From: Bacteroidota bacterium
Lineage (GTDB): Bacteria; Bacteroidota; Bacteroidia; Chitinophagales; LD1
Direction: 5' to 3'
Assembly (NCBI GenBank): GCA_947479455.1
Contig: CANJZE010000023.1
Span: 1-61,520 of the forward strand
DNA length: 61,520 bases
Both the position numbers and the translations under genes were made by a program. The notes under the pieces are model-generated. The model did not search any database. It was not told where the DNA came from and was given only the letters and a program-made list of their open reading frames with translations. Below, in pieces: positions 1-61,520 of the stretch; the stretch's first letter is position 1; every line of letters begins with the position of its first letter.

Positions 1-104
1 AGAATGCCGTCTTTACCCTCTAACTTTTTGCCTGAACGTAATTGTTCAATGGCATCTGATTCAAACTTCTTGAAGTCGAATCCTTCTTTGTTTTTTTCTT
101 CCAT
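1..104 (-). CDS. IS256-family (Mutator-type) transposase, N-terminal fragment
   Basis: Only the first 34 codons are present and the gene runs off the window. The translation starts MEEKNKEGFDFKKF and continues with AIEQLRSGKKLEGKDGI. This resembles the N-terminus of IS256-family transposases, where a charged start is followed by an A-I-x-x-L-x-x-G-K-x-x-x-x-x-D-G-I pattern. The DDE catalytic residues would lie outside the window. The same fragment is repeated on the plus strand at the right end. The family call rests on this short stretch and on the terminal sequence. Confidence 0.75.
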   Translation of the reverse strand, partial: MEEKNKEGFDFKKFESDAIEQLRSGKKLEGKDGI

Positions 105-148
105 GCTGTATCAAATTTAATTTTTGACACAGTTTGTTGAACAGACTC
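1..148 (-). mobile_element. IS256-family insertion sequence, left copy (one end only)
   Basis: These 148 bp are the exact reverse complement of 61373-61520. The IS boundary is at 148/149, where identity with the other copy stops. The outermost bases read GAGTCTGTTCAACAAACTG toward the transposase, in the style of an IS256 terminal inverted repeat. The transposase ATG lies 44 bp inside. The flanks differ between the copies (TTTCAACC here against AACAACAA on the right), so these are two separate insertions and not the two ends of one element. The window cuts the IS at the same internal base on both sides, as expected of contig ends in an assembly. Confidence 0.9.
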
Positions 149-2114
149 GGTTGAAAGCGGAGTGTAGTTGGTGTTGTAAGTGCCCACAGAAATTTCACCG
201 TAAGAAAGTGCTAGTGTTCCAATACCTAAAGCGGTAGAAGATTGCCCACTTGCGTAGTTATTGGTACCAATAGCAATAGATGAATTGCCTACCGCGCTGC
301 AAGTATTACCCAATGCAATAGCCACTTCGCCAATGGCCGAGTTACTTTCACCAATGGTAACAGCACTTTCTCCAGAAGCCACATTTGCATATCCTATAGT
401 TGAAGAAAAATTACCTGTGGCATCATTTAAAGTACCTGACGCAAAAGAGCCTTCCCCCACTTGCTTTTGTAGATTGACCTACAGCAAAAGAAAATTGTCC
501 GATGTTAGCTGGATCCCAGGAAGTGGGTCCTGCATAACCCGCTCTGAAAGCTGCCTTTTTAGGATTGAAAAACATTTTTACACCAACTCCATTTGGCGCA
601 TCAGCTCCTGCTGAAATTGTTCCGGTTACTACTAATCCATCGGTTCCTTGAATTTGAACAGCACCCGCATCAGCAGTAATTATTCTTCCTGCACCTGCAC
701 CGCCAAAATCATAAGCATTATCGAGTGTTCCTGCACCGGCACCTGTGGCACCTTGTGCACCCGTAGCTCCATTCGTACCATTGGTTCCATTTGTTCCTGC
801 TACTCCTTGCACACCGGTTGGCCCGGTGGCACCGGTTACTCCGGCTATTCCTTGCAAACCTTGTATACCTTGTGAACCTGTAGCTCCATTTGTTCCGGCT
901 ATACCGGTAGCACCTACCGCACCATTAGCACCCGCATTGCCTTGAACTCCTTGATTTCCTTGTGGGCCCTGCACACCTTGAAGGCCGGCCGGCCCGGTAG
1001 CACCTATATTTCCTTGTATGCCTTGCAAACCTGTAGCCCCTGCGCTGCCTGTGTTTCCTTGTGCACCTTGTACGCCTTGTGGGCCAGTGGGCCCGGTAGG
1101 GCCAGTAGCCCCACCACCCGCACCAGTAGCACCATTTGAACCTGTTGGTCCGGTAGGTCCGGTGGCTCCACCGCCAGGGCCTTGTGCTCCAGTAGCTCCA
1201 GTGGCTCCGGTTGTACCATTACCCGTTGCTCCTGTATTTCCTTGAATACCTTGTAAGCCCAAGGTGCCCGTAGGCCCTGTTGCGCCAACTATACCTTGCA
1301 CCCCTTGATTGCCCTGCACTCCTTGCGAACCTTGCCCACCTTGCACTCCCTGCAATCCTGTTGGTCCGGCAATTCCCTGCAAACCTTGTAAACCTTGCTG
1401 TCCTTGCAAACCGGTTTGCCCGGTTACACCTATGTTTCCTTGTATGCCTTGCACACCAGTTGGTCCTGTTGGGCCAGTAGCACCACCACCTGAACCTGTT
1501 ACCCCTGTTGCTCCGGTGGTTCCAATGCCTGTTGGCCCTTGAATACCGATATTACCTTGCGCACCCGGTGAACCTTGCGGGCCTGTTGCGCCAACTAAAC
1601 CTTGCACACCTGGCGAACCTGTATTGCCTTGTGCACCAGTTGGACCGATGGCACCGGTGTTTCCCTGAATGCCTTGTGTACCTGTAGGCCCTGCAATGGA
1701 ACTGCCCGAAGTTTCAGCATATAATGCATAAGGCACACTCATGAGTTGTGTGGTACCCATGTCTGTAAAATTGGTTCCGCCAGAGGCATCAAATTCTACT
1801 TGTAAAAACTTAGAGCCACTGCCCCAATTAATGTTTTGAAAATTTCCTTGTATCACCGAGCCGCCACCAACTACTGCCGTAAAAATTCCGAATTGGTTAG
1901 TAGAAAGATTTTGATTTTCCTGATAAACAATTGGCCCGCCTAATGCGCCATCACGAATTGAAAAGCGCACAGCTACCGGTTGCGAAGCCACTACATTTCC
2001 TTGCGCATTTCGAGCTACAGCTTGATAGTTTATTCCCTTTGGAACTTGTGCATGCAAAGGCGAAAATGGTTGCAATAAAAGGGTAAGAGAAAGCAAGAGG
2101 TAAAACTTTTTCAT
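149..2114 (-). pseudogene. collagen-like protein with YadA/Hep-Hag head repeats, frameshifted and cut by the IS
   Basis: The start chosen is the ATG at 2114, because it gives a clean signal peptide ([14 protein letters not shown]...HAQ); an upstream in-frame ATG at 2147 only adds a polar leader. After the signal comes a conserved N-terminal module ([13 protein letters not shown] to SVPYALYAE, about residues 25-135). Next are about 300 residues of G-x-y triplets rich in GPTG, GATG and GVQG, then a stalk end. Head repeats of the ASG-x-x-S-x-A-x-G type follow. A C5 run at 454-458 (G5 in the gene) carries one base too many: the first frame stops at 423, while the second frame restores GEGSFASG and continues to 149. 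There the IS starts, just after YNTNYTPLST. Relatives usually continue with further C-terminal domains, which are missing here. It was probably a trimeric surface or fibre-like protein and is now inactive unless the frameshift is a sequencing error. Confidence 0.8.
454..458 (-). other. frameshift site in a C5/G5 run
   Basis: Removing one base of this run joins ...VGQSTKAS to GEGSFASG..., which is the expected head-repeat sequence. The lesion is a +1 in a homopolymer, so a sequencing or assembly indel is as likely as a real mutation. Confidence 0.7.
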
Positions 2115-2255
2115 GGTTTCAGAATTTGAAAGCAAATGTGTTTTCATTGCTACTCTATTGCAAACCTTAATTACTGACTATATAAAATTTCGAGCCATAA
2201 TTTAGTTTACGGCTTGCTGAAAACCATTACTTTAGAGCTACAACTACAAAAACAA

Positions 2256-3770
2256 ATGGATCCGCTTTTCGATTTAATAAAGAAAATGGATGCTGCCGAA
2301 AAAGGGTACTTCAAAAAATTTTCTTCGATAGGTAAGAAGCATGAAAAAAATGTGGGCGAAATTCTTTTTGATGCCATAGATAAAATGAAGGAATATGATG
2401 AAACGCTGATTCGGAAAAAATATAGAAACGAAAAATTTATCTCATACCTGCCGGTTGCCAAGCAACAATTGCACGAACAAATTTTACGCGCCCTCGCCAA
2501 TTTTCATGGCGAAACCACCATCTACCAAACGGTAGATAGTTTGCTTACACAAGCACAAGTTTTGTTTCAAAAAAGCTTGATTCCTTCTTACCGAAAATTG
2601 CTTTTCAGAGCAAAAGAATTAGCACAAGAGAGTGAATATTTTTCGCGGCTTGGCGATATTCTGGAAAAGGAATTTCATGATGTTACATCGCAAATTCCAT
2701 CAAGAGAAAAAGATGAACGCATTGAAAAACTGAATACCGAAATTGAGCTGGTGAGCATAAAGGAATTAAATCTCCGGCAATACATTTATTTGTATGCAAG
2801 GCAAATGAGTATTACTGCTGAATCGTATCAAATACGTGATGTGGAAATTGAAAAACGTCATCGTGAAATTATGAAGCATGAGCTCATGCAGCAGGAAGAT
2901 GGTGCTTTGAGCGTAAAAGCAAAACTCTATTTCTACCACAACAAGTTTATTTATCATTCTGTTTTTCACGAAGAAAAAGAAGCGTATGCTACCGCGCAAA
3001 AAATGTTGGCTACTTGTGAGAGCTCAGTAATTTATACCAAGCACGAGCCGTTTCCTTTTTTAACAGCGTACTTGTATGTGTTGAACGGTGCCTACCGCAA
3101 TAACGATTTGGCGGCCATGGAAAAATACTTAACGCAATTGCGAGAGCTTAAGTTTGATATTGAAAGCGCACGCACTGCACAGTTTATGTATTACATGAAA
3201 AACGCCCTGTTCTATTTTTCAGAAACAAAAAATGAGATAGAGTTTATTGCCTTGGTTAAAGAAGCAGACGAAACGCTGCAACGGTTAAACTATAACATTC
3301 GCAAAGATTATCTGCTTGTAATTTTCGACCACATGGCGTTAGGCTTAATCAAGTTTGGAAAGTATGCACAGGCAATTGACTGGTTGGAATTGTACCGAAA
3401 TAAATTTAGAAACAACTTACGCTACGATTTGCAAACAGCCATGCACTTTCATTTATTAATAGCGCATTACGAATTAGGAAATTACGAACTGGTACAAAAT
3501 TTAATTGTACCCGTGTATCGTTTTGTTGTTCGTACCGGGCAGCAAGGTAAGTTTGAAAAATTGGCGTTGCGCACTTTTCGAAAAATTGCCAACCCATTGG
3601 TGGCAAAAGAACATCCTGAATTGTTAGAGAAACTAAAAAACGAATTGACCACAAACAACAAAGAGAAAGTGACTGAGCAAAACAAAGACCTTTCGGTTTT
3701 ATTGCTTGATTTTATTGAGAGTAAATTGCAAAAGAAAAAGTATCACGAATATTTAATCGCAAAAGATTAA
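2256..3770 (+). CDS. unrecognised helical protein, 504 aa
   Basis: I do not recognise a named family. The protein is soluble, charged and predicted almost wholly helical, with repeated aromatic and leucine patterns such as YFKKF, ALANFHGE and LRELKFDIE that could form TPR-like helical hairpins. It has no signal peptide, membrane segment or obvious catalytic motif. The start is placed at the ATG at 2256 (MDPLFDLIKKMD), because the 14 residues upstream from 2214 look like read-through of the leader. It is divergent from the collagen-like gene and convergent with hppA, from which a strong hairpin separates it. It resembles hypothetical proteins often seen in Bacteroidota; a structural or scaffolding role is only a guess. 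Confidence 0.75.
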   Translation: MDPLFDLIKKMDAAEKGYFKKFSSIGKKHEKNVGEILFDAIDKMKEYDETLIRKKYRNEKFISYLPVAKQQLHEQILRALANFHGETTIYQTVDSLLTQAQVLFQKSLIPSYRKLLFRAKELAQESEYFSRLGDILEKEFHDVTSQIPSREKDERIEKLNTEIELVSIKELNLRQYIYLYARQMSITAESYQIRDVEIEKRHREIMKHELMQQEDGALSVKAKLYFYHNKFIYHSVFHEEKEAYATAQKMLATCESSVIYTKHEPFPFLTAYLYVLNGAYRNNDLAAMEKYLTQLRELKFDIESARTAQFMYYMKNALFYFSETKNEIEFIALVKEADETLQRLNYNIRKDYLLVIFDHMALGLIKFGKYAQAIDWLELYRNKFRNNLRYDLQTAMHFHLLIAHYELGNYELVQNLIVPVYRFVVRTGQQGKFEKLALRTFRKIANPLVAKEHPELLEKLKNELTTNNKEKVTEQNKDLSVLLLDFIESKLQKKKYHEYLIAKD

Positions 3771-3775
3771 AAACA

Positions 3776-3807
3776 AAAACGCCCTTACATTTCTGCAAGG
3801 GCGTTTT
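3776..3807. terminator. bidirectional intrinsic terminator
   Basis: There is an 11-bp perfect stem (AAAACGCCCTT at 3776-3786, AAGGGCGTTTT at 3797-3807) around a 10-nt loop. A-rich and T-rich flanks on both sides let it serve the plus-strand gene ending at 3770 and hppA ending at 3859. Confidence 0.85.
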
Positions 3808-3858
3808 ACAGAAGTTCCCTCCCACTGAAAAGCGAGATGGAACTTCTACTCACCTTGT

Positions 3859-6096
3859 TTACACAAAGAAACTCTTCACCCACATTAAGAATGAAGTGGC
3901 TTCGTGGCTATTCTCTGCAATTAGCGGAGCTATAGTTAAACCAACGAGAGAAGATAATTTGATCAAGATATTCATAGAAGGACCTGAAGTATCCTTAAAA
4001 GGGTCACCCACTGTATCGCCAACCACTGCGGCTTTATGCGGCTCCGATTTTTTGTAGAAGGTTTCCTTCTTTCCGTTCACTTCAATCTCTACGCCTTTCT
4101 CGAAAGATTTCTTGGCATTGTCCCATGCACCACCGGCATTGTTCTGGAAAATAGCCCACAACACACCGCTCACAGTAACACCTGCCATGTATGCACCTAA
4201 GGCTTCTGCACCCATTCCCAAACCTACTATAATAGGAGTAAGAATAGTAATAGCACCCGGAGCTAACATTTCGCGCAAAGCTGCTTTAGTAGAAATCTCC
4301 ACACACTTGTCGTATTCAGGAGTTCCTGTTCCCTCAAGGATACCTGGAATTTCGCGGAACTGTCTGCGCACTTCGTTCACCATATCCATTGCAGCTTTAC
4401 CAACCGAATTCATTGCAAGAGCAGAGAACACCACCGGAATCATACCTCCAATAAACAATGCAGCAAGAACTTTCGCATCGAAAATATTGATGCCTTTAAT
4501 TCCTGTAAGTGTTACATAAGCTGCGAACAAAGCAAGAGCAGTAAGAGCTGCCGATGCAATAGCAAATCCTTTTCCTACAGCGGCAGTAGTGTTACCTACT
4601 GAATCTAACACGTCTGTTTTTTCACGAACCTCTTTAGGCAATTCGCTCATTTCGGCAATACCACCTGCGTTATCGGCAATTGGTCCGAAGGCATCAACTG
4701 CAAGTTGCATAGCTGTTGTAGCCATCATAGCTGATGCGGCAATACCTACTCCGTAGAAACCTGCTAGTGCATACGCACCCCAGATAGCTGCTGCAAAAAT
4801 GATAACCGGGAAAGCTGTTGAAAGCATTCCTGTTCCCAAACCTGCTATAATATTAGTAGCTGCTCCGGTTGCGGAATTCTGAACAATATTGCGAACCGGT
4901 TTACCACCAAGCCCTGTAAAATATTCAGTAATATATGAAATAGAATAACCTACTACCATACCGATACAAACTGCGAAGAAAACGTTGAGCGATGTTGTTG
5001 TTGTTGTTGCAAATGCTCCATTTACATATTCGCTCGTGCTCATGATAATGGTTTCGGGCAACATCATCTTAATGAGAAAATAAGAAACGGCCAATGCTAT
5101 TAACATGGCAACATTATTTCCACGGTTCAAGGCACTTTGCACGGTGTTTACATCTGCTTTTGCATCGTCTTTAACACTTACCAAAAAGCTACCAATAATA
5201 GAAGCTATAATTCCGAACCCTGCAATCGCAACGGGCAACAGGATAGCACCAATGCCGCCAAAGTTATCGGAAATGCTTCCGCCATTATCGCGAATGATGT
5301 AGTTGCCGAGAACCATAGAAGCTAAAACCGTTGCTACATAAGAACCGAACAAATCGGCACCCATACCCGCCACATCACCTACGTTGTCTCCAACATTATC
5401 CGCAATGGTTGCGGGATTACGCGGGTCATCTTCAGGAATTCCGGCTTCTACTTTACCCACTAAGTCAGCACCAACGTCAGCTGCTTTGGTATAGATACCA
5501 CCACCAACACGAGCGAAGAGTGCGATTGATTCTGCACCAAGAGAAAATCCAGCTAATACTTCAAGAACTTTAGTCATTCCATCATATCCTCCACCCGTTG
5601 CAAAATTTCCACCCATAAATTGGAAGAAGAAAATAATGAACAAAGAACTCAATCCAAGCACGGCCAAACCAGCCACACCAAGACCCATTACGGTTCCTCC
5701 ACGGAAAGAAACTTTCAATGCTTTAGCCAAAGAAGTTTTAGCGGCTTGTGTAGTGCGCACGTTTGCTTTGGTAGCTATGCGCATTCCTAAAAATCCTGCA
5801 AGAGCAGAGAAGAAACAACCAACTACAAACGAGCCTACAATTAGAATACTTGAATGTGCAGCAACTTTAGGCACTTGCGAGAGAATACCCAAAGCAGTTC
5901 CGGCAAGCACAACATACACTGCCAATATTCTGTATTCAGCTTTTAAGAAAGCCATTGCACCATCTGCAATATTTTTTGCAATGCCTGTCATTTTTGCATC
6001 GCCTGCATCTTGCTTGGTTACCCAAGCTGAAAGCACAGCCATATAAACCAGTGCTATAACACCGAAGAGAGGAAGAATGTAAATCAGATTTTCCAT
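3859..6096 (-). CDS. hppA: membrane-bound H+/Na+-translocating pyrophosphatase
   Basis: This is an integral membrane ion pump that couples pyrophosphate hydrolysis to export of H+ or Na+. The 745 residues form about 16 membrane segments and include the pyrophosphate-binding signature DNVGDNVGD preceded by EAGIPEDDPRNPA. In the GNTT(A/K)A motif the variable residue is Ala (GNTTAAVGKG), which in this family marks the K+-dependent subtype; whether the ion is Na+ or H+ cannot be told from this alone. The start is the ATG at 6096 (MENLIYILPL). A longer reading from a TTG at 6150 would overlap the -7 promoter box and is rejected. Length is normal for the family. It is a single-gene unit with its own promoter and terminator. 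Confidence 0.95.
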   Translation of the reverse strand: MENLIYILPLFGVIALVYMAVLSAWVTKQDAGDAKMTGIAKNIADGAMAFLKAEYRILAVYVVLAGTALGILSQVPKVAAHSSILIVGSFVVGCFFSALAGFLGMRIATKANVRTTQAAKTSLAKALKVSFRGGTVMGLGVAGLAVLGLSSLFIIFFFQFMGGNFATGGGYDGMTKVLEVLAGFSLGAESIALFARVGGGIYTKAADVGADLVGKVEAGIPEDDPRNPATIADNVGDNVGDVAGMGADLFGSYVATVLASMVLGNYIIRDNGGSISDNFGGIGAILLPVAIAGFGIIASIIGSFLVSVKDDAKADVNTVQSALNRGNNVAMLIALAVSYFLIKMMLPETIIMSTSEYVNGAFATTTTTSLNVFFAVCIGMVVGYSISYITEYFTGLGGKPVRNIVQNSATGAATNIIAGLGTGMLSTAFPVIIFAAAIWGAYALAGFYGVGIAASAMMATTAMQLAVDAFGPIADNAGGIAEMSELPKEVREKTDVLDSVGNTTAAVGKGFAIASAALTALALFAAYVTLTGIKGINIFDAKVLAALFIGGMIPVVFSALAMNSVGKAAMDMVNEVRRQFREIPGILEGTGTPEYDKCVEISTKAALREMLAPGAITILTPIIVGLGMGAEALGAYMAGVTVSGVLWAIFQNNAGGAWDNAKKSFEKGVEIEVNGKKETFYKKSEPHKAAVVGDTVGDPFKDTSGPSMNILIKLSSLVGLTIAPLIAENSHEATSFLMWVKSFFV

Positions 6097-6101
6097 AAAA
6101 A

Positions 6102-6129
6102 GTATTGAGTAGTTAGTATTGAGTAATGA
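6102..6129. repeat. heptamer tandem array (GTATTGA type), 4 units
   Basis: Four 7-nt units follow each other without gaps: GTATTGA, GTAGTTA, GTATTGA, GTAATGA. The array lies in the inferred 5' leader of hppA, between its -7 box and start codon. Confidence 0.7.
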
Positions 6130-6147
6130 GATTAAAAAAATGAGCGG

Positions 6148-6176
6148 CAAATATAGAAATAGAGGTCAAATGGCAA
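6148..6176 (-). promoter_or_regulatory. Bacteroidota-type promoter of hppA
   Basis: On the minus strand TTG (6176-6174), 18 bp, and TATATTTG (6155-6148) match the Bacteroidota -33/-7 consensus TTG-N17-23-TAnnTTTG with no mismatch in the -7 box. Transcription would start near 6141, giving a leader of about 45 nt. Confidence 0.65.
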
Positions 6177-6219
6177 ATGAATACTAAAAGCAGATTTCCT
6201 GTTGCGGGCTCCTTTGTAT

Positions 6220-7746
6220 TCAATGCTTGAAGTGTCTAACTCCTGTCACCACCATTGCCTGTCCCAATTTATTAGCTGCGTCAATAGAGTCCTGGTCTTT
6301 GATGCTTCCGCCTGGTTGAGCAATGGCAGTTACACCTGCTTCGGCAGAGATAGCGACACAATCAGGAAAAGGGAAAAATGCATCGCTTGCCATTACCGAG
6401 CCTGTTAAATCAAAGCCAAATTCCTTTGCCTTTCTGATCGCGTTTTGCAGGGCATCTACTCTTGAGGTTTGTCCGCAGTTACTGCCAACAAGCTGTTTGT
6501 TTTTTACCAATGCAATACCGTTGCTCTTTAAATGTTTTACAGCAATTACAGCAAATTCCAAATCAGCAAATTCTTTCTCAGATGGAGATTTTGTGGTAAC
6601 TGTGTTAAACTGATTTCTTTTTTCGCTTGAAGAATCTGAATCTTGAACGAGAACTCCGTTCAGTAAATTCTTGAAAGTTTTACTTTGAACTTTGAACTTT
6701 GAACTTTGAACTTTAATAATGATGCGGTTCTTTTTCGATTTCAAAACAGCAAGAGCATCGTCATCATAAGCAGGAGCAGTAAGCACTTCGAAAAAAAGCG
6801 AATTCATTTCGTTAGCTGTAGCCAAATCAATTTTTCTGTTCACGGCAATTACACCACCAAAAGCCGAAGTAGTATCGCAGGCAAAAGCGGCCTTGTAAGC
6901 ATCGCAAATATTGTCACGTGAAGCCAAACCACAACTGTTGGTGTGCTTGATAATGGCAACCGTTGGTTCTGTAAATTCAGCAACAAGATTTATGGAAGCA
7001 TCTACGTCAACCAGGTTGTTATAAGAAAGTTCTTTGCCGTTGAGTATTTCAAAAACCTCATTCAGGTCGCCATAAAAAATTCCACGTTGATGTGGGTTTT
7101 CTCCGTAGCGTAAAACCTTCCCATTAAGTTCACTCTTTTTGAAAACTTCGAATTTGAATTCGTTGTTGAAGTATTCGAAAATGAGCGTATCGTAATGCGA
7201 TGAAGTCATAAACGCTTTGGCAGCAAATTTCTTTCTGTCTTCCAAATTGGTTTCGCCATTCTTGGTTTGCAGTAATTCAAGTAGCAATTCATAATCGTTG
7301 CGCGAAGAAACAATCACAGTATCGTTAAAATTTTTGGCAGCAGCGCGAATCAAACTGATTCCACCAATGTCAATTTTTTCGATTACATCATCTTCGCCTT
7401 TTCCCGCTTTCACCGTTTCTTCAAACGGATATAAATCTACAATCACCAAATCAATTTCAGGAATTTCATATTGCGCCATTTCTTTTTGGTCGCTCACATT
7501 ATCTCTTCTGCCGAGTATGCCGCCAAATACTTTTGGGTGAAGCGTTTTTACTCTTCCACCAAGAATAGAAGGATAAGAAGTAAGGTCTTCAACGGCTGTA
7601 ACCTTTACACCCAATCCTTCAATAAAGCTTTGCGTGCCGCCTGTGCTGTATATTTTTACTCCCAGTTTATCGAGTTCTTTTACAACGAGGTCGAGCTTGT
7701 CTTTGTAATAAACAGAAATGAGTGCCGACTTTATTTTTTTGCGCAT
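6220..7746 (-). CDS. purH: bifunctional AICAR formyltransferase / IMP cyclohydrolase
   Basis: It catalyses the last two steps of de novo purine synthesis (AICAR to FAICAR to IMP) in the cytoplasm. The N-terminal MGS-like cyclohydrolase domain (about residues 1-150) begins ALISVYYKD and has the STGGT phosphate-binding turn. The C-terminal transformylase domain shows RYGENPHQ, the catalytic KHTNSCG and the late motif SDAFFPFPDC; it ends GVRHFKH as usual. The 508-residue length is close to family norm. Around residue 345-358 the otherwise conserved chain carries KVQSSKFKVQS, encoded by a heptamer tandem array. purN follows the same strand order upstream, at 7846-8409, with 99 bp of repeat-rich DNA between. 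Confidence 0.96.
   Translation of the reverse strand: MRKKIKSALISVYYKDKLDLVVKELDKLGVKIYSTGGTQSFIEGLGVKVTAVEDLTSYPSILGGRVKTLHPKVFGGILGRRDNVSDQKEMAQYEIPEIDLVIVDLYPFEETVKAGKGEDDVIEKIDIGGISLIRAAAKNFNDTVIVSSRNDYELLLELLQTKNGETNLEDRKKFAAKAFMTSSHYDTLIFEYFNNEFKFEVFKKSELNGKVLRYGENPHQRGIFYGDLNEVFEILNGKELSYNNLVDVDASINLVAEFTEPTVAIIKHTNSCGLASRDNICDAYKAAFACDTTSAFGGVIAVNRKIDLATANEMNSLFFEVLTAPAYDDDALAVLKSKKNRIIIKVQSSKFKVQSKTFKNLLNGVLVQDSDSSSEKRNQFNTVTTKSPSEKEFADLEFAVIAVKHLKSNGIALVKNKQLVGSNCGQTSRVDALQNAIRKAKEFGFDLTGSVMASDAFFPFPDCVAISAEAGVTAIAQPGGSIKDQDSIDAANKLGQAMVVTGVRHFKH
6683..6714. repeat. CTTTGAA heptamer array inside purH
   Basis: Four full perfect copies of CTTTGAA plus CTTT. Because 21 nt equals three units, it translates in frame as a 7-residue repeat (KVQSSKF, then KVQS) between two conserved parts of the transformylase domain. 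Confidence 0.9.
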
Positions 7747-7753
7747 GATGAGG

Positions 7754-7809
7754 TAGAATTTAGAATGCGCAAAAGTATTTTTAGTGCTGAATGCCGAATG
7801 CTGAATGTG
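7754..7809. repeat. heptamer arrays between purH and purN
   Basis: TAGAATT-TAGAATG at 7754-7767 and TGCTGAA-TGCCGAA-TGCTGAA at 7785-7805 both have a 7-nt period. They flank the purH -7 box. Confidence 0.6.
7770..7777 (-). promoter_or_regulatory. -7 box of a probable purH promoter
   Basis: The minus strand reads TACTTTTG, a perfect TAnnTTTG, 24 bp before the purH ATG. No TTG is seen at the expected -33 distance, so the upstream element is weak or absent. Confidence 0.4.
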
Positions 7810-7845
7810 GTTTTATTTAACCACAGTTTTTCCACGAAGTAATTT

Positions 7846-8409
7846 TCATTGTAGGACTTCCTCAATCGCTTTCACATACCACTCATGTTCTAATTGCTGA
7901 ACTTTAGCTGAAAGTGTTTCGGTGGTGTCATCAGAAGTAACATCAATTTTCTTTTGCAAAAGAATTTCTCCATCGTCATAAACTTCGTTCACGTAGTGAA
8001 CGGTAATTCCTGTTTCAGATTCTTTATTGGCAAGAACAGCTTGATGAACCTTTATGCCATACATTCCTTTGCCGCCATGTTTTGGTAAGAGAGCAGGATG
8101 AATATTGATAATCTTCTTCGGAAAATTTTGAAGCAGATAGGCAGGAATTAATTGCAGAAATCCTGCGAGCACAATCAAATCTATCTTCTGCGCATGCAGT
8201 AATTTCATCATCATTTCTTCTTTGTTCAGCGAATCTTTATTGACGATTGCTGAAATAATTTTGTGGTCATGCGCCACCTTCAAAACACCTGCCGAAGGAT
8301 TATTCGTAATCACCAACACCACTTTTATAGTTGCATCATTTTCAAAATGTTCAATTATAGCTTTGGCGTTTGTGCCTTTACCGCTGGCGAATATTGCAAT
8401 GTGCTTCAT
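7846..8409 (-). CDS. purN: phosphoribosylglycinamide formyltransferase
   Basis: It transfers the formyl group of 10-formyl-THF to GAR in purine synthesis. The 187 residues begin with the Rossmann-like MKHIAIFASGKGTNAKAI, where the SGKGTN turn binds the substrate phosphate. The catalytic triad is visible: Asn and His in NIHPALLP and Asp in YDDGEI. The length is typical of PurN. It lies upstream of purH on the same strand, and the pathway link supports co-regulation although repeats and a promoter box lie between them. The ATG at 8409 is the natural start. Confidence 0.95.
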   Translation of the reverse strand: MKHIAIFASGKGTNAKAIIEHFENDATIKVVLVITNNPSAGVLKVAHDHKIISAIVNKDSLNKEEMMMKLLHAQKIDLIVLAGFLQLIPAYLLQNFPKKIINIHPALLPKHGGKGMYGIKVHQAVLANKESETGITVHYVNEVYDDGEILLQKKIDVTSDDTTETLSAKVQQLEHEWYVKAIEEVLQ

Positions 8410-8418
8410 TTCTCAAAG

Positions 8419-8432
8419 TCCCCTTTAGGGGA
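8419..8432. terminator. short GC hairpin between the PKD gene and purN
   Basis: TCCCC-TTTA-GGGGA forms a 5-bp stem with a 4-nt loop, inside the phrase CCCCTTTAGGGGATTTAGGGG. It sits just 5' of purN, downstream of the large gene's minus-strand start only in the trivial sense, so it may be a repeat element rather than a working terminator. Confidence 0.35.
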
Positions 8433-8442
8433 TTTAGGGGTT

Positions 8443-11400
8443 TTATTTCTGCAGAATGAATTTCCTTACCATTTTTTCATCATTATAAGTTACCCGAATA
8501 AAATATTCAGCAGGCAACATCAATCCTGTTGGAATTTCGAAATCTGTTCTGCCTTCAGGTAAGTCCAATTCGGTTTTAGGAACTACAAGGTGTCCAACTA
8601 CATCAGCAATTTCTATGACTACCTTTCCTTCCTTAGGTAAAATAATTCCAAGTGTTGATTGATTGAATGCAGGATTAGGCGAAGGACCCACCAATTGAAT
8701 TGTTCCTGTAAGCGAAGCACATTGACGATTGTTATCCATTCGCATTTCTGTTTCACCATGATTTACAGCTTTTGCTTCAACGCATACAAACGAATTTGCT
8801 CTTAATGCATTTGATACAAACTGCGCGGTGAAAGTGTATTGTATAATCTGCCCCGAAGGAAGAACTCCATTCCAATCTTCGGTAATCAATCCACCTGTGC
8901 CGAGCGTTGCATATAGCTGTATATGTGTGATGGCACGTGTGCCAAGGTTACTCATAAGAATCTTTATACCTACCAACACAGAGCCATCGCTTTGTGTTTG
9001 CGAAGTCGTTTCAACTACATCAACCGATAAATCCAAATCGGTATGCGAAACATAGAAAGTTTGCGCGCTGCTGTTTGTGCACCCAAAGTCGGAAGAGACA
9101 GTCAACACAATATTGAACGAATCATTAGTAGAGTATGTATGCAATGTATTTGCAGCAAATGAATGCGTAGAGCCATCTCCAAAATTCCAATCGTAACTCG
9201 AAGCACCAGTGCTTTGATTGGTGAGCGTTACATCAACCGGTGCTTCGCCATATAATGGCGCCATAGCAAATGAAGACATTGGATTCGGATGAACTTGAAC
9301 GGTTTTGATAATGGAATCTTGACAACCACTATTCGTTGTTACTAAAAGTTTCACCGCAAAAATTCCTGTATCAGCAAAATAATATTGTGGTGAATTAATG
9401 TGATGGAATAGACTTCCATTAATATTCCAATCACGAAACTGAATTGGTTCGCTTAGCGAAATGCTACTGTCGATAGGTGTGTAATTCAAATCTTCGCAAA
9501 GCGAAAGATTAGTGAAGTTGGCCATCGGATTTTGCACAATCAGAATTTGTTTGGCAACAGTATCGGTACAACCAATGGCATTTTCTATAGTAAGTTTTAC
9601 AGGATACAATCCCGAAACCAAATACCTATGCGCAGGATTTTGAAGTGGCGAAAAAAAGCTTCCGTCACCAAAACTCCATTGCCAACCCACCACCGAAAAC
9701 GAATTCGTGATGTCCACAAATTTGGTGGAGTCACCCACACAAACATCTGTAAAATTAAAATCGGCTTGTAGTGGAGGAAAAATTTCTACCGCACTCACAA
9801 ATGTATCTAGGCAACCTTGTGAAGTAGTTACTATTAAAGTAACCGGCACATAGCCCTGCAAAGGAAAATTGTAAACAACATTCTGCGTGGTAAATAAATT
9901 GGTTTGATCAATTCGCCATTGCCATTGGGTTACACTATCGGGCGGTAACACACTACTTACATCTAATAGCTGCGAAGAATTTCCGGCACAAATTATTCCC
10001 GGGTACGAAAAACGGGCAATTGGTTTTGCATACACCGAAATATTTTTGACGGCAACGCCTGTGCAGCCGGAGTCGGTAAAAAGAATCATAGTAACGCTGT
10101 AATCACCCGGAGCCGGAAAAGCGTGCGAAGGATTTTGCAACAATGAAGTTCCGTTATCACCAAAATTCCAAAGCCATTGATGAATGCTATCGGGCAATAC
10201 CGGAATAGTGATATCCGTAAAATTGGTTTGCTCACCATAACATGCAATGCCCGAAGTAAAGTTGCCCTGTGGTGCTGTGCCTTTTATGGTTACAGTACTT
10301 GTACCTGTTGTGCTGCATCCATAAATATCAGTTACCGAAACAGAATATGTTCCCGAAGATGCAATGGTAATGAAGGTTGTAGTTACAGCGGTAGACCAAA
10401 GCGTTTGCGCTGGAGGATAATTTCCTGTGTTAATCGCAAGGTCATTGCCAATACACATTGCGGTATCGCTTGGAAGAATAGTGAGTAGCGAAATAGAGTC
10501 AACGCGTACGTGAGTAGTATCGGTCATAATAGAACAACCACCGTTATCGGTTATCCTGCAAGAATAATTTCCAGTGGTATCTTTTTGAACCGTGTAAGTA
10601 GTTAAGCTATCATTCCACAAAAACGAATAGCCCGCTGCGGGCGAAAGTAGAATTGGATGAATATTCACGTTTTGTCCCAAACAAATTACAGTGTCAATAG
10701 GACTCATAAAGGTGTACGGCATAGTAACGTTGATAGCATCCGTACTAGTTCTTTCAAACACATCGGTTACCGTTACTGAATAGGTTCCCGTTTTATTTAC
10801 ACTTATGCTTGGCGTAATTTCTCCTGTGGACCACAAAAAATCTTTAAAGCGATTGCCGGCATCAATGGCAATTGGACACAAACTATAAACTTGAGTAATG
10901 TCAGAACCTAAATCGACAGGTGGAGAATATTTGTTGTAGAGATAATTTTCTACTTGCTGTTGAGCTGCATTGTTGAGCGCAGTATTGTACAAAATCACTT
11001 CGGCAATTTCTCCATTAAAATTTTGGAAAACAGAAGCAAGTCTTCCAAGCTGATAATTAGCAGTATCTATAAATGAAGCCGCATCAAGTGCTGTTCCGGC
11101 ATCCACAAAACTTCCATTCTTATAAAGCGTGTCTGAAACGCCAATGTTTTTTTTGATACTTATAAGATTGTAGTCCTGTGGTACAACCGATGGGCCGTAA
11201 AGAATTTTTCCCGCATTTCTAAATTGAAGTATTGCTCCTGCATTCCATACCAGGAGACCATTGGCATCACCTATAGAAAAAATAGTTCGATTACCCGTTA
11301 TGGTGTTGGGCTTAGCAATAATAAACAGACTGAGTGAATTGTTTCCAATGCCGGAAATGGGCACTCCATTAAGTAGGTCATCCGTTCCATCAAAGGACAA

Positions 11401-14400
11401 AGCAGGTTTAACTATTTGTGTTGGGCTTGCCATAACAGGTTGGCGAGTAACATCAATTTGTGCAGCGTTATAATTGTTTCCGCTTCGGTCTAACCATTGC
11501 TCTACTTTGTTTCCATTCAAAACAATTCCATCATCGGCTTTTAACCACAAAGTTAGGTTAGGTAAAAAAGACGGAACAAATAATGTAAACGTATTCACTA
11601 CTGACTCGGTCGAATCATTACAAATATTATACGCTTTCACCTTCCAATAAAAAACAGGACTGTTACTTAGCGTTGCGATGTATTGCGTTCCGGAAATTCC
11701 ATTGATAATAACAGGAGAAGTAAACGAAGGGTTTGTTGAAATGATAAGCGAATAAGTGTTCGCATTTTGAGCCGGCATCCAACTAAAATTAACTGTTGTA
11801 GAAACCGCTTGAAAATTATTTGAAGGACTTTGCAAAGCAACAATTTGCGGTAGTGGTGCACTCGGCACTACCTGCATGTTATTGGTAACTGCATTTGAAC
11901 ATCCATTGGTGGCAGTAACTGTTAGCGTAATTGAAACATTTGCAGCATTGTTGTATAAGTGCTGTGGGTTCTGAATGGTAGCATGCGTACTGGCATCGCC
12001 AAAATTCCAATCCCATTGATTTATAGTTTCACCAGCAGGCGAAGTGCTCAAATTAATAAATGGATAGGGGTTATTTATACAAGCCATAGTAGTTTGAAAC
12101 GCAGCCGTAGGAATTGGTTTTACCAAAACATTTTGCACAGCAGAATTTAAGCAACCGGCACTCGTAGTTACGCTCAACGTTACTGTGTAGTTGCCTGTAT
12201 CAACATAGTTGTAAGTAGGGTTTGATACTGCATCAATTCCGCCATCGCCAAAGTCCCAGGCGTACCCTATAATAGTTGATGTGTCGGTCGATGCGCTCGT
12301 GTTTTGCGGAACATAGTCAGCGCCTAAACAAAGAGTTGCTCCTGTAAAAAACACATTAGGCGTACTTGCTGTTACTGTAACATGAACCAAATCGGTTCCT
12401 TGGCACCCAATAGCATTGGTAACGGTTAAAGAATAATCGCCTGTTGCCGGAACAGTTAGCAACGAAGTAGTAGCACCTGTTGACCAGGCAAACTGAAAAC
12501 TATTCCATCCTGATGCAGGAGTTTTTAAACCAATTAAATTTCCCGAACACATGCTTGTATCGGCACCTAGTGAAACGGTGTTTTCAAATAAATCTATTGC
12601 CAGGTCGATGGTGTCGGAAAAGGAAGAGCAACTACCATAAGAAACCTGCACATAATAATTTCCATTGCTGCTGGCTTGAATGGAGGAAGTGGTTTCTCCG
12701 GTGTTCCAATTAAAAGTGTATCCGGTAATAGAAGGCAATTGTGTTTGCAGTTGCACCACATCGCCTAAGCAAAGTGTAGTATCGCTAACGGTTAAGTTGA
12801 TGTTTGGAAATGTAACAACTACGGTGTCTATACTTATTCTTCCAAAAATATCGGTTACTGAAACCGAATAAACTCCACTGCGATTTACGCTGATGGTTGG
12901 GGTTGTTTCATTGGTTGACCACAAATAATTTTTGTAACAAGTGGTGGCGTTTAGTTGTACCGGACAAAACCCTTCACTCACTGTAATATCAGCTCCCAGA
13001 TTAACAGCAGTGCTGTATTTGTTGTATAAGTAATTTTCTACTTGCTGTTGTGTTGAGGGGTTGAGTGCGGTATTGTATAAAATTACTTCGGCTATTTCCC
13101 CACTAAAATTTTGGAATACAGCAGCTAGTTTTCCCAATTGGTATTTTGCGGTATCTATAAATGGTAAAGCAAAAGTAGGTCCTGCCTCATCTACGGAAAC
13201 TCCATTCCTATAAAGTGTATCGCCCACACCAAGATTCTTTTTTGCAGCATACAAATAATAGTCCTGCGCCACCGAGTTTCCACCATAAAGAATTTGTCCT
13301 GCATTTCTGAGTTGAAGCGTTGCCCCCGCATGCCACATAAAAAACGCGTTCACATCGCCAATAGAAAAAATGGTGCGATTGCCCGACACGGTACTTGGTT
13401 TAGCTACTATAAATAGGCTAAGTGAACTGGTCCCAATACCAGGAATAGGAACGCCATTAAGTAAATCATCAACGCCATCGAAATGCAATGCGGGTTTACC
13501 GCACAACTCGGCAGGATAAACGCGAGTAGGTTGAAGAGTGTTATTGTTTTGAGTAGCACTAGAGCCATTGCTGCTTTGGTCGCTCCATTGATTCACCGCA
13601 TTTCCAATGAGCGATAAACCTGTATCGGCTTTTAGCCACAACGCCAAGCCTGATAAATCAGCAGGTGTAAACAAAGTGAACGTGCGCTTCACCGATTCAG
13701 AAGATGCGTTGCAAATATTATAGGCTCGCACTTTCCAATAAAAAATTTGACTGCCGCTTACCGTAGCGGTGTACTGAGTTGTGGTAATGTTGTTGATGAT
13801 AATCGGAGTTGTAAAAAACGAATCGGCAGAAATAAGCAGGGAATAATTAACCGCGTTTGGTGAAGGCAACCAAGTGAAGTTTACAGTTTGACTTGCGGCT
13901 TGGTAATTATCTGCCGGCTGAATTAATGTGGGCATTTGTGGCAGTGTGTAATTAGCCACTACGTTCAAACTATTTTGAATTGTATCAACGCATCCATTGG
14001 TAGCAGAAACTATTAAAGTAACAGTATAGTTGTTCGCGTTTGTATAAGTATGCAAAGGACTTTGTGTTGAAGAAAACGAAGCATCCCCAAAATTCCAATT
14101 CCACGAACTAATGTTTTCGCCAGCAGGGGCAGTGCTTAAATCATTGAATTGATAGCTGTTATTGATGCAAGCAATACTGGTTTGAAAAACAGCTACGGGA
14201 TTTGGTTTCACAATTACTTGATGAGTTGCCCAAGCAGCACAACCAGCACTGGTTATTGCAACAAGCGAAACATTATACGTGCCGCTGCTCAAATAATTAT
14301 GTACAGGATGCGCGGCAGTATCCATCATTCCGCCATCGCCAAAATTCCATTGGTAACTAATGATTGTTCCGGAAGTGGTATTCAAGGGAAAATACGTTTC

Positions 14401-15825
14401 TCCTAAACATAAATTGGCGCCATTAAACATTACAGTTGGTGCAATACCAACTACTGTTATTGCAATATCATCTGTGCCGGCACATCCTTTAGCATTGGTC
14501 ACGGTAACGGCATAGGTGTTTGTAGCGGGTACTGCAAATAAACTATCGGTGCTGTTATCTGACCAATGAAACTGTAAGGCATCCCAACCGAAGGAAGGAG
14601 AGTTTAGAGCAATACTGTTGCCAGCACACATGCTGGTATCTGCCCCCAGCGAAACAGTAGTCGCAAACAAATCATTGGTGAGTGTAAGTGTATCTGAAAT
14701 TGCATTGCAGGTTCCGTCAAACACCGTAACCGAGTAATCAGCCGGATTAGTTATGCGAATAGATGGCGTTGTTTCACCGGTACTCCAATTAAAACTATAA
14801 TTTACAAATGAAGAAAGCTGTGGTGCAATGGAAATAGTATCGTTTAAACAAATGGTCATGTCGTTACTATTGATATTTACACTAGGGTAAGTGACATGAA
14901 TAGTATCAAACAGTTGTCTTCCAAATATATCGGTGGTGCGCAACCAATAATCACCGCTTTTATTTACGCTCACACTTGAAGTGGTGGCACCGGTAGACCA
15001 TAAATAAGCAGCGTAACATCCGGTACTGCTTAGCACAATAGGACAAAACCCAAAAGCTATAGTGGTGTCGGCACCCAGATTCGGTCGCGCGGCATACTTA
15101 TCGGCTAAATAATTTTCAACATTCTTTCTTTCTGCAGGGCTAAGCGCACTCTTATATAAAACAATCTCCGCTATATCTCCATTGAAATAATTATTGAGCG
15201 AAGCCAATCGGCCAATGCTGTAATTAGTAGTATCTGTAAAAGCAGTAGCGTATGAAGCCCCCTGCGCTCCAGCATATAAACCATTTCTAAAAATCGAATC
15301 ATTAACGCCAATATTTTTTCTGGCCGAAAACAAATAATACTGTGCACTGGATGTACCTGCACTTACGGTTTGTCCATTGTTTCTGAATTGCAGTGTAGCT
15401 GCTGTGTGCCATAGAAACATTCCATTTGTTCCTCCAATGGAAAAAATGGAACGATTACCGGTAATAATACTTGGTTTAGCTACTACAAATAAACTTACCG
15501 AAGAGTTGCCAATGGCCGGAATTAAAGGCCCAAGAAACAAATCAGTAGAACCATTAAAATGTAAAGCCTGTTTACCACACAATTCAACAGGACTAACCGT
15601 ATCGGGGCGATTACCCGAAGTAATTTGAATAGCATCATAATTATTGCCGCTTTGGTCTGCCCAAGTACTTACTCCTCCGGTGGCTTGTGTAAGTCCGGTA
15701 TCGGCACGTAACCACAAGGTTAAATTCGGTAAATCGGTTGGGGAAAAATTTTGCGAAAAAGTTTTGTTGCCAATCAAAAAGGCACACAAAAGAAAAACGC
15801 AGCGAAGGGTAATTTTCATTCTCAT
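8443..15825 (-). CDS. giant secreted PKD/LamG-like protein with T9SS sorting domain, 2460 aa
   Basis: A signal peptide (MKITLRCVFLLCAFLIG...TFSQ) leads into three paralogous modules. Each starts with a concanavalin/LamG-like domain (LTLWLRADTG, LALWLKADTG and LTLWLKADDG at about residues 35, 725 and 1425). Two full modules of about 700 residues then carry gliding-motility-type Cys/Ser-rich segments, PKD domains (W-N-FGDG motifs such as WNFGDGGMMD and WDFGDGGID) and a fibronectin-like segment ending in VFYWKVKAYNICN. The third module is partial and passes into a run of further PKD domains. The last 80 residues (from GPSPNPAFNQ, ending MVRKFILQK) have the layout of a T9SS type A sorting domain. 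It is probably exported across the outer membrane and cell-surface bound or released, with adhesive or glycan-binding roles inferred from the domains. Two starts are possible (MRMK or the Met two codons on). Confidence 0.92.
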   Translation of the reverse strand: MRMKITLRCVFLLCAFLIGNKTFSQNFSPTDLPNLTLWLRADTGLTQATGGVSTWADQSGNNYDAIQITSGNRPDTVSPVELCGKQALHFNGSTDLFLGPLIPAIGNSSVSLFVVAKPSIITGNRSIFSIGGTNGMFLWHTAATLQFRNNGQTVSAGTSSAQYYLFSARKNIGVNDSIFRNGLYAGAQGASYATAFTDTTNYSIGRLASLNNYFNGDIAEIVLYKSALSPAERKNVENYLADKYAARPNLGADTTIAFGFCPIVLSSTGCYAAYLWSTGATTSSVSVNKSGDYWLRTTDIFGRQLFDTIHVTYPSVNINSNDMTICLNDTISIAPQLSSFVNYSFNWSTGETTPSIRITNPADYSVTVFDGTCNAISDTLTLTNDLFATTVSLGADTSMCAGNSIALNSPSFGWDALQFHWSDNSTDSLFAVPATNTYAVTVTNAKGCAGTDDIAITVVGIAPTVMFNGANLCLGETYFPLNTTSGTIISYQWNFGDGGMMDTAAHPVHNYLSSGTYNVSLVAITSAGCAAWATHQVIVKPNPVAVFQTSIACINNSYQFNDLSTAPAGENISSWNWNFGDASFSSTQSPLHTYTNANNYTVTLIVSATNGCVDTIQNSLNVVANYTLPQMPTLIQPADNYQAASQTVNFTWLPSPNAVNYSLLISADSFFTTPIIINNITTTQYTATVSGSQIFYWKVRAYNICNASSESVKRTFTLFTPADLSGLALWLKADTGLSLIGNAVNQWSDQSSNGSSATQNNNTLQPTRVYPAELCGKPALHFDGVDDLLNGVPIPGIGTSSLSLFIVAKPSTVSGNRTIFSIGDVNAFFMWHAGATLQLRNAGQILYGGNSVAQDYYLYAAKKNLGVGDTLYRNGVSVDEAGPTFALPFIDTAKYQLGKLAAVFQNFSGEIAEVILYNTALNPSTQQQVENYLYNKYSTAVNLGADITVSEGFCPVQLNATTCYKNYLWSTNETTPTISVNRSGVYSVSVTDIFGRISIDTVVVTFPNINLTVSDTTLCLGDVVQLQTQLPSITGYTFNWNTGETTSSIQASSNGNYYVQVSYGSCSSFSDTIDLAIDLFENTVSLGADTSMCSGNLIGLKTPASGWNSFQFAWSTGATTSLLTVPATGDYSLTVTNAIGCQGTDLVHVTVTASTPNVFFTGATLCLGADYVPQNTSASTDTSTIIGYAWDFGDGGIDAVSNPTYNYVDTGNYTVTLSVTTSAGCLNSAVQNVLVKPIPTAAFQTTMACINNPYPFINLSTSPAGETINQWDWNFGDASTHATIQNPQHLYNNAANVSITLTVTATNGCSNAVTNNMQVVPSAPLPQIVALQSPSNNFQAVSTTVNFSWMPAQNANTYSLIISTNPSFTSPVIINGISGTQYIATLSNSPVFYWKVKAYNICNDSTESVVNTFTLFVPSFLPNLTLWLKADDGIVLNGNKVEQWLDRSGNNYNAAQIDVTRQPVMASPTQIVKPALSFDGTDDLLNGVPISGIGNNSLSLFIIAKPNTITGNRTIFSIGDANGLLVWNAGAILQFRNAGKILYGPSVVPQDYNLISIKKNIGVSDTLYKNGSFVDAGTALDAASFIDTANYQLGRLASVFQNFNGEIAEVILYNTALNNAAQQQVENYLYNKYSPPVDLGSDITQVYSLCPIAIDAGNRFKDFLWSTGEITPSISVNKTGTYSVTVTDVFERTSTDAINVTMPYTFMSPIDTVICLGQNVNIHPILLSPAAGYSFLWNDSLTTYTVQKDTTGNYSCRITDNGGCSIMTDTTHVRVDSISLLTILPSDTAMCIGNDLAINTGNYPPAQTLWSTAVTTTFITIASSGTYSVSVTDIYGCSTTGTSTVTIKGTAPQGNFTSGIACYGEQTNFTDITIPVLPDSIHQWLWNFGDNGTSLLQNPSHAFPAPGDYSVTMILFTDSGCTGVAVKNISVYAKPIARFSYPGIICAGNSSQLLDVSSVLPPDSVTQWQWRIDQTNLFTTQNVVYNFPLQGYVPVTLIVTTSQGCLDTFVSAVEIFPPLQADFNFTDVCVGDSTKFVDITNSFSVVGWQWSFGDGSFFSPLQNPAHRYLVSGLYPVKLTIENAIGCTDTVAKQILIVQNPMANFTNLSLCEDLNYTPIDSSISLSEPIQFRDWNINGSLFHHINSPQYYFADTGIFAVKLLVTTNSGCQDSIIKTVQVHPNPMSSFAMAPLYGEAPVDVTLTNQSTGASSYDWNFGDGSTHSFAANTLHTYSTNDSFNIVLTVSSDFGCTNSSAQTFYVSHTDLDLSVDVVETTSQTQSDGSVLVGIKILMSNLGTRAITHIQLYATLGTGGLITEDWNGVLPSGQIIQYTFTAQFVSNALRANSFVCVEAKAVNHGETEMRMDNNRQCASLTGTIQLVGPSPNPAFNQSTLGIILPKEGKVVIEIADVVGHLVVPKTELDLPEGRTDFEIPTGLMLPAEYFIRVTYNDEKMVRKFILQK

Positions 15826-15848
15826 AGAAGACAGCGATTCTTGTCTCC

Positions 15849-15856
15849 CGAAAGTA
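15849..15856 (-). promoter_or_regulatory. -7-like box before the giant PKD gene
   Basis: TACTTTCG on the minus strand matches TAnnTTTG in 7 of 8 positions and lies 24 bp before the ATG. The acpP promoter has the same octamer. A TTG at the usual distance is not seen. Confidence 0.3.
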
Positions 15857-15868
15857 GGATTTATTTCT

Positions 15869-17110
15869 TCAACGCTCTCCCCTTATCAACGCGCTATAAA
15901 CCTGTGCATACTTTTGAACACCTTTTTCGAGCGAATAAATTTGATGAGCTGTAGCTATAATTTTTTCGGTGTTGAAGGCGGCACTTTCGGTAAACATTTT
16001 GTCAATGGCTATTTGGTACGCTGTAGTTGAAAACTCCCGAACCAAAATACCCGATTGCAAACCTTCGGTAATGCCATCCACATCTCCCACCCCCACGTTA
16101 CAAACATGCGGAATACCCATACCCATAATTTCCCCTTGCTTGGTTGGCGATGATGCTTGCTTGGAAAAAACCGGAAGAATGAAAAATAAATTCCAGTTCG
16201 ATAACGAAAGGTAAGTTGGAACTTCATGATGCTTTGCCGGAGCAATGAGAAAAGCAGTTGAAGGGATATTTTTTTGCTCGGCTTTGCTTAAAATATTTTG
16301 TGGTAGCTCGTTGGTAATGAAAAGAAATTTTGAATCCGACTTCTTTTCTAACACACATTTAAAGAAGTCCAGCATTTCCTCGAGCATATACCAAGTGCCA
16401 ATGCTGCCTAAATAACTCAACACAAACTCATTTCCATTGAGTTGAAATTTATGGCGCAGTTCGGCTTTCAGTTTTTCATCCACACTGTTTGCCGAAAACA
16501 AATTCAAATCGGCACAACAAGGAATTACTTGAATAGGAATTGGTTGATTGGGAATTTCGTTTCGAGCTTGTAAAATTTTTTTTCCCGCTTCGGTCAAACT
16601 GATGGTGTAATCGGCTTCGCTCAAAAAATCCTTTTCTTTCTGTTTGAAGAATTTGAAAATGGAATTGTAAAGCGGGTTCTTCAAGTTCCAAATTTTTCCA
16701 TCTACTCGTTCATCGGCATAAAAGCCGCGCATATCGAACAAAAATTTGGTGCTAAATTTTTTCTTCATTGCCAAACCAACAAAGGCAGAAATGTAACTGC
16801 GGCAATGAACAAGGCTGAAATTTTTTTGCGCATGAAGCACTATTGCTGTTTTCTGCATTCGCCATAAATCGTAAATGGTAGAAACCACTGGCGGTTTCTT
16901 GGTATAAGAAAGCGGAACCCAATCAATATTGCTTTGTTTTAAACGAGCAGAAATTTCTTTCGAAAATTTTTCGAAGCGTTCGGGTTTTTCAAAACTAATA
17001 AGGGTAAACGCGTAGCCAAGTTTCGACAAGCCTTCTATGTAAGGTATCACCTGACTTTGCCCGAGCGGGTCGGTCATGCCATCGTAGCTTAGGTAGAGAA
17101 CCTTAATCAT
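15869..17110 (-). CDS. GT4-like (GT-B fold) glycosyltransferase, 413 aa
   Basis: The N-terminal half starts MIKVLYLSYDGMTDPLGQSQVIPY, a glycine-rich acceptor-domain start seen in GT-B enzymes of surface-polysaccharide loci. The second half has the nucleotide-sugar domain: VLSYLGSIGTWYMLEEMLDF opens it, and the KQGEIMGMGIPHVCN segment stands where GT4 enzymes carry their E-x7-E element, here with a non-standard spacing. It is cytoplasmic and lacks membrane segments. The start overlaps the end of the upstream asnB by 8 nt, so both are co-transcribed. It is the last gene of the polysaccharide locus on this side. Donor and acceptor sugars cannot be told. Confidence 0.85.
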   Translation of the reverse strand: MIKVLYLSYDGMTDPLGQSQVIPYIEGLSKLGYAFTLISFEKPERFEKFSKEISARLKQSNIDWVPLSYTKKPPVVSTIYDLWRMQKTAIVLHAQKNFSLVHCRSYISAFVGLAMKKKFSTKFLFDMRGFYADERVDGKIWNLKNPLYNSIFKFFKQKEKDFLSEADYTISLTEAGKKILQARNEIPNQPIPIQVIPCCADLNLFSANSVDEKLKAELRHKFQLNGNEFVLSYLGSIGTWYMLEEMLDFFKCVLEKKSDSKFLFITNELPQNILSKAEQKNIPSTAFLIAPAKHHEVPTYLSLSNWNLFFILPVFSKQASSPTKQGEIMGMGIPHVCNVGVGDVDGITEGLQSGILVREFSTTAYQIAIDKMFTESAAFNTEKIIATAHQIYSLEKGVQKYAQVYSALIRGER

Positions 17111-18995
17111 TGATGATTTGTTTCATCCCGCCTTCGTTAGCGGGAGATGATTGATGATTAAACAGCCAACGATGAAGCAGTATCAATACCCAAAGTCTGT
17201 TGAACAGAAATGCTTCTCCTTTATCAAAACGCGCAACGAGCGATTTAACTTTTTCAAATTTTACGGCTCCGCATTTTACAACTACTTCTTCACTCAAATA
17301 TTTTTCAAGCAAGTAATGCAAATCTGTTTTCAGCCACTTCGCCAACGGAATAGAAAAACCCCATTTCGGTCTATCAAAAAATTCGCGCGGCACAAAATCG
17401 TAGAGCACTTCTTTCAATAAATATTTCGCCACACCATTTTTCACTTTCAAATCTTCGGAAAGGTTCAAGGCGAATTCTACTACCCGATAATCTAAAAACG
17501 GAGTGCGCGCCTCCAAGGAGTATTGCATAGTGGCAATGTCAACCTTGGTCAACAAATCATCTTTCAAATAATATTTCATGTCGAACAATGCCTGCTGTTC
17601 TGCGGCAGATAGTTTTCGTTTCGTTTTAAAATTTTCATCAAACAAAACTTCGTGTTTGAAATCATCTTGCAATAAATCATTCAATTCATCTTCGCTGAAA
17701 AAATATTGCTCCTGCGAGAAAATATGACTCTTCTTATGCGCTTCAGTTTTGTAATTAAAAACATGCGCGCCTCTTTTATAACGCTCACCCATTTGCGAAA
17801 GCGAAAACGCAATTGGCTTTCTAAAAAATTTCACCAATGGATTATCTAAACGCTTCGCCCAGTTGTAAGCACCATAACCCATAAACAATTCATCGCCCCC
17901 ATCGCCACTCAAAGTCATGGTTACATATTGCCGCGCCAGTTTTGAAACCAGCATGGTTGGAATTCCCGATGAATCGGCATAGGGTTCATCATAAACCGTC
18001 ATCATTTTGTCAATCAAACCCAATGCATCGTTTTCGGTTACAATAAACTCATGATGCTCGGTGCCGAGATGTTTCGAAACTTTTTTGGCGTATTCGCTCT
18101 CATTAAACTTAGCTTCTTTAAAACCAATTGAAAACGTTTTTACAGGTTGCGAAGAAATGCTTTGCGCAATTGCAGTTACCGCACTGGAGTCAATTCCTCC
18201 ACTTAAAAAAGTGCCGAACGGCACATCGCTTATCATTCGATATCGAACGGATGAAGTAAGCAGTTCTTTCAACTCCTTTTTAGCAGAATCAAAATCAGTA
18301 ACAACAGTTGTTGTAATTTTTTCTTCGGGCTTCCAGTAGTGAACTACTTCGAAGCCGTGTTTATCAACCAAGGCAAAACTGCCTGCCGGCAACTTGTAAA
18401 TAGATTGATAAATAGTTTCCCGTTCAGGAATATAACCGGCATATAAAAACGTAGAAACAACCCGCTTGTTGAGCGGAATATTTTGCGCCACAAAGTCAAT
18501 GGCGAGCAACGATTTTATTTCAGAACCAAAAGCAAAATTGTTTTCAGCATAGAAATAATAAAGCGGTTTCACACCCAACCTATCGCGAAAGAGAAACAGT
18601 TTCTCTTTCTGCTTGTCGTAAATTGCAATGGCAAACATGCCGTTGAGCAAATGCACAAATTCGGTTCCGCGCTGTTCAAATGCTTCGAGAATAATTTCCG
18701 TATCGCTGTGGGTGCGCGGTGAAATATTCAACTGTTTGGCTATTTCTTGAAAATTGTAAACCTCGCCATTAAACACCATCACATATCTTTCACTTTGCGA
18801 AAACATGGGTTGATTGGCGGCCGTGCTCAAATCAATAATGCTCAATCTGCGATGACCTAAGCCACACGTTTTTTCTTCATTCAAAAAAAATCCAGCCGCA
18901 TCGGGTCCGCGGTGGCTCATCACATTCGTTATGGAATGCAAATCAGTTTCGCTGAATTGTTTGGTGAGAGAATAAAAACCTGCTATGCCACACAT
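17103..18995 (-). CDS. asnB: asparagine synthase (glutamine-hydrolysing) homologue 1, 630 aa
   Basis: The N-terminal class-II glutaminase domain starts with the nucleophile Cys2 (MCGIAGFYSL) and has SHRGPDA and FNGEVYNF. The C-terminal synthetase domain has the ATP-pyrophosphatase loop SGGIDSS at residues 265-271 and LSGDGGDE further on. All catalytic residues seen in AsnB are present. Its setting, next to a glycosyltransferase and near wlbA, suggests amidation of a sugar carboxylate (as reported for WbpS-type enzymes) rather than free asparagine, but the sequence cannot decide this. It is one of three such genes in the locus. An attached heptamer array lies directly upstream of its start codon. 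Confidence 0.9.
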   Translation of the reverse strand: MCGIAGFYSLTKQFSETDLHSITNVMSHRGPDAAGFFLNEEKTCGLGHRRLSIIDLSTAANQPMFSQSERYVMVFNGEVYNFQEIAKQLNISPRTHSDTEIILEAFEQRGTEFVHLLNGMFAIAIYDKQKEKLFLFRDRLGVKPLYYFYAENNFAFGSEIKSLLAIDFVAQNIPLNKRVVSTFLYAGYIPERETIYQSIYKLPAGSFALVDKHGFEVVHYWKPEEKITTTVVTDFDSAKKELKELLTSSVRYRMISDVPFGTFLSGGIDSSAVTAIAQSISSQPVKTFSIGFKEAKFNESEYAKKVSKHLGTEHHEFIVTENDALGLIDKMMTVYDEPYADSSGIPTMLVSKLARQYVTMTLSGDGGDELFMGYGAYNWAKRLDNPLVKFFRKPIAFSLSQMGERYKRGAHVFNYKTEAHKKSHIFSQEQYFFSEDELNDLLQDDFKHEVLFDENFKTKRKLSAAEQQALFDMKYYLKDDLLTKVDIATMQYSLEARTPFLDYRVVEFALNLSEDLKVKNGVAKYLLKEVLYDFVPREFFDRPKWGFSIPLAKWLKTDLHYLLEKYLSEEVVVKCGAVKFEKVKSLVARFDKGEAFLFNRLWVLILLHRWLFNHQSSPANEGGMKQIIND

Positions 18996-18999
18996 CGAG

Positions 19000-19032
19000 A
19001 TTGATGATTGATGATTGATGATTGATGATTGA
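19000..19032. repeat. ATTGATG heptamer array upstream of asnB1
   Basis: 4.7 perfect copies of ATTGATG. Shorter runs of the same unit (one to two copies) occur downstream of this asnB, around 17108-17118 and 17146-17160, so the gene is bracketed by the same motif. Confidence 0.9.
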
Positions 19033-19074
19033 AATGCAGAACAACAGAATGGAAGTGTGTCGCGCAGAGAAAGG

Positions 19075-19082
19075 CAAAACTA
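19075..19082 (-). promoter_or_regulatory. -7-like box before asnB1
   Basis: The minus strand reads TAGTTTTG, a perfect TAnnTTTG, 80 bp before the asnB1 ATG; the heptamer array would be in the leader. No clear -33 TTG is present. Confidence 0.3.
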
Positions 19083-19115
19083 ATTCGTGTAATTTGTGAA
19101 ATCCGTGTCTGCATC

Positions 19116-20084
19116 TTATTCTTTTGAGAAAGGATGTTTGCTGATTTGCAATTTACAAAGCGGATGATACTCGCCTTTCAAACCAACTGGTTGCGCTTCG
19201 CGAATTTCATTGGCAATGCGAATACTTGCCAGTGCATCGCTCACACCAAAACCATTTCCCTTTAAAATTTCCTCGTAACTGCGCGTGTGCAAATCTGTAA
19301 AGCCATCGCTGAATTCGATTTCCTCGCCTTCCAAAGTCATGCTTCTATAGGTGCGCATGTTTTTTTGTTTAGCGGCTTCGGGCAGTGTATCGGCATTGAT
19401 GCTCAAAAACCAACGCACACGTGCGCGCGAAAATTCCAAGTAACCAGCCGCGCGGTCGTGTGTATGCAGATGCACCACGTTTTGTTTTACATCGCCAAAC
19501 AAAAAACTCAACATGTCGAAGAAGTGAATGCCGATGTTCGTAGCAATTCCTCCGCTCTTGCTCACATCGCCTTTCCAACTGGTGTAATACCAATTGCCAC
19601 GCGAAGTGATATAAGTCAAATCGAAATCATAAATTTTATTCGGGTCGCCACTCGCAATTTTATCCTTTAGCTTTATAATATTTGGATGAAGCCGCAGTTG
19701 AAGAATGCTGTTGATTTTCTTTCCCGTTTCTTTTTCCAATGCTATCAAAGATTCTGCATTCGAGGTTTTAAGTACCAATGGTTTTTCGCAAATTACATTG
19801 GCACCAATACGCAAACCAAAACGAATATGCGAATCGTGTAAATAATTGGGCGAGCAGATAGAAACATAATCGAGTGGCGTTCCTTTGCGCAACACTTTAT
19901 CAATGTGGCGGTCGAAGCGTTCGAACTCTACAAAGAAAGCGGCATCGGGAAAATACGAATCCATAATACCTACGCTGTCGAACGGATCATACGCAGCAAG
20001 CAAGGAATTGCTTGTGTCTTTTATAGCTTTTAGATGACGCGGTGCTATGTAACCAGAGGCACCAATCAATGCGAAATTTTTCAT
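19116..20084 (-). CDS. wlbA: UDP-GlcNAcA 3-dehydrogenase (WlbA/WbpB type)
   Basis: A Gfo/Idh/MocA oxidoreductase of 322 residues. The start MKNFALIGASGYIAPRHLKA matches the WlbA/WbpB subgroup and includes the NAD-binding G-x-x-G-x-I turn. CSPNYLH (78-84), the CEKPL motif (99-103), LTYITSRGNWY and GIATNIGIHFFDM follow. In this subgroup the enzyme oxidises C3 of UDP-N-acetylglucosaminuronic acid, the first committed step toward UDP-2,3-diacetamido-2,3-dideoxy uronic acids. The partners WlbB (acetyltransferase) and WlbC/WbpE (aminotransferase) are not recognisable beside it. The only DegT aminotransferase of the window (49750-50841) looks more like VioA. The rest of the route may lie elsewhere in the genome. 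Confidence 0.85.
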   Translation of the reverse strand: MKNFALIGASGYIAPRHLKAIKDTSNSLLAAYDPFDSVGIMDSYFPDAAFFVEFERFDRHIDKVLRKGTPLDYVSICSPNYLHDSHIRFGLRIGANVICEKPLVLKTSNAESLIALEKETGKKINSILQLRLHPNIIKLKDKIASGDPNKIYDFDLTYITSRGNWYYTSWKGDVSKSGGIATNIGIHFFDMLSFLFGDVKQNVVHLHTHDRAAGYLEFSRARVRWFLSINADTLPEAAKQKNMRTYRSMTLEGEEIEFSDGFTDLHTRSYEEILKGNGFGVSDALASIRIANEIREAQPVGLKGEYHPLCKLQISKHPFSKE

Positions 20085-20307
20085 GTAGCAATAATAGGAA
20101 AAGAGGGGCGAAACAGCTTAGGAAGAATGGAATATTGGCTGGTTCGATGAAATATAAACTCTCTCGTTATTCATCTATCATTCCACTCTTGAATTGGAAA
20201 TTGAAAAAAATAAACCCAGCCGTTAAAAATTGACTGCTTACTTTTCATTGTTTCTCTTCTGTTGAATGATAATTTCACTTACCAATTAAACACGGGTAAT
20301 ATTCTTT

Positions 20308-21300
20308 ATGAAGCAGTTGCTGAAATATTTTTATCGTTACTTTTTAGGGCTATCTGTTTGGCAAAAAAACAAGCGCTACTTATCCATTGTTTCCAACTAG
20401 CCGACTAAAAGCGTTTACATAGAACTGTCTGAAAACAAATATGAACGGTATCTGTATTTATTTATAAAATTTTTTTTGCTTGAAGGATATACCGTTTACA
20501 TCAAAAAAAACTATCGCTTCCTTGGCGATTTTGATGTTTATCCAAAATTGTTGTTCAAAGAAAAAAACTTAGTGTTCACTAATTTCCCAGCAACAAACGC
20601 CACATTAAAATTTTCTGACTGTGCAAAATCTGGTTACGTGCAATTAGGTTACGATTACTTCAACAAGAATAAAGAGGATTCTTTTTTTTATGTGCCCATG
20701 GCGCTTCACCCTAACTTATATTTTCATAAGTATTGGAATACAACCGTGGCGTTAGAAGCGAAAAGGTTGAACAGCCTTTTTTTTGCAGGTAATTTTGATG
20801 CGCAGCAATATCATCAAATAGAAGATATGGGAAAATTCAAAGTGGCTTCGCGGATGCAGTTGATTGATCAATTGAGAGAAAGTAACCTTGCTGCTTTTCC
20901 CAAAACGGCAGAAGAGTTTCGCGCAGCCATGCAGCAATGTGCAGTAATAATAGTTGACACCAAATATTTTGGAATTGAAGCAAAAGAACTGCGACCTTGC
21001 CTAGCGCAATTCAATTTTTTTCTTGCCTGTCCCGGTATCAGCATGCCGTTTTCGCACAATATTATAGAGGCTATGTCGTGCGGCACCATTCCGGTTATCG
21101 AAAGAGAATATGCACAACTATTTTCTCCTCCGCTTAAGCATTTATATAATGCAATAATTTTTGAAAACGCTGCAGCATTAAACAAAACAGTAGAACTAGC
21201 TATTCTTCTGGAATCAGAATTGGTGTCCACTATCAGGCAAAATGTTGTTCAGTATTACACCAACTATTTAAGTCCGCAAAAGGTGGTGGAGTCGTTGTAA
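20308..21300 (+). pseudogene. glycosyltransferase with an in-frame amber codon
   Basis: One continuous reading frame runs from the ATG at 20308 (MKQLLKYFYRYFLGLSVWQK) to the TAA ending at 21300, broken only by TAG at 20398-20400. The 30 codons before the stop and the 25 after it (PTKSVYIELSENKYERYL...) both look coding. The residues after the stop form the beta strand that normally starts such a chain. Without the upstream part the first possible start is a TTG at 20476, which would cut off that strand. The rest shows a GT-B-like C-terminal half: FNFFLACPGISMPFSHNIIEAMSCGTIPVIE, with the usual E-A-x-x-x-G donor-site element. TAG is used as a normal stop by neighbouring genes, so recoding is unlikely. 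Confidence 0.75.
20398..20400 (+). other. in-frame TAG
   Basis: This stop follows ...YLSIVSN and precedes PTKSVYIEL. A single substitution of CAG (Gln) or TAC/TAT (Tyr) would create it. Confidence 0.75.
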
Positions 21301-21361
21301 ACAAAAAGCCGAACCGTGTAATGTTAATGGCAGAAGCACATAGCGTGCGCTTAATGAAAAA

Positions 21362-22663
21362 TTAATTGCTGAGAAGGTTTGTCTTTAATAAATCGGCAAA
21401 TATTTTTGCCTGCGTTCCTCTTGAATATTTTTTGTAGTTGTCGTTGGTTTCGGCAAAGGTTATTCTTGCGTGCTTAAAATTTTCAAACTCTTGCTTCAAA
21501 AAATCAGCTACGTCCTCAGCATTATTTGCCGCAAATCCTCCATTGGTTTCTTGTAGCAATTTTTGCAAAACCCCTTCGTCATTTTCAACCAGCAATATTT
21601 TTTGTTTGGCAGCCAAATAATCAAACACTTTAGCATTTAGCCAATCAGCACCCTTGCTAGAGAGGAGTAACAAGAGATTCGACTCGCACATTTTTTTTAC
21701 CATTTGGCTATACGAAATTTTGGGAAGAGGAACCAACCAGGGTAACAATTCGGGTTTATAATTGATGAGTCGGCTAACTGAATTGGGTTGACCTAGCAAG
21801 CCGTAAAAATGAACTTCAAAAATATTTTTCTGTACATTTTCTTTGTCAACAAATAGCAAAACTCCATCTAAAAACATTTCAAGATTTTGATGCGGATAGA
21901 TCGTTCCTGCATAAGTGATAATAAATTTTTTAGCGCTCCGTTCCATTGCAGCAGTGTTTTGAAAATGCTTTTCATCAAAGCCATTATACACAACACGAAC
22001 ATCGGTAGTGGCAAACAGTTTTTGAAGTTCTTGTGCGTAAGAAGGAGCGGCTGTGGTAATGAATGATACACCTTGCAAATATTTTTTTTCAAGTGTTCTG
22101 AAAAACAAATTTCTAATTTTTTGCAATAGGCTTAATTGATAATGACCTTGGTTAGTTGTCCAGCCATCGCGATAGTCGGCCACCCATTTAATTTTGTATT
22201 TTTTTGAAAGCAGGTGCGCGTATCGAAATAAAATAAAAGGTTCTCCGGTGGCAATAATAAAATCGGGTTTGTTTGCTAGAATTTGCTTTTCTGCGGCTAC
22301 ATAAATTTCACTTTTACTATCAAACCAAAACATGAGGTACTCCAAAAATGTATACAGCAGCGAAAGTATTTTTCGCAACCACACCAGTTGATTAAACCCA
22401 AAAGTGAGCAACAGCCGATCGCGCAAATTTGGTTTAAAGGGAACTCTTATCACTTTATTTTTTAGCAAATCAGTTTCCACGCTAACTTCAACCGCAGTTG
22501 GTTTTACATAATCTTCGGGGGTGTTCATCGCCTCTTGCCAGTGTCGCGTAACTATTGTTACCGCAATTCCCGAGTCGGGCAAGTAGTTCAACCAACTGTA
22601 TGGGCGTTGCCCACCAATAGAAATAAGTGGGGGAAAATCGTAGCAGAGAATTAATACTTTCAC
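21362..22663 (-). CDS. GT4-like glycosyltransferase, 433 aa
   Basis: The GT-B N-terminal domain begins MKVLILCYDFPPLISIGGQR and carries the D-x-P-P glycine-rich start typical of this group, followed by VTIVTRHW. The C-terminal donor domain starts FIITYAGTIYPHQNLEMFLD. KVFDYLAAKQKILLVEND and the conserved tail position of the E-x7-E motif (here partly replaced) follow. The start is the ATG at 22663, 35 bp from the divergent ATG at 22699. A truncated relative of the same gene lies at 22907-23325, so this is the intact member of a duplicated pair. Confidence 0.85.
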   Translation of the reverse strand: MKVLILCYDFPPLISIGGQRPYSWLNYLPDSGIAVTIVTRHWQEAMNTPEDYVKPTAVEVSVETDLLKNKVIRVPFKPNLRDRLLLTFGFNQLVWLRKILSLLYTFLEYLMFWFDSKSEIYVAAEKQILANKPDFIIATGEPFILFRYAHLLSKKYKIKWVADYRDGWTTNQGHYQLSLLQKIRNLFFRTLEKKYLQGVSFITTAAPSYAQELQKLFATTDVRVVYNGFDEKHFQNTAAMERSAKKFIITYAGTIYPHQNLEMFLDGVLLFVDKENVQKNIFEVHFYGLLGQPNSVSRLINYKPELLPWLVPLPKISYSQMVKKMCESNLLLLLSSKGADWLNAKVFDYLAAKQKILLVENDEGVLQKLLQETNGGFAANNAEDVADFLKQEFENFKHARITFAETNDNYKKYSRGTQAKIFADLLKTNLLSN

Positions 22664-22698
22664 TTTTCGAAAATAGAAACCTTGCTAAGATTTTGCTG

Positions 22699-22920
22699 AT
22701 GAAAACCTTGATATTCTTCACCGCTCAGTTTCCATTGGGTACCAGCGAAACGTTTATTGAAAGTGAATTTCCTGTCCTCGCCCAATCGTTCGACAAAATT
22801 TTTATTGTTACGAACGATTTATATTCAGCAGAAAAACGAAAAATTCCAGCACATGTTCAGGTAGTTCGTTACCCCTATGCTTCTTCTTTTCTTTCAAAAA
22901 TTTTATCACTCGCCAATTTT
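22699..22920 (+). pseudogene. 5' fragment of a GT4-like glycosyltransferase (copy of the 23363 gene)
   Basis: About 74 codons starting MKTLIFFTAQFPLGTSETF correspond to the start of the gene at 23363 (RTLILFSASFPFGTAETF). Further shared blocks are DKIFIVTNDL and VVRYPYASSFLSKILSLANFF. Identity is around 60 percent, so the copies have diverged for long. Similarity stops at a T8 run near 22913-22925. Beyond it the frame continues only as the antisense of the next remnant. The C-terminal three quarters are gone and the product could not be active. Confidence 0.8.
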
Positions 22921-23325
22921 TTTTACTTCAGGGTTTTGCTTCAGATATTCAAAACTAAAACTGTAAAGGTTCTTGTATGGAATTACAAAATCGAAGCAAG
23001 GCTGAAGAACCAATTCGAAAAACGTAAGTGTTTTGCGAAAGAAATTGAAACGAATCTCTTTGTGTTTTACATAAATTTTATCGCGAAGATTTGACTTATA
23101 GGGCAGATAGAATACTTCATGCGTTTCGAACACTTCATGTTTTATTTCTGGCGGTGTTGCTTTTGATACATCACTTAAATGCGAAATTTTTTCATCCCAT
23201 CTTCTGGTAATTATGATTGGCTTATAGCCGTAAAGCGAAAGATAATTTGCCCATGACTGCGAGCGTTGCGCGGCAGTTAAATTACAAGGAGGATAGAAGT
23301 AAGCAAGAACCAAAACTTTCTTCAA
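22907..23325 (-). pseudogene. 5' fragment of a GT4-like glycosyltransferase (relative of the 21362-22663 gene)
   Basis: The reading starts KKVLVLAYFYPPCNLTAAQRSQ, matching the glycine-rich start of GT4 enzymes and the layout of the intact neighbour (KVLILCYDFPP, then VTRHW against ITRRWDE, then PFKPNLRD against PYKSNLRD). It ends after LKQNPEVKKIGE, where the neighbour continues with a donor domain. Only about 135 codons are left. No ATG is available; the frame opens from a TTG at 23325 after an upstream stop, a further sign of decay. It meets the plus-strand fragment head-on around 22915-22925. Confidence 0.75.
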
Positions 23326-23362
23326 AAGAATAAGAATATTTTCGGGCTAAAATAACCGTTTG

Positions 23363-24607
23363 ATGAATTCTGACAGGACTTTGATTTTATTCAGCGCCTC
23401 TTTTCCCTTTGGCACTGCCGAAACTTTTTTAAAAAATGAATTTCCCCTACTTGCAAAAACGTTCGACCGAATATTTATAGTAACGAATGATTTGTCGTCA
23501 GAACTCACCACGCAAATCTCTTCAGAAATAAAAGTGATTCGGTATCCATACACCGCTTCGCTGCTATCAAAGGTTTCTGCCCTTGCTAATTTTTTGCATC
23601 TGCGTAAAGAGTTAAAGTTTATGCGCAGACGCGGTATTCCATTGAACAAAACAAGCCTCTTTACCTTGCTCACTTCTTATGCAAAGACAATTGAAGTGAA
23701 TTTGTTCCTCGAAAAACTTGTTATTGAAAACAACATTCAGCTTTCAAAGCTTACTTTATATTCCTATTGGATGAATGATATGGCAGCGGGCATCGCCATG
23801 TTTAAATACAAACATCAGCAAGCGAAAACAATCTGCCGTACCCATGGATGGGATGTTTATTTCGAACGACACAAGCCTGCTTATTTGCCCTTACGAAATT
23901 TCATTATCGGTAATTTAGATGCCACTTATTGCATTTCGCAAAACGGAAAGGAATATTTAGATGAACTGACGCAGCATAAGTTTTCACAAAAAATAAAATT
24001 ATCGCGGCTTGGAACCTTCAACACAAAAGGTGTTTTATCGGCAAGCAATTCGGGCAAATTGAAATTGTTGAGTTGCTCAAACATTATTCCATTGAAACGC
24101 ACTCATTTAATTATCGAGGCACTTGCATTAATAAATGATTTCGAATTAGAGTGGATTCATTTCGGTACCGGGGTCTTAAAAAATGAAATAGAGAAATTAG
24201 CCCACGAAAAGCTTTCAAGCAAAAAAAACATTCGTTTTGAATTTGGAGGTCAGGTTAATAATGAAACGCTGCTTAATTATTATTCCAGCAATGCTATTGA
24301 TGTATTCATCAACGTTAGCGAAACAGAGGGATTGCCTGTGTCAATCATGGAAGCAAATTCATTTGGAATTCCTTTGATAGCTACTGATGTAGGCGGAGTT
24401 TCGGAAATTGCGAAACATCATGTAAATGGTTTTTTACTCCCCCCAAATTGCACAGCTTTCGAAATTGCTGAAGCGATAAAGAAGTTTTATGCATTATCGC
24501 AGGAAGAAAAAGATAGGATGAGAAAAAACGCGTTTGATATCTGGAATAAAGAATTCAATGCCGAAAAAAACTACCCTGCATTTATTCAATCTCTGCTTGC
24601 CCTCTAA
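23363..24607 (+). CDS. GT4-like glycosyltransferase, 414 aa
   Basis: The intact partner of the 22699 fragment. The N-terminal domain starts MNSDRTLILFSASFPFGTAETF. The donor domain opens KLKLLSCSNIIPLKRTHLIIEAL and carries FGGQVNNETLLNYY and EGLPVSIMEANSFGIPLIATDVGGVSEI, which holds the E-x7-E donor motif in full (E...E in EGLPVSIME). The C-terminus ends in a helix as usual in GT4. The ATG at 23363 is preferred over a TTG 3 bp upstream. Its stop overlaps the convergent next gene by 3 bp. It is the only plus-strand glycosyltransferase that looks functional in this part. Confidence 0.88.
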   Translation: MNSDRTLILFSASFPFGTAETFLKNEFPLLAKTFDRIFIVTNDLSSELTTQISSEIKVIRYPYTASLLSKVSALANFLHLRKELKFMRRRGIPLNKTSLFTLLTSYAKTIEVNLFLEKLVIENNIQLSKLTLYSYWMNDMAAGIAMFKYKHQQAKTICRTHGWDVYFERHKPAYLPLRNFIIGNLDATYCISQNGKEYLDELTQHKFSQKIKLSRLGTFNTKGVLSASNSGKLKLLSCSNIIPLKRTHLIIEALALINDFELEWIHFGTGVLKNEIEKLAHEKLSSKKNIRFEFGGQVNNETLLNYYSSNAIDVFINVSETEGLPVSIMEANSFGIPLIATDVGGVSEIAKHHVNGFLLPPNCTAFEIAEAIKKFYALSQEEKDRMRKNAFDIWNKEFNAEKNYPAFIQSLLAL

Positions 24608-25767
24608 TTACTTTCATAAATTTTCAGCAACTTGTTAGTGTAGTTCACTATATCGAACCCACTGGAAAACTCCACCGCATTCTTACTCATCTCGCGGTAT
24701 TTATTTTCATTTCCCATTAGCGTCATAATTTTATCGGCAAACAGCTCTGCATTTTGCTCCTTAATAAAAAAGCCATTTACGTTGTTTTTTACAATGTCTC
24801 TGTTTCCTTTTCCATCTAACGCAATAACAGGTAGGCCGGCAGCCATAGCTTCTAAAAGCACCAAACCAAAAGGTTCATATTTTGCGGAGTGAACATATAG
24901 GTTGGCGTTTTTTAAATGCTCCTCTACATTGTTTACGTTTCCAGCGAAGGTTAGAAAATCAGTCAGTCCGTATTCTGCTGTTTTGTTTTTTACGTTTCCC
25001 ATTTCATCTCCACCACCCAGGAAAGTCAGCGAAACATTTGCATTTCTGTTTTTAAGACAGCGCATTACTTCCACCAAAAAAATTTGATTTTTCTTTAGCA
25101 AAAAATTGCCTGTGTTCACGATTTTAATCGTGTCTAATTTTCTTTCATGATTAACGGCATTCAATCTTTTAAAATCAATAGCGTTGTAGAGCAGGTGAAT
25201 ATTCTTCTTTAATTTTTTGGGCAGCACGTTTTCGAAATACTCCTTTGTGTCGTTTGAAATAGCAATGAACTGATTGTTACAAGCAGCGTATTTTTTCAAA
25301 ATCCAATTCCGTTCGTAGTAATTCGTGAGTTTGTTTCTACTGAGTGGCGTTTGAGACGAAAATTTTTCAAGCTGCACCATATTGTCATGGCAATGCGTAA
25401 AAAATTTTATCCCTGCATGAACGTTTGCTCTCGTAACAAGTTCGGCAATGAACATATGGGAGTGGATGACGTGAGGCTTAAATTCTTCTACCAACTGTTG
25501 GTATTCTGTTACATCAATTTCGTTTTTTCTTACTAACGAAAAATTGATTTTGTAATTGCAAATTTTAAAATCCTTGTCAGCTGCAAGTGCTTTTTCAAAA
25601 TGGTCAATATTTGGAAGGTTAAAAATGGAGGAGTGCTGAAAGGAGACTAGTTTTACTTTGACGTTTGCCCGTTGTTTCAGTTCCTGAAAAATATCAAACA
25701 CTAATCTTTCGGCTCCTCCACCGTGTGCCATAGTTCTGGTTGCTAAAAGTATTCTTAGCTCGCTCAT
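24604..25767 (-). CDS. GT4 glycosyltransferase, 387 aa
   Basis: MSELRILLATRTMAHGGGAERLV starts the chain with the G-G-G-A-E-R acceptor loop common in GT4 enzymes. The donor domain begins IKIVNTGNFLLKKNQIFLVEVM. YEPFGLVLLEAMAAGLPVIALDGKGNRD holds the classic E-x7-E motif. The ATG at 25767 is chosen over a TTG at 25773. Its start overlaps the stop of the FemAB-like gene by 4 nt, showing translational coupling in a minus-strand run 28683-24604. Specificity is unknown. Confidence 0.9.
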   Translation of the reverse strand: MSELRILLATRTMAHGGGAERLVFDIFQELKQRANVKVKLVSFQHSSIFNLPNIDHFEKALAADKDFKICNYKINFSLVRKNEIDVTEYQQLVEEFKPHVIHSHMFIAELVTRANVHAGIKFFTHCHDNMVQLEKFSSQTPLSRNKLTNYYERNWILKKYAACNNQFIAISNDTKEYFENVLPKKLKKNIHLLYNAIDFKRLNAVNHERKLDTIKIVNTGNFLLKKNQIFLVEVMRCLKNRNANVSLTFLGGGDEMGNVKNKTAEYGLTDFLTFAGNVNNVEEHLKNANLYVHSAKYEPFGLVLLEAMAAGLPVIALDGKGNRDIVKNNVNGFFIKEQNAELFADKIMTLMGNENKYREMSKNAVEFSSGFDIVNYTNKLLKIYESN

Positions 25768-26801
25768 GACCAACGGCTCTTAATAAACGAAAGGATATTC
25801 AATAGTTTTAAATAAAAGGGTTTCATGTCTACGTACAAAACCTTGGTGTAGAAAACGTAATTCTTCGAAAAATTTTCTTTGAACTGATTGATGTTATGAA
25901 TCTGGTCAGCGGGAGTTGCGTAAAAACCTATGCCGCCCATATCAAAAATTTTCTTGTCGGTTTCTTTGGCATATTTAATGGCTTCGAACAGCACTAAATG
26001 TGAAGAAGGAATTTTTTTAAAATCAGGATCTGTAGCACCTATTTGATATTCGGTTTTGTCTCCCTGGTTAATAAACAATCCTCCTCCAATCATTTTTTCA
26101 TCTACAAAGGAACAGAGCAAAAACCCATTTTGGGTTTCAATCAGAAACTTACACAACTTAAAAAGGTAAGTTTCTGTATAGTGAATTGTGCCGCGCTTGT
26201 TTCCCATTTTCATGTAGAGGGAAGCAAATTCTTTTATTTCTTCATCAATTACAACTAACCTTACTTTTACATTTTTATTAACCGCTTTTTTCAGGTTTTT
26301 TGACAAATCGCTTGTAAACTCTTTCTGAATTTTTTCAATCGGTTGACTCAAATCAATATGAAGAGAGACACGATTGTTTTTGTTGTATTTGTGATAGAAA
26401 GAAAAGTGTTTCGATGCTTCGGTAACTATCTTTTCACCCGCTTGACCAGCTACATGGCGCAATTGAATTTCCATGGAAGAAAAGCCGTGTGTTTTGTAAT
26501 AGTTGTAAATCTCATTCAATAGTAAAACTTCCATTTCCGGTTTTGCGCAAACAGGGCCGTATTGAATTTTTGCTGTTTTAATAAAGGGCAAACTGTTTGA
26601 ATGCGCTTCTGTCATTACACAATACCCCGCCAAACTTTCTTCAACATCAGTAGCTAAAACGTATTTTAATTTATTGTTGGCTGAAGGCAGCGCGGGAAAT
26701 GAAACATGTTGAAAGATGGACACATCATTCAATTGCTGATATAAACGTTGGGCGTTTTGTATTTCATCACCACTGAGAGCATCTTTAAACTCAATTTTCA
26801 T
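25764..26801 (-). CDS. FemAB/GNAT-fold acyltransferase-like protein, 345 aa
   Basis: The chain has the layout of FemAB-like and BioF2-like N-acyltransferases: two GNAT-like halves. The second half shows LLCSFVDEKMIGGGLFINQGDKTEYQIGAT and then HLVLFEAIKYAKETDKKIFDMGGI. Members of this family transfer an aminoacyl or acyl group to an amine on peptidoglycan or on amino sugars in surface polysaccharides. Here the neighbours (formyltransferase, deacetylase, glycosyltransferases) suggest an amino-sugar or glycan amine as acceptor. The acyl donor is unknown. There is no signal peptide. Confidence 0.75.
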   Translation of the reverse strand: MKIEFKDALSGDEIQNAQRLYQQLNDVSIFQHVSFPALPSANNKLKYVLATDVEESLAGYCVMTEAHSNSLPFIKTAKIQYGPVCAKPEMEVLLLNEIYNYYKTHGFSSMEIQLRHVAGQAGEKIVTEASKHFSFYHKYNKNNRVSLHIDLSQPIEKIQKEFTSDLSKNLKKAVNKNVKVRLVVIDEEIKEFASLYMKMGNKRGTIHYTETYLFKLCKFLIETQNGFLLCSFVDEKMIGGGLFINQGDKTEYQIGATDPDFKKIPSSHLVLFEAIKYAKETDKKIFDMGGIGFYATPADQIHNINQFKENFSKNYVFYTKVLYVDMKPFYLKLLNILSFIKSRWS

Positions 26802-26849
26802 TACTGCGAAATTATTTTTTTTATGTCAGTCTATTGAAGCTTGTACGAC

Positions 26850-27659
26850 TTAAGCTAAATGAAGTTTTTCAAAAATTGCATGCTTTTTTTCCCAGGTTAT
26901 ATCCTTAAATCGGAAAGTTTTCTCAACAGATTTTTGCTGCACAGTTTTTTCGTACGAGCCTGACAAGACCTGTTCTATAACATTCGGGTATTGTTCTAAG
27001 ATGCTTAAAATATTTATTGATTTCAAAGTGTATGGGTCAATTGGCCATTTGTCTTTGTAGGGCGTTTGCTTAATAACTGGACCCGCATCTACCTTTTCAT
27101 CAATGAAATGAAAAGTAATTCCTGTGTGAGCAACATCGTCTTCGTAACACTGCCAAAACTCAGGAAAACTTCCTTTGTATTTTGGAAGAATGGACGGATG
27201 GGCGTTGATTATTCCTATACTGGGCAAGGCAATAATATTTGGTTTAATTATTCCTGTACCCCAAACAACCATGAGTGCTGGACGGAGCAATTTTATCTTT
27301 TCCTCAGTTTTACTGTCATTGATGTTTTCTGTAAAAATGATTGGAACTTTTGTCCATTCGGTTGTTTGATAAGTAAGCAAACGTGCTGTTAAAAAATTTT
27401 CTGCTTTACGAACTAACTTTTTTTCTAAGAGTAAGGCCTCTCTATGCTTTTGGGGTTTGGTATAAATCAAAATACGTTCTAGCATTTCATTCCCAAAAAT
27501 ATTTTGCAAAACTTTTACTGCTAGTCTGGACGACTGACTTGGCTTTCTTTTTTGAACAATTACGGCAGCCAGTGAAAATCTTTTAGCAAGTGCATCAGCC
27601 AAAATTTTTGACTGCAATGAATCGTTCGTAAAAAGAATAATTGGTAAACGCTGCGTCAT
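26850..27659 (-). CDS. formyltransferase of the Fmt/ArnA-like fold, 269 aa
   Basis: The fold and catalytic triad of 10-formyl-THF-dependent formyltransferases are visible: Asn152 and His154 in NAHPSILPKYKGS and Asp191 in DEKVDAGPVI. GITFHFIDE is also conserved. Full-length methionyl-tRNA formyltransferase has a C-terminal OB domain that is absent, and the rest differs from it. With the locus in mind, formylation of a nucleotide-linked amino sugar is likely. It is the second such enzyme of the window, together with 42331-43080. The substrate cannot be named. Confidence 0.8.
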   Translation of the reverse strand: MTQRLPIILFTNDSLQSKILADALAKRFSLAAVIVQKRKPSQSSRLAVKVLQNIFGNEMLERILIYTKPQKHREALLLEKKLVRKAENFLTARLLTYQTTEWTKVPIIFTENINDSKTEEKIKLLRPALMVVWGTGIIKPNIIALPSIGIINAHPSILPKYKGSFPEFWQCYEDDVAHTGITFHFIDEKVDAGPVIKQTPYKDKWPIDPYTLKSINILSILEQYPNVIEQVLSGSYEKTVQQKSVEKTFRFKDITWEKKHAIFEKLHLA

Positions 27660-27696
27660 AAAGCAAAATATGAAAGTGTGTTATACGAGTTGCGTT

Positions 27697-28683
27697 TCAA
27701 GTATTGATTGCAGAAATTAGCTGATTAGCCGCGCTATCGCAATTGTAAATTCCATTTCTATCCAACAAATATTTTTCCTGTGCATCGTGCGGGTTAATGT
27801 AACCATCGCTGCAAGTTTGATGAATAAAACCTAACTGCGAAGCAAAGGCAATGGTGTGCTTAGCATACGATCCATCGGGATAACCCAAGGTAGTAACAGG
27901 TTTCTGAATCAAATTTTCTAAATACTTTTTTGACTTTGTAATTTCCTCAAAAGCATTTTCCCCCTTTATGTTTCCAAGATTGTTGTGGTAATAACCGTGA
28001 CTTCCAATTTCAAACAGATTGCTTTTTGAGACTTTTTTAATTTGTTCATCGGTCATTAACTTCCAGTACTCTTCATATAAGGTCCCAGCTTTAAAATTCA
28101 AGGCTTTATCTAAGGCTTCATAAATTTTGAATTTGTATTCCAGTTCAGGATTCAAGCGTTTTGCAATTTCCAAAATGTTTTTTTTGCGGTCATCAGAAAC
28201 CAACATTCCGTTTATAGAAGTAAATTTCTCCCCATCAATAGCAACAGTTTGTAATAGTTTGCCGGCTATGTTTACATAATCAGCCCATAAAATATCGAGG
28301 TGAACTTCGTTTAATCCGGTAATGAAAAAAGTGGCGGGGCAATTATATTTTTCAAGTACCGGCATTGCATGGGTATAATTATTCAGATAGCCGTCATCAA
28401 AAGTAACAACACACAAATTAGTTGCGGCATGATGTTGTTCAAAATAATCTTTAAGCGAAACAATTTTATAGTTTTTGATTAAAAAGGAAATCTGTTTTTC
28501 AAAAAATTTTAACGGAGTGTGCCGTGTGTTGAATGGATTGTTTCCCGTAGTATCAATTCCGTGATACATCAAGATGATGTTTCGTTCAGGATTCCTTATG
28601 CCAAGCGATGTGCCAGCCACATCAAAAGTCAAATCGTTTAAGGTTCTCTTAAACTTCGCAGTAGCTCTTTTAACTAATTCCAT
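27697..28683 (-). CDS. polysaccharide deacetylase (NodB-type CE4) family protein, 328 aa
   Basis: The NodB signature is present: VVTFDDGYLNNY, with catalytic and metal-binding Asp residues, and SHGYYH with the two metal-binding His. TLGYPDGSY and a C-terminal LDRNGIY follow. Enzymes of this fold remove N- or O-acetyl groups from glycans with a divalent metal. No signal peptide is visible, so it could act on lipid-linked or nucleotide-linked precursors in the cytoplasm; this is inferred. The ATG at 28683 is preferred over a GTG at 28689. The region between residues 150 and 230 is a large insertion relative to minimal NodB domains. Confidence 0.85.
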   Translation of the reverse strand: MELVKRATAKFKRTLNDLTFDVAGTSLGIRNPERNIILMYHGIDTTGNNPFNTRHTPLKFFEKQISFLIKNYKIVSLKDYFEQHHAATNLCVVTFDDGYLNNYTHAMPVLEKYNCPATFFITGLNEVHLDILWADYVNIAGKLLQTVAIDGEKFTSINGMLVSDDRKKNILEIAKRLNPELEYKFKIYEALDKALNFKAGTLYEEYWKLMTDEQIKKVSKSNLFEIGSHGYYHNNLGNIKGENAFEEITKSKKYLENLIQKPVTTLGYPDGSYAKHTIAFASQLGFIHQTCSDGYINPHDAQEKYLLDRNGIYNCDSAANQLISAINT

Positions 28684-28753
28684 GCACACAAATTTTTCGG
28701 GTAGCTAAATTGGTTCTTAGCAATGGCAAGATAGCCAGAATTGGGAAAGCGAA

Positions 28754-29725
28754 TTATTTAAACAATCGTAAAACTTTACGTTTAATATACGTCCACAACG
28801 AACCATTATGGTAGCGATTTATCACCACTTCAAATTCTTCGTAATAGAAATAAATTTCGGGAGCAAAGCGCCAAAGCGAGTTCGCATTTTTTAAGTGCTG
28901 CTTTCTAAAATAAACTATAGGGCTTATAAAAACTTCGTTACGATTGGTCATTAATGGTTTTAGACCGGCCCAATGAAGCACAGTATCCTGTTTCACTACC
29001 GGTTCCCCATTCAAAAAAACAAATCTGGTTTCCAGTTCTTCTTTTGATATGACAGAAGCTACCGTTTGCAAATGCGCTTCACCTACTTTTATATTTCCCT
29101 TTTTCTTGTTTCTAAAAACCAAAACGTTTAAAAGACTTTGCGGGTCGAGTGGAAAAATTAATCGCTGCCCTTTCACTACTCGGTCGCTTTTCCATAAACG
29201 AATAATGTCTTCAAATTCTTTTTGATCAAACATGTTTTTACGGGCAATAAAAACTCCTGAATTAAAAAAATGACAATCCTGCCACTCAAATGCTTCGGTA
29301 TGCTTAAACAATTTGTCGGCAACAAAATATTGTTCGCGGTAAATTTTATCAGTATACGGTTCGTGCGGTTCGTTATGAAAAAAATCAGCCTCGCTTAATT
29401 TTATATTTTTTCTGATGTCGCCCCACAAAACCAAATCTGAGTCGAGATACAGAAATTTTTCGAAAGGCGATTCAGTAAAAGCAGCCAAATTAGAACACCT
29501 AGATCCAAAACAATTTTGCTTTACGAATTCGTTCTTAACATTCTCCCTTTTAATAACGTGGGTAATGTTGTAAACGCGTGTTACTTCTTCTAAAGAAAAA
29601 TCATCATCCTGAATAATACATATAGGTACATCGGGCATAAACTTTTTAATACTTGCCAATACGGCTTTAGTAAAATAAAAATCGCCTTTATAAGTGGTTA
29701 TGATGATACCGAAGTCGCTCTTCAT
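28754..29725 (-). CDS. GT-A-fold glycosyltransferase-like protein, 323 aa
   Basis: The chain opens with a beta strand GIIITTYKGDFYF, followed by ICIIQDDD. FLYLDSDLVLWGD contains the D-x-D metal and nucleotide-sugar site. HFFNSGVFIARKN and a late HWAGLKP resemble the GT8/nucleotide-diphospho-sugar transferase group. The C-terminal 40 residues are basic and aromatic (IKRKVLRLFK), suggesting membrane association. It lies in the minus-strand run and is only 4 bp from the OafA-type acyltransferase upstream of it. Donor and linkage are unknown. Confidence 0.75.
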   Translation of the reverse strand: MKSDFGIIITTYKGDFYFTKAVLASIKKFMPDVPICIIQDDDFSLEEVTRVYNITHVIKRENVKNEFVKQNCFGSRCSNLAAFTESPFEKFLYLDSDLVLWGDIRKNIKLSEADFFHNEPHEPYTDKIYREQYFVADKLFKHTEAFEWQDCHFFNSGVFIARKNMFDQKEFEDIIRLWKSDRVVKGQRLIFPLDPQSLLNVLVFRNKKKGNIKVGEAHLQTVASVISKEELETRFVFLNGEPVVKQDTVLHWAGLKPLMTNRNEVFISPIVYFRKQHLKNANSLWRFAPEIYFYYEEFEVVINRYHNGSLWTYIKRKVLRLFK

Positions 29726-29728
29726 GGC

Positions 29729-30784
29729 TTAAACAAATTTCGTTTTCAATTTCAGAATCGGCTTTTCAATAAGATAGTACGATGCCAGCACAACAGGAAT
29801 AAGAATCAGCAAGCACAATAAAAAATAAAGCAAAGGAGGAGGCAGTTCTAAATGTAATTTCAAACAAGCAATTTTTATAAAGCTGGGAATAGGCTTATGG
29901 TAAAGATAAATTCCGTAACTCAACTTGCCTATATACTGAAGTGGTTTTAAGTTAAGTAGAGGATTGAGCAAACTTGTTTTGCCATTGTAAGCAATGAAGA
30001 GAAAGAGTCCACTGGTAAGCGACAGGAATAACGGCTTTAAAAAATTATTGGATGAATTTGTGCCCAATACCAAGCATAATACCGCAAAGGAAATTGCAAA
30101 TGCCGGCAAAGAATATTTCTGCAGAAGATTTTCATAAAACCGATCCTGCTTATGGTAATACACCAAGTAAGCTAAGAGCGCGCCTATACCCAGCGTGTGA
30201 AAATTACCATTGGGAAACAAGCGCACGTTGCTTTTATACCAGAGTATGTTGGAGATTATACCAATAAAGAAAACGCTGACTAAAAAATAAAGTGTTTGTC
30301 GTTTAGAAAGCAAGATTAAAAGCAATGGCCAAATAATGTAAAACTGTTCCTCCACCGCCAGCGACCAGGTATGCTGTAGTTCAGCCGATTGGTCACCTTT
30401 TAGAAAGAACAAAATATTGGAAGTGTAAGTAAGATAGTAAACGCCATTTCCTTCGTTCCAAATCCAAGCATGGAATGTTTTGTTCAATAGAATAAAAAAG
30501 AACATCAACAGATAGTATATCGGAAAAATGCGCAACAACCTTCTCATGTAAAAGTTGACTACTACCTTACCTTTTGCATCGGCATTTCGTTCTTTGTCAA
30601 ACAAAAAAAGATACGTAATCAAAAATCCGGAAATGGTAAAAAACAAATCAACGCCATAAGTAAAATAATGAAATTCGCCTAGCCCGGTATTTACAAGCCA
30701 GTGGGTGAGAATTACCATTATAATAGCAAATGCTCGCAGCGTATCAATTTGTCCAAAATGTTTTTCTCTTTCAACTACAGCCAT
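29729..30784 (-). CDS. acyltransferase family 3 (OafA/YrhL-like) membrane protein, 351 aa
   Basis: About ten membrane segments and the family start pattern: IDTLRAFAIIMVILTHW with the conserved His in the first helix. The hallmark SLAVEEQFYIIWPLLL follows, and the chain ends in a helix with YYLIEKPIL. Such enzymes O-acetylate (or otherwise acylate) surface sugars at the inner membrane, moving an acyl group from the cytoplasm. The C-terminal SGNH domain of longer relatives is absent. It likely decorates the polysaccharide made in this locus. Confidence 0.9.
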   Translation of the reverse strand: MAVVEREKHFGQIDTLRAFAIIMVILTHWLVNTGLGEFHYFTYGVDLFFTISGFLITYLFLFDKERNADAKGKVVVNFYMRRLLRIFPIYYLLMFFFILLNKTFHAWIWNEGNGVYYLTYTSNILFFLKGDQSAELQHTWSLAVEEQFYIIWPLLLILLSKRQTLYFLVSVFFIGIISNILWYKSNVRLFPNGNFHTLGIGALLAYLVYYHKQDRFYENLLQKYSLPAFAISFAVLCLVLGTNSSNNFLKPLFLSLTSGLFLFIAYNGKTSLLNPLLNLKPLQYIGKLSYGIYLYHKPIPSFIKIACLKLHLELPPPLLYFLLCLLILIPVVLASYYLIEKPILKLKTKFV

Positions 30785-30826
30785 TGTTATTGCTGTTTAA
30801 GCACAGCGCTATTTGGTTTGCTTGAA

Positions 30827-31657
30827 TTAAACGTTTAGTGAAGTTGGAACCGTTTGGTCATCGCGAATAATTAACGGCAAAGCAGCATAACATTTCAAAT
30901 TACCCTGCTCGCGCACATACGAAATGGCTCTGTCCGCATTCATTGTTATTGGAAAATTTGCAGCCAACACTTTTTTTGCACCTTCTAATGTAATAGCGTA
31001 ACCATGCGTGCCGGCATGAAGACCCGAATGCCAAACATGTTTTTTAAAGGGTTTGGGAAAGCGTTCATTAATGTCTTCATATTTTGTTCCGCTAAGCAGG
31101 GCATACATTTTTTTTGCCGGAGTTGAAATATAAAGTCGAAAAAATCTGCGTGATGCACTTTCGCAATCATACCAGCGGTAGCCCCAGTAAAACACTTCAG
31201 CGTTTACAGGAATTTCATTTAGCATTTGTGGTATCAAGTGAATTTTAGAAAAATCAATTCGGGCATCATCTTCTAAGACTAAAACTTTCTTCCAGCCTTT
31301 CTCCACCATTTCTCTGTAAATTTTCAAGTGCGAATAACTGCATCCTATTTCACTTCTTCTTAATGTGCGATTGGGTTGTTTGCCGTATCTGTATTGGTAA
31401 AAGCGGTTAAGCGTTTCGCGACTTTTTTCTAAATCGGCTATCTGATTTATTTCTTCATCGTTAAGCAAAGTTGCATCTACACCCTCAAAAAATTCGTAGT
31501 CAAGCCCTTTTAAGTTTTCCTTTAGTTTTTCTAAACGGTGTTTTCGGGTGCGCTCAATACTAACCACGTAAATTTTATCGTAGTAGCCAGTAAGTAGTTT
31601 CAAAAATTTTTGGCTATCGTTTTCACCCATGAAATACAAGGCACGCGGTAATTGCAT
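30827..31657 (-). CDS. GT25-family glycosyltransferase, 276 aa
   Basis: The pattern of LPS-type GT25 enzymes is clear: KIYVVSIERTRKHRLEKLK near the start, RRSEIGCSYSHLKIYREMV, KVLVLEDDARI with the D-x-D-like catalytic acids, and HAGTHGYAITLEGAKKVL near the end. These transfer galactose or related sugars to lipooligosaccharide or O-antigen precursors. Two starts are possible; the first ATG (31657) is used. About 100 bp of non-coding DNA separates it from the GT2 gene upstream. Confidence 0.9.
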   Translation of the reverse strand: MQLPRALYFMGENDSQKFLKLLTGYYDKIYVVSIERTRKHRLEKLKENLKGLDYEFFEGVDATLLNDEEINQIADLEKSRETLNRFYQYRYGKQPNRTLRRSEIGCSYSHLKIYREMVEKGWKKVLVLEDDARIDFSKIHLIPQMLNEIPVNAEVFYWGYRWYDCESASRRFFRLYISTPAKKMYALLSGTKYEDINERFPKPFKKHVWHSGLHAGTHGYAITLEGAKKVLAANFPITMNADRAISYVREQGNLKCYAALPLIIRDDQTVPTSLNV

Positions 31658-31759
31658 GCGTTAAACACAAACATAAAATATAGTAGTTGAAAACCAACCG
31701 TGCGTTAGAATTGGAACGCAGCATGCAATCAGAATGAATCGTTGCGTAAAACAAATTCT

Positions 31760-32701
31760 TCAGGATGTTTTTCCTGCCACTTGTTTCAGCCATTTATAAA
31801 AACTTAAAAAGGGTTTAAACAGGTAGAAGTTAGCCGTAATCAAAAACGATTTTTGTTTGGCCGAGCGAAAAAACTCAAACCGGCAAGCATTTAAAATGGC
31901 TGCTAGCATATTCCAGCTTTTGTTGTTATGCGCATAACTTCGGGCTAAGCCCATGTAACCATCGTGAATACTTCTATCAATAATAGCAACCGAAGAAAAA
32001 TGTGTGCTATGCAATTGTTTGATGTGCTTGCGCGTAACAATGTGTTTTAGATAAACATCGGGTTTGTTAAATCCAACGGTTCGTTCATCATGTTCTACTA
32101 CTACAACAGTTGCTTGATTGGGCAAATAGAGGAGCTCATACTTTGTGGCTATTCGAAGCCAAAGTTCAGAGTCTTCTGCTACCATAAATTGAGTATCGTA
32201 CTTAAACTGCTTAAGTATAATTGCCGCGCTGCAAATTTGTTGGCTATGAATGGCGCGTTGAATAAGTACATCAAATAGATTGGTGCTATTAATATTGGCG
32301 TAAGGACGAACACTTTTCTTTTCACCCATTTCTGCAACCAAATCAGTGTAGAATAAAACCTCCGGGTTATTCATTTGGGAAATAGTACTTGCCAAAAGTG
32401 AAAGCCGTTCGGGCAAAAAATAATCGTCACTATCTAAGAAACAAAGATACTGACCTTGTGCTTTATCAATTCCGTTATTTCGTGCAGCACTGCGCTCAGC
32501 ATTTTTCTGATAAATGTATTTCACACGGTTATCCTGTTGAACATATTTTTCAACCACCGCTTTTGTGTTATCGGTAGAACCATCGTCAACCACCAGTAAT
32601 TCCCAATGAACATAGGTTTGTGCCAATACGCTATCAATAGCTTTGCACAGCAACCGCGCTCGGTTGTAAGTAGGAATGATAATTGAAAAATAAATGTCCA
32701 T
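31760..32701 (-). CDS. GT2-family glycosyltransferase, 313 aa
   Basis: MDIYFSIIIPTYNRARLL opens a GT-A fold. VVDDGSTDNT and FLDSDDYFLPERL hold the nucleotide and D-x-D sites, and AERSAARNNGI lies between. The ATG at 32701 (after a spurious in-frame ATG at 32716) gives the usual GT2 start. The first 110 residues closely match the GT2 at 36633-37565 (both have YQxNAERSAARNNGI), so the two are probably paralogues; the C-terminal halves differ, consistent with different acceptors. Confidence 0.92.
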   Translation of the reverse strand: MDIYFSIIIPTYNRARLLCKAIDSVLAQTYVHWELLVVDDGSTDNTKAVVEKYVQQDNRVKYIYQKNAERSAARNNGIDKAQGQYLCFLDSDDYFLPERLSLLASTISQMNNPEVLFYTDLVAEMGEKKSVRPYANINSTNLFDVLIQRAIHSQQICSAAIILKQFKYDTQFMVAEDSELWLRIATKYELLYLPNQATVVVVEHDERTVGFNKPDVYLKHIVTRKHIKQLHSTHFSSVAIIDRSIHDGYMGLARSYAHNNKSWNMLAAILNACRFEFFRSAKQKSFLITANFYLFKPFLSFYKWLKQVAGKTS

Positions 32702-32804
32702 GAAAAGAAAATTCAATTGGTGAAATACGAAGCGAATAAAAGCAAATAGCTATAAGGAAGCAGAAGCCGCTTACAATAATTTTATTTGCTTTGCTCAAGT
32801 TCTA

Positions 32805-33776
32805 ATGCTTATGAAAAAAAGAGTAATTCGTTATTTGCGCAGGCATATTGATAAGGTTTTGCCACCAGAACCTTCGCCCGTTCCTGCAACCATAGAAACC
32901 AAATTTTTGAATTTAACCGAGTTTGAATTTTCGGAAGGACAGAAAGTGGTCCTCGAAAAAAAACCAAACTTGGTCTACCTGGTTGCCCCTATTGCGCGCT
33001 CAGGCCACAACTATATTTCTAACCTGTTGCTTAAGCACAAGGAAATTAAATTTCCGTCAGGCACTAATTTACCTGGAGAGCAAAACATTATGCAGCACAG
33101 TGCGCACCTCATGTGGTATGCACAAAAAACAGTTGCCGAACAAAAGGGTTGGGAGAGCAAATCGGAAGAGTTAGTCAAATTGCAATCAGCTCTTTTATTA
33201 CGAGCCATGGGTTATTCGCTCATTGAGTTTTATTCAAAATTTATTCCGGCTAATGCAAAGTACTTGTTGCTGAAAGACCCCGCCACTGTGGGTATCGAAA
33301 ATTTTTCAAGTGTTTTTCCGGAAGGGAAATTGATTTGCCTGTTACGCGATGGTCGCGATGTGGTGGAGTCTTTTATTAAAACGTTTAAACGATACAGCTT
33401 TGAGCAAGCCACAGAGCAATGGCGCGATGGTACCGAAAGAATGTTGCAGTTGCAGAGCAGTTCCACTTGCTTGCAAATACAATATGAGCAGGTGTTTGCC
33501 AACCCAACACAGGAAATGAAAAAGGTTCTGGCTTTTTTAAACCTAGATGAAAAGGATTATGCCTTTGATAGTTTAGATGACCTGCCCATTTTTGGTTCTT
33601 CCACCAATAGTGTTAATGAAAAAGGGGAAGTAGATTGGTCTATCACCAACAACAAAAAAGATTTTAAGCCTGTAGGCAAATGGCAGCAATGGAGTGCTGA
33701 CCAAAAAAATATTTTCAAAAAAATAGCCGGAGAAACACTCATACGTGCGGGTTATGAACAGAATGGTAATTGGTAG
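32805..33776 (+). CDS. sulfotransferase family protein, 323 aa
   Basis: The PAPS-binding loops are visible. The 5'-phosphosulfate loop is LVAPIARSGHNYI, and the 3'-phosphate loop is ICLLRDGRDVVESFIKTF. FKPVGKWQQW and KKIAGETLIRAGYE near the end also fit sulfotransferases. The enzyme would move sulfate from PAPS to a hydroxyl of a sugar or lipid in the cytoplasm. It is a single plus-strand gene between two minus-strand glycosyltransferases. It ends exactly next to the convergent gene (33776/33777). No PAPS synthesis gene is in the window. Two in-frame starts (MLMKK) are 6 nt apart. Confidence 0.85.
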   Translation: MLMKKRVIRYLRRHIDKVLPPEPSPVPATIETKFLNLTEFEFSEGQKVVLEKKPNLVYLVAPIARSGHNYISNLLLKHKEIKFPSGTNLPGEQNIMQHSAHLMWYAQKTVAEQKGWESKSEELVKLQSALLLRAMGYSLIEFYSKFIPANAKYLLLKDPATVGIENFSSVFPEGKLICLLRDGRDVVESFIKTFKRYSFEQATEQWRDGTERMLQLQSSSTCLQIQYEQVFANPTQEMKKVLAFLNLDEKDYAFDSLDDLPIFGSSTNSVNEKGEVDWSITNNKKDFKPVGKWQQWSADQKNIFKKIAGETLIRAGYEQNGNW

Positions 33777-34781
33777 TTACATCATTGACCGCGCTCTAAA
33801 CTTCAACCTCGTCAACCAATCCATTTTTTTTTCACTTACTAGTTTTGAATTATAGTACATACTATAACGTTGAGCGCCTAAGGTGGTTGAATTATAGCAG
33901 AGATGAAACCATTTCTCTTCTACAAAATCGGTAAACAATTCTTTTTTCAAAAAGCCGGATGTGTTGTTTGCCGCAATTGCTTTCCTTAAAAATATTTCCA
34001 ACTGATTTATTTCTTCAACAGCAAAACCGAATTTTGAATGGCAGAGCTGAACAAACAATTCAATTTCTTCCCGGCTTATTTTTACTCCCATCTCGGCAAA
34101 CTGGTTGGCAATAATTTTATTTCTGTTTAGCAATTGCTCTTCTTTCTTTTTTACCGATACGCTTGCTGTATGAAAACGCACCTGCATTAACACCTCAGGA
34201 ATGTTTGCCAGTTCGCACACTCTTGCCATGCGCGACCATAGGTCATAGTCTTGTGCTGTTATAAATTCAGGGTTGTAGTGCAGCCCATACATATCTAAAA
34301 CTGCTTTGCGCAACATAGCCGCAGAATGCGAAACCTGGGTTCTATACAAAAGCCCGATCACCATTTGGCTATGCGTGGTGTTATATTTTGCCAGCCCTTT
34401 TTTGCTACCTATGTTTTGGTACCAGCAACCACACAATCCAACTTCGGGATGCGCTTGCATAAAGCCAATTTGTTTTTCAAATCGAGTAGGCATACAAACA
34501 TCATCGGCATCGGTGCGAGCTATGTATTTGCCTTGCGCCAATTCAATGCCGCGGTTCAAACTTTTTGTAAGCCCTTGGTTGGTTTCATTTTTAAAAACTC
34601 GTATGCGCGAATCGTTGTACGAAGAAAGAATAGCAGCGGTGCTGTCTGTACAACAATCATCTATGATTATGAATTCGAAGTCGCTAAAAGTTTGATTCAA
34701 TACGCTGTCTATTGACTCGCGCAAATACGCCTCGGCATTATACACCGGCATTACTACAGATATGGTTGGAGTAATTTTCAT
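33777..34781 (-). CDS. GT2-family glycosyltransferase, 334 aa
   Basis: ISVVMPVYNAEAYLRESIDSVLNQTF begins the GT-A fold. FIIIDDCCTDST and IARTDADDVCMPTRFEKQI contain the nucleotide and D-x-D sites. AQDYDLWSRMA is the usual acceptor-side motif of this type. It follows asnB2 with a 6-bp gap on the same strand, which suggests co-transcription. Confidence 0.92.
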   Translation of the reverse strand: MKITPTISVVMPVYNAEAYLRESIDSVLNQTFSDFEFIIIDDCCTDSTAAILSSYNDSRIRVFKNETNQGLTKSLNRGIELAQGKYIARTDADDVCMPTRFEKQIGFMQAHPEVGLCGCWYQNIGSKKGLAKYNTTHSQMVIGLLYRTQVSHSAAMLRKAVLDMYGLHYNPEFITAQDYDLWSRMARVCELANIPEVLMQVRFHTASVSVKKKEEQLLNRNKIIANQFAEMGVKISREEIELFVQLCHSKFGFAVEEINQLEIFLRKAIAANNTSGFLKKELFTDFVEEKWFHLCYNSTTLGAQRYSMYYNSKLVSEKKMDWLTRLKFRARSMM

Positions 34782-34787
34782 GGAGAA

Positions 34788-36623
34788 TTACGCAATGGTA
34801 AAATCATAACTTTCCATCCACATACTTAAGTTGAGCAGTGCCCATGTTTTGTTATTGTCTTGCTGGTAAAAAGTGTTTACAGCATCGTAATTCAACACCG
34901 AAAAAATTTTGTTGCCTTTGTTCTTTAAATATTTCTCCTTCAATTCAACAACCGATGGAATTTTGAGCCAATGATTTACCGAAGCCGCAAAGCCTTGCTT
35001 TTTTCTACCTCTAATTTCCTCGGTCCATAAATGGCCACAGGCTTCGCGCAGCAAAATTTTTTCGGTGGCATCATTCATTTTAAACTTGGCGGGTAACGAA
35101 ATGCAGAACTCCGCAAAGTCTTTATCTAAGAATGGCGCGCGCAACTCCAATCCACTTGCCATAGAAGCTCGGTCGGTTTTTACAAGAATATCGCCCGGCA
35201 TATAATTAGTTAGATCTTCATTGAGTATGTCGTTTAACTTTTGCTTCGTCATTTTAGCATAGCCATTAGCTGGTATTGAAGTCGAAAAAAGGGAAGCTAA
35301 TTCTTCGACCTTGAAATAGTCTTTTTGAGAATTGTGCAACTCAAGAGCATTCGAAAATTTTTGTTTGTCGCTAAATCCTTCCACCTGAAAATGATAGTAG
35401 TTGTGCAATTTTGATTTTAATCGGTAACTAATGCTGCGCATCAACTTATAGTATAGCGCAAAAACGTCTGCCTCCTTGTTGGCTTTTTCGAAATGAAATA
35501 TTCTGCGGTACCAAAAATTATAGCCCGCAAGTAATTCATCACAAGCATCACCGGTCAACACCACTTTTACGTGTTTGCTGGCCAATTTTGAAATTAAATA
35601 CGTGGGAACATTAGACGAATCGGCAAAGGGTTCATCGTAAATTGAATGCATTTTCACCAGCAAATCGGCAATGTCAAATTCTTTTTCTTCAAGAATTACA
35701 TGGTTGGTTTTGTACCGCTTCGCAATTTGTTCGGCATATTTCAATTCGCTTTTATCGCCTTCAAAACCAAAAGAAAAAGTGGTGAGATTGGTTTTATATT
35801 TAGAGGCTACTGCCACTATGGTACTGGAGTCGAGCCCGCCACTTAAAAACGCAGCCACCGGAACATCGGCCACTAATTGATTCTGCACCGCGGTATCCAA
35901 TAGTTGAACAAACTTTTCTTTGGCATCGCCAAGTGTAAGTGTTGGGTGCTGAGCGGGTAAGTTCCAATACTGCCATGTTTTTATTTTTTTGTTTTCGAAA
36001 CACAAAGCATGAGCCGCAGGAAGGGTGAAAATGTTTTTGAAAATAGTTTTGTGCGGATGCACATAAAGTCTACGCAAATAAAATTGAACGCTTTCAACAT
36101 CTAGTATGGGTTCTACTAAACCCGTTGAAAGAATGGCCTTCATTTCAGATGCAAAAATAAATTCTCCGTTTTTGCCAATAGCATAGTAAAACGGTTTTTC
36201 GCCAAAGCGGTCGCGGGCGGCAAAAAGTTTTTTATTCGTTTCATCCCAAATAGAAAAGGCAAACATACCGGGCAATTCGCTCAACATTTTTTCGCCATTG
36301 CGTTGATACATGGCTAATAGCAGTTCGGTATCTGAATGAGTTACAAAGTTGTATTGAGAATAATCAGCTTTAATTTTTTTATAGCCATAAATTTCACCAT
36401 TGAACACAATTACATTTTGCGAACCAGGCTCTTTCATTGGTTGATTGCCATCCACCAAATCAACAATGGAAAGTCGGGCGTGACCAAATGAAAAATCATT
36501 TCCGGTATAGTGGGTTTGTGCATCGGGGCCGCGGTGCGCAATTTTTTGAATCATACCACGCACCAACAAAGAATATTTCTCGGCTTCTAAATTCTGTTTT
36601 ACAATTCCGGCTATTCCGCACAT
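34788..36623 (-). CDS. asnB: asparagine synthase (glutamine-hydrolysing) homologue 2, 611 aa
   Basis: It has the class-II glutaminase with Cys2 (MCGIAGIVK), HRGPDA and FNGEIYGY. The synthetase domain carries SGGLDSS at residues 261-267 and VLTGDACDELLAGY. The GDACDE form differs from GDGGDE in the other two copies. Its similarity to homologues 1 and 3 is moderate, so it was probably acquired separately rather than by recent duplication. It lies within GT2 genes (33777 downstream, 36633 upstream with a 9-bp gap), supporting a role in sugar amidation, though free-asparagine synthesis is not excluded. Confidence 0.9.
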   Translation of the reverse strand: MCGIAGIVKQNLEAEKYSLLVRGMIQKIAHRGPDAQTHYTGNDFSFGHARLSIVDLVDGNQPMKEPGSQNVIVFNGEIYGYKKIKADYSQYNFVTHSDTELLLAMYQRNGEKMLSELPGMFAFSIWDETNKKLFAARDRFGEKPFYYAIGKNGEFIFASEMKAILSTGLVEPILDVESVQFYLRRLYVHPHKTIFKNIFTLPAAHALCFENKKIKTWQYWNLPAQHPTLTLGDAKEKFVQLLDTAVQNQLVADVPVAAFLSGGLDSSTIVAVASKYKTNLTTFSFGFEGDKSELKYAEQIAKRYKTNHVILEEKEFDIADLLVKMHSIYDEPFADSSNVPTYLISKLASKHVKVVLTGDACDELLAGYNFWYRRIFHFEKANKEADVFALYYKLMRSISYRLKSKLHNYYHFQVEGFSDKQKFSNALELHNSQKDYFKVEELASLFSTSIPANGYAKMTKQKLNDILNEDLTNYMPGDILVKTDRASMASGLELRAPFLDKDFAEFCISLPAKFKMNDATEKILLREACGHLWTEEIRGRKKQGFAASVNHWLKIPSVVELKEKYLKNKGNKIFSVLNYDAVNTFYQQDNNKTWALLNLSMWMESYDFTIA

Positions 36624-36632
36624 ACAGCAATA

Positions 36633-37565
36633 TTATTTCTTTCCCAGTAACGATTTAATAAATCGTGTAGCGCTGCTCATAAATTTTCCTCCGGGTAAAT
36701 TATACAAGAGCGAAACTACACGCGCGTTGTTTTTCGGGTCGAGAGGGTAACGCCACAAATAAGTTAGAATTGCTCCATTCATTTTCGATTTATCGCCAAG
36801 TTTTTCCCAAACCATAATGTATTGACTATCGAAAGCGTGTTGAATTTGTTTTTTGAACGCAGCAGAAATTTTTCCTTTCAAAGCCGGATTCGAAAAAATA
36901 ATTTGCATAGCTTTTACCTGCGGTGTAATGTATTCTTTGAAAAGCGCTTTTGTGTTTTCTTCATGAATGAGCATTTCTACAGTTACCTCACGAATTTGAA
37001 CAAGCGGATATTCATTCATAATTCGCGTATTCAATTCCACATCTTCATTTACCCGAAGTGCTGTATTGAACTGGTGCTTCATCAATATTTCGCGATGCAA
37101 ACATTGCGTAGAAGGGCCAATTTGATTTCGTATTATATATTCAATTGGGTTTTTGTTTTCCGGTGAATCAAAAAAAACATCTTGTTTTCTGCCGCCATCA
37201 AAACACCAACGCACCACGGTAAAGTAAAGTGCCGGCTTGAAACTATTTTTTTCAATGGCGGTATACATGGTTTGCAAATGATGGGGCAACCAAACATCAT
37301 CGCTGTCCAGAAAACAAATGAACTTTCCGGTGGCTTTTAAAATTCCATTATTGCGTGCAGCACTGCGCTCAGCATTTTCCTGATAAAAATATTTTACCCG
37401 GTCATCAACAAACGACCCCAACACGTCTTTTGTGTTGTCAGAGCTTCCATCGTCAATCAATATCAACTCCCAATCATTAAAACTTTGTGACAGAACTGAA
37501 CGAATAGTAGCCGCAATTAAATGGGCTCTATTGTAGGATGGAATGATGACAGAGAAGAAAGGCAT
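36633..37565 (-). CDS. GT2-family glycosyltransferase, 310 aa
   Basis: MPFFSVIIPSYNRAHLI starts the GT-A fold; LIDDGSSDNT, AERSAARNNGI and FLDSDDVWLPHHL are all present. RVNEDVELNTRI is the acceptor-side motif. The ATG at 37565 is preferred over a TTG at 37571. The N-terminal half is close to that of 31760-32701. It is divergent from the epimerase gene, whose ATG is 68 bp away. Confidence 0.92.
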   Translation of the reverse strand: MPFFSVIIPSYNRAHLIAATIRSVLSQSFNDWELILIDDGSSDNTKDVLGSFVDDRVKYFYQENAERSAARNNGILKATGKFICFLDSDDVWLPHHLQTMYTAIEKNSFKPALYFTVVRWCFDGGRKQDVFFDSPENKNPIEYIIRNQIGPSTQCLHREILMKHQFNTALRVNEDVELNTRIMNEYPLVQIREVTVEMLIHEENTKALFKEYITPQVKAMQIIFSNPALKGKISAAFKKQIQHAFDSQYIMVWEKLGDKSKMNGAILTYLWRYPLDPKNNARVVSLLYNLPGGKFMSSATRFIKSLLGKK

Positions 37566-37633
37566 TTTCAATGTTCGAAAATAAATGTTTTTTTAGCCTT
37601 GCAACACTTCACGTTATTCAATCCACAAAAAAA

Positions 37634-38596
37634 ATGAAATCTGTTTTAGTAACCGGCTGTGCAGGTTTTATTGGCAGTACCTTGTGTAATGAGTTATTGA
37701 ATCAAGGTTATCGGGTAGTTGGTATTGATAATTTGGACCCTTTCTATCCTCGCGCTTTGAAAGAAAAAAATTTGAACACTTGTCTTTCCAACAATTCTTT
37801 TAAGTTTTACGAGAGTGATATTTCCGACAAAACAGTCTTGGGTAAAATAAATGATTCAGTTGATGCGGTCATTCACTTAGCGGCAAAAGTAGGTGTTCGT
37901 CCTTCGTTGAACAACCCGCTTGAATACATCCAAACCAATATTATTGGCACCCAAAACATTTTGAATTGGATGTATGAACGCAACTTAAAGAAATTAGTTT
38001 TTGCTTCTTCCTCTTCGGTTTACGGTAACGATACGCCTGTTCCATTTTCTGAAGCTGCTCATGTTGACCACCCCATTTCGCCTTATGCGTTTACAAAAAA
38101 AGCGGCTGAGTTACTGAACCATACTTACCATTCTCTTTATCAGTTTGATATTGTAAACCTGCGTTTTTTTACCGTGTATGGTGAGCGACAGCGACCAGAT
38201 TTGGCTGTATACAAATTCGTAGATGCTATATTTAAAAAGCGAGCAATTACGATGTATGGCCAAGGAGATACTTCGCGCGATTATACTTATGTGCAGGATA
38301 CGGTGGCGGGAATTATTGCCGCGCTTCATTACGTTTTTGAAAACAAAAATGTTTTTGAAGTAGCAAATTTAGGAAACAACCATCCCGTTTCGCTTAAGGA
38401 ATTAGTAGAAACGATTTATGAATTGATAGGGGAAGAACCAAATATTCGCTATGAACCTAAACAAGCTGGCGATGTGGATGTAACGTTTGCCGATATTTCA
38501 AAAGCAAAAAAATTATTTAGTTACAATCCGCAAACAAGTTTACGCCAAGGCTTGACAAATTTTATTGTTTGGTACAGAACACAACAAATTAACTGA
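37634..38596 (+). CDS. NAD-dependent sugar epimerase, UDP-glucuronate 4-epimerase-like, 320 aa
   Basis: An extended short-chain dehydrogenase. VTGCAGFIGS at residues 6-15 gives the NAD-binding G-x-x-G-x-x-G. ASSSSVYGN carries the active-site Ser, and SPYAFTKK the catalytic Y-x-x-x-K. RFFTVYGERQRPD, GQGDTSRDYTYV and the tail FIVWYRT match the UDP-glucuronate 4-epimerase branch (UDP-GlcA to UDP-GalA) better than GalE or RmlB. The ATG at 37634 is chosen because the upstream 21 codons from 37571 overlap the divergent gene. It opens the plus-strand group with the dioxygenase and the aldo/keto reductase. Confidence 0.85.
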   Translation: MKSVLVTGCAGFIGSTLCNELLNQGYRVVGIDNLDPFYPRALKEKNLNTCLSNNSFKFYESDISDKTVLGKINDSVDAVIHLAAKVGVRPSLNNPLEYIQTNIIGTQNILNWMYERNLKKLVFASSSSVYGNDTPVPFSEAAHVDHPISPYAFTKKAAELLNHTYHSLYQFDIVNLRFFTVYGERQRPDLAVYKFVDAIFKKRAITMYGQGDTSRDYTYVQDTVAGIIAALHYVFENKNVFEVANLGNNHPVSLKELVETIYELIGEEPNIRYEPKQAGDVDVTFADISKAKKLFSYNPQTSLRQGLTNFIVWYRTQQIN

Positions 38597-38648
38597 GGAG
38601 TATCATCAGTAAAATAATTTTTCAAAAAATTATTTTTACAACAAAATC

Positions 38649-39428
38649 ATGCTTATGCAATTTTTCACAGCCGTGCCTTTTACCAATGCCGAAGAAACCA
38701 CTCGAAACATTAAAGCTGCTTTAGCCACAACGAAAGTGGTTCAACTTCTTTCTGCTCCGCCCGAAATTGACATGAAACAATTTTTTGAAGGGCTGGCTGA
38801 TAGCATAGGCAACTATTATGATGTAAATGAAGATTTGGAAACAGGCGGCATTCAGGAAGGAAGATGGATTGATATTACTTACGACCCGAACGTGCCTAAC
38901 CGTTATCGTTCCAGCAATACACGTCAGCCGCTTCATACCGATGCCTCGTATTATCCTATTGATAACAACATTCAATATTTCTACTGTGCTTCGCACGCTT
39001 ACTTGGGCGGAGCTACCACCTTCATTGATACAAAGTTGATTGTAGAATCTTTGTTGATAGATGGTCGCGAAGATTTGTTGAATCGCTTGCAGGAAACGCC
39101 TGTGCATTTTTCAAAATTTGTGCGAAACAAAACCAAACCTATTTTAATGAAGGATGGTGATGACTGGCGCGTAAATTTTAATTACTACTGCCTCGACAAA
39201 AATATTTCCTCGGAAGTAAAAGCACTGGCCGATGAGTTTTTCGAATTTTTAGAAACCAGAATTCAGAACGCTGGATTGTTTACTCCTGTGAATTTGCAAA
39301 AACGCGAAGCCGTTTTCTTTCACGATGAAAAAGTAATGCACGGTCGCAACGCATTTTTTGCACGCACACCCGCAGAACGTAGCTTAATCAAAGGCACCAT
39401 TATAGAATGGGAAAACCGCTTAAGTTGA
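38649..39428 (+). CDS. Fe(II)/2-oxoglutarate-dependent TauD/TfdA-like dioxygenase, 259 aa
   Basis: The iron-binding facial triad is visible: His96 and Asp98 in QPLHTDASYY and His231 in VMHGRNAF. Arg239 and Arg244 in FARTPAERSLIKG are placed to bind 2-oxoglutarate. The family oxidises or hydroxylates small molecules such as taurine, sulfonates, amino acids or natural products. The substrate here is unknown. It has only 52 bp to the epimerase gene and overlaps the aldo/keto reductase by 22 nt, which ties the three together. A dioxygenase in the middle of a polysaccharide locus is unusual. Confidence 0.85.
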   Translation: MLMQFFTAVPFTNAEETTRNIKAALATTKVVQLLSAPPEIDMKQFFEGLADSIGNYYDVNEDLETGGIQEGRWIDITYDPNVPNRYRSSNTRQPLHTDASYYPIDNNIQYFYCASHAYLGGATTFIDTKLIVESLLIDGREDLLNRLQETPVHFSKFVRNKTKPILMKDGDDWRVNFNYYCLDKNISSEVKALADEFFEFLETRIQNAGLFTPVNLQKREAVFFHDEKVMHGRNAFFARTPAERSLIKGTIIEWENRLS

Positions 39429-40357
39429 AATTGAAACACGCCATGGGTTTTGGCACCTGGCAGTTGGGTGGCGAAACACAATTCGGCAATAGGCAAACGG
39501 GTTGGGGAAAAATTGATGAGCAGGAAGCGGTACGAGCTATTCATTATGCGCTCGAAAACGGAATCGAATTTTTCGACACAGCCGATGCTTACGGCAAAGG
39601 AAAATCAGAAATTATTTTGGGCAACGCTTTTAAGCAAAAGCAAAATTATCATCCCGTTGTTTGCACAAAAGTTGGTTCGCGTTGGGATATTGACGGAAGT
39701 TTCTATCAAGATTTTTCTCCTGTTTGGATTGAGCAGGCGGTTCTCGCTTCCTTAAAAAGATTGCAACTTGAAAATATTGACACACTTCTTCTTCATAGCC
39801 CCGATGTAAATTTCGATTGGCAGAATTATGATTTATCTTTTTTTGAAAAACTGATTGGGCGCGGAATAATTAACCGTTATGGTGTTAGTGTAAAAGCTAC
39901 AGCCGCTATTCCTCCAATTCAAAAACAAAAAGTAGGCTCTGTGATTGAAGCAATCTTCAATGTAGTGGATAGACGATTGAAAAACTTTGCTGACAACAGT
40001 TTCGATTTCATTGCACGCGTTCCTTTGTGTTCGGGTTTTCTTACACAAAAAACCTTTACTGAAATTCCGAATTTTAGCAGCACCGATATTCGACAATACA
40101 TTCCCGATACAGACAAAAATTGGTTGGTAGAAAATATTCGCAAGCTCATTTTTCTCAACGATTTAGAAGGCGGCATTGAAGTTTCTGCTTTACGGTTTTG
40201 TTTAACTCACCCGTTTGTGAATGTTTGCGTTCCCGGTATGTATAAAGTAAAACACGTGGATAGTGTTATCAAAGCTATCGAGCTAGGAAAACTTTCGGAC
40301 GAAATAATTTTAAAGGTGGAAGAAGCAATGGTGGGTTTGCCACCGGGTTGGACGTAA
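39407..40357 (+). CDS. aldo/keto reductase, 316 aa
   Basis: A TIM-barrel NADPH oxidoreductase with all four catalytic residues: Asp57 and Tyr62 in FFDTADAYGKGKSE, Lys88 in VVCTKVG and His130 in LLLHSPD. VCVPGMYKVKHVD near the end contacts NADPH. The start overlaps the dioxygenase gene by 22 nt, so the two are translationally coupled. It is probably the reducing partner that handles a carbonyl made by the dioxygenase or the epimerase-type enzyme; this is inferred. The stop is 4 bp from the convergent GT2 gene. Confidence 0.92.
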   Translation: MGKPLKLKLKHAMGFGTWQLGGETQFGNRQTGWGKIDEQEAVRAIHYALENGIEFFDTADAYGKGKSEIILGNAFKQKQNYHPVVCTKVGSRWDIDGSFYQDFSPVWIEQAVLASLKRLQLENIDTLLLHSPDVNFDWQNYDLSFFEKLIGRGIINRYGVSVKATAAIPPIQKQKVGSVIEAIFNVVDRRLKNFADNSFDFIARVPLCSGFLTQKTFTEIPNFSSTDIRQYIPDTDKNWLVENIRKLIFLNDLEGGIEVSALRFCLTHPFVNVCVPGMYKVKHVDSVIKAIELGKLSDEIILKVEEAMVGLPPGWT

Positions 40358-40360
40358 CCT

Positions 40361-41374
40361 TTACGGCTGCTTCAACACGTTTACATTTTTGTAAACCTTT
40401 TCAAACATCTGCGAATACTGTGCTTTCAATTTCCACAGCTCACTAATCTCTCCGCGCATTCCATAGTAGCGCAACACATCTTCGTTTCCTTCTTCGTTTA
40501 ATTTCCCAATAACAGTGATATAAAATTTAAAGGTTGCTTTTGCTTTATGAAGCCAAGTATCGAACCAAAAAGACAAGCGAAGATTTTGATTTGGCACACG
40601 ATTGTTTTTTTCTACATACCGGTAAGCGTAGGTATAAATATTGGTGCGCCCGAAACCGAAATACAATTTTTTCAAATAGTCCCAACTCATTCTTCCGGTG
40701 GTCATCAAATGTTTAAATTTTAAATCGCGGCTATACCACACTTCTTTTCCGAAGTAGCGCGCGAGATAACACCACTCGGTATCTCCTCCCGAAATCAACT
40801 GTCCTCCGCTTCTGTCAGAAAGTACATTCTGAATTCCTGAATTGAAAAGTTGCTGCAAAAAAGATTTGCGAACCGTAAATCCCGCACCATAAACTTCTGT
40901 CACTTTCGATAAACTTTCTTTGGAAGCAGACTGGTCGCCTACAGCAAAATTCTTTTCCAACTTTTTAAACCATGATGGTTCTATACTTTCGAAAACAGCC
41001 TCACCCATTCCACCGAGGATAGCGATTTGCTCATTTGCCTTCATAATTTCAAAAACCCCTTGCACATAATTTTCGGCCAGCCAATTATCATCATCGCAAT
41101 AAAGCAGGCAATCAAATTTAGAAACCGAAAACCCTTTTCGTCTGGCGCTTGAAAGCCCAGCAGTGTTTTCTTTTACGACCTGAAACAGAATGGAAGATTT
41201 TTGTAAAATTTCATTGGCGAGATCAAACGTGTTGTCTGTAGAAGCATTGTCGACTATAATAAGTTCCCAGGCAAAACTGTTATCGGTCTTTTGCCGAACA
41301 ATATGATTTATAGTATCATGCAATCGCGCAACGCTATTGTAACAACACACAATTATGGAAACCCCTGCACCCAT
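40361..41374 (-). CDS. GT2-family glycosyltransferase, 337 aa
   Basis: VSIIVCCYNSVARLHDTINHIV opens the fold. LIIVDNASTDNT and LLYCDDDNWLAENYV hold the nucleotide and D-x-D sites. SARRKGF and GGDTEWCYLARYFGKEVWY are further GT2 patterns. It ends a minus-strand run reaching from 52228 to 40361; the gap to the next gene is 3 bp. Confidence 0.92.
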   Translation of the reverse strand: MGAGVSIIVCCYNSVARLHDTINHIVRQKTDNSFAWELIIVDNASTDNTFDLANEILQKSSILFQVVKENTAGLSSARRKGFSVSKFDCLLYCDDDNWLAENYVQGVFEIMKANEQIAILGGMGEAVFESIEPSWFKKLEKNFAVGDQSASKESLSKVTEVYGAGFTVRKSFLQQLFNSGIQNVLSDRSGGQLISGGDTEWCYLARYFGKEVWYSRDLKFKHLMTTGRMSWDYLKKLYFGFGRTNIYTYAYRYVEKNNRVPNQNLRLSFWFDTWLHKAKATFKFYITVIGKLNEEGNEDVLRYYGMRGEISELWKLKAQYSQMFEKVYKNVNVLKQP

Positions 41375-41377
41375 TCG

Positions 41378-42331
41378 TTACTTTAATAATTTTTGATACA
41401 AACTGTAAATAGGTTTGGGTAAATAATTGTTGATGATAAAACCCTTTACTAAATCAAGGTGTTTTGCGGGGCGAAGAAAAACTATTCCACGAAGGGCTCG
41501 TTGATAGGCTTCTGAATCAGGAGTATTCCCTTTTAGCAATCGCATGTAAAGTGTTTCCAGTCGGTCAGCCATTTCGCGTTTAAATTTTCCTTGCGTGAAT
41601 TCGTTAAAGTTATTGAGCACAAAAATCATATCCAACTCAAAAGCATTTTGTTTACTGCGCCAGTTGAGCTGCGAAATTCCTCCTTCATGCAAACGATAAA
41701 CGCTCATTACCTCGGCCATGTAATAGAACGGAGCACGAGAAATGAGAAGTAGGTAAACCAAAAAATCAATACACTTTACGCGCACATCGGTCCAATCGGG
41801 AAACTGCGGCAGCATATTTTTTCTAAACACCACCGAGCCGGTTTGAACAAATCCCGCACTCCGCAAATATTCATTCAAAGTAAAAACACTGCTTTCTTTG
41901 AGATGAAGAAATCCATCCTTTTGTTGAACACCTTGCTCGAAAATAGCAGCTATATCATGCGCTACAAAAGAGAGGTGTTTGTTTTTATCGAGGAAGTCAG
42001 CTTGCTTTTGTAGTTTGTTTTCATCAGTCCAATAATCATCGCCTTCTAACAAAGCAATGAATTCTCCTTTGCAAGCGCCTATGCTACTCACCCAATTCAG
42101 CGTCATGCCTACATTCTTCTCCAACACATTCAAACGAATTTTATCGGGATATTTTGCGGCATACTCTTTTACAATTTCTGCTGTGCCATCGGTGCTGCAA
42201 TCATCGCTTACCACAATCTCCATATCAAAATCGCATCGCTGCATTAGCACGCTGTCGAGTGCTTGGCGCACAAAGTTTGCGTGGTTATAGGTAATGAAAC
42301 AAACACTTAGTTTTGGCGACATAAAACTCAT
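41378..42331 (-). CDS. GT2-family glycosyltransferase, 317 aa
   Basis: LSVCFITYNHANFVRQALDSVLMQ, VVSDDCSTDGT and ALLEGDDYWTDENKL give the GT-A fold, nucleotide and metal sites. E-G-D-D-Y-W is the form found in many capsule GT2 enzymes. The start codon shares a base with the stop of the formyltransferase upstream (42331), a sign of translational coupling. Confidence 0.92.
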   Translation of the reverse strand: MSFMSPKLSVCFITYNHANFVRQALDSVLMQRCDFDMEIVVSDDCSTDGTAEIVKEYAAKYPDKIRLNVLEKNVGMTLNWVSSIGACKGEFIALLEGDDYWTDENKLQKQADFLDKNKHLSFVAHDIAAIFEQGVQQKDGFLHLKESSVFTLNEYLRSAGFVQTGSVVFRKNMLPQFPDWTDVRVKCIDFLVYLLLISRAPFYYMAEVMSVYRLHEGGISQLNWRSKQNAFELDMIFVLNNFNEFTQGKFKREMADRLETLYMRLLKGNTPDSEAYQRALRGIVFLRPAKHLDLVKGFIINNYLPKPIYSLYQKLLK

Positions 42332-43080
42332 TACTTCTTTTTCCCCTTTTCAAGATTAACACTCACATAAATCTTCTCTCCTGTTTCGGGATGGGTGAAC
42401 CACGCGTTTTTGTATTCGCCATGTGTAAGCGCGCGCAGGCGGTCAATCGCTTCGCCCATCGTCAGTTCTTCTTTTAAATTCAGTTCACACAAAGCATTAA
42501 AGTCCTTCTTCAAATTCACATTGCCTTCTTCTGCGGGCAAAATTGTTATGTAACTATTGTTCAGAATTGCTGGAAGAAATTCTCTAAGCAATTCAATTTC
42601 GGTCTGCACAATTTTATTGTAAACGTCAATTGATGTTTCCCAAATTTCACCAGTTACTTTTTTTTGCGCAATGATGGCACCGTGGTCAAGCTGCTCGTCA
42701 ATTTCATGAATGGTTGCCCCAAACGGCAAACCATTTAAAATAGAAAACACCTGCGGAAACCAGCCGCGGTTGTAGGGGTTATAACCCGGGTGAACGTTAA
42801 TACACTTGACTGCTTTCACCATTTCGGCAGGAAAAAGTTGTTTGCAGTGTAGCGAAATAATGAGGTCGTAGTTTTTGATTACGGTTTGCCATTCTTCTTT
42901 CAACTGGATAGAACTAATCTTTACCGGCAACGAATTGTTGTTGAGCAATGCCGCGTTAACTGACGAGCACCGGTAATCAAACGCAATGCCCTCAAACTTT
43001 TTCACCAACGAACAAAACCCGTTGATGAGAAAAAAATTATCGGAGATGATGAGAATGTTTTTGTAATGATACATGGTCAT
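42331..43080 (-). CDS. vioF: dTDP-4-amino-4,6-dideoxyglucose formyltransferase-like (VioF type)
   Basis: A formyltransferase fold with the catalytic triad Asn95 and His97 (INVHPGYNPYNRG) and Asp132 (QLDHGAI). The linked phrases GWFPQVFSI, PFGATIHEIDEQLDHG and WETSIDVYNKIVQ match the sugar N-formyltransferases that make dTDP-Qui4NFo. The C-terminal 60 residues form the extra domain of that subgroup. A VioA-type aminotransferase at 49750-50841 in the same operon supports the call. The RmlA and RmlB steps that supply the 4-keto sugar are not in the window. ATG-ACC-ATG offers two starts. Confidence 0.75.
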   Translation of the reverse strand: MTMYHYKNILIISDNFFLINGFCSLVKKFEGIAFDYRCSSVNAALLNNNSLPVKISSIQLKEEWQTVIKNYDLIISLHCKQLFPAEMVKAVKCINVHPGYNPYNRGWFPQVFSILNGLPFGATIHEIDEQLDHGAIIAQKKVTGEIWETSIDVYNKIVQTEIELLREFLPAILNNSYITILPAEEGNVNLKKDFNALCELNLKEELTMGEAIDRLRALTHGEYKNAWFTHPETGEKIYVSVNLEKGKKK

Positions 43081-43084
43081 TCAA

Positions 43085-44131
43085 TTATTTACTTTGCGTG
43101 AGTTGCAGAAAAGTTGATGACATTGCTTGTGTATACAATCTTGCCCCTTCAACATTTACATGGCCCAAGTCATAAGCATATCGCAGTTCATAAAACTGCG
43201 GATAGTTGTAGGGGTCACCAATATCAATTCGGTTTTCGGCTGGTAATGATTTAAAAACAGGGATCACATTTCTATAGTGTGTTTCTTCAAGTTTTGGCGG
43301 TAGAACAAAAATCACGGTCACTCCAAATTCTTTTCCTTCATCAATCATTTGTTTAGCAATAGTAGAATAGGTTTCATTCAGTTTCCCTACCGATTCGGTG
43401 GTACGAAAAATTTCTTGGGTATTACGGTGCAACACATTTAGTTGGTCGGTGTGTTTCAACAGTTCTAAATGAGGGTTGGTGGTTTTACCCTGCAAAACAA
43501 AATTGAGAGTAGTATCGTTGTTCTGCAGCGGAACAAAAAAATTACCGCAAACAACATGGCTGTGTTGTTGGTTTTGTTTGAACGGCATTACTTCATTCAG
43601 CGAGTTAAAATGCAAAACACATTCCATCCAGTTTATGGTGTGTGCCATACTCCCCGCCACTTTTCGATAAACAGGATAAGCCGATTGCCATAAACTTTTT
43701 AGAGAAGTAAAGTACGTTGATGTGCTGTAATAATATTTTTTACGCAGCGTATGCAGATTAACCGCATCAAAAGTGTCTACATCACAAAGTTCCACCAGTA
43801 TATACTTGGCGTGCAAATTTTTAATGCGTAAAATATTTTCAAACTCATAATGCAGTTCAGGAATGGTCATGGCATCAATACCAAAATTAAAAGTGTGTGT
43901 GCTATTGATATTTTGGTTAAGGGAGTCAAAATACTCGGGATTGATTTGACGAAAAACACGGCTTGAGCCCATGAGTACTGTGTTGTATTGTGCTGCATTT
44001 TTTTCGAGGCATTGTTCTTTTCCATAAAAATTTCCCCAGGAAAACGGCAGTTTTATAAACGAAAAAATCAGTTGGTTAATAATTACCGCAACTAACAAAA
44101 GCACCCCTGTTTTAAAAAACAATTTTTTCAT
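43085..44131 (-). CDS. SGNH/AlgX-like protein paired with the MBOAT acyltransferase, 348 aa
   Basis: A single N-terminal membrane helix (FFKTGVLLLVAVIINQLIF) places the rest outside the cytoplasmic membrane. VLMGSSRVFRQ is the catalytic Ser block. YDLGHVNVEGARLY near the end carries the Asp and His of an SGNH triad. In AlgI/AlgX-like and DltB/DltD-like systems such a protein takes the acyl group from the MBOAT partner and puts it on the glycan. The MBOAT gene starts 3 bp upstream on the same strand. Overall identity to named families is low. Confidence 0.7.
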   Translation of the reverse strand: MKKLFFKTGVLLLVAVIINQLIFSFIKLPFSWGNFYGKEQCLEKNAAQYNTVLMGSSRVFRQINPEYFDSLNQNINSTHTFNFGIDAMTIPELHYEFENILRIKNLHAKYILVELCDVDTFDAVNLHTLRKKYYYSTSTYFTSLKSLWQSAYPVYRKVAGSMAHTINWMECVLHFNSLNEVMPFKQNQQHSHVVCGNFFVPLQNNDTTLNFVLQGKTTNPHLELLKHTDQLNVLHRNTQEIFRTTESVGKLNETYSTIAKQMIDEGKEFGVTVIFVLPPKLEETHYRNVIPVFKSLPAENRIDIGDPYNYPQFYELRYAYDLGHVNVEGARLYTQAMSSTFLQLTQSK

Positions 44132-44134
44132 TCT

Positions 44135-45580
44135 CTAAAATTGAAAATAGATGAATTGATGATTGCCTAAAATTCCGAAGTTTATAATCAGCAGTAAAAA
44201 CAATAGGTAAACTATCCACCGAACATATACGGTTTGTTTGTTCAACAAATAATTTACATCGCCTTTGCGCATAAGCCAATGCACCGCTTCCATTAGGCCT
44301 ATGAATAAAAAACAAAGCACAAAATTGTAAGTATCCTTACCTAGCATATACAAACCCAATTGCGCTTTCGATACGTGCAAACTGTTTTTGATAATGGTAA
44401 CAGCATCGCTAAAAGTAGCCGCTCTAAAAAAAATCCAGGCAAATGCTGCCAGGAAAAATGTGGAGGAAACCTGAATTAGTTTATTAAGAAAGGGAGTTTT
44501 TCCTAATCCAAGGTTTGCTCCCATCTTGCGCCTAAATGTTTTTGTGAACTCGCCTATAACTAAGTAGGCGCCATGTAGCGATCCCCAAATAACAAAGGTC
44601 CAATTAGCACCATGCCACAAGCCGCTAATCATAAACGTAATGAATTGATTAAAGTAGGTGCGCGATTTAGAAACTCTGTTTCCGCCTAATGAAATGTAGA
44701 GATAATCGCGAAACCAGGTGGAGAGTGAAATGTGCCAGCGTTTCCAAAATTCGGAAATTGATTTTGAAAAATATGGGCGATTAAAGTTCACCATTAAATC
44801 AAAGCCCATCACTTTTGCTGAGCCTAGAGCAATGTCGGAGTAGCCGCTGAAGTCACAAAAAATTTGAAACGAAAAAAAGATAGTAGCCAGAATAGTTTGA
44901 AAGCCGTGGTAATCGTTGGGGTGATTATAAACCGGATCTACAAACAGGGTGAGTCTATCGGCAATTACAATTTTTTTGAACATGCCCCATAGCATTAATC
45001 GCAAACCTTCAACCACTCGGGTATAATCAAAAACATGTTTTTCATAAAACTGATGTAGCATGTTTTGAGGTCGTTCGATGGGACCTGCCACCAGTTGCGG
45101 ATAGAACATTACATACAACGCATAAATTCCAAAATGACGTTCGGCTTTTTGGTGACCGCGATACACTTCAATAGTATAACTCATGGCCTGAAACGTATGA
45201 AACGAAAGACCGATGGGCAATAAAATACTTAAGTAAGGAATAGGATTGGTTGAACCGAACAAAGTGCACAAACCCGACAAATTGTTATTGAGAAAATTGA
45301 AGTACTTGAACACCGCAAGTACACCAATGTTGGCAATTAAACTGGCAATGAGCCACCATTTTTTTCGCTGCGCATTTTTTTCGTTCTCCAATAAAATACC
45401 CGCGTAGTAGTCAATGATGATGGTGAAAAATAGAATGAGAATGTAAACTGCTTTAAAAAACATGTAGAAGTAGCAACTGGCTGCCAGCAGCCACGCCCAT
45501 CGCGCCCGGTGCGGCAACAAGAAATAAATAATTGTTACGAGCGGAAAAAAAATTAAAAAGGTGAGTGAGTTGAAAAGCAT
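44135..45580 (-). CDS. MBOAT-family O-acyltransferase (AlgI/DltB-like), 481 aa
   Basis: About eleven membrane segments. WKRWHISLSTWFRDYLYISLGGNR is the family's long cytoplasmic loop; SGLWHGANWTFVIWG holds the invariant His that is essential in AlgI. The start MLFNSLTFLIFFPLVTIIYFLLP is typical. It would pass acetyl or a related acyl group across the membrane for glycan O-acylation. The small 3-bp spacing to the SGNH gene strongly suggests a functional pair. Confidence 0.93.
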   Translation of the reverse strand: MLFNSLTFLIFFPLVTIIYFLLPHRARWAWLLAASCYFYMFFKAVYILILFFTIIIDYYAGILLENEKNAQRKKWWLIASLIANIGVLAVFKYFNFLNNNLSGLCTLFGSTNPIPYLSILLPIGLSFHTFQAMSYTIEVYRGHQKAERHFGIYALYVMFYPQLVAGPIERPQNMLHQFYEKHVFDYTRVVEGLRLMLWGMFKKIVIADRLTLFVDPVYNHPNDYHGFQTILATIFFSFQIFCDFSGYSDIALGSAKVMGFDLMVNFNRPYFSKSISEFWKRWHISLSTWFRDYLYISLGGNRVSKSRTYFNQFITFMISGLWHGANWTFVIWGSLHGAYLVIGEFTKTFRRKMGANLGLGKTPFLNKLIQVSSTFFLAAFAWIFFRAATFSDAVTIIKNSLHVSKAQLGLYMLGKDTYNFVLCFLFIGLMEAVHWLMRKGDVNYLLNKQTVYVRWIVYLLFLLLIINFGILGNHQFIYFQF

Positions 45581-45589
45581 GGTTGAGTA

Positions 45590-46723
45590 TTACTGTTTGA
45601 GCAATCCTTTAGAACTTAATTCGGCCATGCTTTTTTCGTAATTGTCTTTTTCAATTTGCTGTGTGTTTACCCAATCGGCAAAAAGGCTTATTCCGGTTTC
45701 GAAATTTGTTTTAGGAACAAAATTTAATTTTGATTTTATTTTTTCCAGCGATGCAAAGTTATGGCGTATATCACCAATGCGATAATTGCCGGTGGTCTTT
45801 ATTTCTACAGTGGAACCATATAAGCGTCTTAATGTTTCAGCTACTGTTAACACCGAAGTGGCTATACCTGAGCCAACATTAAACACTTCGTAGTTGGCCT
45901 CAGGGTTTTCAATACCAAGAATAGTAGCGTTAACCACATCATCTACAAAAACAAAATCGCGGCTTTCTAATCCATCTTCAAACACATTGATGTGGTTGCC
46001 GTTTTTAATTTGTGTAGAAAAGATGGAAAGAATTCCGGTGTAAGGGTTTTTAAGCGATTGACCAGGGCCATAAACATTTTGATAGCGAAAAATGACCCAT
46101 GGAATTTTTGCCGCTGCGCACATCATGCTCACATATTGCTCCTGATTGTATTTGGTAATGCCGTATAGCGATAGCGGATTAATTCTTGAACTTTCATCGG
46201 TAGCCAAAACTTTTAAATCATTTCCGGTTTCGTCTATTGGTTCAAACTTTTTTTGTTGCATTTGCTGTTCGCTTCGCAGCGCAGGATAAACCACTTCACC
46301 TTTTGCATTCTCATACTTCCCTTCGCCATAAACCGCACGCGAAGAAGAAAGCACCACTTTTTCTACGGCATGTTTTTCATTTAGCAACACATCGAGTAAT
46401 GTTCCTGTGCCGGTGCAATTCACATCAATATATTTTTCGACTGAATACATGGATTGGCCAGTACCGGTTTCTGCAGCCAAATGAACAATAACATTTGCCT
46501 GTTTTACTGCAGCAATTAAACTTTCTCTATCGCGCACATCGGCTTCAATAAACGTAACCTTGTTCTTAATAGAATTGTATAAGGGCGATTGCTCTTTGCT
46601 ACCGTGAATTTGCGGAGATAGATTATCGAGCACTATTACTTCATAGCCTTTCTGCAAAAGTTGAAGCGAAAGGTTTGAGCCAATGAAACCAGCACCACCC
46701 GTTATTAAAATTTTTTTTGCCAT
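45590..46723 (-). CDS. NAD-dependent epimerase/dehydratase, dTDP-L-rhamnose 4-epimerase-like, 377 aa
   Basis: ITGGAGFIGS at residues 6-15 binds NAD; SSSRAVYGEG and SLYGITK carry the active-site Ser and Y-x-x-x-K. A long insertion between residues 145 and 185 (ALRSEQQMQQKKFEP...LKVLATDE) is the feature seen in WbiB/TalE-type dTDP-L-rhamnose 4-epimerases, which make dTDP-6-deoxy-L-talose. In many of them this insertion has a cysteine pair, which is absent here, so the call stays tentative. The stop overlaps nothing, but the start shares its first base with the stop of the fucosyltransferase gene. Confidence 0.75.
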   Translation of the reverse strand: MAKKILITGGAGFIGSNLSLQLLQKGYEVIVLDNLSPQIHGSKEQSPLYNSIKNKVTFIEADVRDRESLIAAVKQANVIVHLAAETGTGQSMYSVEKYIDVNCTGTGTLLDVLLNEKHAVEKVVLSSSRAVYGEGKYENAKGEVVYPALRSEQQMQQKKFEPIDETGNDLKVLATDESSRINPLSLYGITKYNQEQYVSMMCAAAKIPWVIFRYQNVYGPGQSLKNPYTGILSIFSTQIKNGNHINVFEDGLESRDFVFVDDVVNATILGIENPEANYEVFNVGSGIATSVLTVAETLRRLYGSTVEIKTTGNYRIGDIRHNFASLEKIKSKLNFVPKTNFETGISLFADWVNTQQIEKDNYEKSMAELSSKGLLKQ

Positions 46724-47628
46724 CAGAATTTGTTTTCAAGTTTAATCCAGCTCTCTGGAATTACGGTTGAATAATCTTCGGTTGAATTAAGCCAAACTTT
46801 AGGTGCAATAATTTTTTTGTCTTCGTTTTGAGTAAGCCAAGCCCCCCACCAACTAAAAGTGGAATTAGGAATAACGTGATTTCTACAATGGGTCATTAAA
46901 CGAAGGTCTTCATAAAAATTTGGATAGTTGTGGGTTACAAATTCGTGCGCAAAGGGAATTTTGTAATTGTTCAGCACCCATTCGTTATCGTCCGAAAAAA
47001 TAAATACGCGCATGTTTTTTCCAAGCATATCGGCCATTGCTGTCAATGCATCATTGTAATATTGTTCGCCACAAACGTTGAACATTGGATTGGCTAAAAA
47101 ATTTGTTCTGCGTATGCTTATACAAACCGAATCGGTGTTCTGCATTCGTTTAATCACTTCTGCATTCTTTTCATTCACAGGATTTTTCAAAGTGAACTCT
47201 TTCAGAATTACGTTGCGGTGCTTCTTGAAATAAAGCTCGCTCACAAAATATCCTTCTACGTAAGTATTATCTTTAATGCGAAGCAGGTTTGGGTCAAACA
47301 AGGTTTCTTTTTCTTTTACCCAGCGTTTGCGGTAATAGGGTGCGCGTTCGTGTAATTTCTTGTTGATGTAGTAGGAAATACGATTACTGCCGTCAACAGT
47401 TTTTACTTTTTTAATTTCTTCTGGTGTGGCAATGTTTTCCTGAATGTTGAATTGATTTAAACCGTAATCGCGTTTGTAAGTAAAACCATACTGCGTTACT
47501 TCGGCATAATTGATATAGTAGGAGTTGTCAATTTTAAATTCACAATTTAAGTCAAGCCCACGCGCTCTACCATACGCGTACTGGCACAACTGGTTGCCTA
47601 TTCCCTGAAATATTTTTACAATAATCAT
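46723..47628 (-). CDS. GT11-family (alpha-1,2-fucosyltransferase-like) glycosyltransferase, 301 aa
   Basis: MIIVKIFQGIGNQLCQYAYGRA is the GT11 start with the G-x-G-N-Q motif. VCISIRRTNFLANP is the nucleotide-binding H-x-R-R-x-D-Y motif, here with Ser for His and TNF for the usual GDY. FSDDNEWV and PNSTFSWWGAWL complete the family set. GDP-fucose or another GDP or NDP 6-deoxysugar is a plausible donor; the altered motif leaves that open. It is the first gene of the minus-strand operon below the ABC exporter. Confidence 0.85.
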   Translation of the reverse strand: MIIVKIFQGIGNQLCQYAYGRARGLDLNCEFKIDNSYYINYAEVTQYGFTYKRDYGLNQFNIQENIATPEEIKKVKTVDGSNRISYYINKKLHERAPYYRKRWVKEKETLFDPNLLRIKDNTYVEGYFVSELYFKKHRNVILKEFTLKNPVNEKNAEVIKRMQNTDSVCISIRRTNFLANPMFNVCGEQYYNDALTAMADMLGKNMRVFIFSDDNEWVLNNYKIPFAHEFVTHNYPNFYEDLRLMTHCRNHVIPNSTFSWWGAWLTQNEDKKIIAPKVWLNSTEDYSTVIPESWIKLENKF

Positions 47629-47638
47629 CCGCTTGCTT

Positions 47639-48868
47639 TTAGGAAATTTTCCAATCTAATTTTGGGCGCACTGCTCCCGAAATATTTCCAAACCATTTTT
47701 CGTTTTCGCGGTTATCAAAAATTTCGAAGTTCATTACATTCTGAAAATAGAAAAGAGTAATAGAGCGCTGGCTTACGGCCATAATTGAAACGGTGTAATT
47801 ACCACTGTTCATCAAATTTGAAGGAATGGTGCAATTGCCTTTTACGCGTCCACAATTTACGCTTACCACAGTTGAAACCGTATTGAATATATGTTCACCT
47901 GTAATGGAGAATAGGTTAAGGCTGAAGTTAAATTCAGGATAATCGTTCTTTAAATCGAATTCAAAATGCAAATCGAAACCCTGGTTAATGTCGAGCGTTT
48001 CGCCTTCGTGAATGTGCAATTCAGCTTTGCGTAGTTTTACAATTTCATTTCCTGGTGCATTCTCCTCTTCAAAAATTACTTTCGAGTTATATTCTGTATT
48101 TCGCTTGAAATAAGAATTGATAACTGCAGTAGGGTTTCCAATTTCGGCTACTTGCCCCTTCTCGAGCAGCACCACTTCCTGACAAAGATTTTTTACTGCT
48201 TCCATGTTATGGCTTACAAACAAAACGGTTCGCCCTTGCGATGAAACATCTTTCATTTTGCCCAAACACTTGCGTTGAAAATCGGCATCGCCAACCGCCA
48301 GCACTTCATCTACAATTAAAATTTCGGGTTCCAGGTGTGCGGCTACAGCAAACGCTAAGCGCACATACATGCCGCTGCTGTAGCGTTTAACAGGTGTGTC
48401 AATAAATTTAGCTACGCCACTGAACTCCACTATCTCGTCAAACTTTCGCGCAACTTCTTTTTTGGTCATTCCTAAAATGGCGCCATTCAAAAAAATATTT
48501 TCGCGACCCGAAAGTTCCGGATGAAATCCGGTGCCTACTTCAAGCAAACTTGCCAGGCGACCTCTCATTTTTATTTTACCGGTAGAAGGTGCGGTAACGC
48601 GCGAAACAATTTTGAGCAACGTGCTTTTACCGGCTCCGTTTTTTCCAATGATACCCAGTACTTGTCCTTGGGTTACATTAAAACTTACATCGCGAAGGGC
48701 GATATGAATTCCGTCTTCACTTTGTTTCTGGCCAATGCGCAAAAGCGGATCTTCTTTGCCGGTTAATCGAGCAAAGCTGCGCTGAATGTCGCTCGCTAAA
48801 GTACCGGTACCAACTTTGCCCAGTTGGTAAACTTTTGAAACATGCTCAACTCTTATTACTGTACCCAT
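47639..48868 (-). CDS. wzt: ABC exporter ATPase of the Wzt type, 409 aa
   Basis: The nucleotide-binding domain (residues 1-260) has the Walker A loop GKNGAGKST, the signature YSSGMYVRLAFAVA, the Walker B ILIVDEVLAVGD and the H-loop VLFVSHN. A C-terminal beta-sandwich domain (about 270-405) follows. In Wzt proteins this domain binds the finished glycan and its terminal group. With the permease next to it, it exports a polysaccharide linked to undecaprenyl diphosphate across the inner membrane. It is 8 bp from the permease gene on the same strand. Confidence 0.95.
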   Translation of the reverse strand: MGTVIRVEHVSKVYQLGKVGTGTLASDIQRSFARLTGKEDPLLRIGQKQSEDGIHIALRDVSFNVTQGQVLGIIGKNGAGKSTLLKIVSRVTAPSTGKIKMRGRLASLLEVGTGFHPELSGRENIFLNGAILGMTKKEVARKFDEIVEFSGVAKFIDTPVKRYSSGMYVRLAFAVAAHLEPEILIVDEVLAVGDADFQRKCLGKMKDVSSQGRTVLFVSHNMEAVKNLCQEVVLLEKGQVAEIGNPTAVINSYFKRNTEYNSKVIFEEENAPGNEIVKLRKAELHIHEGETLDINQGFDLHFEFDLKNDYPEFNFSLNLFSITGEHIFNTVSTVVSVNCGRVKGNCTIPSNLMNSGNYTVSIMAVSQRSITLFYFQNVMNFEIFDNRENEKWFGNISGAVRPKLDWKIS

Positions 48869-48876
48869 ACTTTTGC

Positions 48877-49725
48877 TTAAACGGTATCCATAAAACTGTT
48901 TTCTACTCTTCTAAACATAAGCACCCCTATTATCAAAATTAAAATGGCTGCGACCGCGCTGTACAAAACTGTTTCTATTGAAAATGTTCCTTTACCCAAA
49001 AGAGCATAGCGAAATACTTCTACCACGGGCGAAAGTGGATTTAATGCTGCTATGGATTTAAATCTGCCTGGAATCAACGATAGCGGATAGATTACCGGGG
49101 TAGCATACATAGCTAGTTGCACACTAAAGCCAATGAGGTAATTTAAGTCGCGGTATTTAATAGTGAGTGATGAAACCAAAACCCCCAAGCCCAATCCCAT
49201 CATTGCTAAAATCAGAATCAAAAACGGAATGAATAGGATGTAAAAATTGGGATGAATATTTTCTCTATAAAAAAACAAAAACGGAATAATGAGCAAGCAT
49301 TGAATGCAAAAACTCATGAGGTTTGAAATAACCACAGCAATAGGAATAACCAAACGAGGAAAATATACTTTGCCAAAAATGCTGGCGTTGCCTATAAAGG
49401 TGTTCGATGTTTTAACCAAACATTGAGAAAAATAATTCCAAATAACTACGCCTGTTAGAATAAACAGAATGCGCGGAATTTCATCGGTAGGAACTTTAAC
49501 TATGGAAATAAAAATAGTGTAAACAGCGGTTGTAAACAGTGGTTGTAAAAAATGCCAAAGCGGACCGAGAATGGTTTGCTTGTAAACGGCAATAAAATCT
49601 CTGCGCACAAAGAGCAAAATCAAATCGCGGTAGCGCCAAAGTTCCCGTAAATTAAAATTGAAAATTCCTTCGGTAGGCTCTATTATTTGAGTCCATTCCT
49701 CATGTTGTATCTCCTCCTGCGTCAT
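48877..49725 (-). CDS. wzm: ABC exporter permease of the Wzm type, 282 aa
   Basis: Six membrane segments with the ABC-2 polysaccharide exporter layout. A cytoplasmic amphipathic start (NLRELWRYRDLILLFVRRDF) is followed by YKQTILGPLWHFLQP, the interfacial motif of this family, and LNPLSPVVEVFRY near the last segments. It forms the channel for the Wzt ATPase next to it. The start ATG is 24 bp from the stop of the aminotransferase gene. Presence of this pair shows that the glycan is exported by the ABC-dependent route rather than by Wzx. Confidence 0.95.
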   Translation of the reverse strand: MTQEEIQHEEWTQIIEPTEGIFNFNLRELWRYRDLILLFVRRDFIAVYKQTILGPLWHFLQPLFTTAVYTIFISIVKVPTDEIPRILFILTGVVIWNYFSQCLVKTSNTFIGNASIFGKVYFPRLVIPIAVVISNLMSFCIQCLLIIPFLFFYRENIHPNFYILFIPFLILILAMMGLGLGVLVSSLTIKYRDLNYLIGFSVQLAMYATPVIYPLSLIPGRFKSIAALNPLSPVVEVFRYALLGKGTFSIETVLYSAVAAILILIIGVLMFRRVENSFMDTV

Positions 49726-49749
49726 TGCGTACGAAAATATCCTTTTCCA

Positions 49750-50841
49750 CTAAGATTTAAAGCGCAGTACATGGCGCATAATCTGACAAATGCGTTTCAC
49801 CTGTTCGGCTTCTAATTCATAATAAAGCGGTAGGCAAAGTACTCGGCTCGAAACATCTGCTGTAATGGGAACGCTTTGTTTTTTTACGTAATTGAGAGTT
49901 GAAAGTGGCGGATAAAAATATCTACGTGGATGAATAAAATCTGCATGAAGCGAAAGCACCACGCTTTTTAAAATCGCTTCGCTTTCAAACAGCACAGGGT
50001 AGTAGGAATAATTGTATTCGGTTTCAGCAGGAATGCATGGTCGTGCGATTTGCAAATTATCTTTTAGCAAAAGTTCGTCATAAAGCTCGGTCAGCTCTTT
50101 TCGCTTACGAATAATTTCTTCCACGTAAGGAAACACGCACAAACCCATGGCCGCATGGAACTCCGAGTTTTTTGCATTAATGCCCACGCCCCAAAAATCT
50201 TCCTGACCTTTATGTCCAAAGTTGCGCATGTAATTGAATTTGTGCGCAGCGGTTTCATCGTTGGTTACAATTCCCCCACCTTCGGTGGTATGAAAAAGTT
50301 TGGTGGCATGAAAACTTAAAGTAGATGCATGACCGTAATTTACCAATGGCTTGCCTTTATACTTTACACCAAAAGCATGTGCTGCATCGTAAATAATTTT
50401 GAGCCCATGTTTGGTTGCAATTTTTTCTATGGCTTCCACATCACAAGGTATTCCATAAACGTGGGTCGCTAAAATGCCAGTGGTTTTTGCTGTAATTAGG
50501 GCTTCTATTTTTGTGGCATCTATACAAAGCGTAGTTGCATCAATATCGGCAAAAATAGGTTTGCAGTTTTCCCAAACTATAGAAGAGGTGGTGGCCACAT
50601 ACGAAAATGGAGTAGTAATAATTTCGCCCGAAAGTTCTAATCCTTTGATGGCAATTTGAATGGCCGAAGTGCCATTGTTTAAAAAGGAGAAATGTTTTGA
50701 CTCAAAATAAATTCTCAACTTTTCTTCTAGCTCAAGTAGTAGCGGACCATTGTTTGTGAGGTGCGCACGCTCCCAAATTCCTTTCAAATATTTTTGATAC
50801 AGTTCGGCTGGCGGAAGAAATGCGCGCGTAACGTTTATCAT
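49750..50841 (-). CDS. vioA: DegT/DnrJ/EryC1-family sugar aminotransferase (VioA-like)
   Basis: A PLP-dependent aminotransferase of 363 residues. The catalytic Lys181 sits in SFHATKLFHTTEGG; YDAAHAFG (151-158) binds PLP with Asp152. The start (INVTRAFLPPAELYQKYLKGIWERAHLTNNGP) fits the VioA/FdtB-like group, which makes dTDP-4-amino-4,6-dideoxy sugars. With the VioF-like formyltransferase in the same operon, dTDP-Qui4NFo is the likely product. The alternative is that this enzyme supplies the 3-amino group for the WlbA product. Confidence 0.78.
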   Translation of the reverse strand: MINVTRAFLPPAELYQKYLKGIWERAHLTNNGPLLLELEEKLRIYFESKHFSFLNNGTSAIQIAIKGLELSGEIITTPFSYVATTSSIVWENCKPIFADIDATTLCIDATKIEALITAKTTGILATHVYGIPCDVEAIEKIATKHGLKIIYDAAHAFGVKYKGKPLVNYGHASTLSFHATKLFHTTEGGGIVTNDETAAHKFNYMRNFGHKGQEDFWGVGINAKNSEFHAAMGLCVFPYVEEIIRKRKELTELYDELLLKDNLQIARPCIPAETEYNYSYYPVLFESEAILKSVVLSLHADFIHPRRYFYPPLSTLNYVKKQSVPITADVSSRVLCLPLYYELEAEQVKRICQIMRHVLRFKS

Positions 50842-50896
50842 AATTTTGTTTTAGAGTGAAAATAAAAAAACAAGTTGCTGTGTAAATAGAAAAACG

Positions 50897-52228
50897 CTAA
50901 TCAGATTCTGGATGGGTAATGCGGTAATGGGTAACAATAAGCAATACCGCTAATAACGGTTGAACCGGAATGCGATAACGCACCAAAGCGCCATAATTAA
51001 AACTGGTCATACCAATAGCAATTCCTACAATTATAATTATGGGAAGACAGAGCATAACTATATGGTCGCGAAACAAAACGTTTAGCGCTCGATACGCTCG
51101 GCCAGTTAAAAACACTCGAAAAAAATAGAACAAAAACACCAAGCTCTCGATGCCCGATAATAACATAACCGCATTCCGAATTTGCCAAACAAAGGGGCCA
51201 AACAAACAAATAACTAAAGCAAGCGGTGCTTTGCGAAGAATTCCTGCAAGGCTATAATCTACATCGTTTCCTAATGAATAAAACGAACCTCCCTTAGTTT
51301 CACCTAACGTGGTATGCCAGCTGTGAAAGCCTTCGGCTTTTTGTGCAAGTGCATCTAAGTTGTAAGACTGTACAGAGTTTCCAATGCCCTGAATAAAAAG
51401 ATATGAAGCTGCTCCGCCTACTAATAAAAAGATAGGCCCCGCAACAATTCGTAAAATACCACTCCTTAATGCACTGCGATAATAAACAGCGGTCATTAGC
51501 ATAGCACCGGGTATAATAGAAAACAAAATAAAGCCACGAATTGAAGAAATGATTATGCCCGAAATAACCAGCCAAAGAATATTTGCAACAATATTTTTTT
51601 TGCTGATAACTAACTGGTAGTAGGAAGTGATAAATAAAAAAATGCATCCAAGCATAATCGTGTCTTTTGACACACCCGAACCCCAAAACACTACTGATGG
51701 AATCATTAAAAATGCAATGGCAAATTGTTTTTCGAGCTTCGGATAAATCGAACAAAAAAGAGCGAATGCGCGGAACACAAAAATGTAAGAGATAAAACTA
51801 AAAACTACCGTGCATGCCATATAAGAGTTAAAGCAAAAAAGGTTGACAAATCCGCCAATGCGAATAGTAGTAAGCGATGCTGTTCCTCTTAACAAATAAG
51901 CTGCTCCATGTGTATAAACCTCATAATGACACTCGGGCGGGTAACCAGGAAGCGGGGTGAGTACAAAGTATAAACAGGTTACAGGGTCACGAAAAAACAA
52001 TTTAAACAAGGGCTTCATGGTGATGTAAAAATTGATGGTGTCACCCCCACGGTAGTAGAATAAATAAATGAAGGCAAAGCCAAGCGCGCCAAACATTTTA
52101 TAATTAAGTCCACGCATATAGTACCGCTGGTAAATAGGATTGCCAGCGTTTTTACTGCGTATAAAATTGGCGAAGAAATAAATGAACCCAAGATAGAGCG
52201 GCAATAAGAGTATGTCTATTACATCCAT
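50897..52228 (-). CDS. polytopic membrane protein, possible polysaccharide polymerase, 443 aa
   Basis: About ten hydrophobic segments separated by short loops and one larger loop (SVQSYNLDALAQKAEGFHSW...GNDVDYS, about residues 285-335). The large periplasmic loop and the RYRIPVQPLL near the last helix recall Wzy/EpsG-like polymerases and other glycan membrane enzymes, but there is no diagnostic motif. I do not assign a family. It is the first gene of the long minus-strand operon and divergent from asnB3. With an ABC exporter present, a Wzy would not be expected, so another membrane function (flippase, ligase, mannosyltransferase-like) is equally possible. Confidence 0.7.
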   Translation of the reverse strand: MDVIDILLLPLYLGFIYFFANFIRSKNAGNPIYQRYYMRGLNYKMFGALGFAFIYLFYYRGGDTINFYITMKPLFKLFFRDPVTCLYFVLTPLPGYPPECHYEVYTHGAAYLLRGTASLTTIRIGGFVNLFCFNSYMACTVVFSFISYIFVFRAFALFCSIYPKLEKQFAIAFLMIPSVVFWGSGVSKDTIMLGCIFLFITSYYQLVISKKNIVANILWLVISGIIISSIRGFILFSIIPGAMLMTAVYYRSALRSGILRIVAGPIFLLVGGAASYLFIQGIGNSVQSYNLDALAQKAEGFHSWHTTLGETKGGSFYSLGNDVDYSLAGILRKAPLALVICLFGPFVWQIRNAVMLLSGIESLVFLFYFFRVFLTGRAYRALNVLFRDHIVMLCLPIIIIVGIAIGMTSFNYGALVRYRIPVQPLLAVLLIVTHYRITHPESD

Positions 52229-52276
52229 AATTCAATTTCAAAAGTAAGCGATTATTTCAGTCGGCATGAATGGGTT

Positions 52277-52305
52277 TTGAAAAACCGCGCTACCTTTCAT
52301 CTTTG
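52277..52305 (+). promoter_or_regulatory. Bacteroidota-type promoter of asnB3
   Basis: TTG (52277-52279), 18 bp, and CATCTTTG (52298-52305), one mismatch to TAnnTTTG. Transcription would begin near 52312, 17 nt before the ATG. Confidence 0.45.
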
Positions 52306-52328
52306 CCGAAATTAGAATTACAAAACAC

Positions 52329-54230
52329 ATGTGCGGAATTGCCGGATATTTTTCGAAAGAAACTAATCACCACTACGAATCATTTTTGAATGATGCAGTT
52401 AAATCGCTTTCGAAGCGCGGCCCCGATTTACAACAAACAGAAGTTCTTTCTCCACAAATTGGTTTTGCTCATGCGCGCTTATCTATTATAGATACTTCCA
52501 CTGTTGCCAGTCAACCGATGAGTGATGCCAGCGGCAGATTCACGATAATTTTCAACGGAGAAATTTTCAATTACCGTGAACTGAAAGAGAAATTTCTTCG
52601 CGATGTAAAATTCAACTCAACTTCAGATACTGAAGTACTGCTTCAACTCTTTATTCAGCAACGCGAAAAGTGTTTACGGCATTTGAATGGCTTTTTTGCT
52701 TTTGCAGTTTACGATAACGAGAAGGAAGAAATTTTTATTGCCCGCGACCGTTCCGGAATAAAACCGCTGCATATTTATTCAGATGAAAAAATGATTGTGT
52801 TTGCTTCTGAATTGAAAGCCATTCTGAAGTTTCCAATCAAAAAAGAAATAGACTACAACACATTGGCTCTTTATCTTCAGTTGAATTATGTACCTGGAGA
52901 GCATTCTATTTTAAAGAACATTCAGCGACTAATGCCTGCACACTTTGCCGTTATTGATGCGAATGGAAATTTGAAAACAGAAAAATATTATTCGGTTCCT
53001 TACGAAGGCGGAAAAAAAATTGCTGACAAGGAGTTCAATTATGAATCATCAAAAGCAACACTTCGGAAATTAATTGAAGAGTCTGTTCAGCGAAGACTGG
53101 TTAGTGATGTTCCGCTGGGTTCATTTTTGAGTGGAGGAATTGATTCGTCTATAGTTTCGTATTGCGCGGCAAAAAATGTAAAGCAACTCAACACATTTTC
53201 CATCGGCTTTAGCGATGAACCTTATTTTGATGAAACAAAGTATGCCAATCTTGTTGCGCAGAAATTTGAAACCAATCACACCGTCTTCTCTATTTCGAAC
53301 GATGAAATGTTTTCGCACATCTTCAATATTCTCGATTACATAGATGAACCGTTTGCCGATTCATCGGCTATTGCCGTTTACATTCTCAGCAAAAAAACAA
53401 GAGAGAAAGTTACTGTTTCCCTTTCGGGCGATGGTGGCGATGAACTCTTTGGCGGTTACAATAAACATCAGGCAGAACTTCGTGCACGTCAAAACAATTT
53501 GTTGAATATGGTTATCGGTACCGGACTTCCGGTTTTCAAAATGCTTCCTAAGTCGCGCCATTCAAAATTTGGAAATTTATTTCGCCAGTTGCAGCGCTAT
53601 AGCGAAGGATTACAGCTTTCTGTTCCTGAACGTTATTGGCGTTGGTGTGTTTTTAATTCTGAAGAATCTGCTCTCTCACTTCTTCAAAACAAAAATGCAG
53701 TTGATAAAAATGAATTGGAAAAACGAAAACAATTTGTGCGCGATGCGGTGAAAGAAGATGGGGAGTTGAACGATATTTTTTTTGCTGATACACAAATGGT
53801 TTTACCTAATGACATGCTTACGAAAGTTGACCTCATGAGTATGGCAAATAGCTTGGAAGTGCGCGTGCCACTTCTTGATTATACGATTGTTGATTTTGCC
53901 TTTTCTCTTCCTGTTTCATTCAAGTTGGATAAAAATTCGGGAAAGAAAATTTTGAAAGATGCTTTCAGAAATGATTTGCCCGATGAACTTTTTCATCGTC
54001 CAAAACACGGTTTCGAGGTTCCTCTTTTAAAATGGATGAAAACAGGATTGCGCTCTTTGATTGAAGAAGAATTGCTTTCCAAAAAATTTATTGAGGCGCA
54101 AAACATTTTCGATGCTGCTGTTATTGAAAATCTGAAACAAAAATTATTCAGCAATAATCCTGAAGATGCACACGCTACTGTTTGGGGATTGCTGGTGTTT
54201 CAGTATTGGTACAAAAAATATTTTTTGTAG
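52329..54230 (+). CDS. asnB: asparagine synthase (glutamine-hydrolysing) homologue 3, 633 aa
   Basis: Cys2 of the glutaminase (MCGIAGYFSK), KRGPDL and FNGEIFNY are followed by the synthetase domain with SGGIDSS (residues 268-274) and LSGDGGDELFGGY. All catalytic elements are there. It differs from homologues 1 and 2 in strand and in its own promoter. It stands at the edge of the polysaccharide locus, so it might be the housekeeping copy; this is not decidable from sequence. The stop is 3 bp from the convergent Omp85-like gene. Confidence 0.9.
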   Translation: MCGIAGYFSKETNHHYESFLNDAVKSLSKRGPDLQQTEVLSPQIGFAHARLSIIDTSTVASQPMSDASGRFTIIFNGEIFNYRELKEKFLRDVKFNSTSDTEVLLQLFIQQREKCLRHLNGFFAFAVYDNEKEEIFIARDRSGIKPLHIYSDEKMIVFASELKAILKFPIKKEIDYNTLALYLQLNYVPGEHSILKNIQRLMPAHFAVIDANGNLKTEKYYSVPYEGGKKIADKEFNYESSKATLRKLIEESVQRRLVSDVPLGSFLSGGIDSSIVSYCAAKNVKQLNTFSIGFSDEPYFDETKYANLVAQKFETNHTVFSISNDEMFSHIFNILDYIDEPFADSSAIAVYILSKKTREKVTVSLSGDGGDELFGGYNKHQAELRARQNNLLNMVIGTGLPVFKMLPKSRHSKFGNLFRQLQRYSEGLQLSVPERYWRWCVFNSEESALSLLQNKNAVDKNELEKRKQFVRDAVKEDGELNDIFFADTQMVLPNDMLTKVDLMSMANSLEVRVPLLDYTIVDFAFSLPVSFKLDKNSGKKILKDAFRNDLPDELFHRPKHGFEVPLLKWMKTGLRSLIEEELLSKKFIEAQNIFDAAVIENLKQKLFSNNPEDAHATVWGLLVFQYWYKKYFL

Positions 54231-54233
54231 ATG

Positions 54234-55449
54234 CTAAAAGACTTCGTTTAGGTTAAACGCAAATCCACGGGAACCGCCAGTGCCAAATCCATAATCAACT
54301 GCAGAATTTGTATTGGTGCGTTTGTTCATTTTTATACGAAGACCCAAACCAACTCCCGGCTGGGCTTTCACAAAATTATTTCCGGGCCACTCAGAAAGTG
54401 TTTGCAGATTTCCGAATAATACACCTCCCAACAAACCGCTACGTAAAATGTTAAAGCGAAATTCTGTTTCTAAGTATATCATGTTTTTGCCCCTGAATCT
54501 TCCCATGGCATAACCGCGGCCGCTGTTGTTGTTCGTATCCCAGCCCGTGCTCGGCAAATCAAGATACGGAGGCTTGCCCGAAAGTGTAAGCCACAAATAT
54601 CCCCAAAGCGCAAAGCCCGCATCCCAGTGAATGGGCAGCGGAAAATATTTTCGGTAATCAACGGTGAGTGAATTATAGGTGCTACTGCTACCTAAAAATT
54701 TTTGATTGCTCCGAAACTGAAAATTGAAATACATACCACCCTTCGGATTGTTGGGGTTGGTTCTGCTATCGTACAAAAAATTAAGCGACAAACCCGATGA
54801 GGTGGTATTTTTGGAGTAGCCATATTTTTTGCAAATCGGTTGTCTTGCCTTCGGTTGCGCTTTCATCAATAATGTGCCAGTGATAATCGAAGTGGTAACC
54901 CAACCCAATGTTTATGTTTTGGGCTACTTCATAAAGCAAGGTTTCGTAGACGCGGATTTGTGAGTAGTTAATTTTATCGGCATTGGTTAGTAAAGTTTGG
55001 CTGCCTAAACCATAGGTGACGGTTGGAAAATTGTAATAGCGAAAATCGCCTACCAAACGAAATTTATCGTGATAAAAATACAAGTTTGAAAGCGAAGTGG
55101 TTATTACTTGATTGTATTGTGTGTATTGAAAATTGCTATTGAAGAAGGAAAGTTCATCTCGATTTTTTTTGCCGGTGTAAAAAGAAATATTGATGGGCAA
55201 TACACCCGCAACACCGGTGGCGATGGAATACCCTGGATACGGAAGAGCTGTGATAAACGGACCGTTAGGATTTTTTTTGCGCGAAAACAAACCACCACTT
55301 TTTTTCTTGAAAACCATCTTCACCAAATCAAGTACATCCATTTGCGTGCTGATAGAATCTTTGACTATTGGAGTTGGCGCGGGCATTTCTGCATGCAAAC
55401 AACCGATAGCGAAACAGCAAAAACAAAAAATAATTTTAGAGTAAAGCAT
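54234..55449 (-). pseudogene. BamA/TamA-type (Omp85) outer-membrane barrel protein, frameshifted
   Basis: Two reading frames join into one chain. The first part has a signal peptide (MLYSKIIFCFCCFAIGCLHA) and barrel strands such as GYSIATGVAGVLPINISFYTG. The second, in another frame, continues GLSLNFLYDSRTNPNNPKGG and ends GSRGFAFNLNEVF, the terminal barrel strand. Both match a D15/Omp85 beta-barrel without POTRA domains. The frames meet at an A6 run (plus-strand T6 at 54825-54830). Deleting one base gives TTDLQKYGYSKNTTSSG, so the lesion is a +1. It may be a sequencing indel. The ATG at 55449 is used rather than the one at 55467. Confidence 0.8.
54825..54830 (-). other. +1 frameshift site in an A6 run
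   Basis: Six A on the coding strand where five keep the barrel gene in frame; the flanking codons on each side read as expected barrel sequence. Confidence 0.7.
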
Positions 55450-55592
55450 TGTTTCAAATAAATTCAAACAGCTAAATTTTCGGTCGCAACAATAAGGAAT
55501 TGAGCTACGACACTCTAGCCTATGGAATGTTTAATATCCTCGGTTAAATTTTTGATTTCTGAAATATAGGACGGAAGAATAAAGAGCCGCTC

Positions 55593-56321
55593 TTACACTT
55601 CGGCTACCGAAGATTCAATATTCAAAACTTTTAGCGCGTTCATTGCAGCATTCTGTTCAGCGACTTTTTTGCTGAAGCCTTCGCCACGCGCAATAATTTT
55701 TCCGCTTATCTCCAGATCAATTACAAAATACGCTCTGCGGTTTTTGGTTTTTTCATCGGCTACTTTAAAGTCAATGCTCTTGCCTTCGCGTTGTATGTAA
55801 TGGAAAATCTGGCTCTTGTAATCAGTGTTGGTTTGCTCGAGCGTGTCCACATCAATCAGATTTTTGAGCACCCGTTTCAGAATAAATTTACGTGTAGCTT
55901 CAAAGCCAGCATCGAGATATACGGCACCAACCAATGCTTCAAAAGTATTGCCGCCTAAGTCCTTCGAAACATCGGTCATACTTCTGCGGTTGAAGTTTAG
56001 TTTCTCTAACAGACCTAACTTGGTCCCTACTTCATTCAACGATTTTCGATTCACAATCTTCGAACGAAGTTCTGTCATAAAACCTTCTTCTTTATAAGGA
56101 TACTTTTTGAATAGATACTCGCAAATGATGGCATCAAGAATTGCATCGCCCAGTAACTCCAACCGTTCGTTGTTTTCTTTTGCTTCAATAAATTTTGACC
56201 GATGCTGAAATACCTGTTTGTATAATTTCAGATTACTCGGAGTAATTCCCGTAATACTTCTGATATAAGAAGCCAGTTCCTTATCGCCCGAAAGAAAAGT
56301 GTTGAAGAGTTTTTTTATCAC
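55593..56321 (-). CDS. rnc: ribonuclease III
   Basis: It cleaves double-stranded RNA in rRNA processing and mRNA turnover. The RNase III signature NERLELLGDA (51-60) contains catalytic acids; GNTFEALVGA (124-133) carries the second acidic site. The double-stranded RNA-binding domain follows in about residues 167-235, with the ARGEGFSKKVAEQNAAMNAL helix. The length of 242 is usual. It lies downstream of fabF and acpP, an order common in Bacteroidota, but here a toxin-antitoxin remnant is inserted between rnc and fabF. Confidence 0.96.
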   Translation of the reverse strand: MIKKLFNTFLSGDKELASYIRSITGITPSNLKLYKQVFQHRSKFIEAKENNERLELLGDAILDAIICEYLFKKYPYKEEGFMTELRSKIVNRKSLNEVGTKLGLLEKLNFNRRSMTDVSKDLGGNTFEALVGAVYLDAGFEATRKFILKRVLKNLIDVDTLEQTNTDYKSQIFHYIQREGKSIDFKVADEKTKNRRAYFVIDLEISGKIIARGEGFSKKVAEQNAAMNALKVLNIESSVAEV

Positions 56322-56327
56322 TTGAGA

Positions 56328-56637
56328 TTAGGGTTCATTGACCAACCAATTTGTTTCAGGATTTTTGTTAAAGTTAATGATGGCCTTAATAGTAATAACA
56401 CATAATTCTTCATCAATCAAAAAATGAATCATGTAAGGAAATATTTTAACCGGCAGGCAACGAATATTATTTTAGCGAATTTGGAAATAGATTTGTTAAA
56501 CAAATCGCTTCATAAGCCAATTTAACTTGGTCATAAAATTTTTTGCCGAGCCCTATGCTTTTTGAATCGTAGTACAACACCGCTTCAAGAATATCCGTTT
56601 CTACTCTTTCGTCAAAGCGAAGTGTGTACTTCTTCAT
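56328..56637 (-). pseudogene. RelE/ParE-family toxin, degraded
   Basis: It starts MKKYTLRFDERVETDILEA at 56637, with VLYYDSKSIGLGKKFYDQVKLAYEAI, a clear RelE/ParE N-terminal half. From about 56490 the toxin continues in another frame: FQIR, a TAA stop at 56472-56474, then NNIRCLPVKIFPYMIHFLID and NFNKNPETNWL up to a TAA at 56328. A 2-nt loss (in what was probably an NPYFQIRY stretch) plus one nonsense mutation explain this; 310 nt is not a multiple of three, as expected. Two independent lesions make a sequencing error unlikely. The remaining first frame has only 56 codons. Confidence 0.8.
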
Positions 56638-56843
56638 AAAATCTTCTTGTCCAATTTTTTGAAGAACTCTTTTGCTTCAATATACTTTGCATTGGGGTCA
56701 TTCACTCTGTCCATCACAATTTTCTTATGCCACTCCGGCACCTCAAAATTCTCTGTGTTATCAATAGTCACATATTCTAAACTACTGAGAAGTTCGAGTA
56801 GAAAGCCCGCTTTGTTATCCTGAATATCCAATGTAACTTTCAT
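56634..56843 (-). CDS. probable antitoxin of the degraded RelE/ParE module, 69 aa
   Basis: A small, acidic-basic alternating chain (MKVTLDIQDNKAGFLLELLS, ending FFKKLDKKIL) with a short beta strand then two helices, as in small Bacteroidota addiction-module components. Its stop overlaps the toxin start (ATGA), the layout of type II toxin-antitoxin operons. It is intact, whereas the toxin gene is broken, so it may be an orphan antitoxin. The family assignment rests mainly on the linked toxin. Confidence 0.65.
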   Translation of the reverse strand: MKVTLDIQDNKAGFLLELLSSLEYVTIDNTENFEVPEWHKKIVMDRVNDPNAKYIEAKEFFKKLDKKIL

Positions 56844-56900
56844 AGCTGAAATGTTTTGCGAAGATAAAGTTAAGATAAAACTTGTTGAAGCAACTTGAGC

Positions 56901-58154
56901 TTACTTCACAAACTTCTTAAACACCACCGTAGCATTATGTCCGCCAAAACCAAAACCGTTACTCATAGCAACATTCACCGTTCTTTGGTGAGCTTTATTA
57001 AAAGTAAGATTGAGTTTGGGGTCAATAGCGGGGTCATCAGTAAAGTGGTTGATAGTAGGCGGAACAATATTTTCTTCAACCGCTTTAATACAAGCGATTG
57101 CTTCCACTGCACCCGCAGCACCAAGTAAATGACCCGTCATGGATTTGGTGGAAGAGATATTCATCGTATAAGCATGCTCACCAAAAATTTTCTTGATGGC
57201 TATGAGTTCTGCAATATCACCCAGCGGAGTGGAAGTTCCATGAACATTGATGTAATCAATATCCGTTGCTTTCATTTCCGCATCTTCTAAAGTGTTCTCC
57301 ATTACGAGTACTGCACCCAAACCTTCAGGATGAGGAGCCGTTAAGTGATGTGCATCTGCGCTCAATCCACCACCAGCCAACTCACAATAAATTTTTGCAC
57401 CACGAGCCAAAGCATGTTCCATTTCTTCAAGCACAATGGCGCCAGCTCCTTCGCCAATTACAAAACCATCGCGGTCTTTATCGAAAGGGCGAGAAGCTGT
57501 TTGCGGAGAATCGTTTCTTTCGCTCAAAGCGCGCATGGCATTAAAACCACCAATTCCACCAGGACTTAAAGGAGCTTCCGAACCACCGGTAATAAAAACG
57601 GATGCTTTATTGAGTCGAATCAAATTGAATGCTTCAATCATAGCAATATTGGAAGTAGCACAAGCTGCCACCGTGGCAAAGTTCGGTCCGCGATAACCCC
57701 AACGCATGGAGATAAGCCCCGCGGCAATATCAATTATCATCTTAGGCACATAGAAAGGATTGAAGCGCGGTGTTCCATCGCCTTTTGCAAAAGCAATAAT
57801 TTCTTCGTGAAAAACATCTAACCCACCAACGCCCGAACCCCAAATGACCCCCACTCGATCTTTATTCAACGCAGCTTTATCCAAACCCGCATCACGAATA
57901 GCTTCATCGCTGGCGACTAAAGCATATTGGGTAAAGCGGTCAATGCGCTTTACTTCTTTGCGGTCAATAAAATTTAAGGGGTCGAAGTTTTTTACTTCGC
58001 AGGCAAAGCGGGTTCTAAATTTTGAAACATCGAAACGGGTAATAGGAGCCGCACCGCTAACGCCATTCAATAAGTTTTGCCAAAAATCACCGGCTGTATT
58101 TCCAATTGGAGTTAAGGCGCCAATGCCCGTAACCACCACTCTTTTCAAATTCAT
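56901..58154 (-). CDS. fabF: 3-oxoacyl-ACP synthase II
   Basis: It condenses malonyl-ACP with acyl-ACP in fatty-acid elongation. The catalytic triad is visible: Cys165 in AACATSN, His305 in NVHGTSTPLGD and His342 in TGHLLGAAGAVEA. The start VVVTGIGALTPIGN and the end GFGFGGHNATVVFKK are standard. Length 417 is normal. It follows acpP on the same strand, with a strong hairpin between the two genes. Confidence 0.97.
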   Translation of the reverse strand: MNLKRVVVTGIGALTPIGNTAGDFWQNLLNGVSGAAPITRFDVSKFRTRFACEVKNFDPLNFIDRKEVKRIDRFTQYALVASDEAIRDAGLDKAALNKDRVGVIWGSGVGGLDVFHEEIIAFAKGDGTPRFNPFYVPKMIIDIAAGLISMRWGYRGPNFATVAACATSNIAMIEAFNLIRLNKASVFITGGSEAPLSPGGIGGFNAMRALSERNDSPQTASRPFDKDRDGFVIGEGAGAIVLEEMEHALARGAKIYCELAGGGLSADAHHLTAPHPEGLGAVLVMENTLEDAEMKATDIDYINVHGTSTPLGDIAELIAIKKIFGEHAYTMNISSTKSMTGHLLGAAGAVEAIACIKAVEENIVPPTINHFTDDPAIDPKLNLTFNKAHQRTVNVAMSNGFGFGGHNATVVFKKFVK

Positions 58155-58215
58155 GCCACGAATAAAATTTAATTTCCTTTAGTTGAAAAACTTTTTGCTC
58201 CAAGCACAAATTAAA

Positions 58216-58240
58216 ACGGCTCCGTTTTAAGCGGAGCCGT
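58216..58240 (-). terminator. hairpin between acpP and fabF
   Basis: A 9-bp perfect GC-rich stem (ACGGCTCCG at 58216-58224 and CGGAGCCGT at 58232-58240) with a 7-nt loop. On the minus strand it is followed by TTTTAATTT. It lies 21 bp after the acpP stop and could give partial termination, leaving more acpP than fabF message. Confidence 0.75.
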
Positions 58241-58261
58241 CTTCTTTTCTTTCAAATCTAT

Positions 58262-58501
58262 TTACTTGCTGACAGTTTTTTCGAGGTATTCGATGGCTTG
58301 CCCTACGGTGCCAATCGTTTCTGCCTGCTCGTCCGGTATAGAGATATTGAATTCTTTTTCGAATTCCATAATCAACTCAACCGTGTCTAAGGAGTCAGCT
58401 CCAAGGTCGTTGGTGAAGCTTGCTTCAGGAGTTACCTGGCTTTCTTCTACGCCCAACTTGTCAACGATAATTTTCTTTACTCTTTCTGCGATGTTTGACA
58501 T
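58262..58501 (-). CDS. acpP: acyl carrier protein
   Basis: A 79-residue acidic helical carrier of growing fatty acids. The phosphopantetheine attachment Ser37 is in [11 protein letters not shown]. The length, acidity and helical layout are those of the housekeeping ACP. It is located just before fabF and has its own promoter. Confidence 0.97.
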
Positions 58502-58523
58502 GTCTAATGGTTTATTTAGGGTG

Positions 58524-58553
58524 CGAAAGTAAAAACATATCCTCCTTCACCAA
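58524..58553 (-). promoter_or_regulatory. Bacteroidota-type promoter of acpP
   Basis: TTG (58553-58551), 19 bp, and TACTTTCG (58531-58524), one mismatch to TAnnTTTG. The start of transcription would be near 58517, 16 nt before the ATG. Confidence 0.6.
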
Positions 58554-58594
58554 AAAAATGTTTGGAATGAAAAACGGGGCTAAAGTACATAAGA

Positions 58595-58620
58595 AAGCCC
58601 TCCCGTTTCCGAGAGAGCCT
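58595..58620 (-). terminator. terminator of the hsp20 gene
   Basis: On the minus strand an 11-bp stem that uses G-U pairs closes a GAAA tetraloop; it is followed by TTTCTTA. On the plus strand the same bases give A-C mismatches, so the hairpin serves the minus-strand gene ending at 58647. Confidence 0.6.
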
Positions 58621-58646
58621 CTTTTTTAAACCCCAACCCACTTTCT

Positions 58647-59099
58647 TTATGAAATCTTTACTTCAATAGTTCCTTTGGTTTTGGCTTCTTCCATTTTGGG
58701 AAGCGTTACTTTAAGAATTCCGTTTTCGTATGCAGCGCCAATTTTATCAGCCACGATTGTTTTAGGCAATGTGAAATTGCGTTTGAATGAACAGTAAACG
58801 AACTCCTTACGGGTAAATTTTTCGCCTTCTTCCAATTTGTTTTCAGTGGCTTCGGCACTGATGGTCAGAATGCTGTCTTCTACTTTAATGTTAAAGCTGT
58901 CTTTGTTGAAACCCGGTGCGGCTACATCAATAGTGTAAGCGTCTTTGGTTTCTTTAATGTTGGTAGAAGGAGAGGAAGTCTTCACCCATTCATTAGCAAG
59001 AAAGTTAGGGAAATCGTTTTCGAAAATGTTTTCAATTAAGTTCGAAAATCTTGGAGCGTGAATACGTCCGGTTTCTGGTTTTACTGTTACAAGTGTCAT
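58647..59099 (-). CDS. Hsp20/alpha-crystallin small heat-shock protein, 150 aa
   Basis: The ATG at 59099 (MTLVTVKPETG) is preferred over the one at 59162. The alpha-crystallin domain (about residues 40-140) has AAPGFNKDSFNIKVEDSILTISAE and the family end motif AAYENGILKVTLPK. The C-terminal tail GTIEVKIS has a V-x-I anchor. It forms oligomeric chaperones that hold unfolded proteins. It is a single-gene unit bounded by a terminator and by a 148-bp upstream gap to the ABC-F gene. Confidence 0.94.
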   Translation of the reverse strand: MTLVTVKPETGRIHAPRFSNLIENIFENDFPNFLANEWVKTSSPSTNIKETKDAYTIDVAAPGFNKDSFNIKVEDSILTISAEATENKLEEGEKFTRKEFVYCSFKRNFTLPKTIVADKIGAAYENGILKVTLPKMEEAKTKGTIEVKIS

Positions 59100-59247
59100 A
59101 GTATTTGGTTTTTTGTTTTTGAAAAATGTTTGACGGGAACATTCTTTCAAACCAAGTACCAATACTATTTATCGGAACATTTGTCTATACAACAGTAGTA
59201 TTAACGGACGAAATTTCTGAAAGGTGGTGTTTGGTGCGGAAATTATT

Positions 59248-61176
59248 TCAGTCCACACGCTCGCTCAGCTCCAGCCAACGCATTTCTTTCTCTTCGAGTT
59301 CTTTGGTGACTGTGCCTATTCGCTCAATCATTTTATTGAGTTCTTCGTAAGGAGCATTACCGGCAAGTAGTTTTTCATTGAGTTCGGTTTTTTCCTGTTC
59401 GAGGGCAGGAACTTCTTTTTGTAAAGCTTCGAATTCAAACTTTTCTTTGAAGCTCAGTTTCTTCTTTGCAGGTCCGATGTCGGATGTCGGAGGTCCGATG
59501 TTTAAGGAAGGTGTCTCTTCTGTAAGCTGTGTGTTTTGTTTTGCTTCCGACTTCGGACTTCCGACTTCGGACTTCTTTTTTTTCTTCCGCACTTCATCAA
59601 TACGCCACTCGGTATAGTTGCCGGGAAAATCGTTCACCACACCATCACCCTCAAAAACAAAAAGGTGGTCAACGAGTTTGTCCATAAAATAACGGTCGTG
59701 CGAAACAATGATTACACAGCCCTGATACTGCTCTAAGAAATCTTCAAGCACCGTGAGCGTAACCAAATCTAAATCGTTCGTAGGCTCATCGAGAATTAAA
59801 AAATTCGGATTGCCGAAGAGAATAGAAAGCAATTGCAAGCGTTTTTTTTCGCCTCCGCTTAGCTTCGAAATATAAGTGAACTGCTGCTCGGGAGTAAACT
59901 GAAACAACTCCAAAAATTTTCCCGCAGAAACTTTTGTGCCATCTGCTAACGGAAAATTTTCGGCAATATCTTTCACAAATTCAATAACACGTTTATCATC
60001 TTTTACCTGCAAACCCTGTTGATGGAAATAGCCATACACCACCGTTTCTCCCGTATTTATTTTTCCTGAATCGGCTTTTTCCAAGCCCATGATAATATTG
60101 AGGAAAGTAGATTTGCCCACTCCGTTTTTGCCGATAACACCAATGCGTTCGCGGTGCTTGAACGTGTAGTCGAAACCTTTGAGAATTTTCTTTTCGCCAA
60201 ACGATTTATGAACCTTTTTGAGTTCCAGAATTTTGCCGCCAATACGGGTCATCTTCACCTGCAATTGCAACTTGTCTTCGTTTCTGCCCGAGTTAGCTTT
60301 TTCTTCTACATCATAAAAAGCATCCTGCCGCGATTTCGATTTGGTAGTGCGCGCCTTTGGCTGCTTGCGCATCCACGCCAATTCTTTTCTGTAAAGATTT
60401 TTGGCTTTATCTACAGAAGCAGCATCTGATTCTTCGCGCTCAATTTTGCGCGTGAGGTAATTGGTAAAATCGCCACGGTGAATGTAGAGCTGCTGATTGT
60501 CTATCTCTATAATTTCGTTGCAAACGAGGTCTAAGAAAAATCTATCGTGCGTTACAAGAAGGAGAGTCGTTTTGTTGTCCGATAAAAATTCTGCCAGCCA
60601 TTCAATCATTTGAAAATCGAGGTGATTGGTAGGCTCATCAAGAATCAAAAAACTGTTGCGGTCGCCAAAGCTTATATCAATGAGCACCTTTGCCAGCGAC
60701 AAACGTTTGCGCTGCCCGCCCGACATAGAGCCCGCCAACTGGTCGAGGTCGGTAATGTTGAGCGAGGTAAGAATTTCCTTTACCGTGCTTTCAAAAGTCC
60801 AGGCGTTGAGCTCGTCCATTTTGCCCATCAGTTCGGTGAGGTGGACATCGTCATGGTGTTCCATAGCCAACTCATATTCGCGCACGGTATTGATAACGGG
60901 GTGGTCGTAACTCAAAATATTTTCGAGCACATTTTTATCTTCTTCAAAGGTGGGGTTTTGGTCGAGAAACGAAACGCTTACGTCCTTATTAACCCAAATT
61001 TTTCCTGCGTCAGCAGTATCCTTTCCGGCAAGAATGCGCAGCAAGGTAGTTTTGCCCGCTCCGTTTTTTGCTACGAGGGCAATCTTATCGCCCTGTTCAA
61101 TATTAAAAGTGATATTGGTAAAAAGCGGTTTTTCGACAAAGCTTTTGGTGAGATTTTCAACGTTTACATAGTGCAT
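59248..61176 (-). CDS. ABC-F family ATPase (Uup-like), 642 aa
   Basis: Two ABC domains without membrane segments. Domain 1 has Walker A in VAKNGAGKTTLL and the signature SGGQRKRLSLAKVL. Domain 2 has GVIGKNGVGKSTFL and LSGGEKKRLQLL. A linker of the P-site-tRNA-interaction type joins them, and a C-terminal coiled coil (LEQEKTELNEKL) follows, as in Uup. ABC-F proteins act on translating ribosomes. Between domain 2 and the coiled coil, about residues 535-575, a low-complexity segment is encoded by two heptamer arrays. Confidence 0.93.
   Translation of the reverse strand: MHYVNVENLTKSFVEKPLFTNITFNIEQGDKIALVAKNGAGKTTLLRILAGKDTADAGKIWVNKDVSVSFLDQNPTFEEDKNVLENILSYDHPVINTVREYELAMEHHDDVHLTELMGKMDELNAWTFESTVKEILTSLNITDLDQLAGSMSGGQRKRLSLAKVLIDISFGDRNSFLILDEPTNHLDFQMIEWLAEFLSDNKTTLLLVTHDRFFLDLVCNEIIEIDNQQLYIHRGDFTNYLTRKIEREESDAASVDKAKNLYRKELAWMRKQPKARTTKSKSRQDAFYDVEEKANSGRNEDKLQLQVKMTRIGGKILELKKVHKSFGEKKILKGFDYTFKHRERIGVIGKNGVGKSTFLNIIMGLEKADSGKINTGETVVYGYFHQQGLQVKDDKRVIEFVKDIAENFPLADGTKVSAGKFLELFQFTPEQQFTYISKLSGGEKKRLQLLSILFGNPNFLILDEPTNDLDLVTLTVLEDFLEQYQGCVIIVSHDRYFMDKLVDHLFVFEGDGVVNDFPGNYTEWRIDEVRKKKKKSEVGSPKSEAKQNTQLTEETPSLNIGPPTSDIGPAKKKLSFKEKFEFEALQKEVPALEQEKTELNEKLLAGNAPYEELNKMIERIGTVTKELEEKEMRWLELSERVD
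59472..59499. repeat. heptamer array (GTCCGAT/GTCGGAT) inside the ABC-F gene
   Basis: Four units: GTCCGAT, GTCGGAT, GTCGGAG, GTCCGAT. The protein reads IGPPTSDIGP here. Confidence 0.85.
59544..59575. repeat. heptamer array (CTTCCGA/CTTCGGA) inside the ABC-F gene
   Basis: Four units alternate exactly: CTTCCGA, CTTCGGA, CTTCCGA, CTTCGGA, then CTTC. It encodes KSEVGSPKSEA. Confidence 0.9.
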
Positions 61177-61223
61177 AACGGGCGCGAATGTAACTTATTG
61201 AGCGAATCGGGAATTTGGAGTGA

Positions 61224-61251
61224 GAAATGCAGATTGTAGAATTCAAAATGC
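61224..61251. repeat. degenerate heptamer array upstream of the ABC-F gene
   Basis: GAAATGC, AGATTGT, AGAATTC, AAAATGC follow at 7-nt steps; units are degenerate. The rest of the 196-bp gap between the ABC-F start and the IS holds no gene that I can support. Confidence 0.45.
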
Positions 61252-61372
61252 GTACTTAAAAGACAAAACCATTAGTTGGTGTTTTAGGTTTGTTTTTCTT
61301 AATCAATCACCACTCCTTTTAAAGCAACCTTCTTCATCGGCTTTGCAAAATACATTTCCATTCAAACAACAA

Positions 61373-61520
61373 GAGTCTGTTCAACAAACTGTGTCAAAAA
61401 TTAAATTTGATACAGCATGGAAGAAAAAAACAAAGAAGGATTCGACTTCAAGAAGTTTGAATCAGATGCCATTGAACAATTACGTTCAGGCAAAAAGTTA
61501 GAGGGTAAAGACGGCATTCT
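61373..61520 (+). mobile_element. IS256-family insertion sequence, right copy (one end only)
   Basis: Exact inverted copy of 1-148. The IS starts at 61373 with GAGTCTG. It lies in the intergenic region upstream of the ABC-F gene and disrupts no visible gene. Confidence 0.9.
61417..61520 (+). CDS. IS256-family transposase, N-terminal fragment (right copy)
   Basis: The same 34 codons as at the left end, starting MEEKNKEGFDFKKF and leaving the window. Confidence 0.75.
   Translation, partial: MEEKNKEGFDFKKFESDAIEQLRSGKKLEGKDGI

Follow-up and report, generated by a model that had tools for sequence, protein, structure and literature searches.

The window, a 61,520-nucleotide stretch of a Bacteroidota contig, carries three adjacent plus-strand genes for a putative epimerase, a 2-oxoglutarate dioxygenase and an aldo-keto reductase (AKR). 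An earlier sequence-only reading proposed that they form a new sugar-modification unit. This raises the question of which of these genes belong together, and what reaction they could perform.

Gene layout and enzyme families

The following features were considered:

32805..33776, plus strand: sulfotransferase (PF13469, 66.8 bits)
36633..37571, minus strand: family 2 glycosyltransferase, upstream flank (PF00535)
37571-38596, plus strand: open reading frame (ORF) of the epimerase
37634..38596, plus strand: NAD-dependent SDR, probably a UDP-uronate/UDP-sugar 4-epimerase (PF01370, 198.4 bits)
38649..39428, plus strand: Fe(II)/2-oxoglutarate dioxygenase of the TauD/TfdA superfamily with a gamma-butyrobetaine-hydroxylase-like fold (259 aa; PF02668)
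39407..40357, plus strand: aldo-keto reductase (316 aa; PF00248)
40361..41374, minus strand: family 2 glycosyltransferase, downstream flank (PF00535)

For the epimerase gene, the start at 37634, giving a protein of 320 aa that begins with MKSVLVTG, is more likely than that at 37571. A gap of 52 bp (38597-38648) separates it from the dioxygenase gene, which overlaps the reductase gene by 22 nt (39407-39428). The re-derived coordinates agree with the earlier description of three plus-strand genes, the gap and the overlap; the minus-strand glycan surroundings were likewise found, both flanking genes being glycosyltransferases on that strand.

The dioxygenase matched PF02668 (TauD) with 57.5 bits at a cut-off of 27, and no other Pfam model. 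Its iron ligands H96, D98 and H231, as well as R244, which by its position we take to be the 2-oxoglutarate ligand, were identical in all 40 aligned homologues. This alignment (A3) omits 6 of the 46 cluster members, namely the split L026, the partial L051, and L042, L066, L067 and L070, taken as copies of retained rows. The PF02668 score, the HxD...H site and the candidate 2-oxoglutarate arginine place the protein in the TauD/TfdA superfamily. The paired clade also conserves five basic residues, R72, R87, K156, K161 and K248, which are candidates for binding a diphosphate. The best structural match of its predicted model (pLDDT 92.3) was 4bgm/4bg1 (Z 23.0, rmsd 3.0, 242 aligned residues, 17-18% identity). 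By fold and profile the best matches were gamma-butyrobetaine hydroxylase, TmpA and DfmD, whose iron ligands are the same in the alignment, but these are longer chains, and the window protein aligns from their residue 107-115, without their N-terminal part; the structural alignment to human gamma-butyrobetaine dioxygenase starts at residue 111. The nearest solved relatives, gamma-butyrobetaine hydroxylase and TmpA, are far off (16-18% identity), and the tight clustering with a characterised family of non-sugar substrate that would have spoken against the original proposal was not seen. The protein falls outside TIGR02409 (gamma-butyrobetaine dioxygenase), with 34.9 bits against a cut-off of 414.75 over profile positions 180-355 only. 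In a check of betaine recognition, its invariant N178 paired with BBOX N290, not N292 (numbering from the printed alignment). A giant-virus TauD protein was the top match in the viral fold library; plasmid records gave one match (27%), and phage records gave none.

The reductase matched PF00248 with 152.2 bits (cut-off 24) and has the catalytic tetrad D57/Y62/K88/H130, which assigns it to the AKR superfamily. In the alignment, Y62, K88 and H130 were present in 27 of 27 sequences and D57 in 26, the only exception being the divergent cyanobacterial reductase of locus L049. The intact catalytic residues first noted in the window for both enzymes were confirmed. The best structural matches of the predicted reductase model (pLDDT 92.5) were L-galactose dehydrogenases (Z 30-31), with other AKRs scoring equally well. 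AKR11 (IolS, YhdN) and L-galactose dehydrogenase, its top sequence and structure matches, have the same PF00248 fold and tetrad, but identity in structural alignments is 22%-28%, and the window enzyme differs in having a dioxygenase partner. Membership of an AKR family takes over 40% identity with one of its named proteins, and the enzyme lies outside AKR11 (25% to 1pyf and 1pz1, 28% to 1ynp, 27% to 3n2t).

Judged by codon comparisons, both genes are clearly under purifying selection. The dN/dS values were 0.034-0.042 for the dioxygenase against three sister genomes (first 162 codons only for L026) and 0.070-0.083 for the reductase against two, these ratios being rough since synonymous distances were about 1 or above 1 in many comparisons.

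The dioxygenase-reductase pair and its upstream epimerase

The scan of genome contigs, with genera including Spirosoma, Fibrella and Larkinella, yielded 39 loci, in 25 of which the reductase lay immediately behind the dioxygenase. The gene order was kept, with the dioxygenase first and the reductase downstream on one strand, and a stop/start overlap was present in 14 of the 25 pairs (starts chosen by the analyst). Among 200 genomes of the Spirosoma/Fibrella family, 38 contained the dioxygenase, 35 the reductase subfamily and 34 both (Fisher p 8.5e-33, overstated by relatedness); only one reductase-bearing genome lacked the dioxygenase. The genes were adjacent in 31 genomes, which places the pairing far outside the strain to which the original proposal had feared it might be confined. 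In the other three co-occurring genomes the genes were on separate contigs (G777 and G778) or the reductase, only 36% identical, was elsewhere on the chromosome (G791). Sequence distances of the two proteins were strongly correlated (Mantel r 0.91, p 1e-4, 32 pairs). By gene order, co-occurrence and sequence distance, the dioxygenase and the reductase are a real, old and co-inherited two-gene module.

The ORFs used for dioxygenase clustering, neighbourhoods, the tree and Mantel test, and the glycan-marker count given below were called with a simple longest-ORF script. The tree and Mantel test omit dioxygenases below 240 aa, reductases below 290 aa and, like the marker count, the re-fetched duplicates L078, L079, L084 and L089. 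Locus L053 was omitted from the neighbourhood comparison, the tree/Mantel set and the marker count, and L060 and L061 are missing from the same sets because their dioxygenase ORF was not picked by the ORF caller.

In support of the pairing, the partner reductases in G632 and G750 were 45% identical to that of the window, against at most 32% for every other reductase listed for nine genomes. In the cyanobacterial loci L049 and L056, a different PF00248 reductase, 19% identical, lies immediately behind the dioxygenase (overlap of 4 nt in L049), an arrangement to be expected with a carbonyl product that has to be reduced. The reductase is absent and the dioxygenase retained in L025, L041, L083, L085 and L086; these losses and the constraint on the dioxygenase towards L025 (dN/dS 0.042) suggest that the dioxygenase product is useful without the reductase. 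A single origin of pairing on the dioxygenase tree was rejected, since the label requires 9 changes, compared with a mean of 13 after shuffling, which points to several losses or transfers on a tree with some long, poorly placed branches.

The best solved relatives of the epimerase were 5u4q (titled a dehydratase), followed by 6zl6/6zlj and MoeE5, of which 6zl6 and MoeE5 are UDP-GlcA epimerases. In the UDP-glucuronate 4-epimerase test, the NCBIfam equivalogs listed all fell short of their cut-offs (galE with 191.9 of 262.3). A close epimerase adjoins the pair only in the genus of the window (four genomes: the window, L024, L025 and L026). Three Spirosoma loci have a 57.5-58.6% identical epimerase at a distance of 7-8 kb, and in the other fetched stretches (up to 10 kb per side) the best epimerase was 42% identical and on the opposite strand (L056). 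On this restriction to one genus the trio was rejected as a unit, and on its distribution the epimerase is a local neighbour outside the conserved pair, with no observed link to the substrate of the latter. That a single sugar derived from a UDP-uronate is processed by all three enzymes in turn is highly improbable. In the window, L024 and L026, the three plus-strand genes directly follow one another, the Spirosoma epimerases share the locus with the pair, and three matches to PF03721 (UDP-glucose/GDP-mannose dehydrogenase) lie elsewhere in the genome (G000). However, besides having only remote counterparts beyond these loci, the epimerase remains beside the dioxygenase in L025, where the reductase is missing, and diverges faster than the dioxygenase (76-82% vs 92-96%). 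With the trio reading corrected, the epimerase is no guide to substrate choice.

Genomic surroundings

Glycan markers were protein clusters named from one or a few Pfam-tested members, so other glycan genes are missed; one cluster without a Pfam name occurs only in the row of the window, which has other markers. A marker was located within five genes in 35 of 49 loci, spanning lineages that include Chitinophagaceae, Cytophagales and cyanobacteria, and in 24 of 34 paired loci, while none of the markers used was found in the other 14 and 10, respectively. Location in a glycan biosynthesis locus is therefore usual, but was overstated as a rule; a search for conserved adjacency within such loci, as originally suggested, bears out the adjacency and overlap but not the glycan restriction. 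One marker-less locus, L083, does have an adjoining Core-2/I-branching glycosyltransferase. Neighbours in marker-less loci include YdjC, amidase, PhyH, Gfo/Idh, PfkB, class II tRNA synthetase, glucuronyl esterase, periplasmic binding protein, FtsZ, ParB, DapB and PAPS reductase. The pair, or a lone dioxygenase, adjoins housekeeping or sugar-catabolism genes in one genus (g328) and in a number of other genomes. Neighbours include FtsZ in L030, class II tRNA synthetase in L077 and L081, ParB and DapB in L086, histidine and class-III aminotransferase genes in L036, and sugar-catabolism-type genes in L075.

Particular neighbours were also considered. WbqC is encoded directly upstream of the dioxygenase in several loci, but was rejected as an informative partner, since PF08889 is near-universal (197 of the 200 Spirosoma/Fibrella-family genomes) and its co-occurrence says nothing. 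The formyltransferase of the window scored above its cut-off (311.7 bits vs 238). A dTDP-Qui4N formyl sugar was rejected as the required substrate: the 200 Spirosoma/Fibrella-family genomes, of which 38 contain the dioxygenase, yielded no NF005755 match, a null result that is weak because the 14 control genomes also gave no match. As a lead only, the sulfotransferase tracks the presence and absence of the reductase across the four sister genomes: G000, G016 and G007 have it at 71-100%, and it is absent in G017, where only a 25% match was found. A sulfotransferase motif search in the fetched loci returned only L044, L047, L048 and L060, with Pfam confirmation for L044 and L047; it is non-exhaustive, since the motif misses the window's own sulfotransferase.

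Possible reactions and known systems

The most economical reading of the pair, in line with the original proposal and with a pairing conserved far beyond the strain, is that a small molecule acquires a carbonyl through the dioxygenase and the reductase converts this group to an alcohol, in the manner of KanJ/KanK in kanamycin; we give it roughly even chances. With O2 and 2-oxoglutarate, the dioxygenase would hydroxylate a carbon bearing a heteroatom or hydroxyl, and the hydroxylated adduct would collapse to a ketone or aldehyde. The reductase would then use NAD(P)H to reduce this carbonyl, so that a substituent would be swapped for OH or a stereocentre inverted. The second step presumably runs in the reductive direction, although AKRs, including the top structural match L-galactose dehydrogenase, also act as dehydrogenases. 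Most likely the substrate is small and soluble, for example a nucleotide sugar or an acyl or amino substituent of one, because the pair usually lies beside glycan genes yet also away from them. Against a sugar, the hydroxylation substrates of the closest solved dioxygenases are betaines and amino acids. Only tentatively, the pair may work as a portable cassette of two enzymes in which O2-dependent oxidation and AKR reduction alter a single carbon of a nucleotide sugar or completed glycan unit (stereocentre inversion, or amino/acyl to OH). Sugar diversity would then arise by a route apart from the classical 4-keto NDP-sugar pathway, with the new hydroxyl primed for sulfation in some lineages.

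The alternatives overlap in part, and their odds do not sum to one. It is doubtful that the dioxygenase only installs a stable hydroxyl while the reductase serves another step of the same pathway: this fits the genomes that keep the dioxygenase alone and the closest solved relatives, mostly plain hydroxylases, but not the almost complete confinement of the reductase to genomes that also have the dioxygenase (34 of 35) or the frequent stop/start overlap. We are just as hesitant about a betaine-, amino-acid- or phosphonate-like substrate, with glycan loci met by gene traffic. The matches to gamma-butyrobetaine hydroxylase, TmpA and DfmD and the FtsZ, tRNA synthetase, ParB/DapB, aminotransferase and sugar-catabolism-type contexts point that way, whereas the low identity to these solved relatives and the glycan markers near most loci in diverse lineages argue otherwise. 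TauD, TfdA and AtsK, the last of which was one of the dioxygenase's Foldseek matches, release carbonyl compounds. In the same way, cleavage of a C-N, C-O or C-S bond could free a small aldehyde for the reductase to detoxify, the trimmed substrate being the useful product. Such a clean-up role would explain why several lineages dispense with the reductase, but it is unlikely, since a general aldehyde reductase would be less tied to its partner than this subfamily, which is nearly specific to dioxygenase genomes and co-diverges with it.

Should its substrate be a sugar, the pair would provide an O2-dependent way to unusual sugars, and its tight linkage makes the two enzymes directly amenable to testing in environmental genera that include named strains (Spirosoma, Fibrella, Larkinella). 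Even with another substrate, co-inheritance marks an uncharacterised two-step pathway and aids the prediction of function in two families that are large and poorly annotated.

A search of open-licence articles found none on such a pair in polysaccharide loci; given this scope, it does not show absence from print. Among known systems, DepA/DepB is catabolic, and DepA is a quinone-dependent dehydrogenase, not a 2-oxoglutarate dioxygenase. DepB, an AKR among the structural matches of the window reductase, reduces the 3-keto intermediate to the epimer in deoxynivalenol epimerisation, according to the excerpted text of PMC9427786. With family TIGR04324 (sporadic carbohydrate cluster 2OG-Fe(II) oxygenase), such oxygenases already have a recognised place in certain carbohydrate clusters. 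In L035, a protein encoded next to the dioxygenase shows a weak match to this family (37.7 bits, cut-off 150) and is PhyH-type (PF05721), not TauD-type. KanJ and KanK are PhyH-like and Gfo/Idh-like, whereas the window enzymes are TauD and AKR; organisms and locus type also differ, and only the logic is in common. In the excerpted accounts (PMC5533434, PMC5461906), the 2-oxoglutarate dioxygenase KanJ forms 2'-oxokanamycin, which KanK reduces with NADPH; a sugar carbon is thus taken to a ketone and then to an alcohol, as would be the case for the pair proposed here.

Gene organization of the window locus

The gene positions proposed in the sequence-only reading were borne out by ORF analysis, as were the 52-bp gap between the epimerase and dioxygenase genes and the 22-nt overlap of the dioxygenase and reductase ORFs. 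The three genes are as follows.

From 37634 (likely start), plus strand, upstream of the pair: epimerase (ORF; Pfam Epimerase)
38649-39428, plus strand: dioxygenase (ORF; Pfam TauD)
39407-40357, plus strand: aldo-keto reductase, AKR (ORF; Pfam Aldo_ket_red)

The surrounding genes are mostly on the minus strand. Judging from its ABC exporter pair (Pfam ABC_tran and ABC2_membrane), glycosyltransferases (Pfam), MBOAT acyltransferase, DegT aminotransferase, and a formyltransferase scoring above the cut-off for the dTDP-4-amino-4,6-dideoxyglucose enzyme, the locus reads as an ABC-transporter-type polysaccharide locus; the Wzt C-terminal domain was only a sub-threshold hint. The host genome comprises 3.76 Mb in 70 contigs, and the closest relatives in genome_contigs are metagenome-assembled Bacteroidetes. 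The products of 43085-44131 (minus strand, adjoining the MBOAT gene) and 50897-52228 (minus strand) matched no Pfam or NCBIfam model at the threshold used. A sulfotransferase gene at 32805-33776 (plus strand) was found in all three reductase-bearing sister genomes, with only a 25% match in the reductase-less sister G017. Sulfotransferases also occur near the pair in loci L044 and L047 and, by motif, in L048.

Distribution and genomic context of the pair

The dioxygenase and the reductase are a real pair. Their adjacency is conserved beyond this strain, which strengthens the pair hypothesis of the earlier reading: the genome_contigs scan yielded 39 dioxygenase loci, and a matching reductase lay directly downstream in 25. 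The other 14 include L035, truncated by its contig end, plus L049 and L056, each with a different reductase in that position. Dioxygenase homologues were present in 9/396 genomes of the order sample (reductase adjacent in five, not in four) and 3/395 of the phylum sample (adjacent in all three). Searching 200 genomes in the family of G632, which contains Spirosoma and Fibrella contigs and was taken as Spirosomataceae, identified the dioxygenase (E ≤1e-25) in 38, the reductase subfamily (E ≤1e-45) in 35, and both in 34, with adjacent same-strand genes in 31 (Fisher p 8.5e-33, an overstatement since related genomes are not independent). In the three non-adjacent cases, the genes lie on different contigs (G777 and G778) or the reductase is distant from the dioxygenase gene and only 36% identical (G791). 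In G906, which is among the four dioxygenase-only genomes, the gene lies 274 bases from a contig end, on the reductase's expected side. The protein distances correlate (r 0.91, 32 pairs), and the stop and start of the two genes overlap in 14 of 25 pairs. In a comparison of nine genomes, the window's reductase shares 45% identity with the partner reductases of G632 and G750 but at most 32% with the other reductases listed for the nine.

The proposal that the trio forms a unit was not upheld: a close epimerase adjoins the pair or the dioxygenase only in the window and in L024, L025, and L026 of the same genus. Three Spirosoma loci encode an epimerase with 57.5%–58.6% identity 7–8 kb away in the same locus, and the best epimerase in the other fetched stretches (up to 10 kb each side) was 42% identical, on the opposite strand in L056. 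Nor was a general confinement of the pair to polysaccharide loci upheld. At least one glycan marker (GT2, GT4, GT11, DegT, Wzm, Wzt, WbqC, or AsnB) was present within five genes in 35/49 loci (24/34 reductase-bearing loci), leaving 14 loci without markers, nine of them from a single genus, g328; one of these nine, L083, has a Core-2/I-branching glycosyltransferase beside the dioxygenase. Neighbours in marker-less loci include YdjC, amidase, PhyH, Gfo/Idh, PfkB kinase, class II tRNA synthetase, glucuronyl esterase, periplasmic binding protein, FtsZ (L030), ParB and DapB (L086), and PAPS reductase (L032). No third gene tracked the pair at every locus compared. These observations suggest that the two enzymes suffice on their own for a two-step conversion, with a soluble molecule and not one particular polymer as its substrate.

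WbqC was rejected as an informative neighbour in cells because 197/200 genomes have the family. Eight viral contigs (L063-L070, partly near-copies) encode distant dioxygenase homologues (24%–34%), preceded by WbqC and, before that, a DegT-type gene, and have no reductase there; the gene families were tested on representatives. Upstream of the pair, Spirosoma-type loci repeatedly carry two protein families (L038:7034-7978 and L038:8031-8879) that had no Pfam match; the former is weakly similar to beta-1,2-mannobiose phosphorylase.

The dioxygenase is kept without an adjacent reductase in L025, L041, L083, L085, and L086, and the genome carrying L025 (G017) had no other close reductase (best match 31%). 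Conversely, the reductase subfamily occurs without the dioxygenase only in G870 among the G632-family genomes. This asymmetry implies that the reductase is dependent on the dioxygenase but not the dioxygenase on the reductase, the pattern that a dispensable or replaceable second step would produce. Two cyanobacterial loci have another AKR (19% identical in L049) immediately behind the dioxygenase, apparently recruited independently or else a highly diverged partner. These strongly diverged AKRs (L049:10001-11739 and L056:8785-10527, coordinates including the dioxygenase homologue) both match PF00248, and that of L049 lacks the tetrad aspartate. At L083:6824-10357 (G901, reductase missing), a PhyH-type 2OG oxygenase gene as well as the glycosyltransferase gene adjoins the dioxygenase, and in L050 a PhyH gene lies immediately upstream of it.

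Active sites, structural relatives, and predicted reaction

Both enzymes look active: as the sequence-only reading had noted, their catalytic residues are intact, the dioxygenase iron ligands and R244 being identical in 40/40 aligned homologues and the reductase tetrad retaining Y, K, and H in 27/27 and D in 26/27. The dN/dS ratios, rough because many pairs have synonymous distances close to or exceeding 1 and two of the values were not computable, were 0.034–0.042 for the dioxygenase against three sister genomes (the lowest of eight genes tested), 0.070–0.083 for the reductase (two sister genomes), and 0.069–0.115 for the epimerase. In L026, the dioxygenase reading frame (sister genome G007, L026:10001-10775) is broken into two overlapping ORFs, either an assembly error or a decaying gene, whereas the reductase is intact; the dioxygenase ratio for L026 was therefore calculated from its first 162 codons only.

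The dioxygenase model (pLDDT 92.3) best matched the human gamma-butyrobetaine hydroxylase, with Z 23.0 and rmsd 3.0 over 242 aligned residues (17%–18% identity), followed by TmpA, with Z 21.9 and rmsd 3.1 over 240 (16%). These are the nearest solved folds, at an identity of only 16%–18%. Profile search returned the same group, with DfmD first. The dioxygenase fell far short of the butyrobetaine-hydroxylase equivalog cut-off (34.9 vs 414.75 bits). R72, R87, K156, K161, and K248 are identical in all 25 dioxygenases labelled as paired and are partly replaced among the other 15; the paired set also counts L030 and L035, in which the reductase is on a different contig of the genome. An anionic substrate, e.g., a nucleotide sugar, would suit these basic residues. 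For the reductase model, L-galactose dehydrogenases scored best, with Z 30.9 and rmsd 2.8 over 288 aligned residues (22% identity), level with a Kv-beta-type AKR. The top match to the dioxygenase in the viral fold library was a giant-virus TauD protein (BFVD A0A7D3QUI2, Fadolivirus; 21% identity), whose TM over the query, 0.81, is higher than those of the solved structures among the matches listed.

The finding of an uncharacterised enzyme pair is well supported. Most economically, the dioxygenase would form a carbonyl that would then be reduced by the reductase, the step that all the evidence shares. Alternatively, the reductase could clean up a released aldehyde, the dioxygenase could perform a plain hydroxylation alongside an unrelated reductase step, or the pair could act on a betaine-like, non-glycan substrate; these three rival readings overlap partly with one another and with carbonyl formation and reduction. 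A worked precedent for oxidise-then-reduce logic is KanJ/KanK, which, in the cited passages, convert kanamycin B to 2'-oxokanamycin and, by reduction, to kanamycin A (PMC5533434; PMC5461906). A second logic is that of DepB, an AKR described as reducing a keto intermediate to the epimer (PMC9427786). The pair is not assigned to either system.
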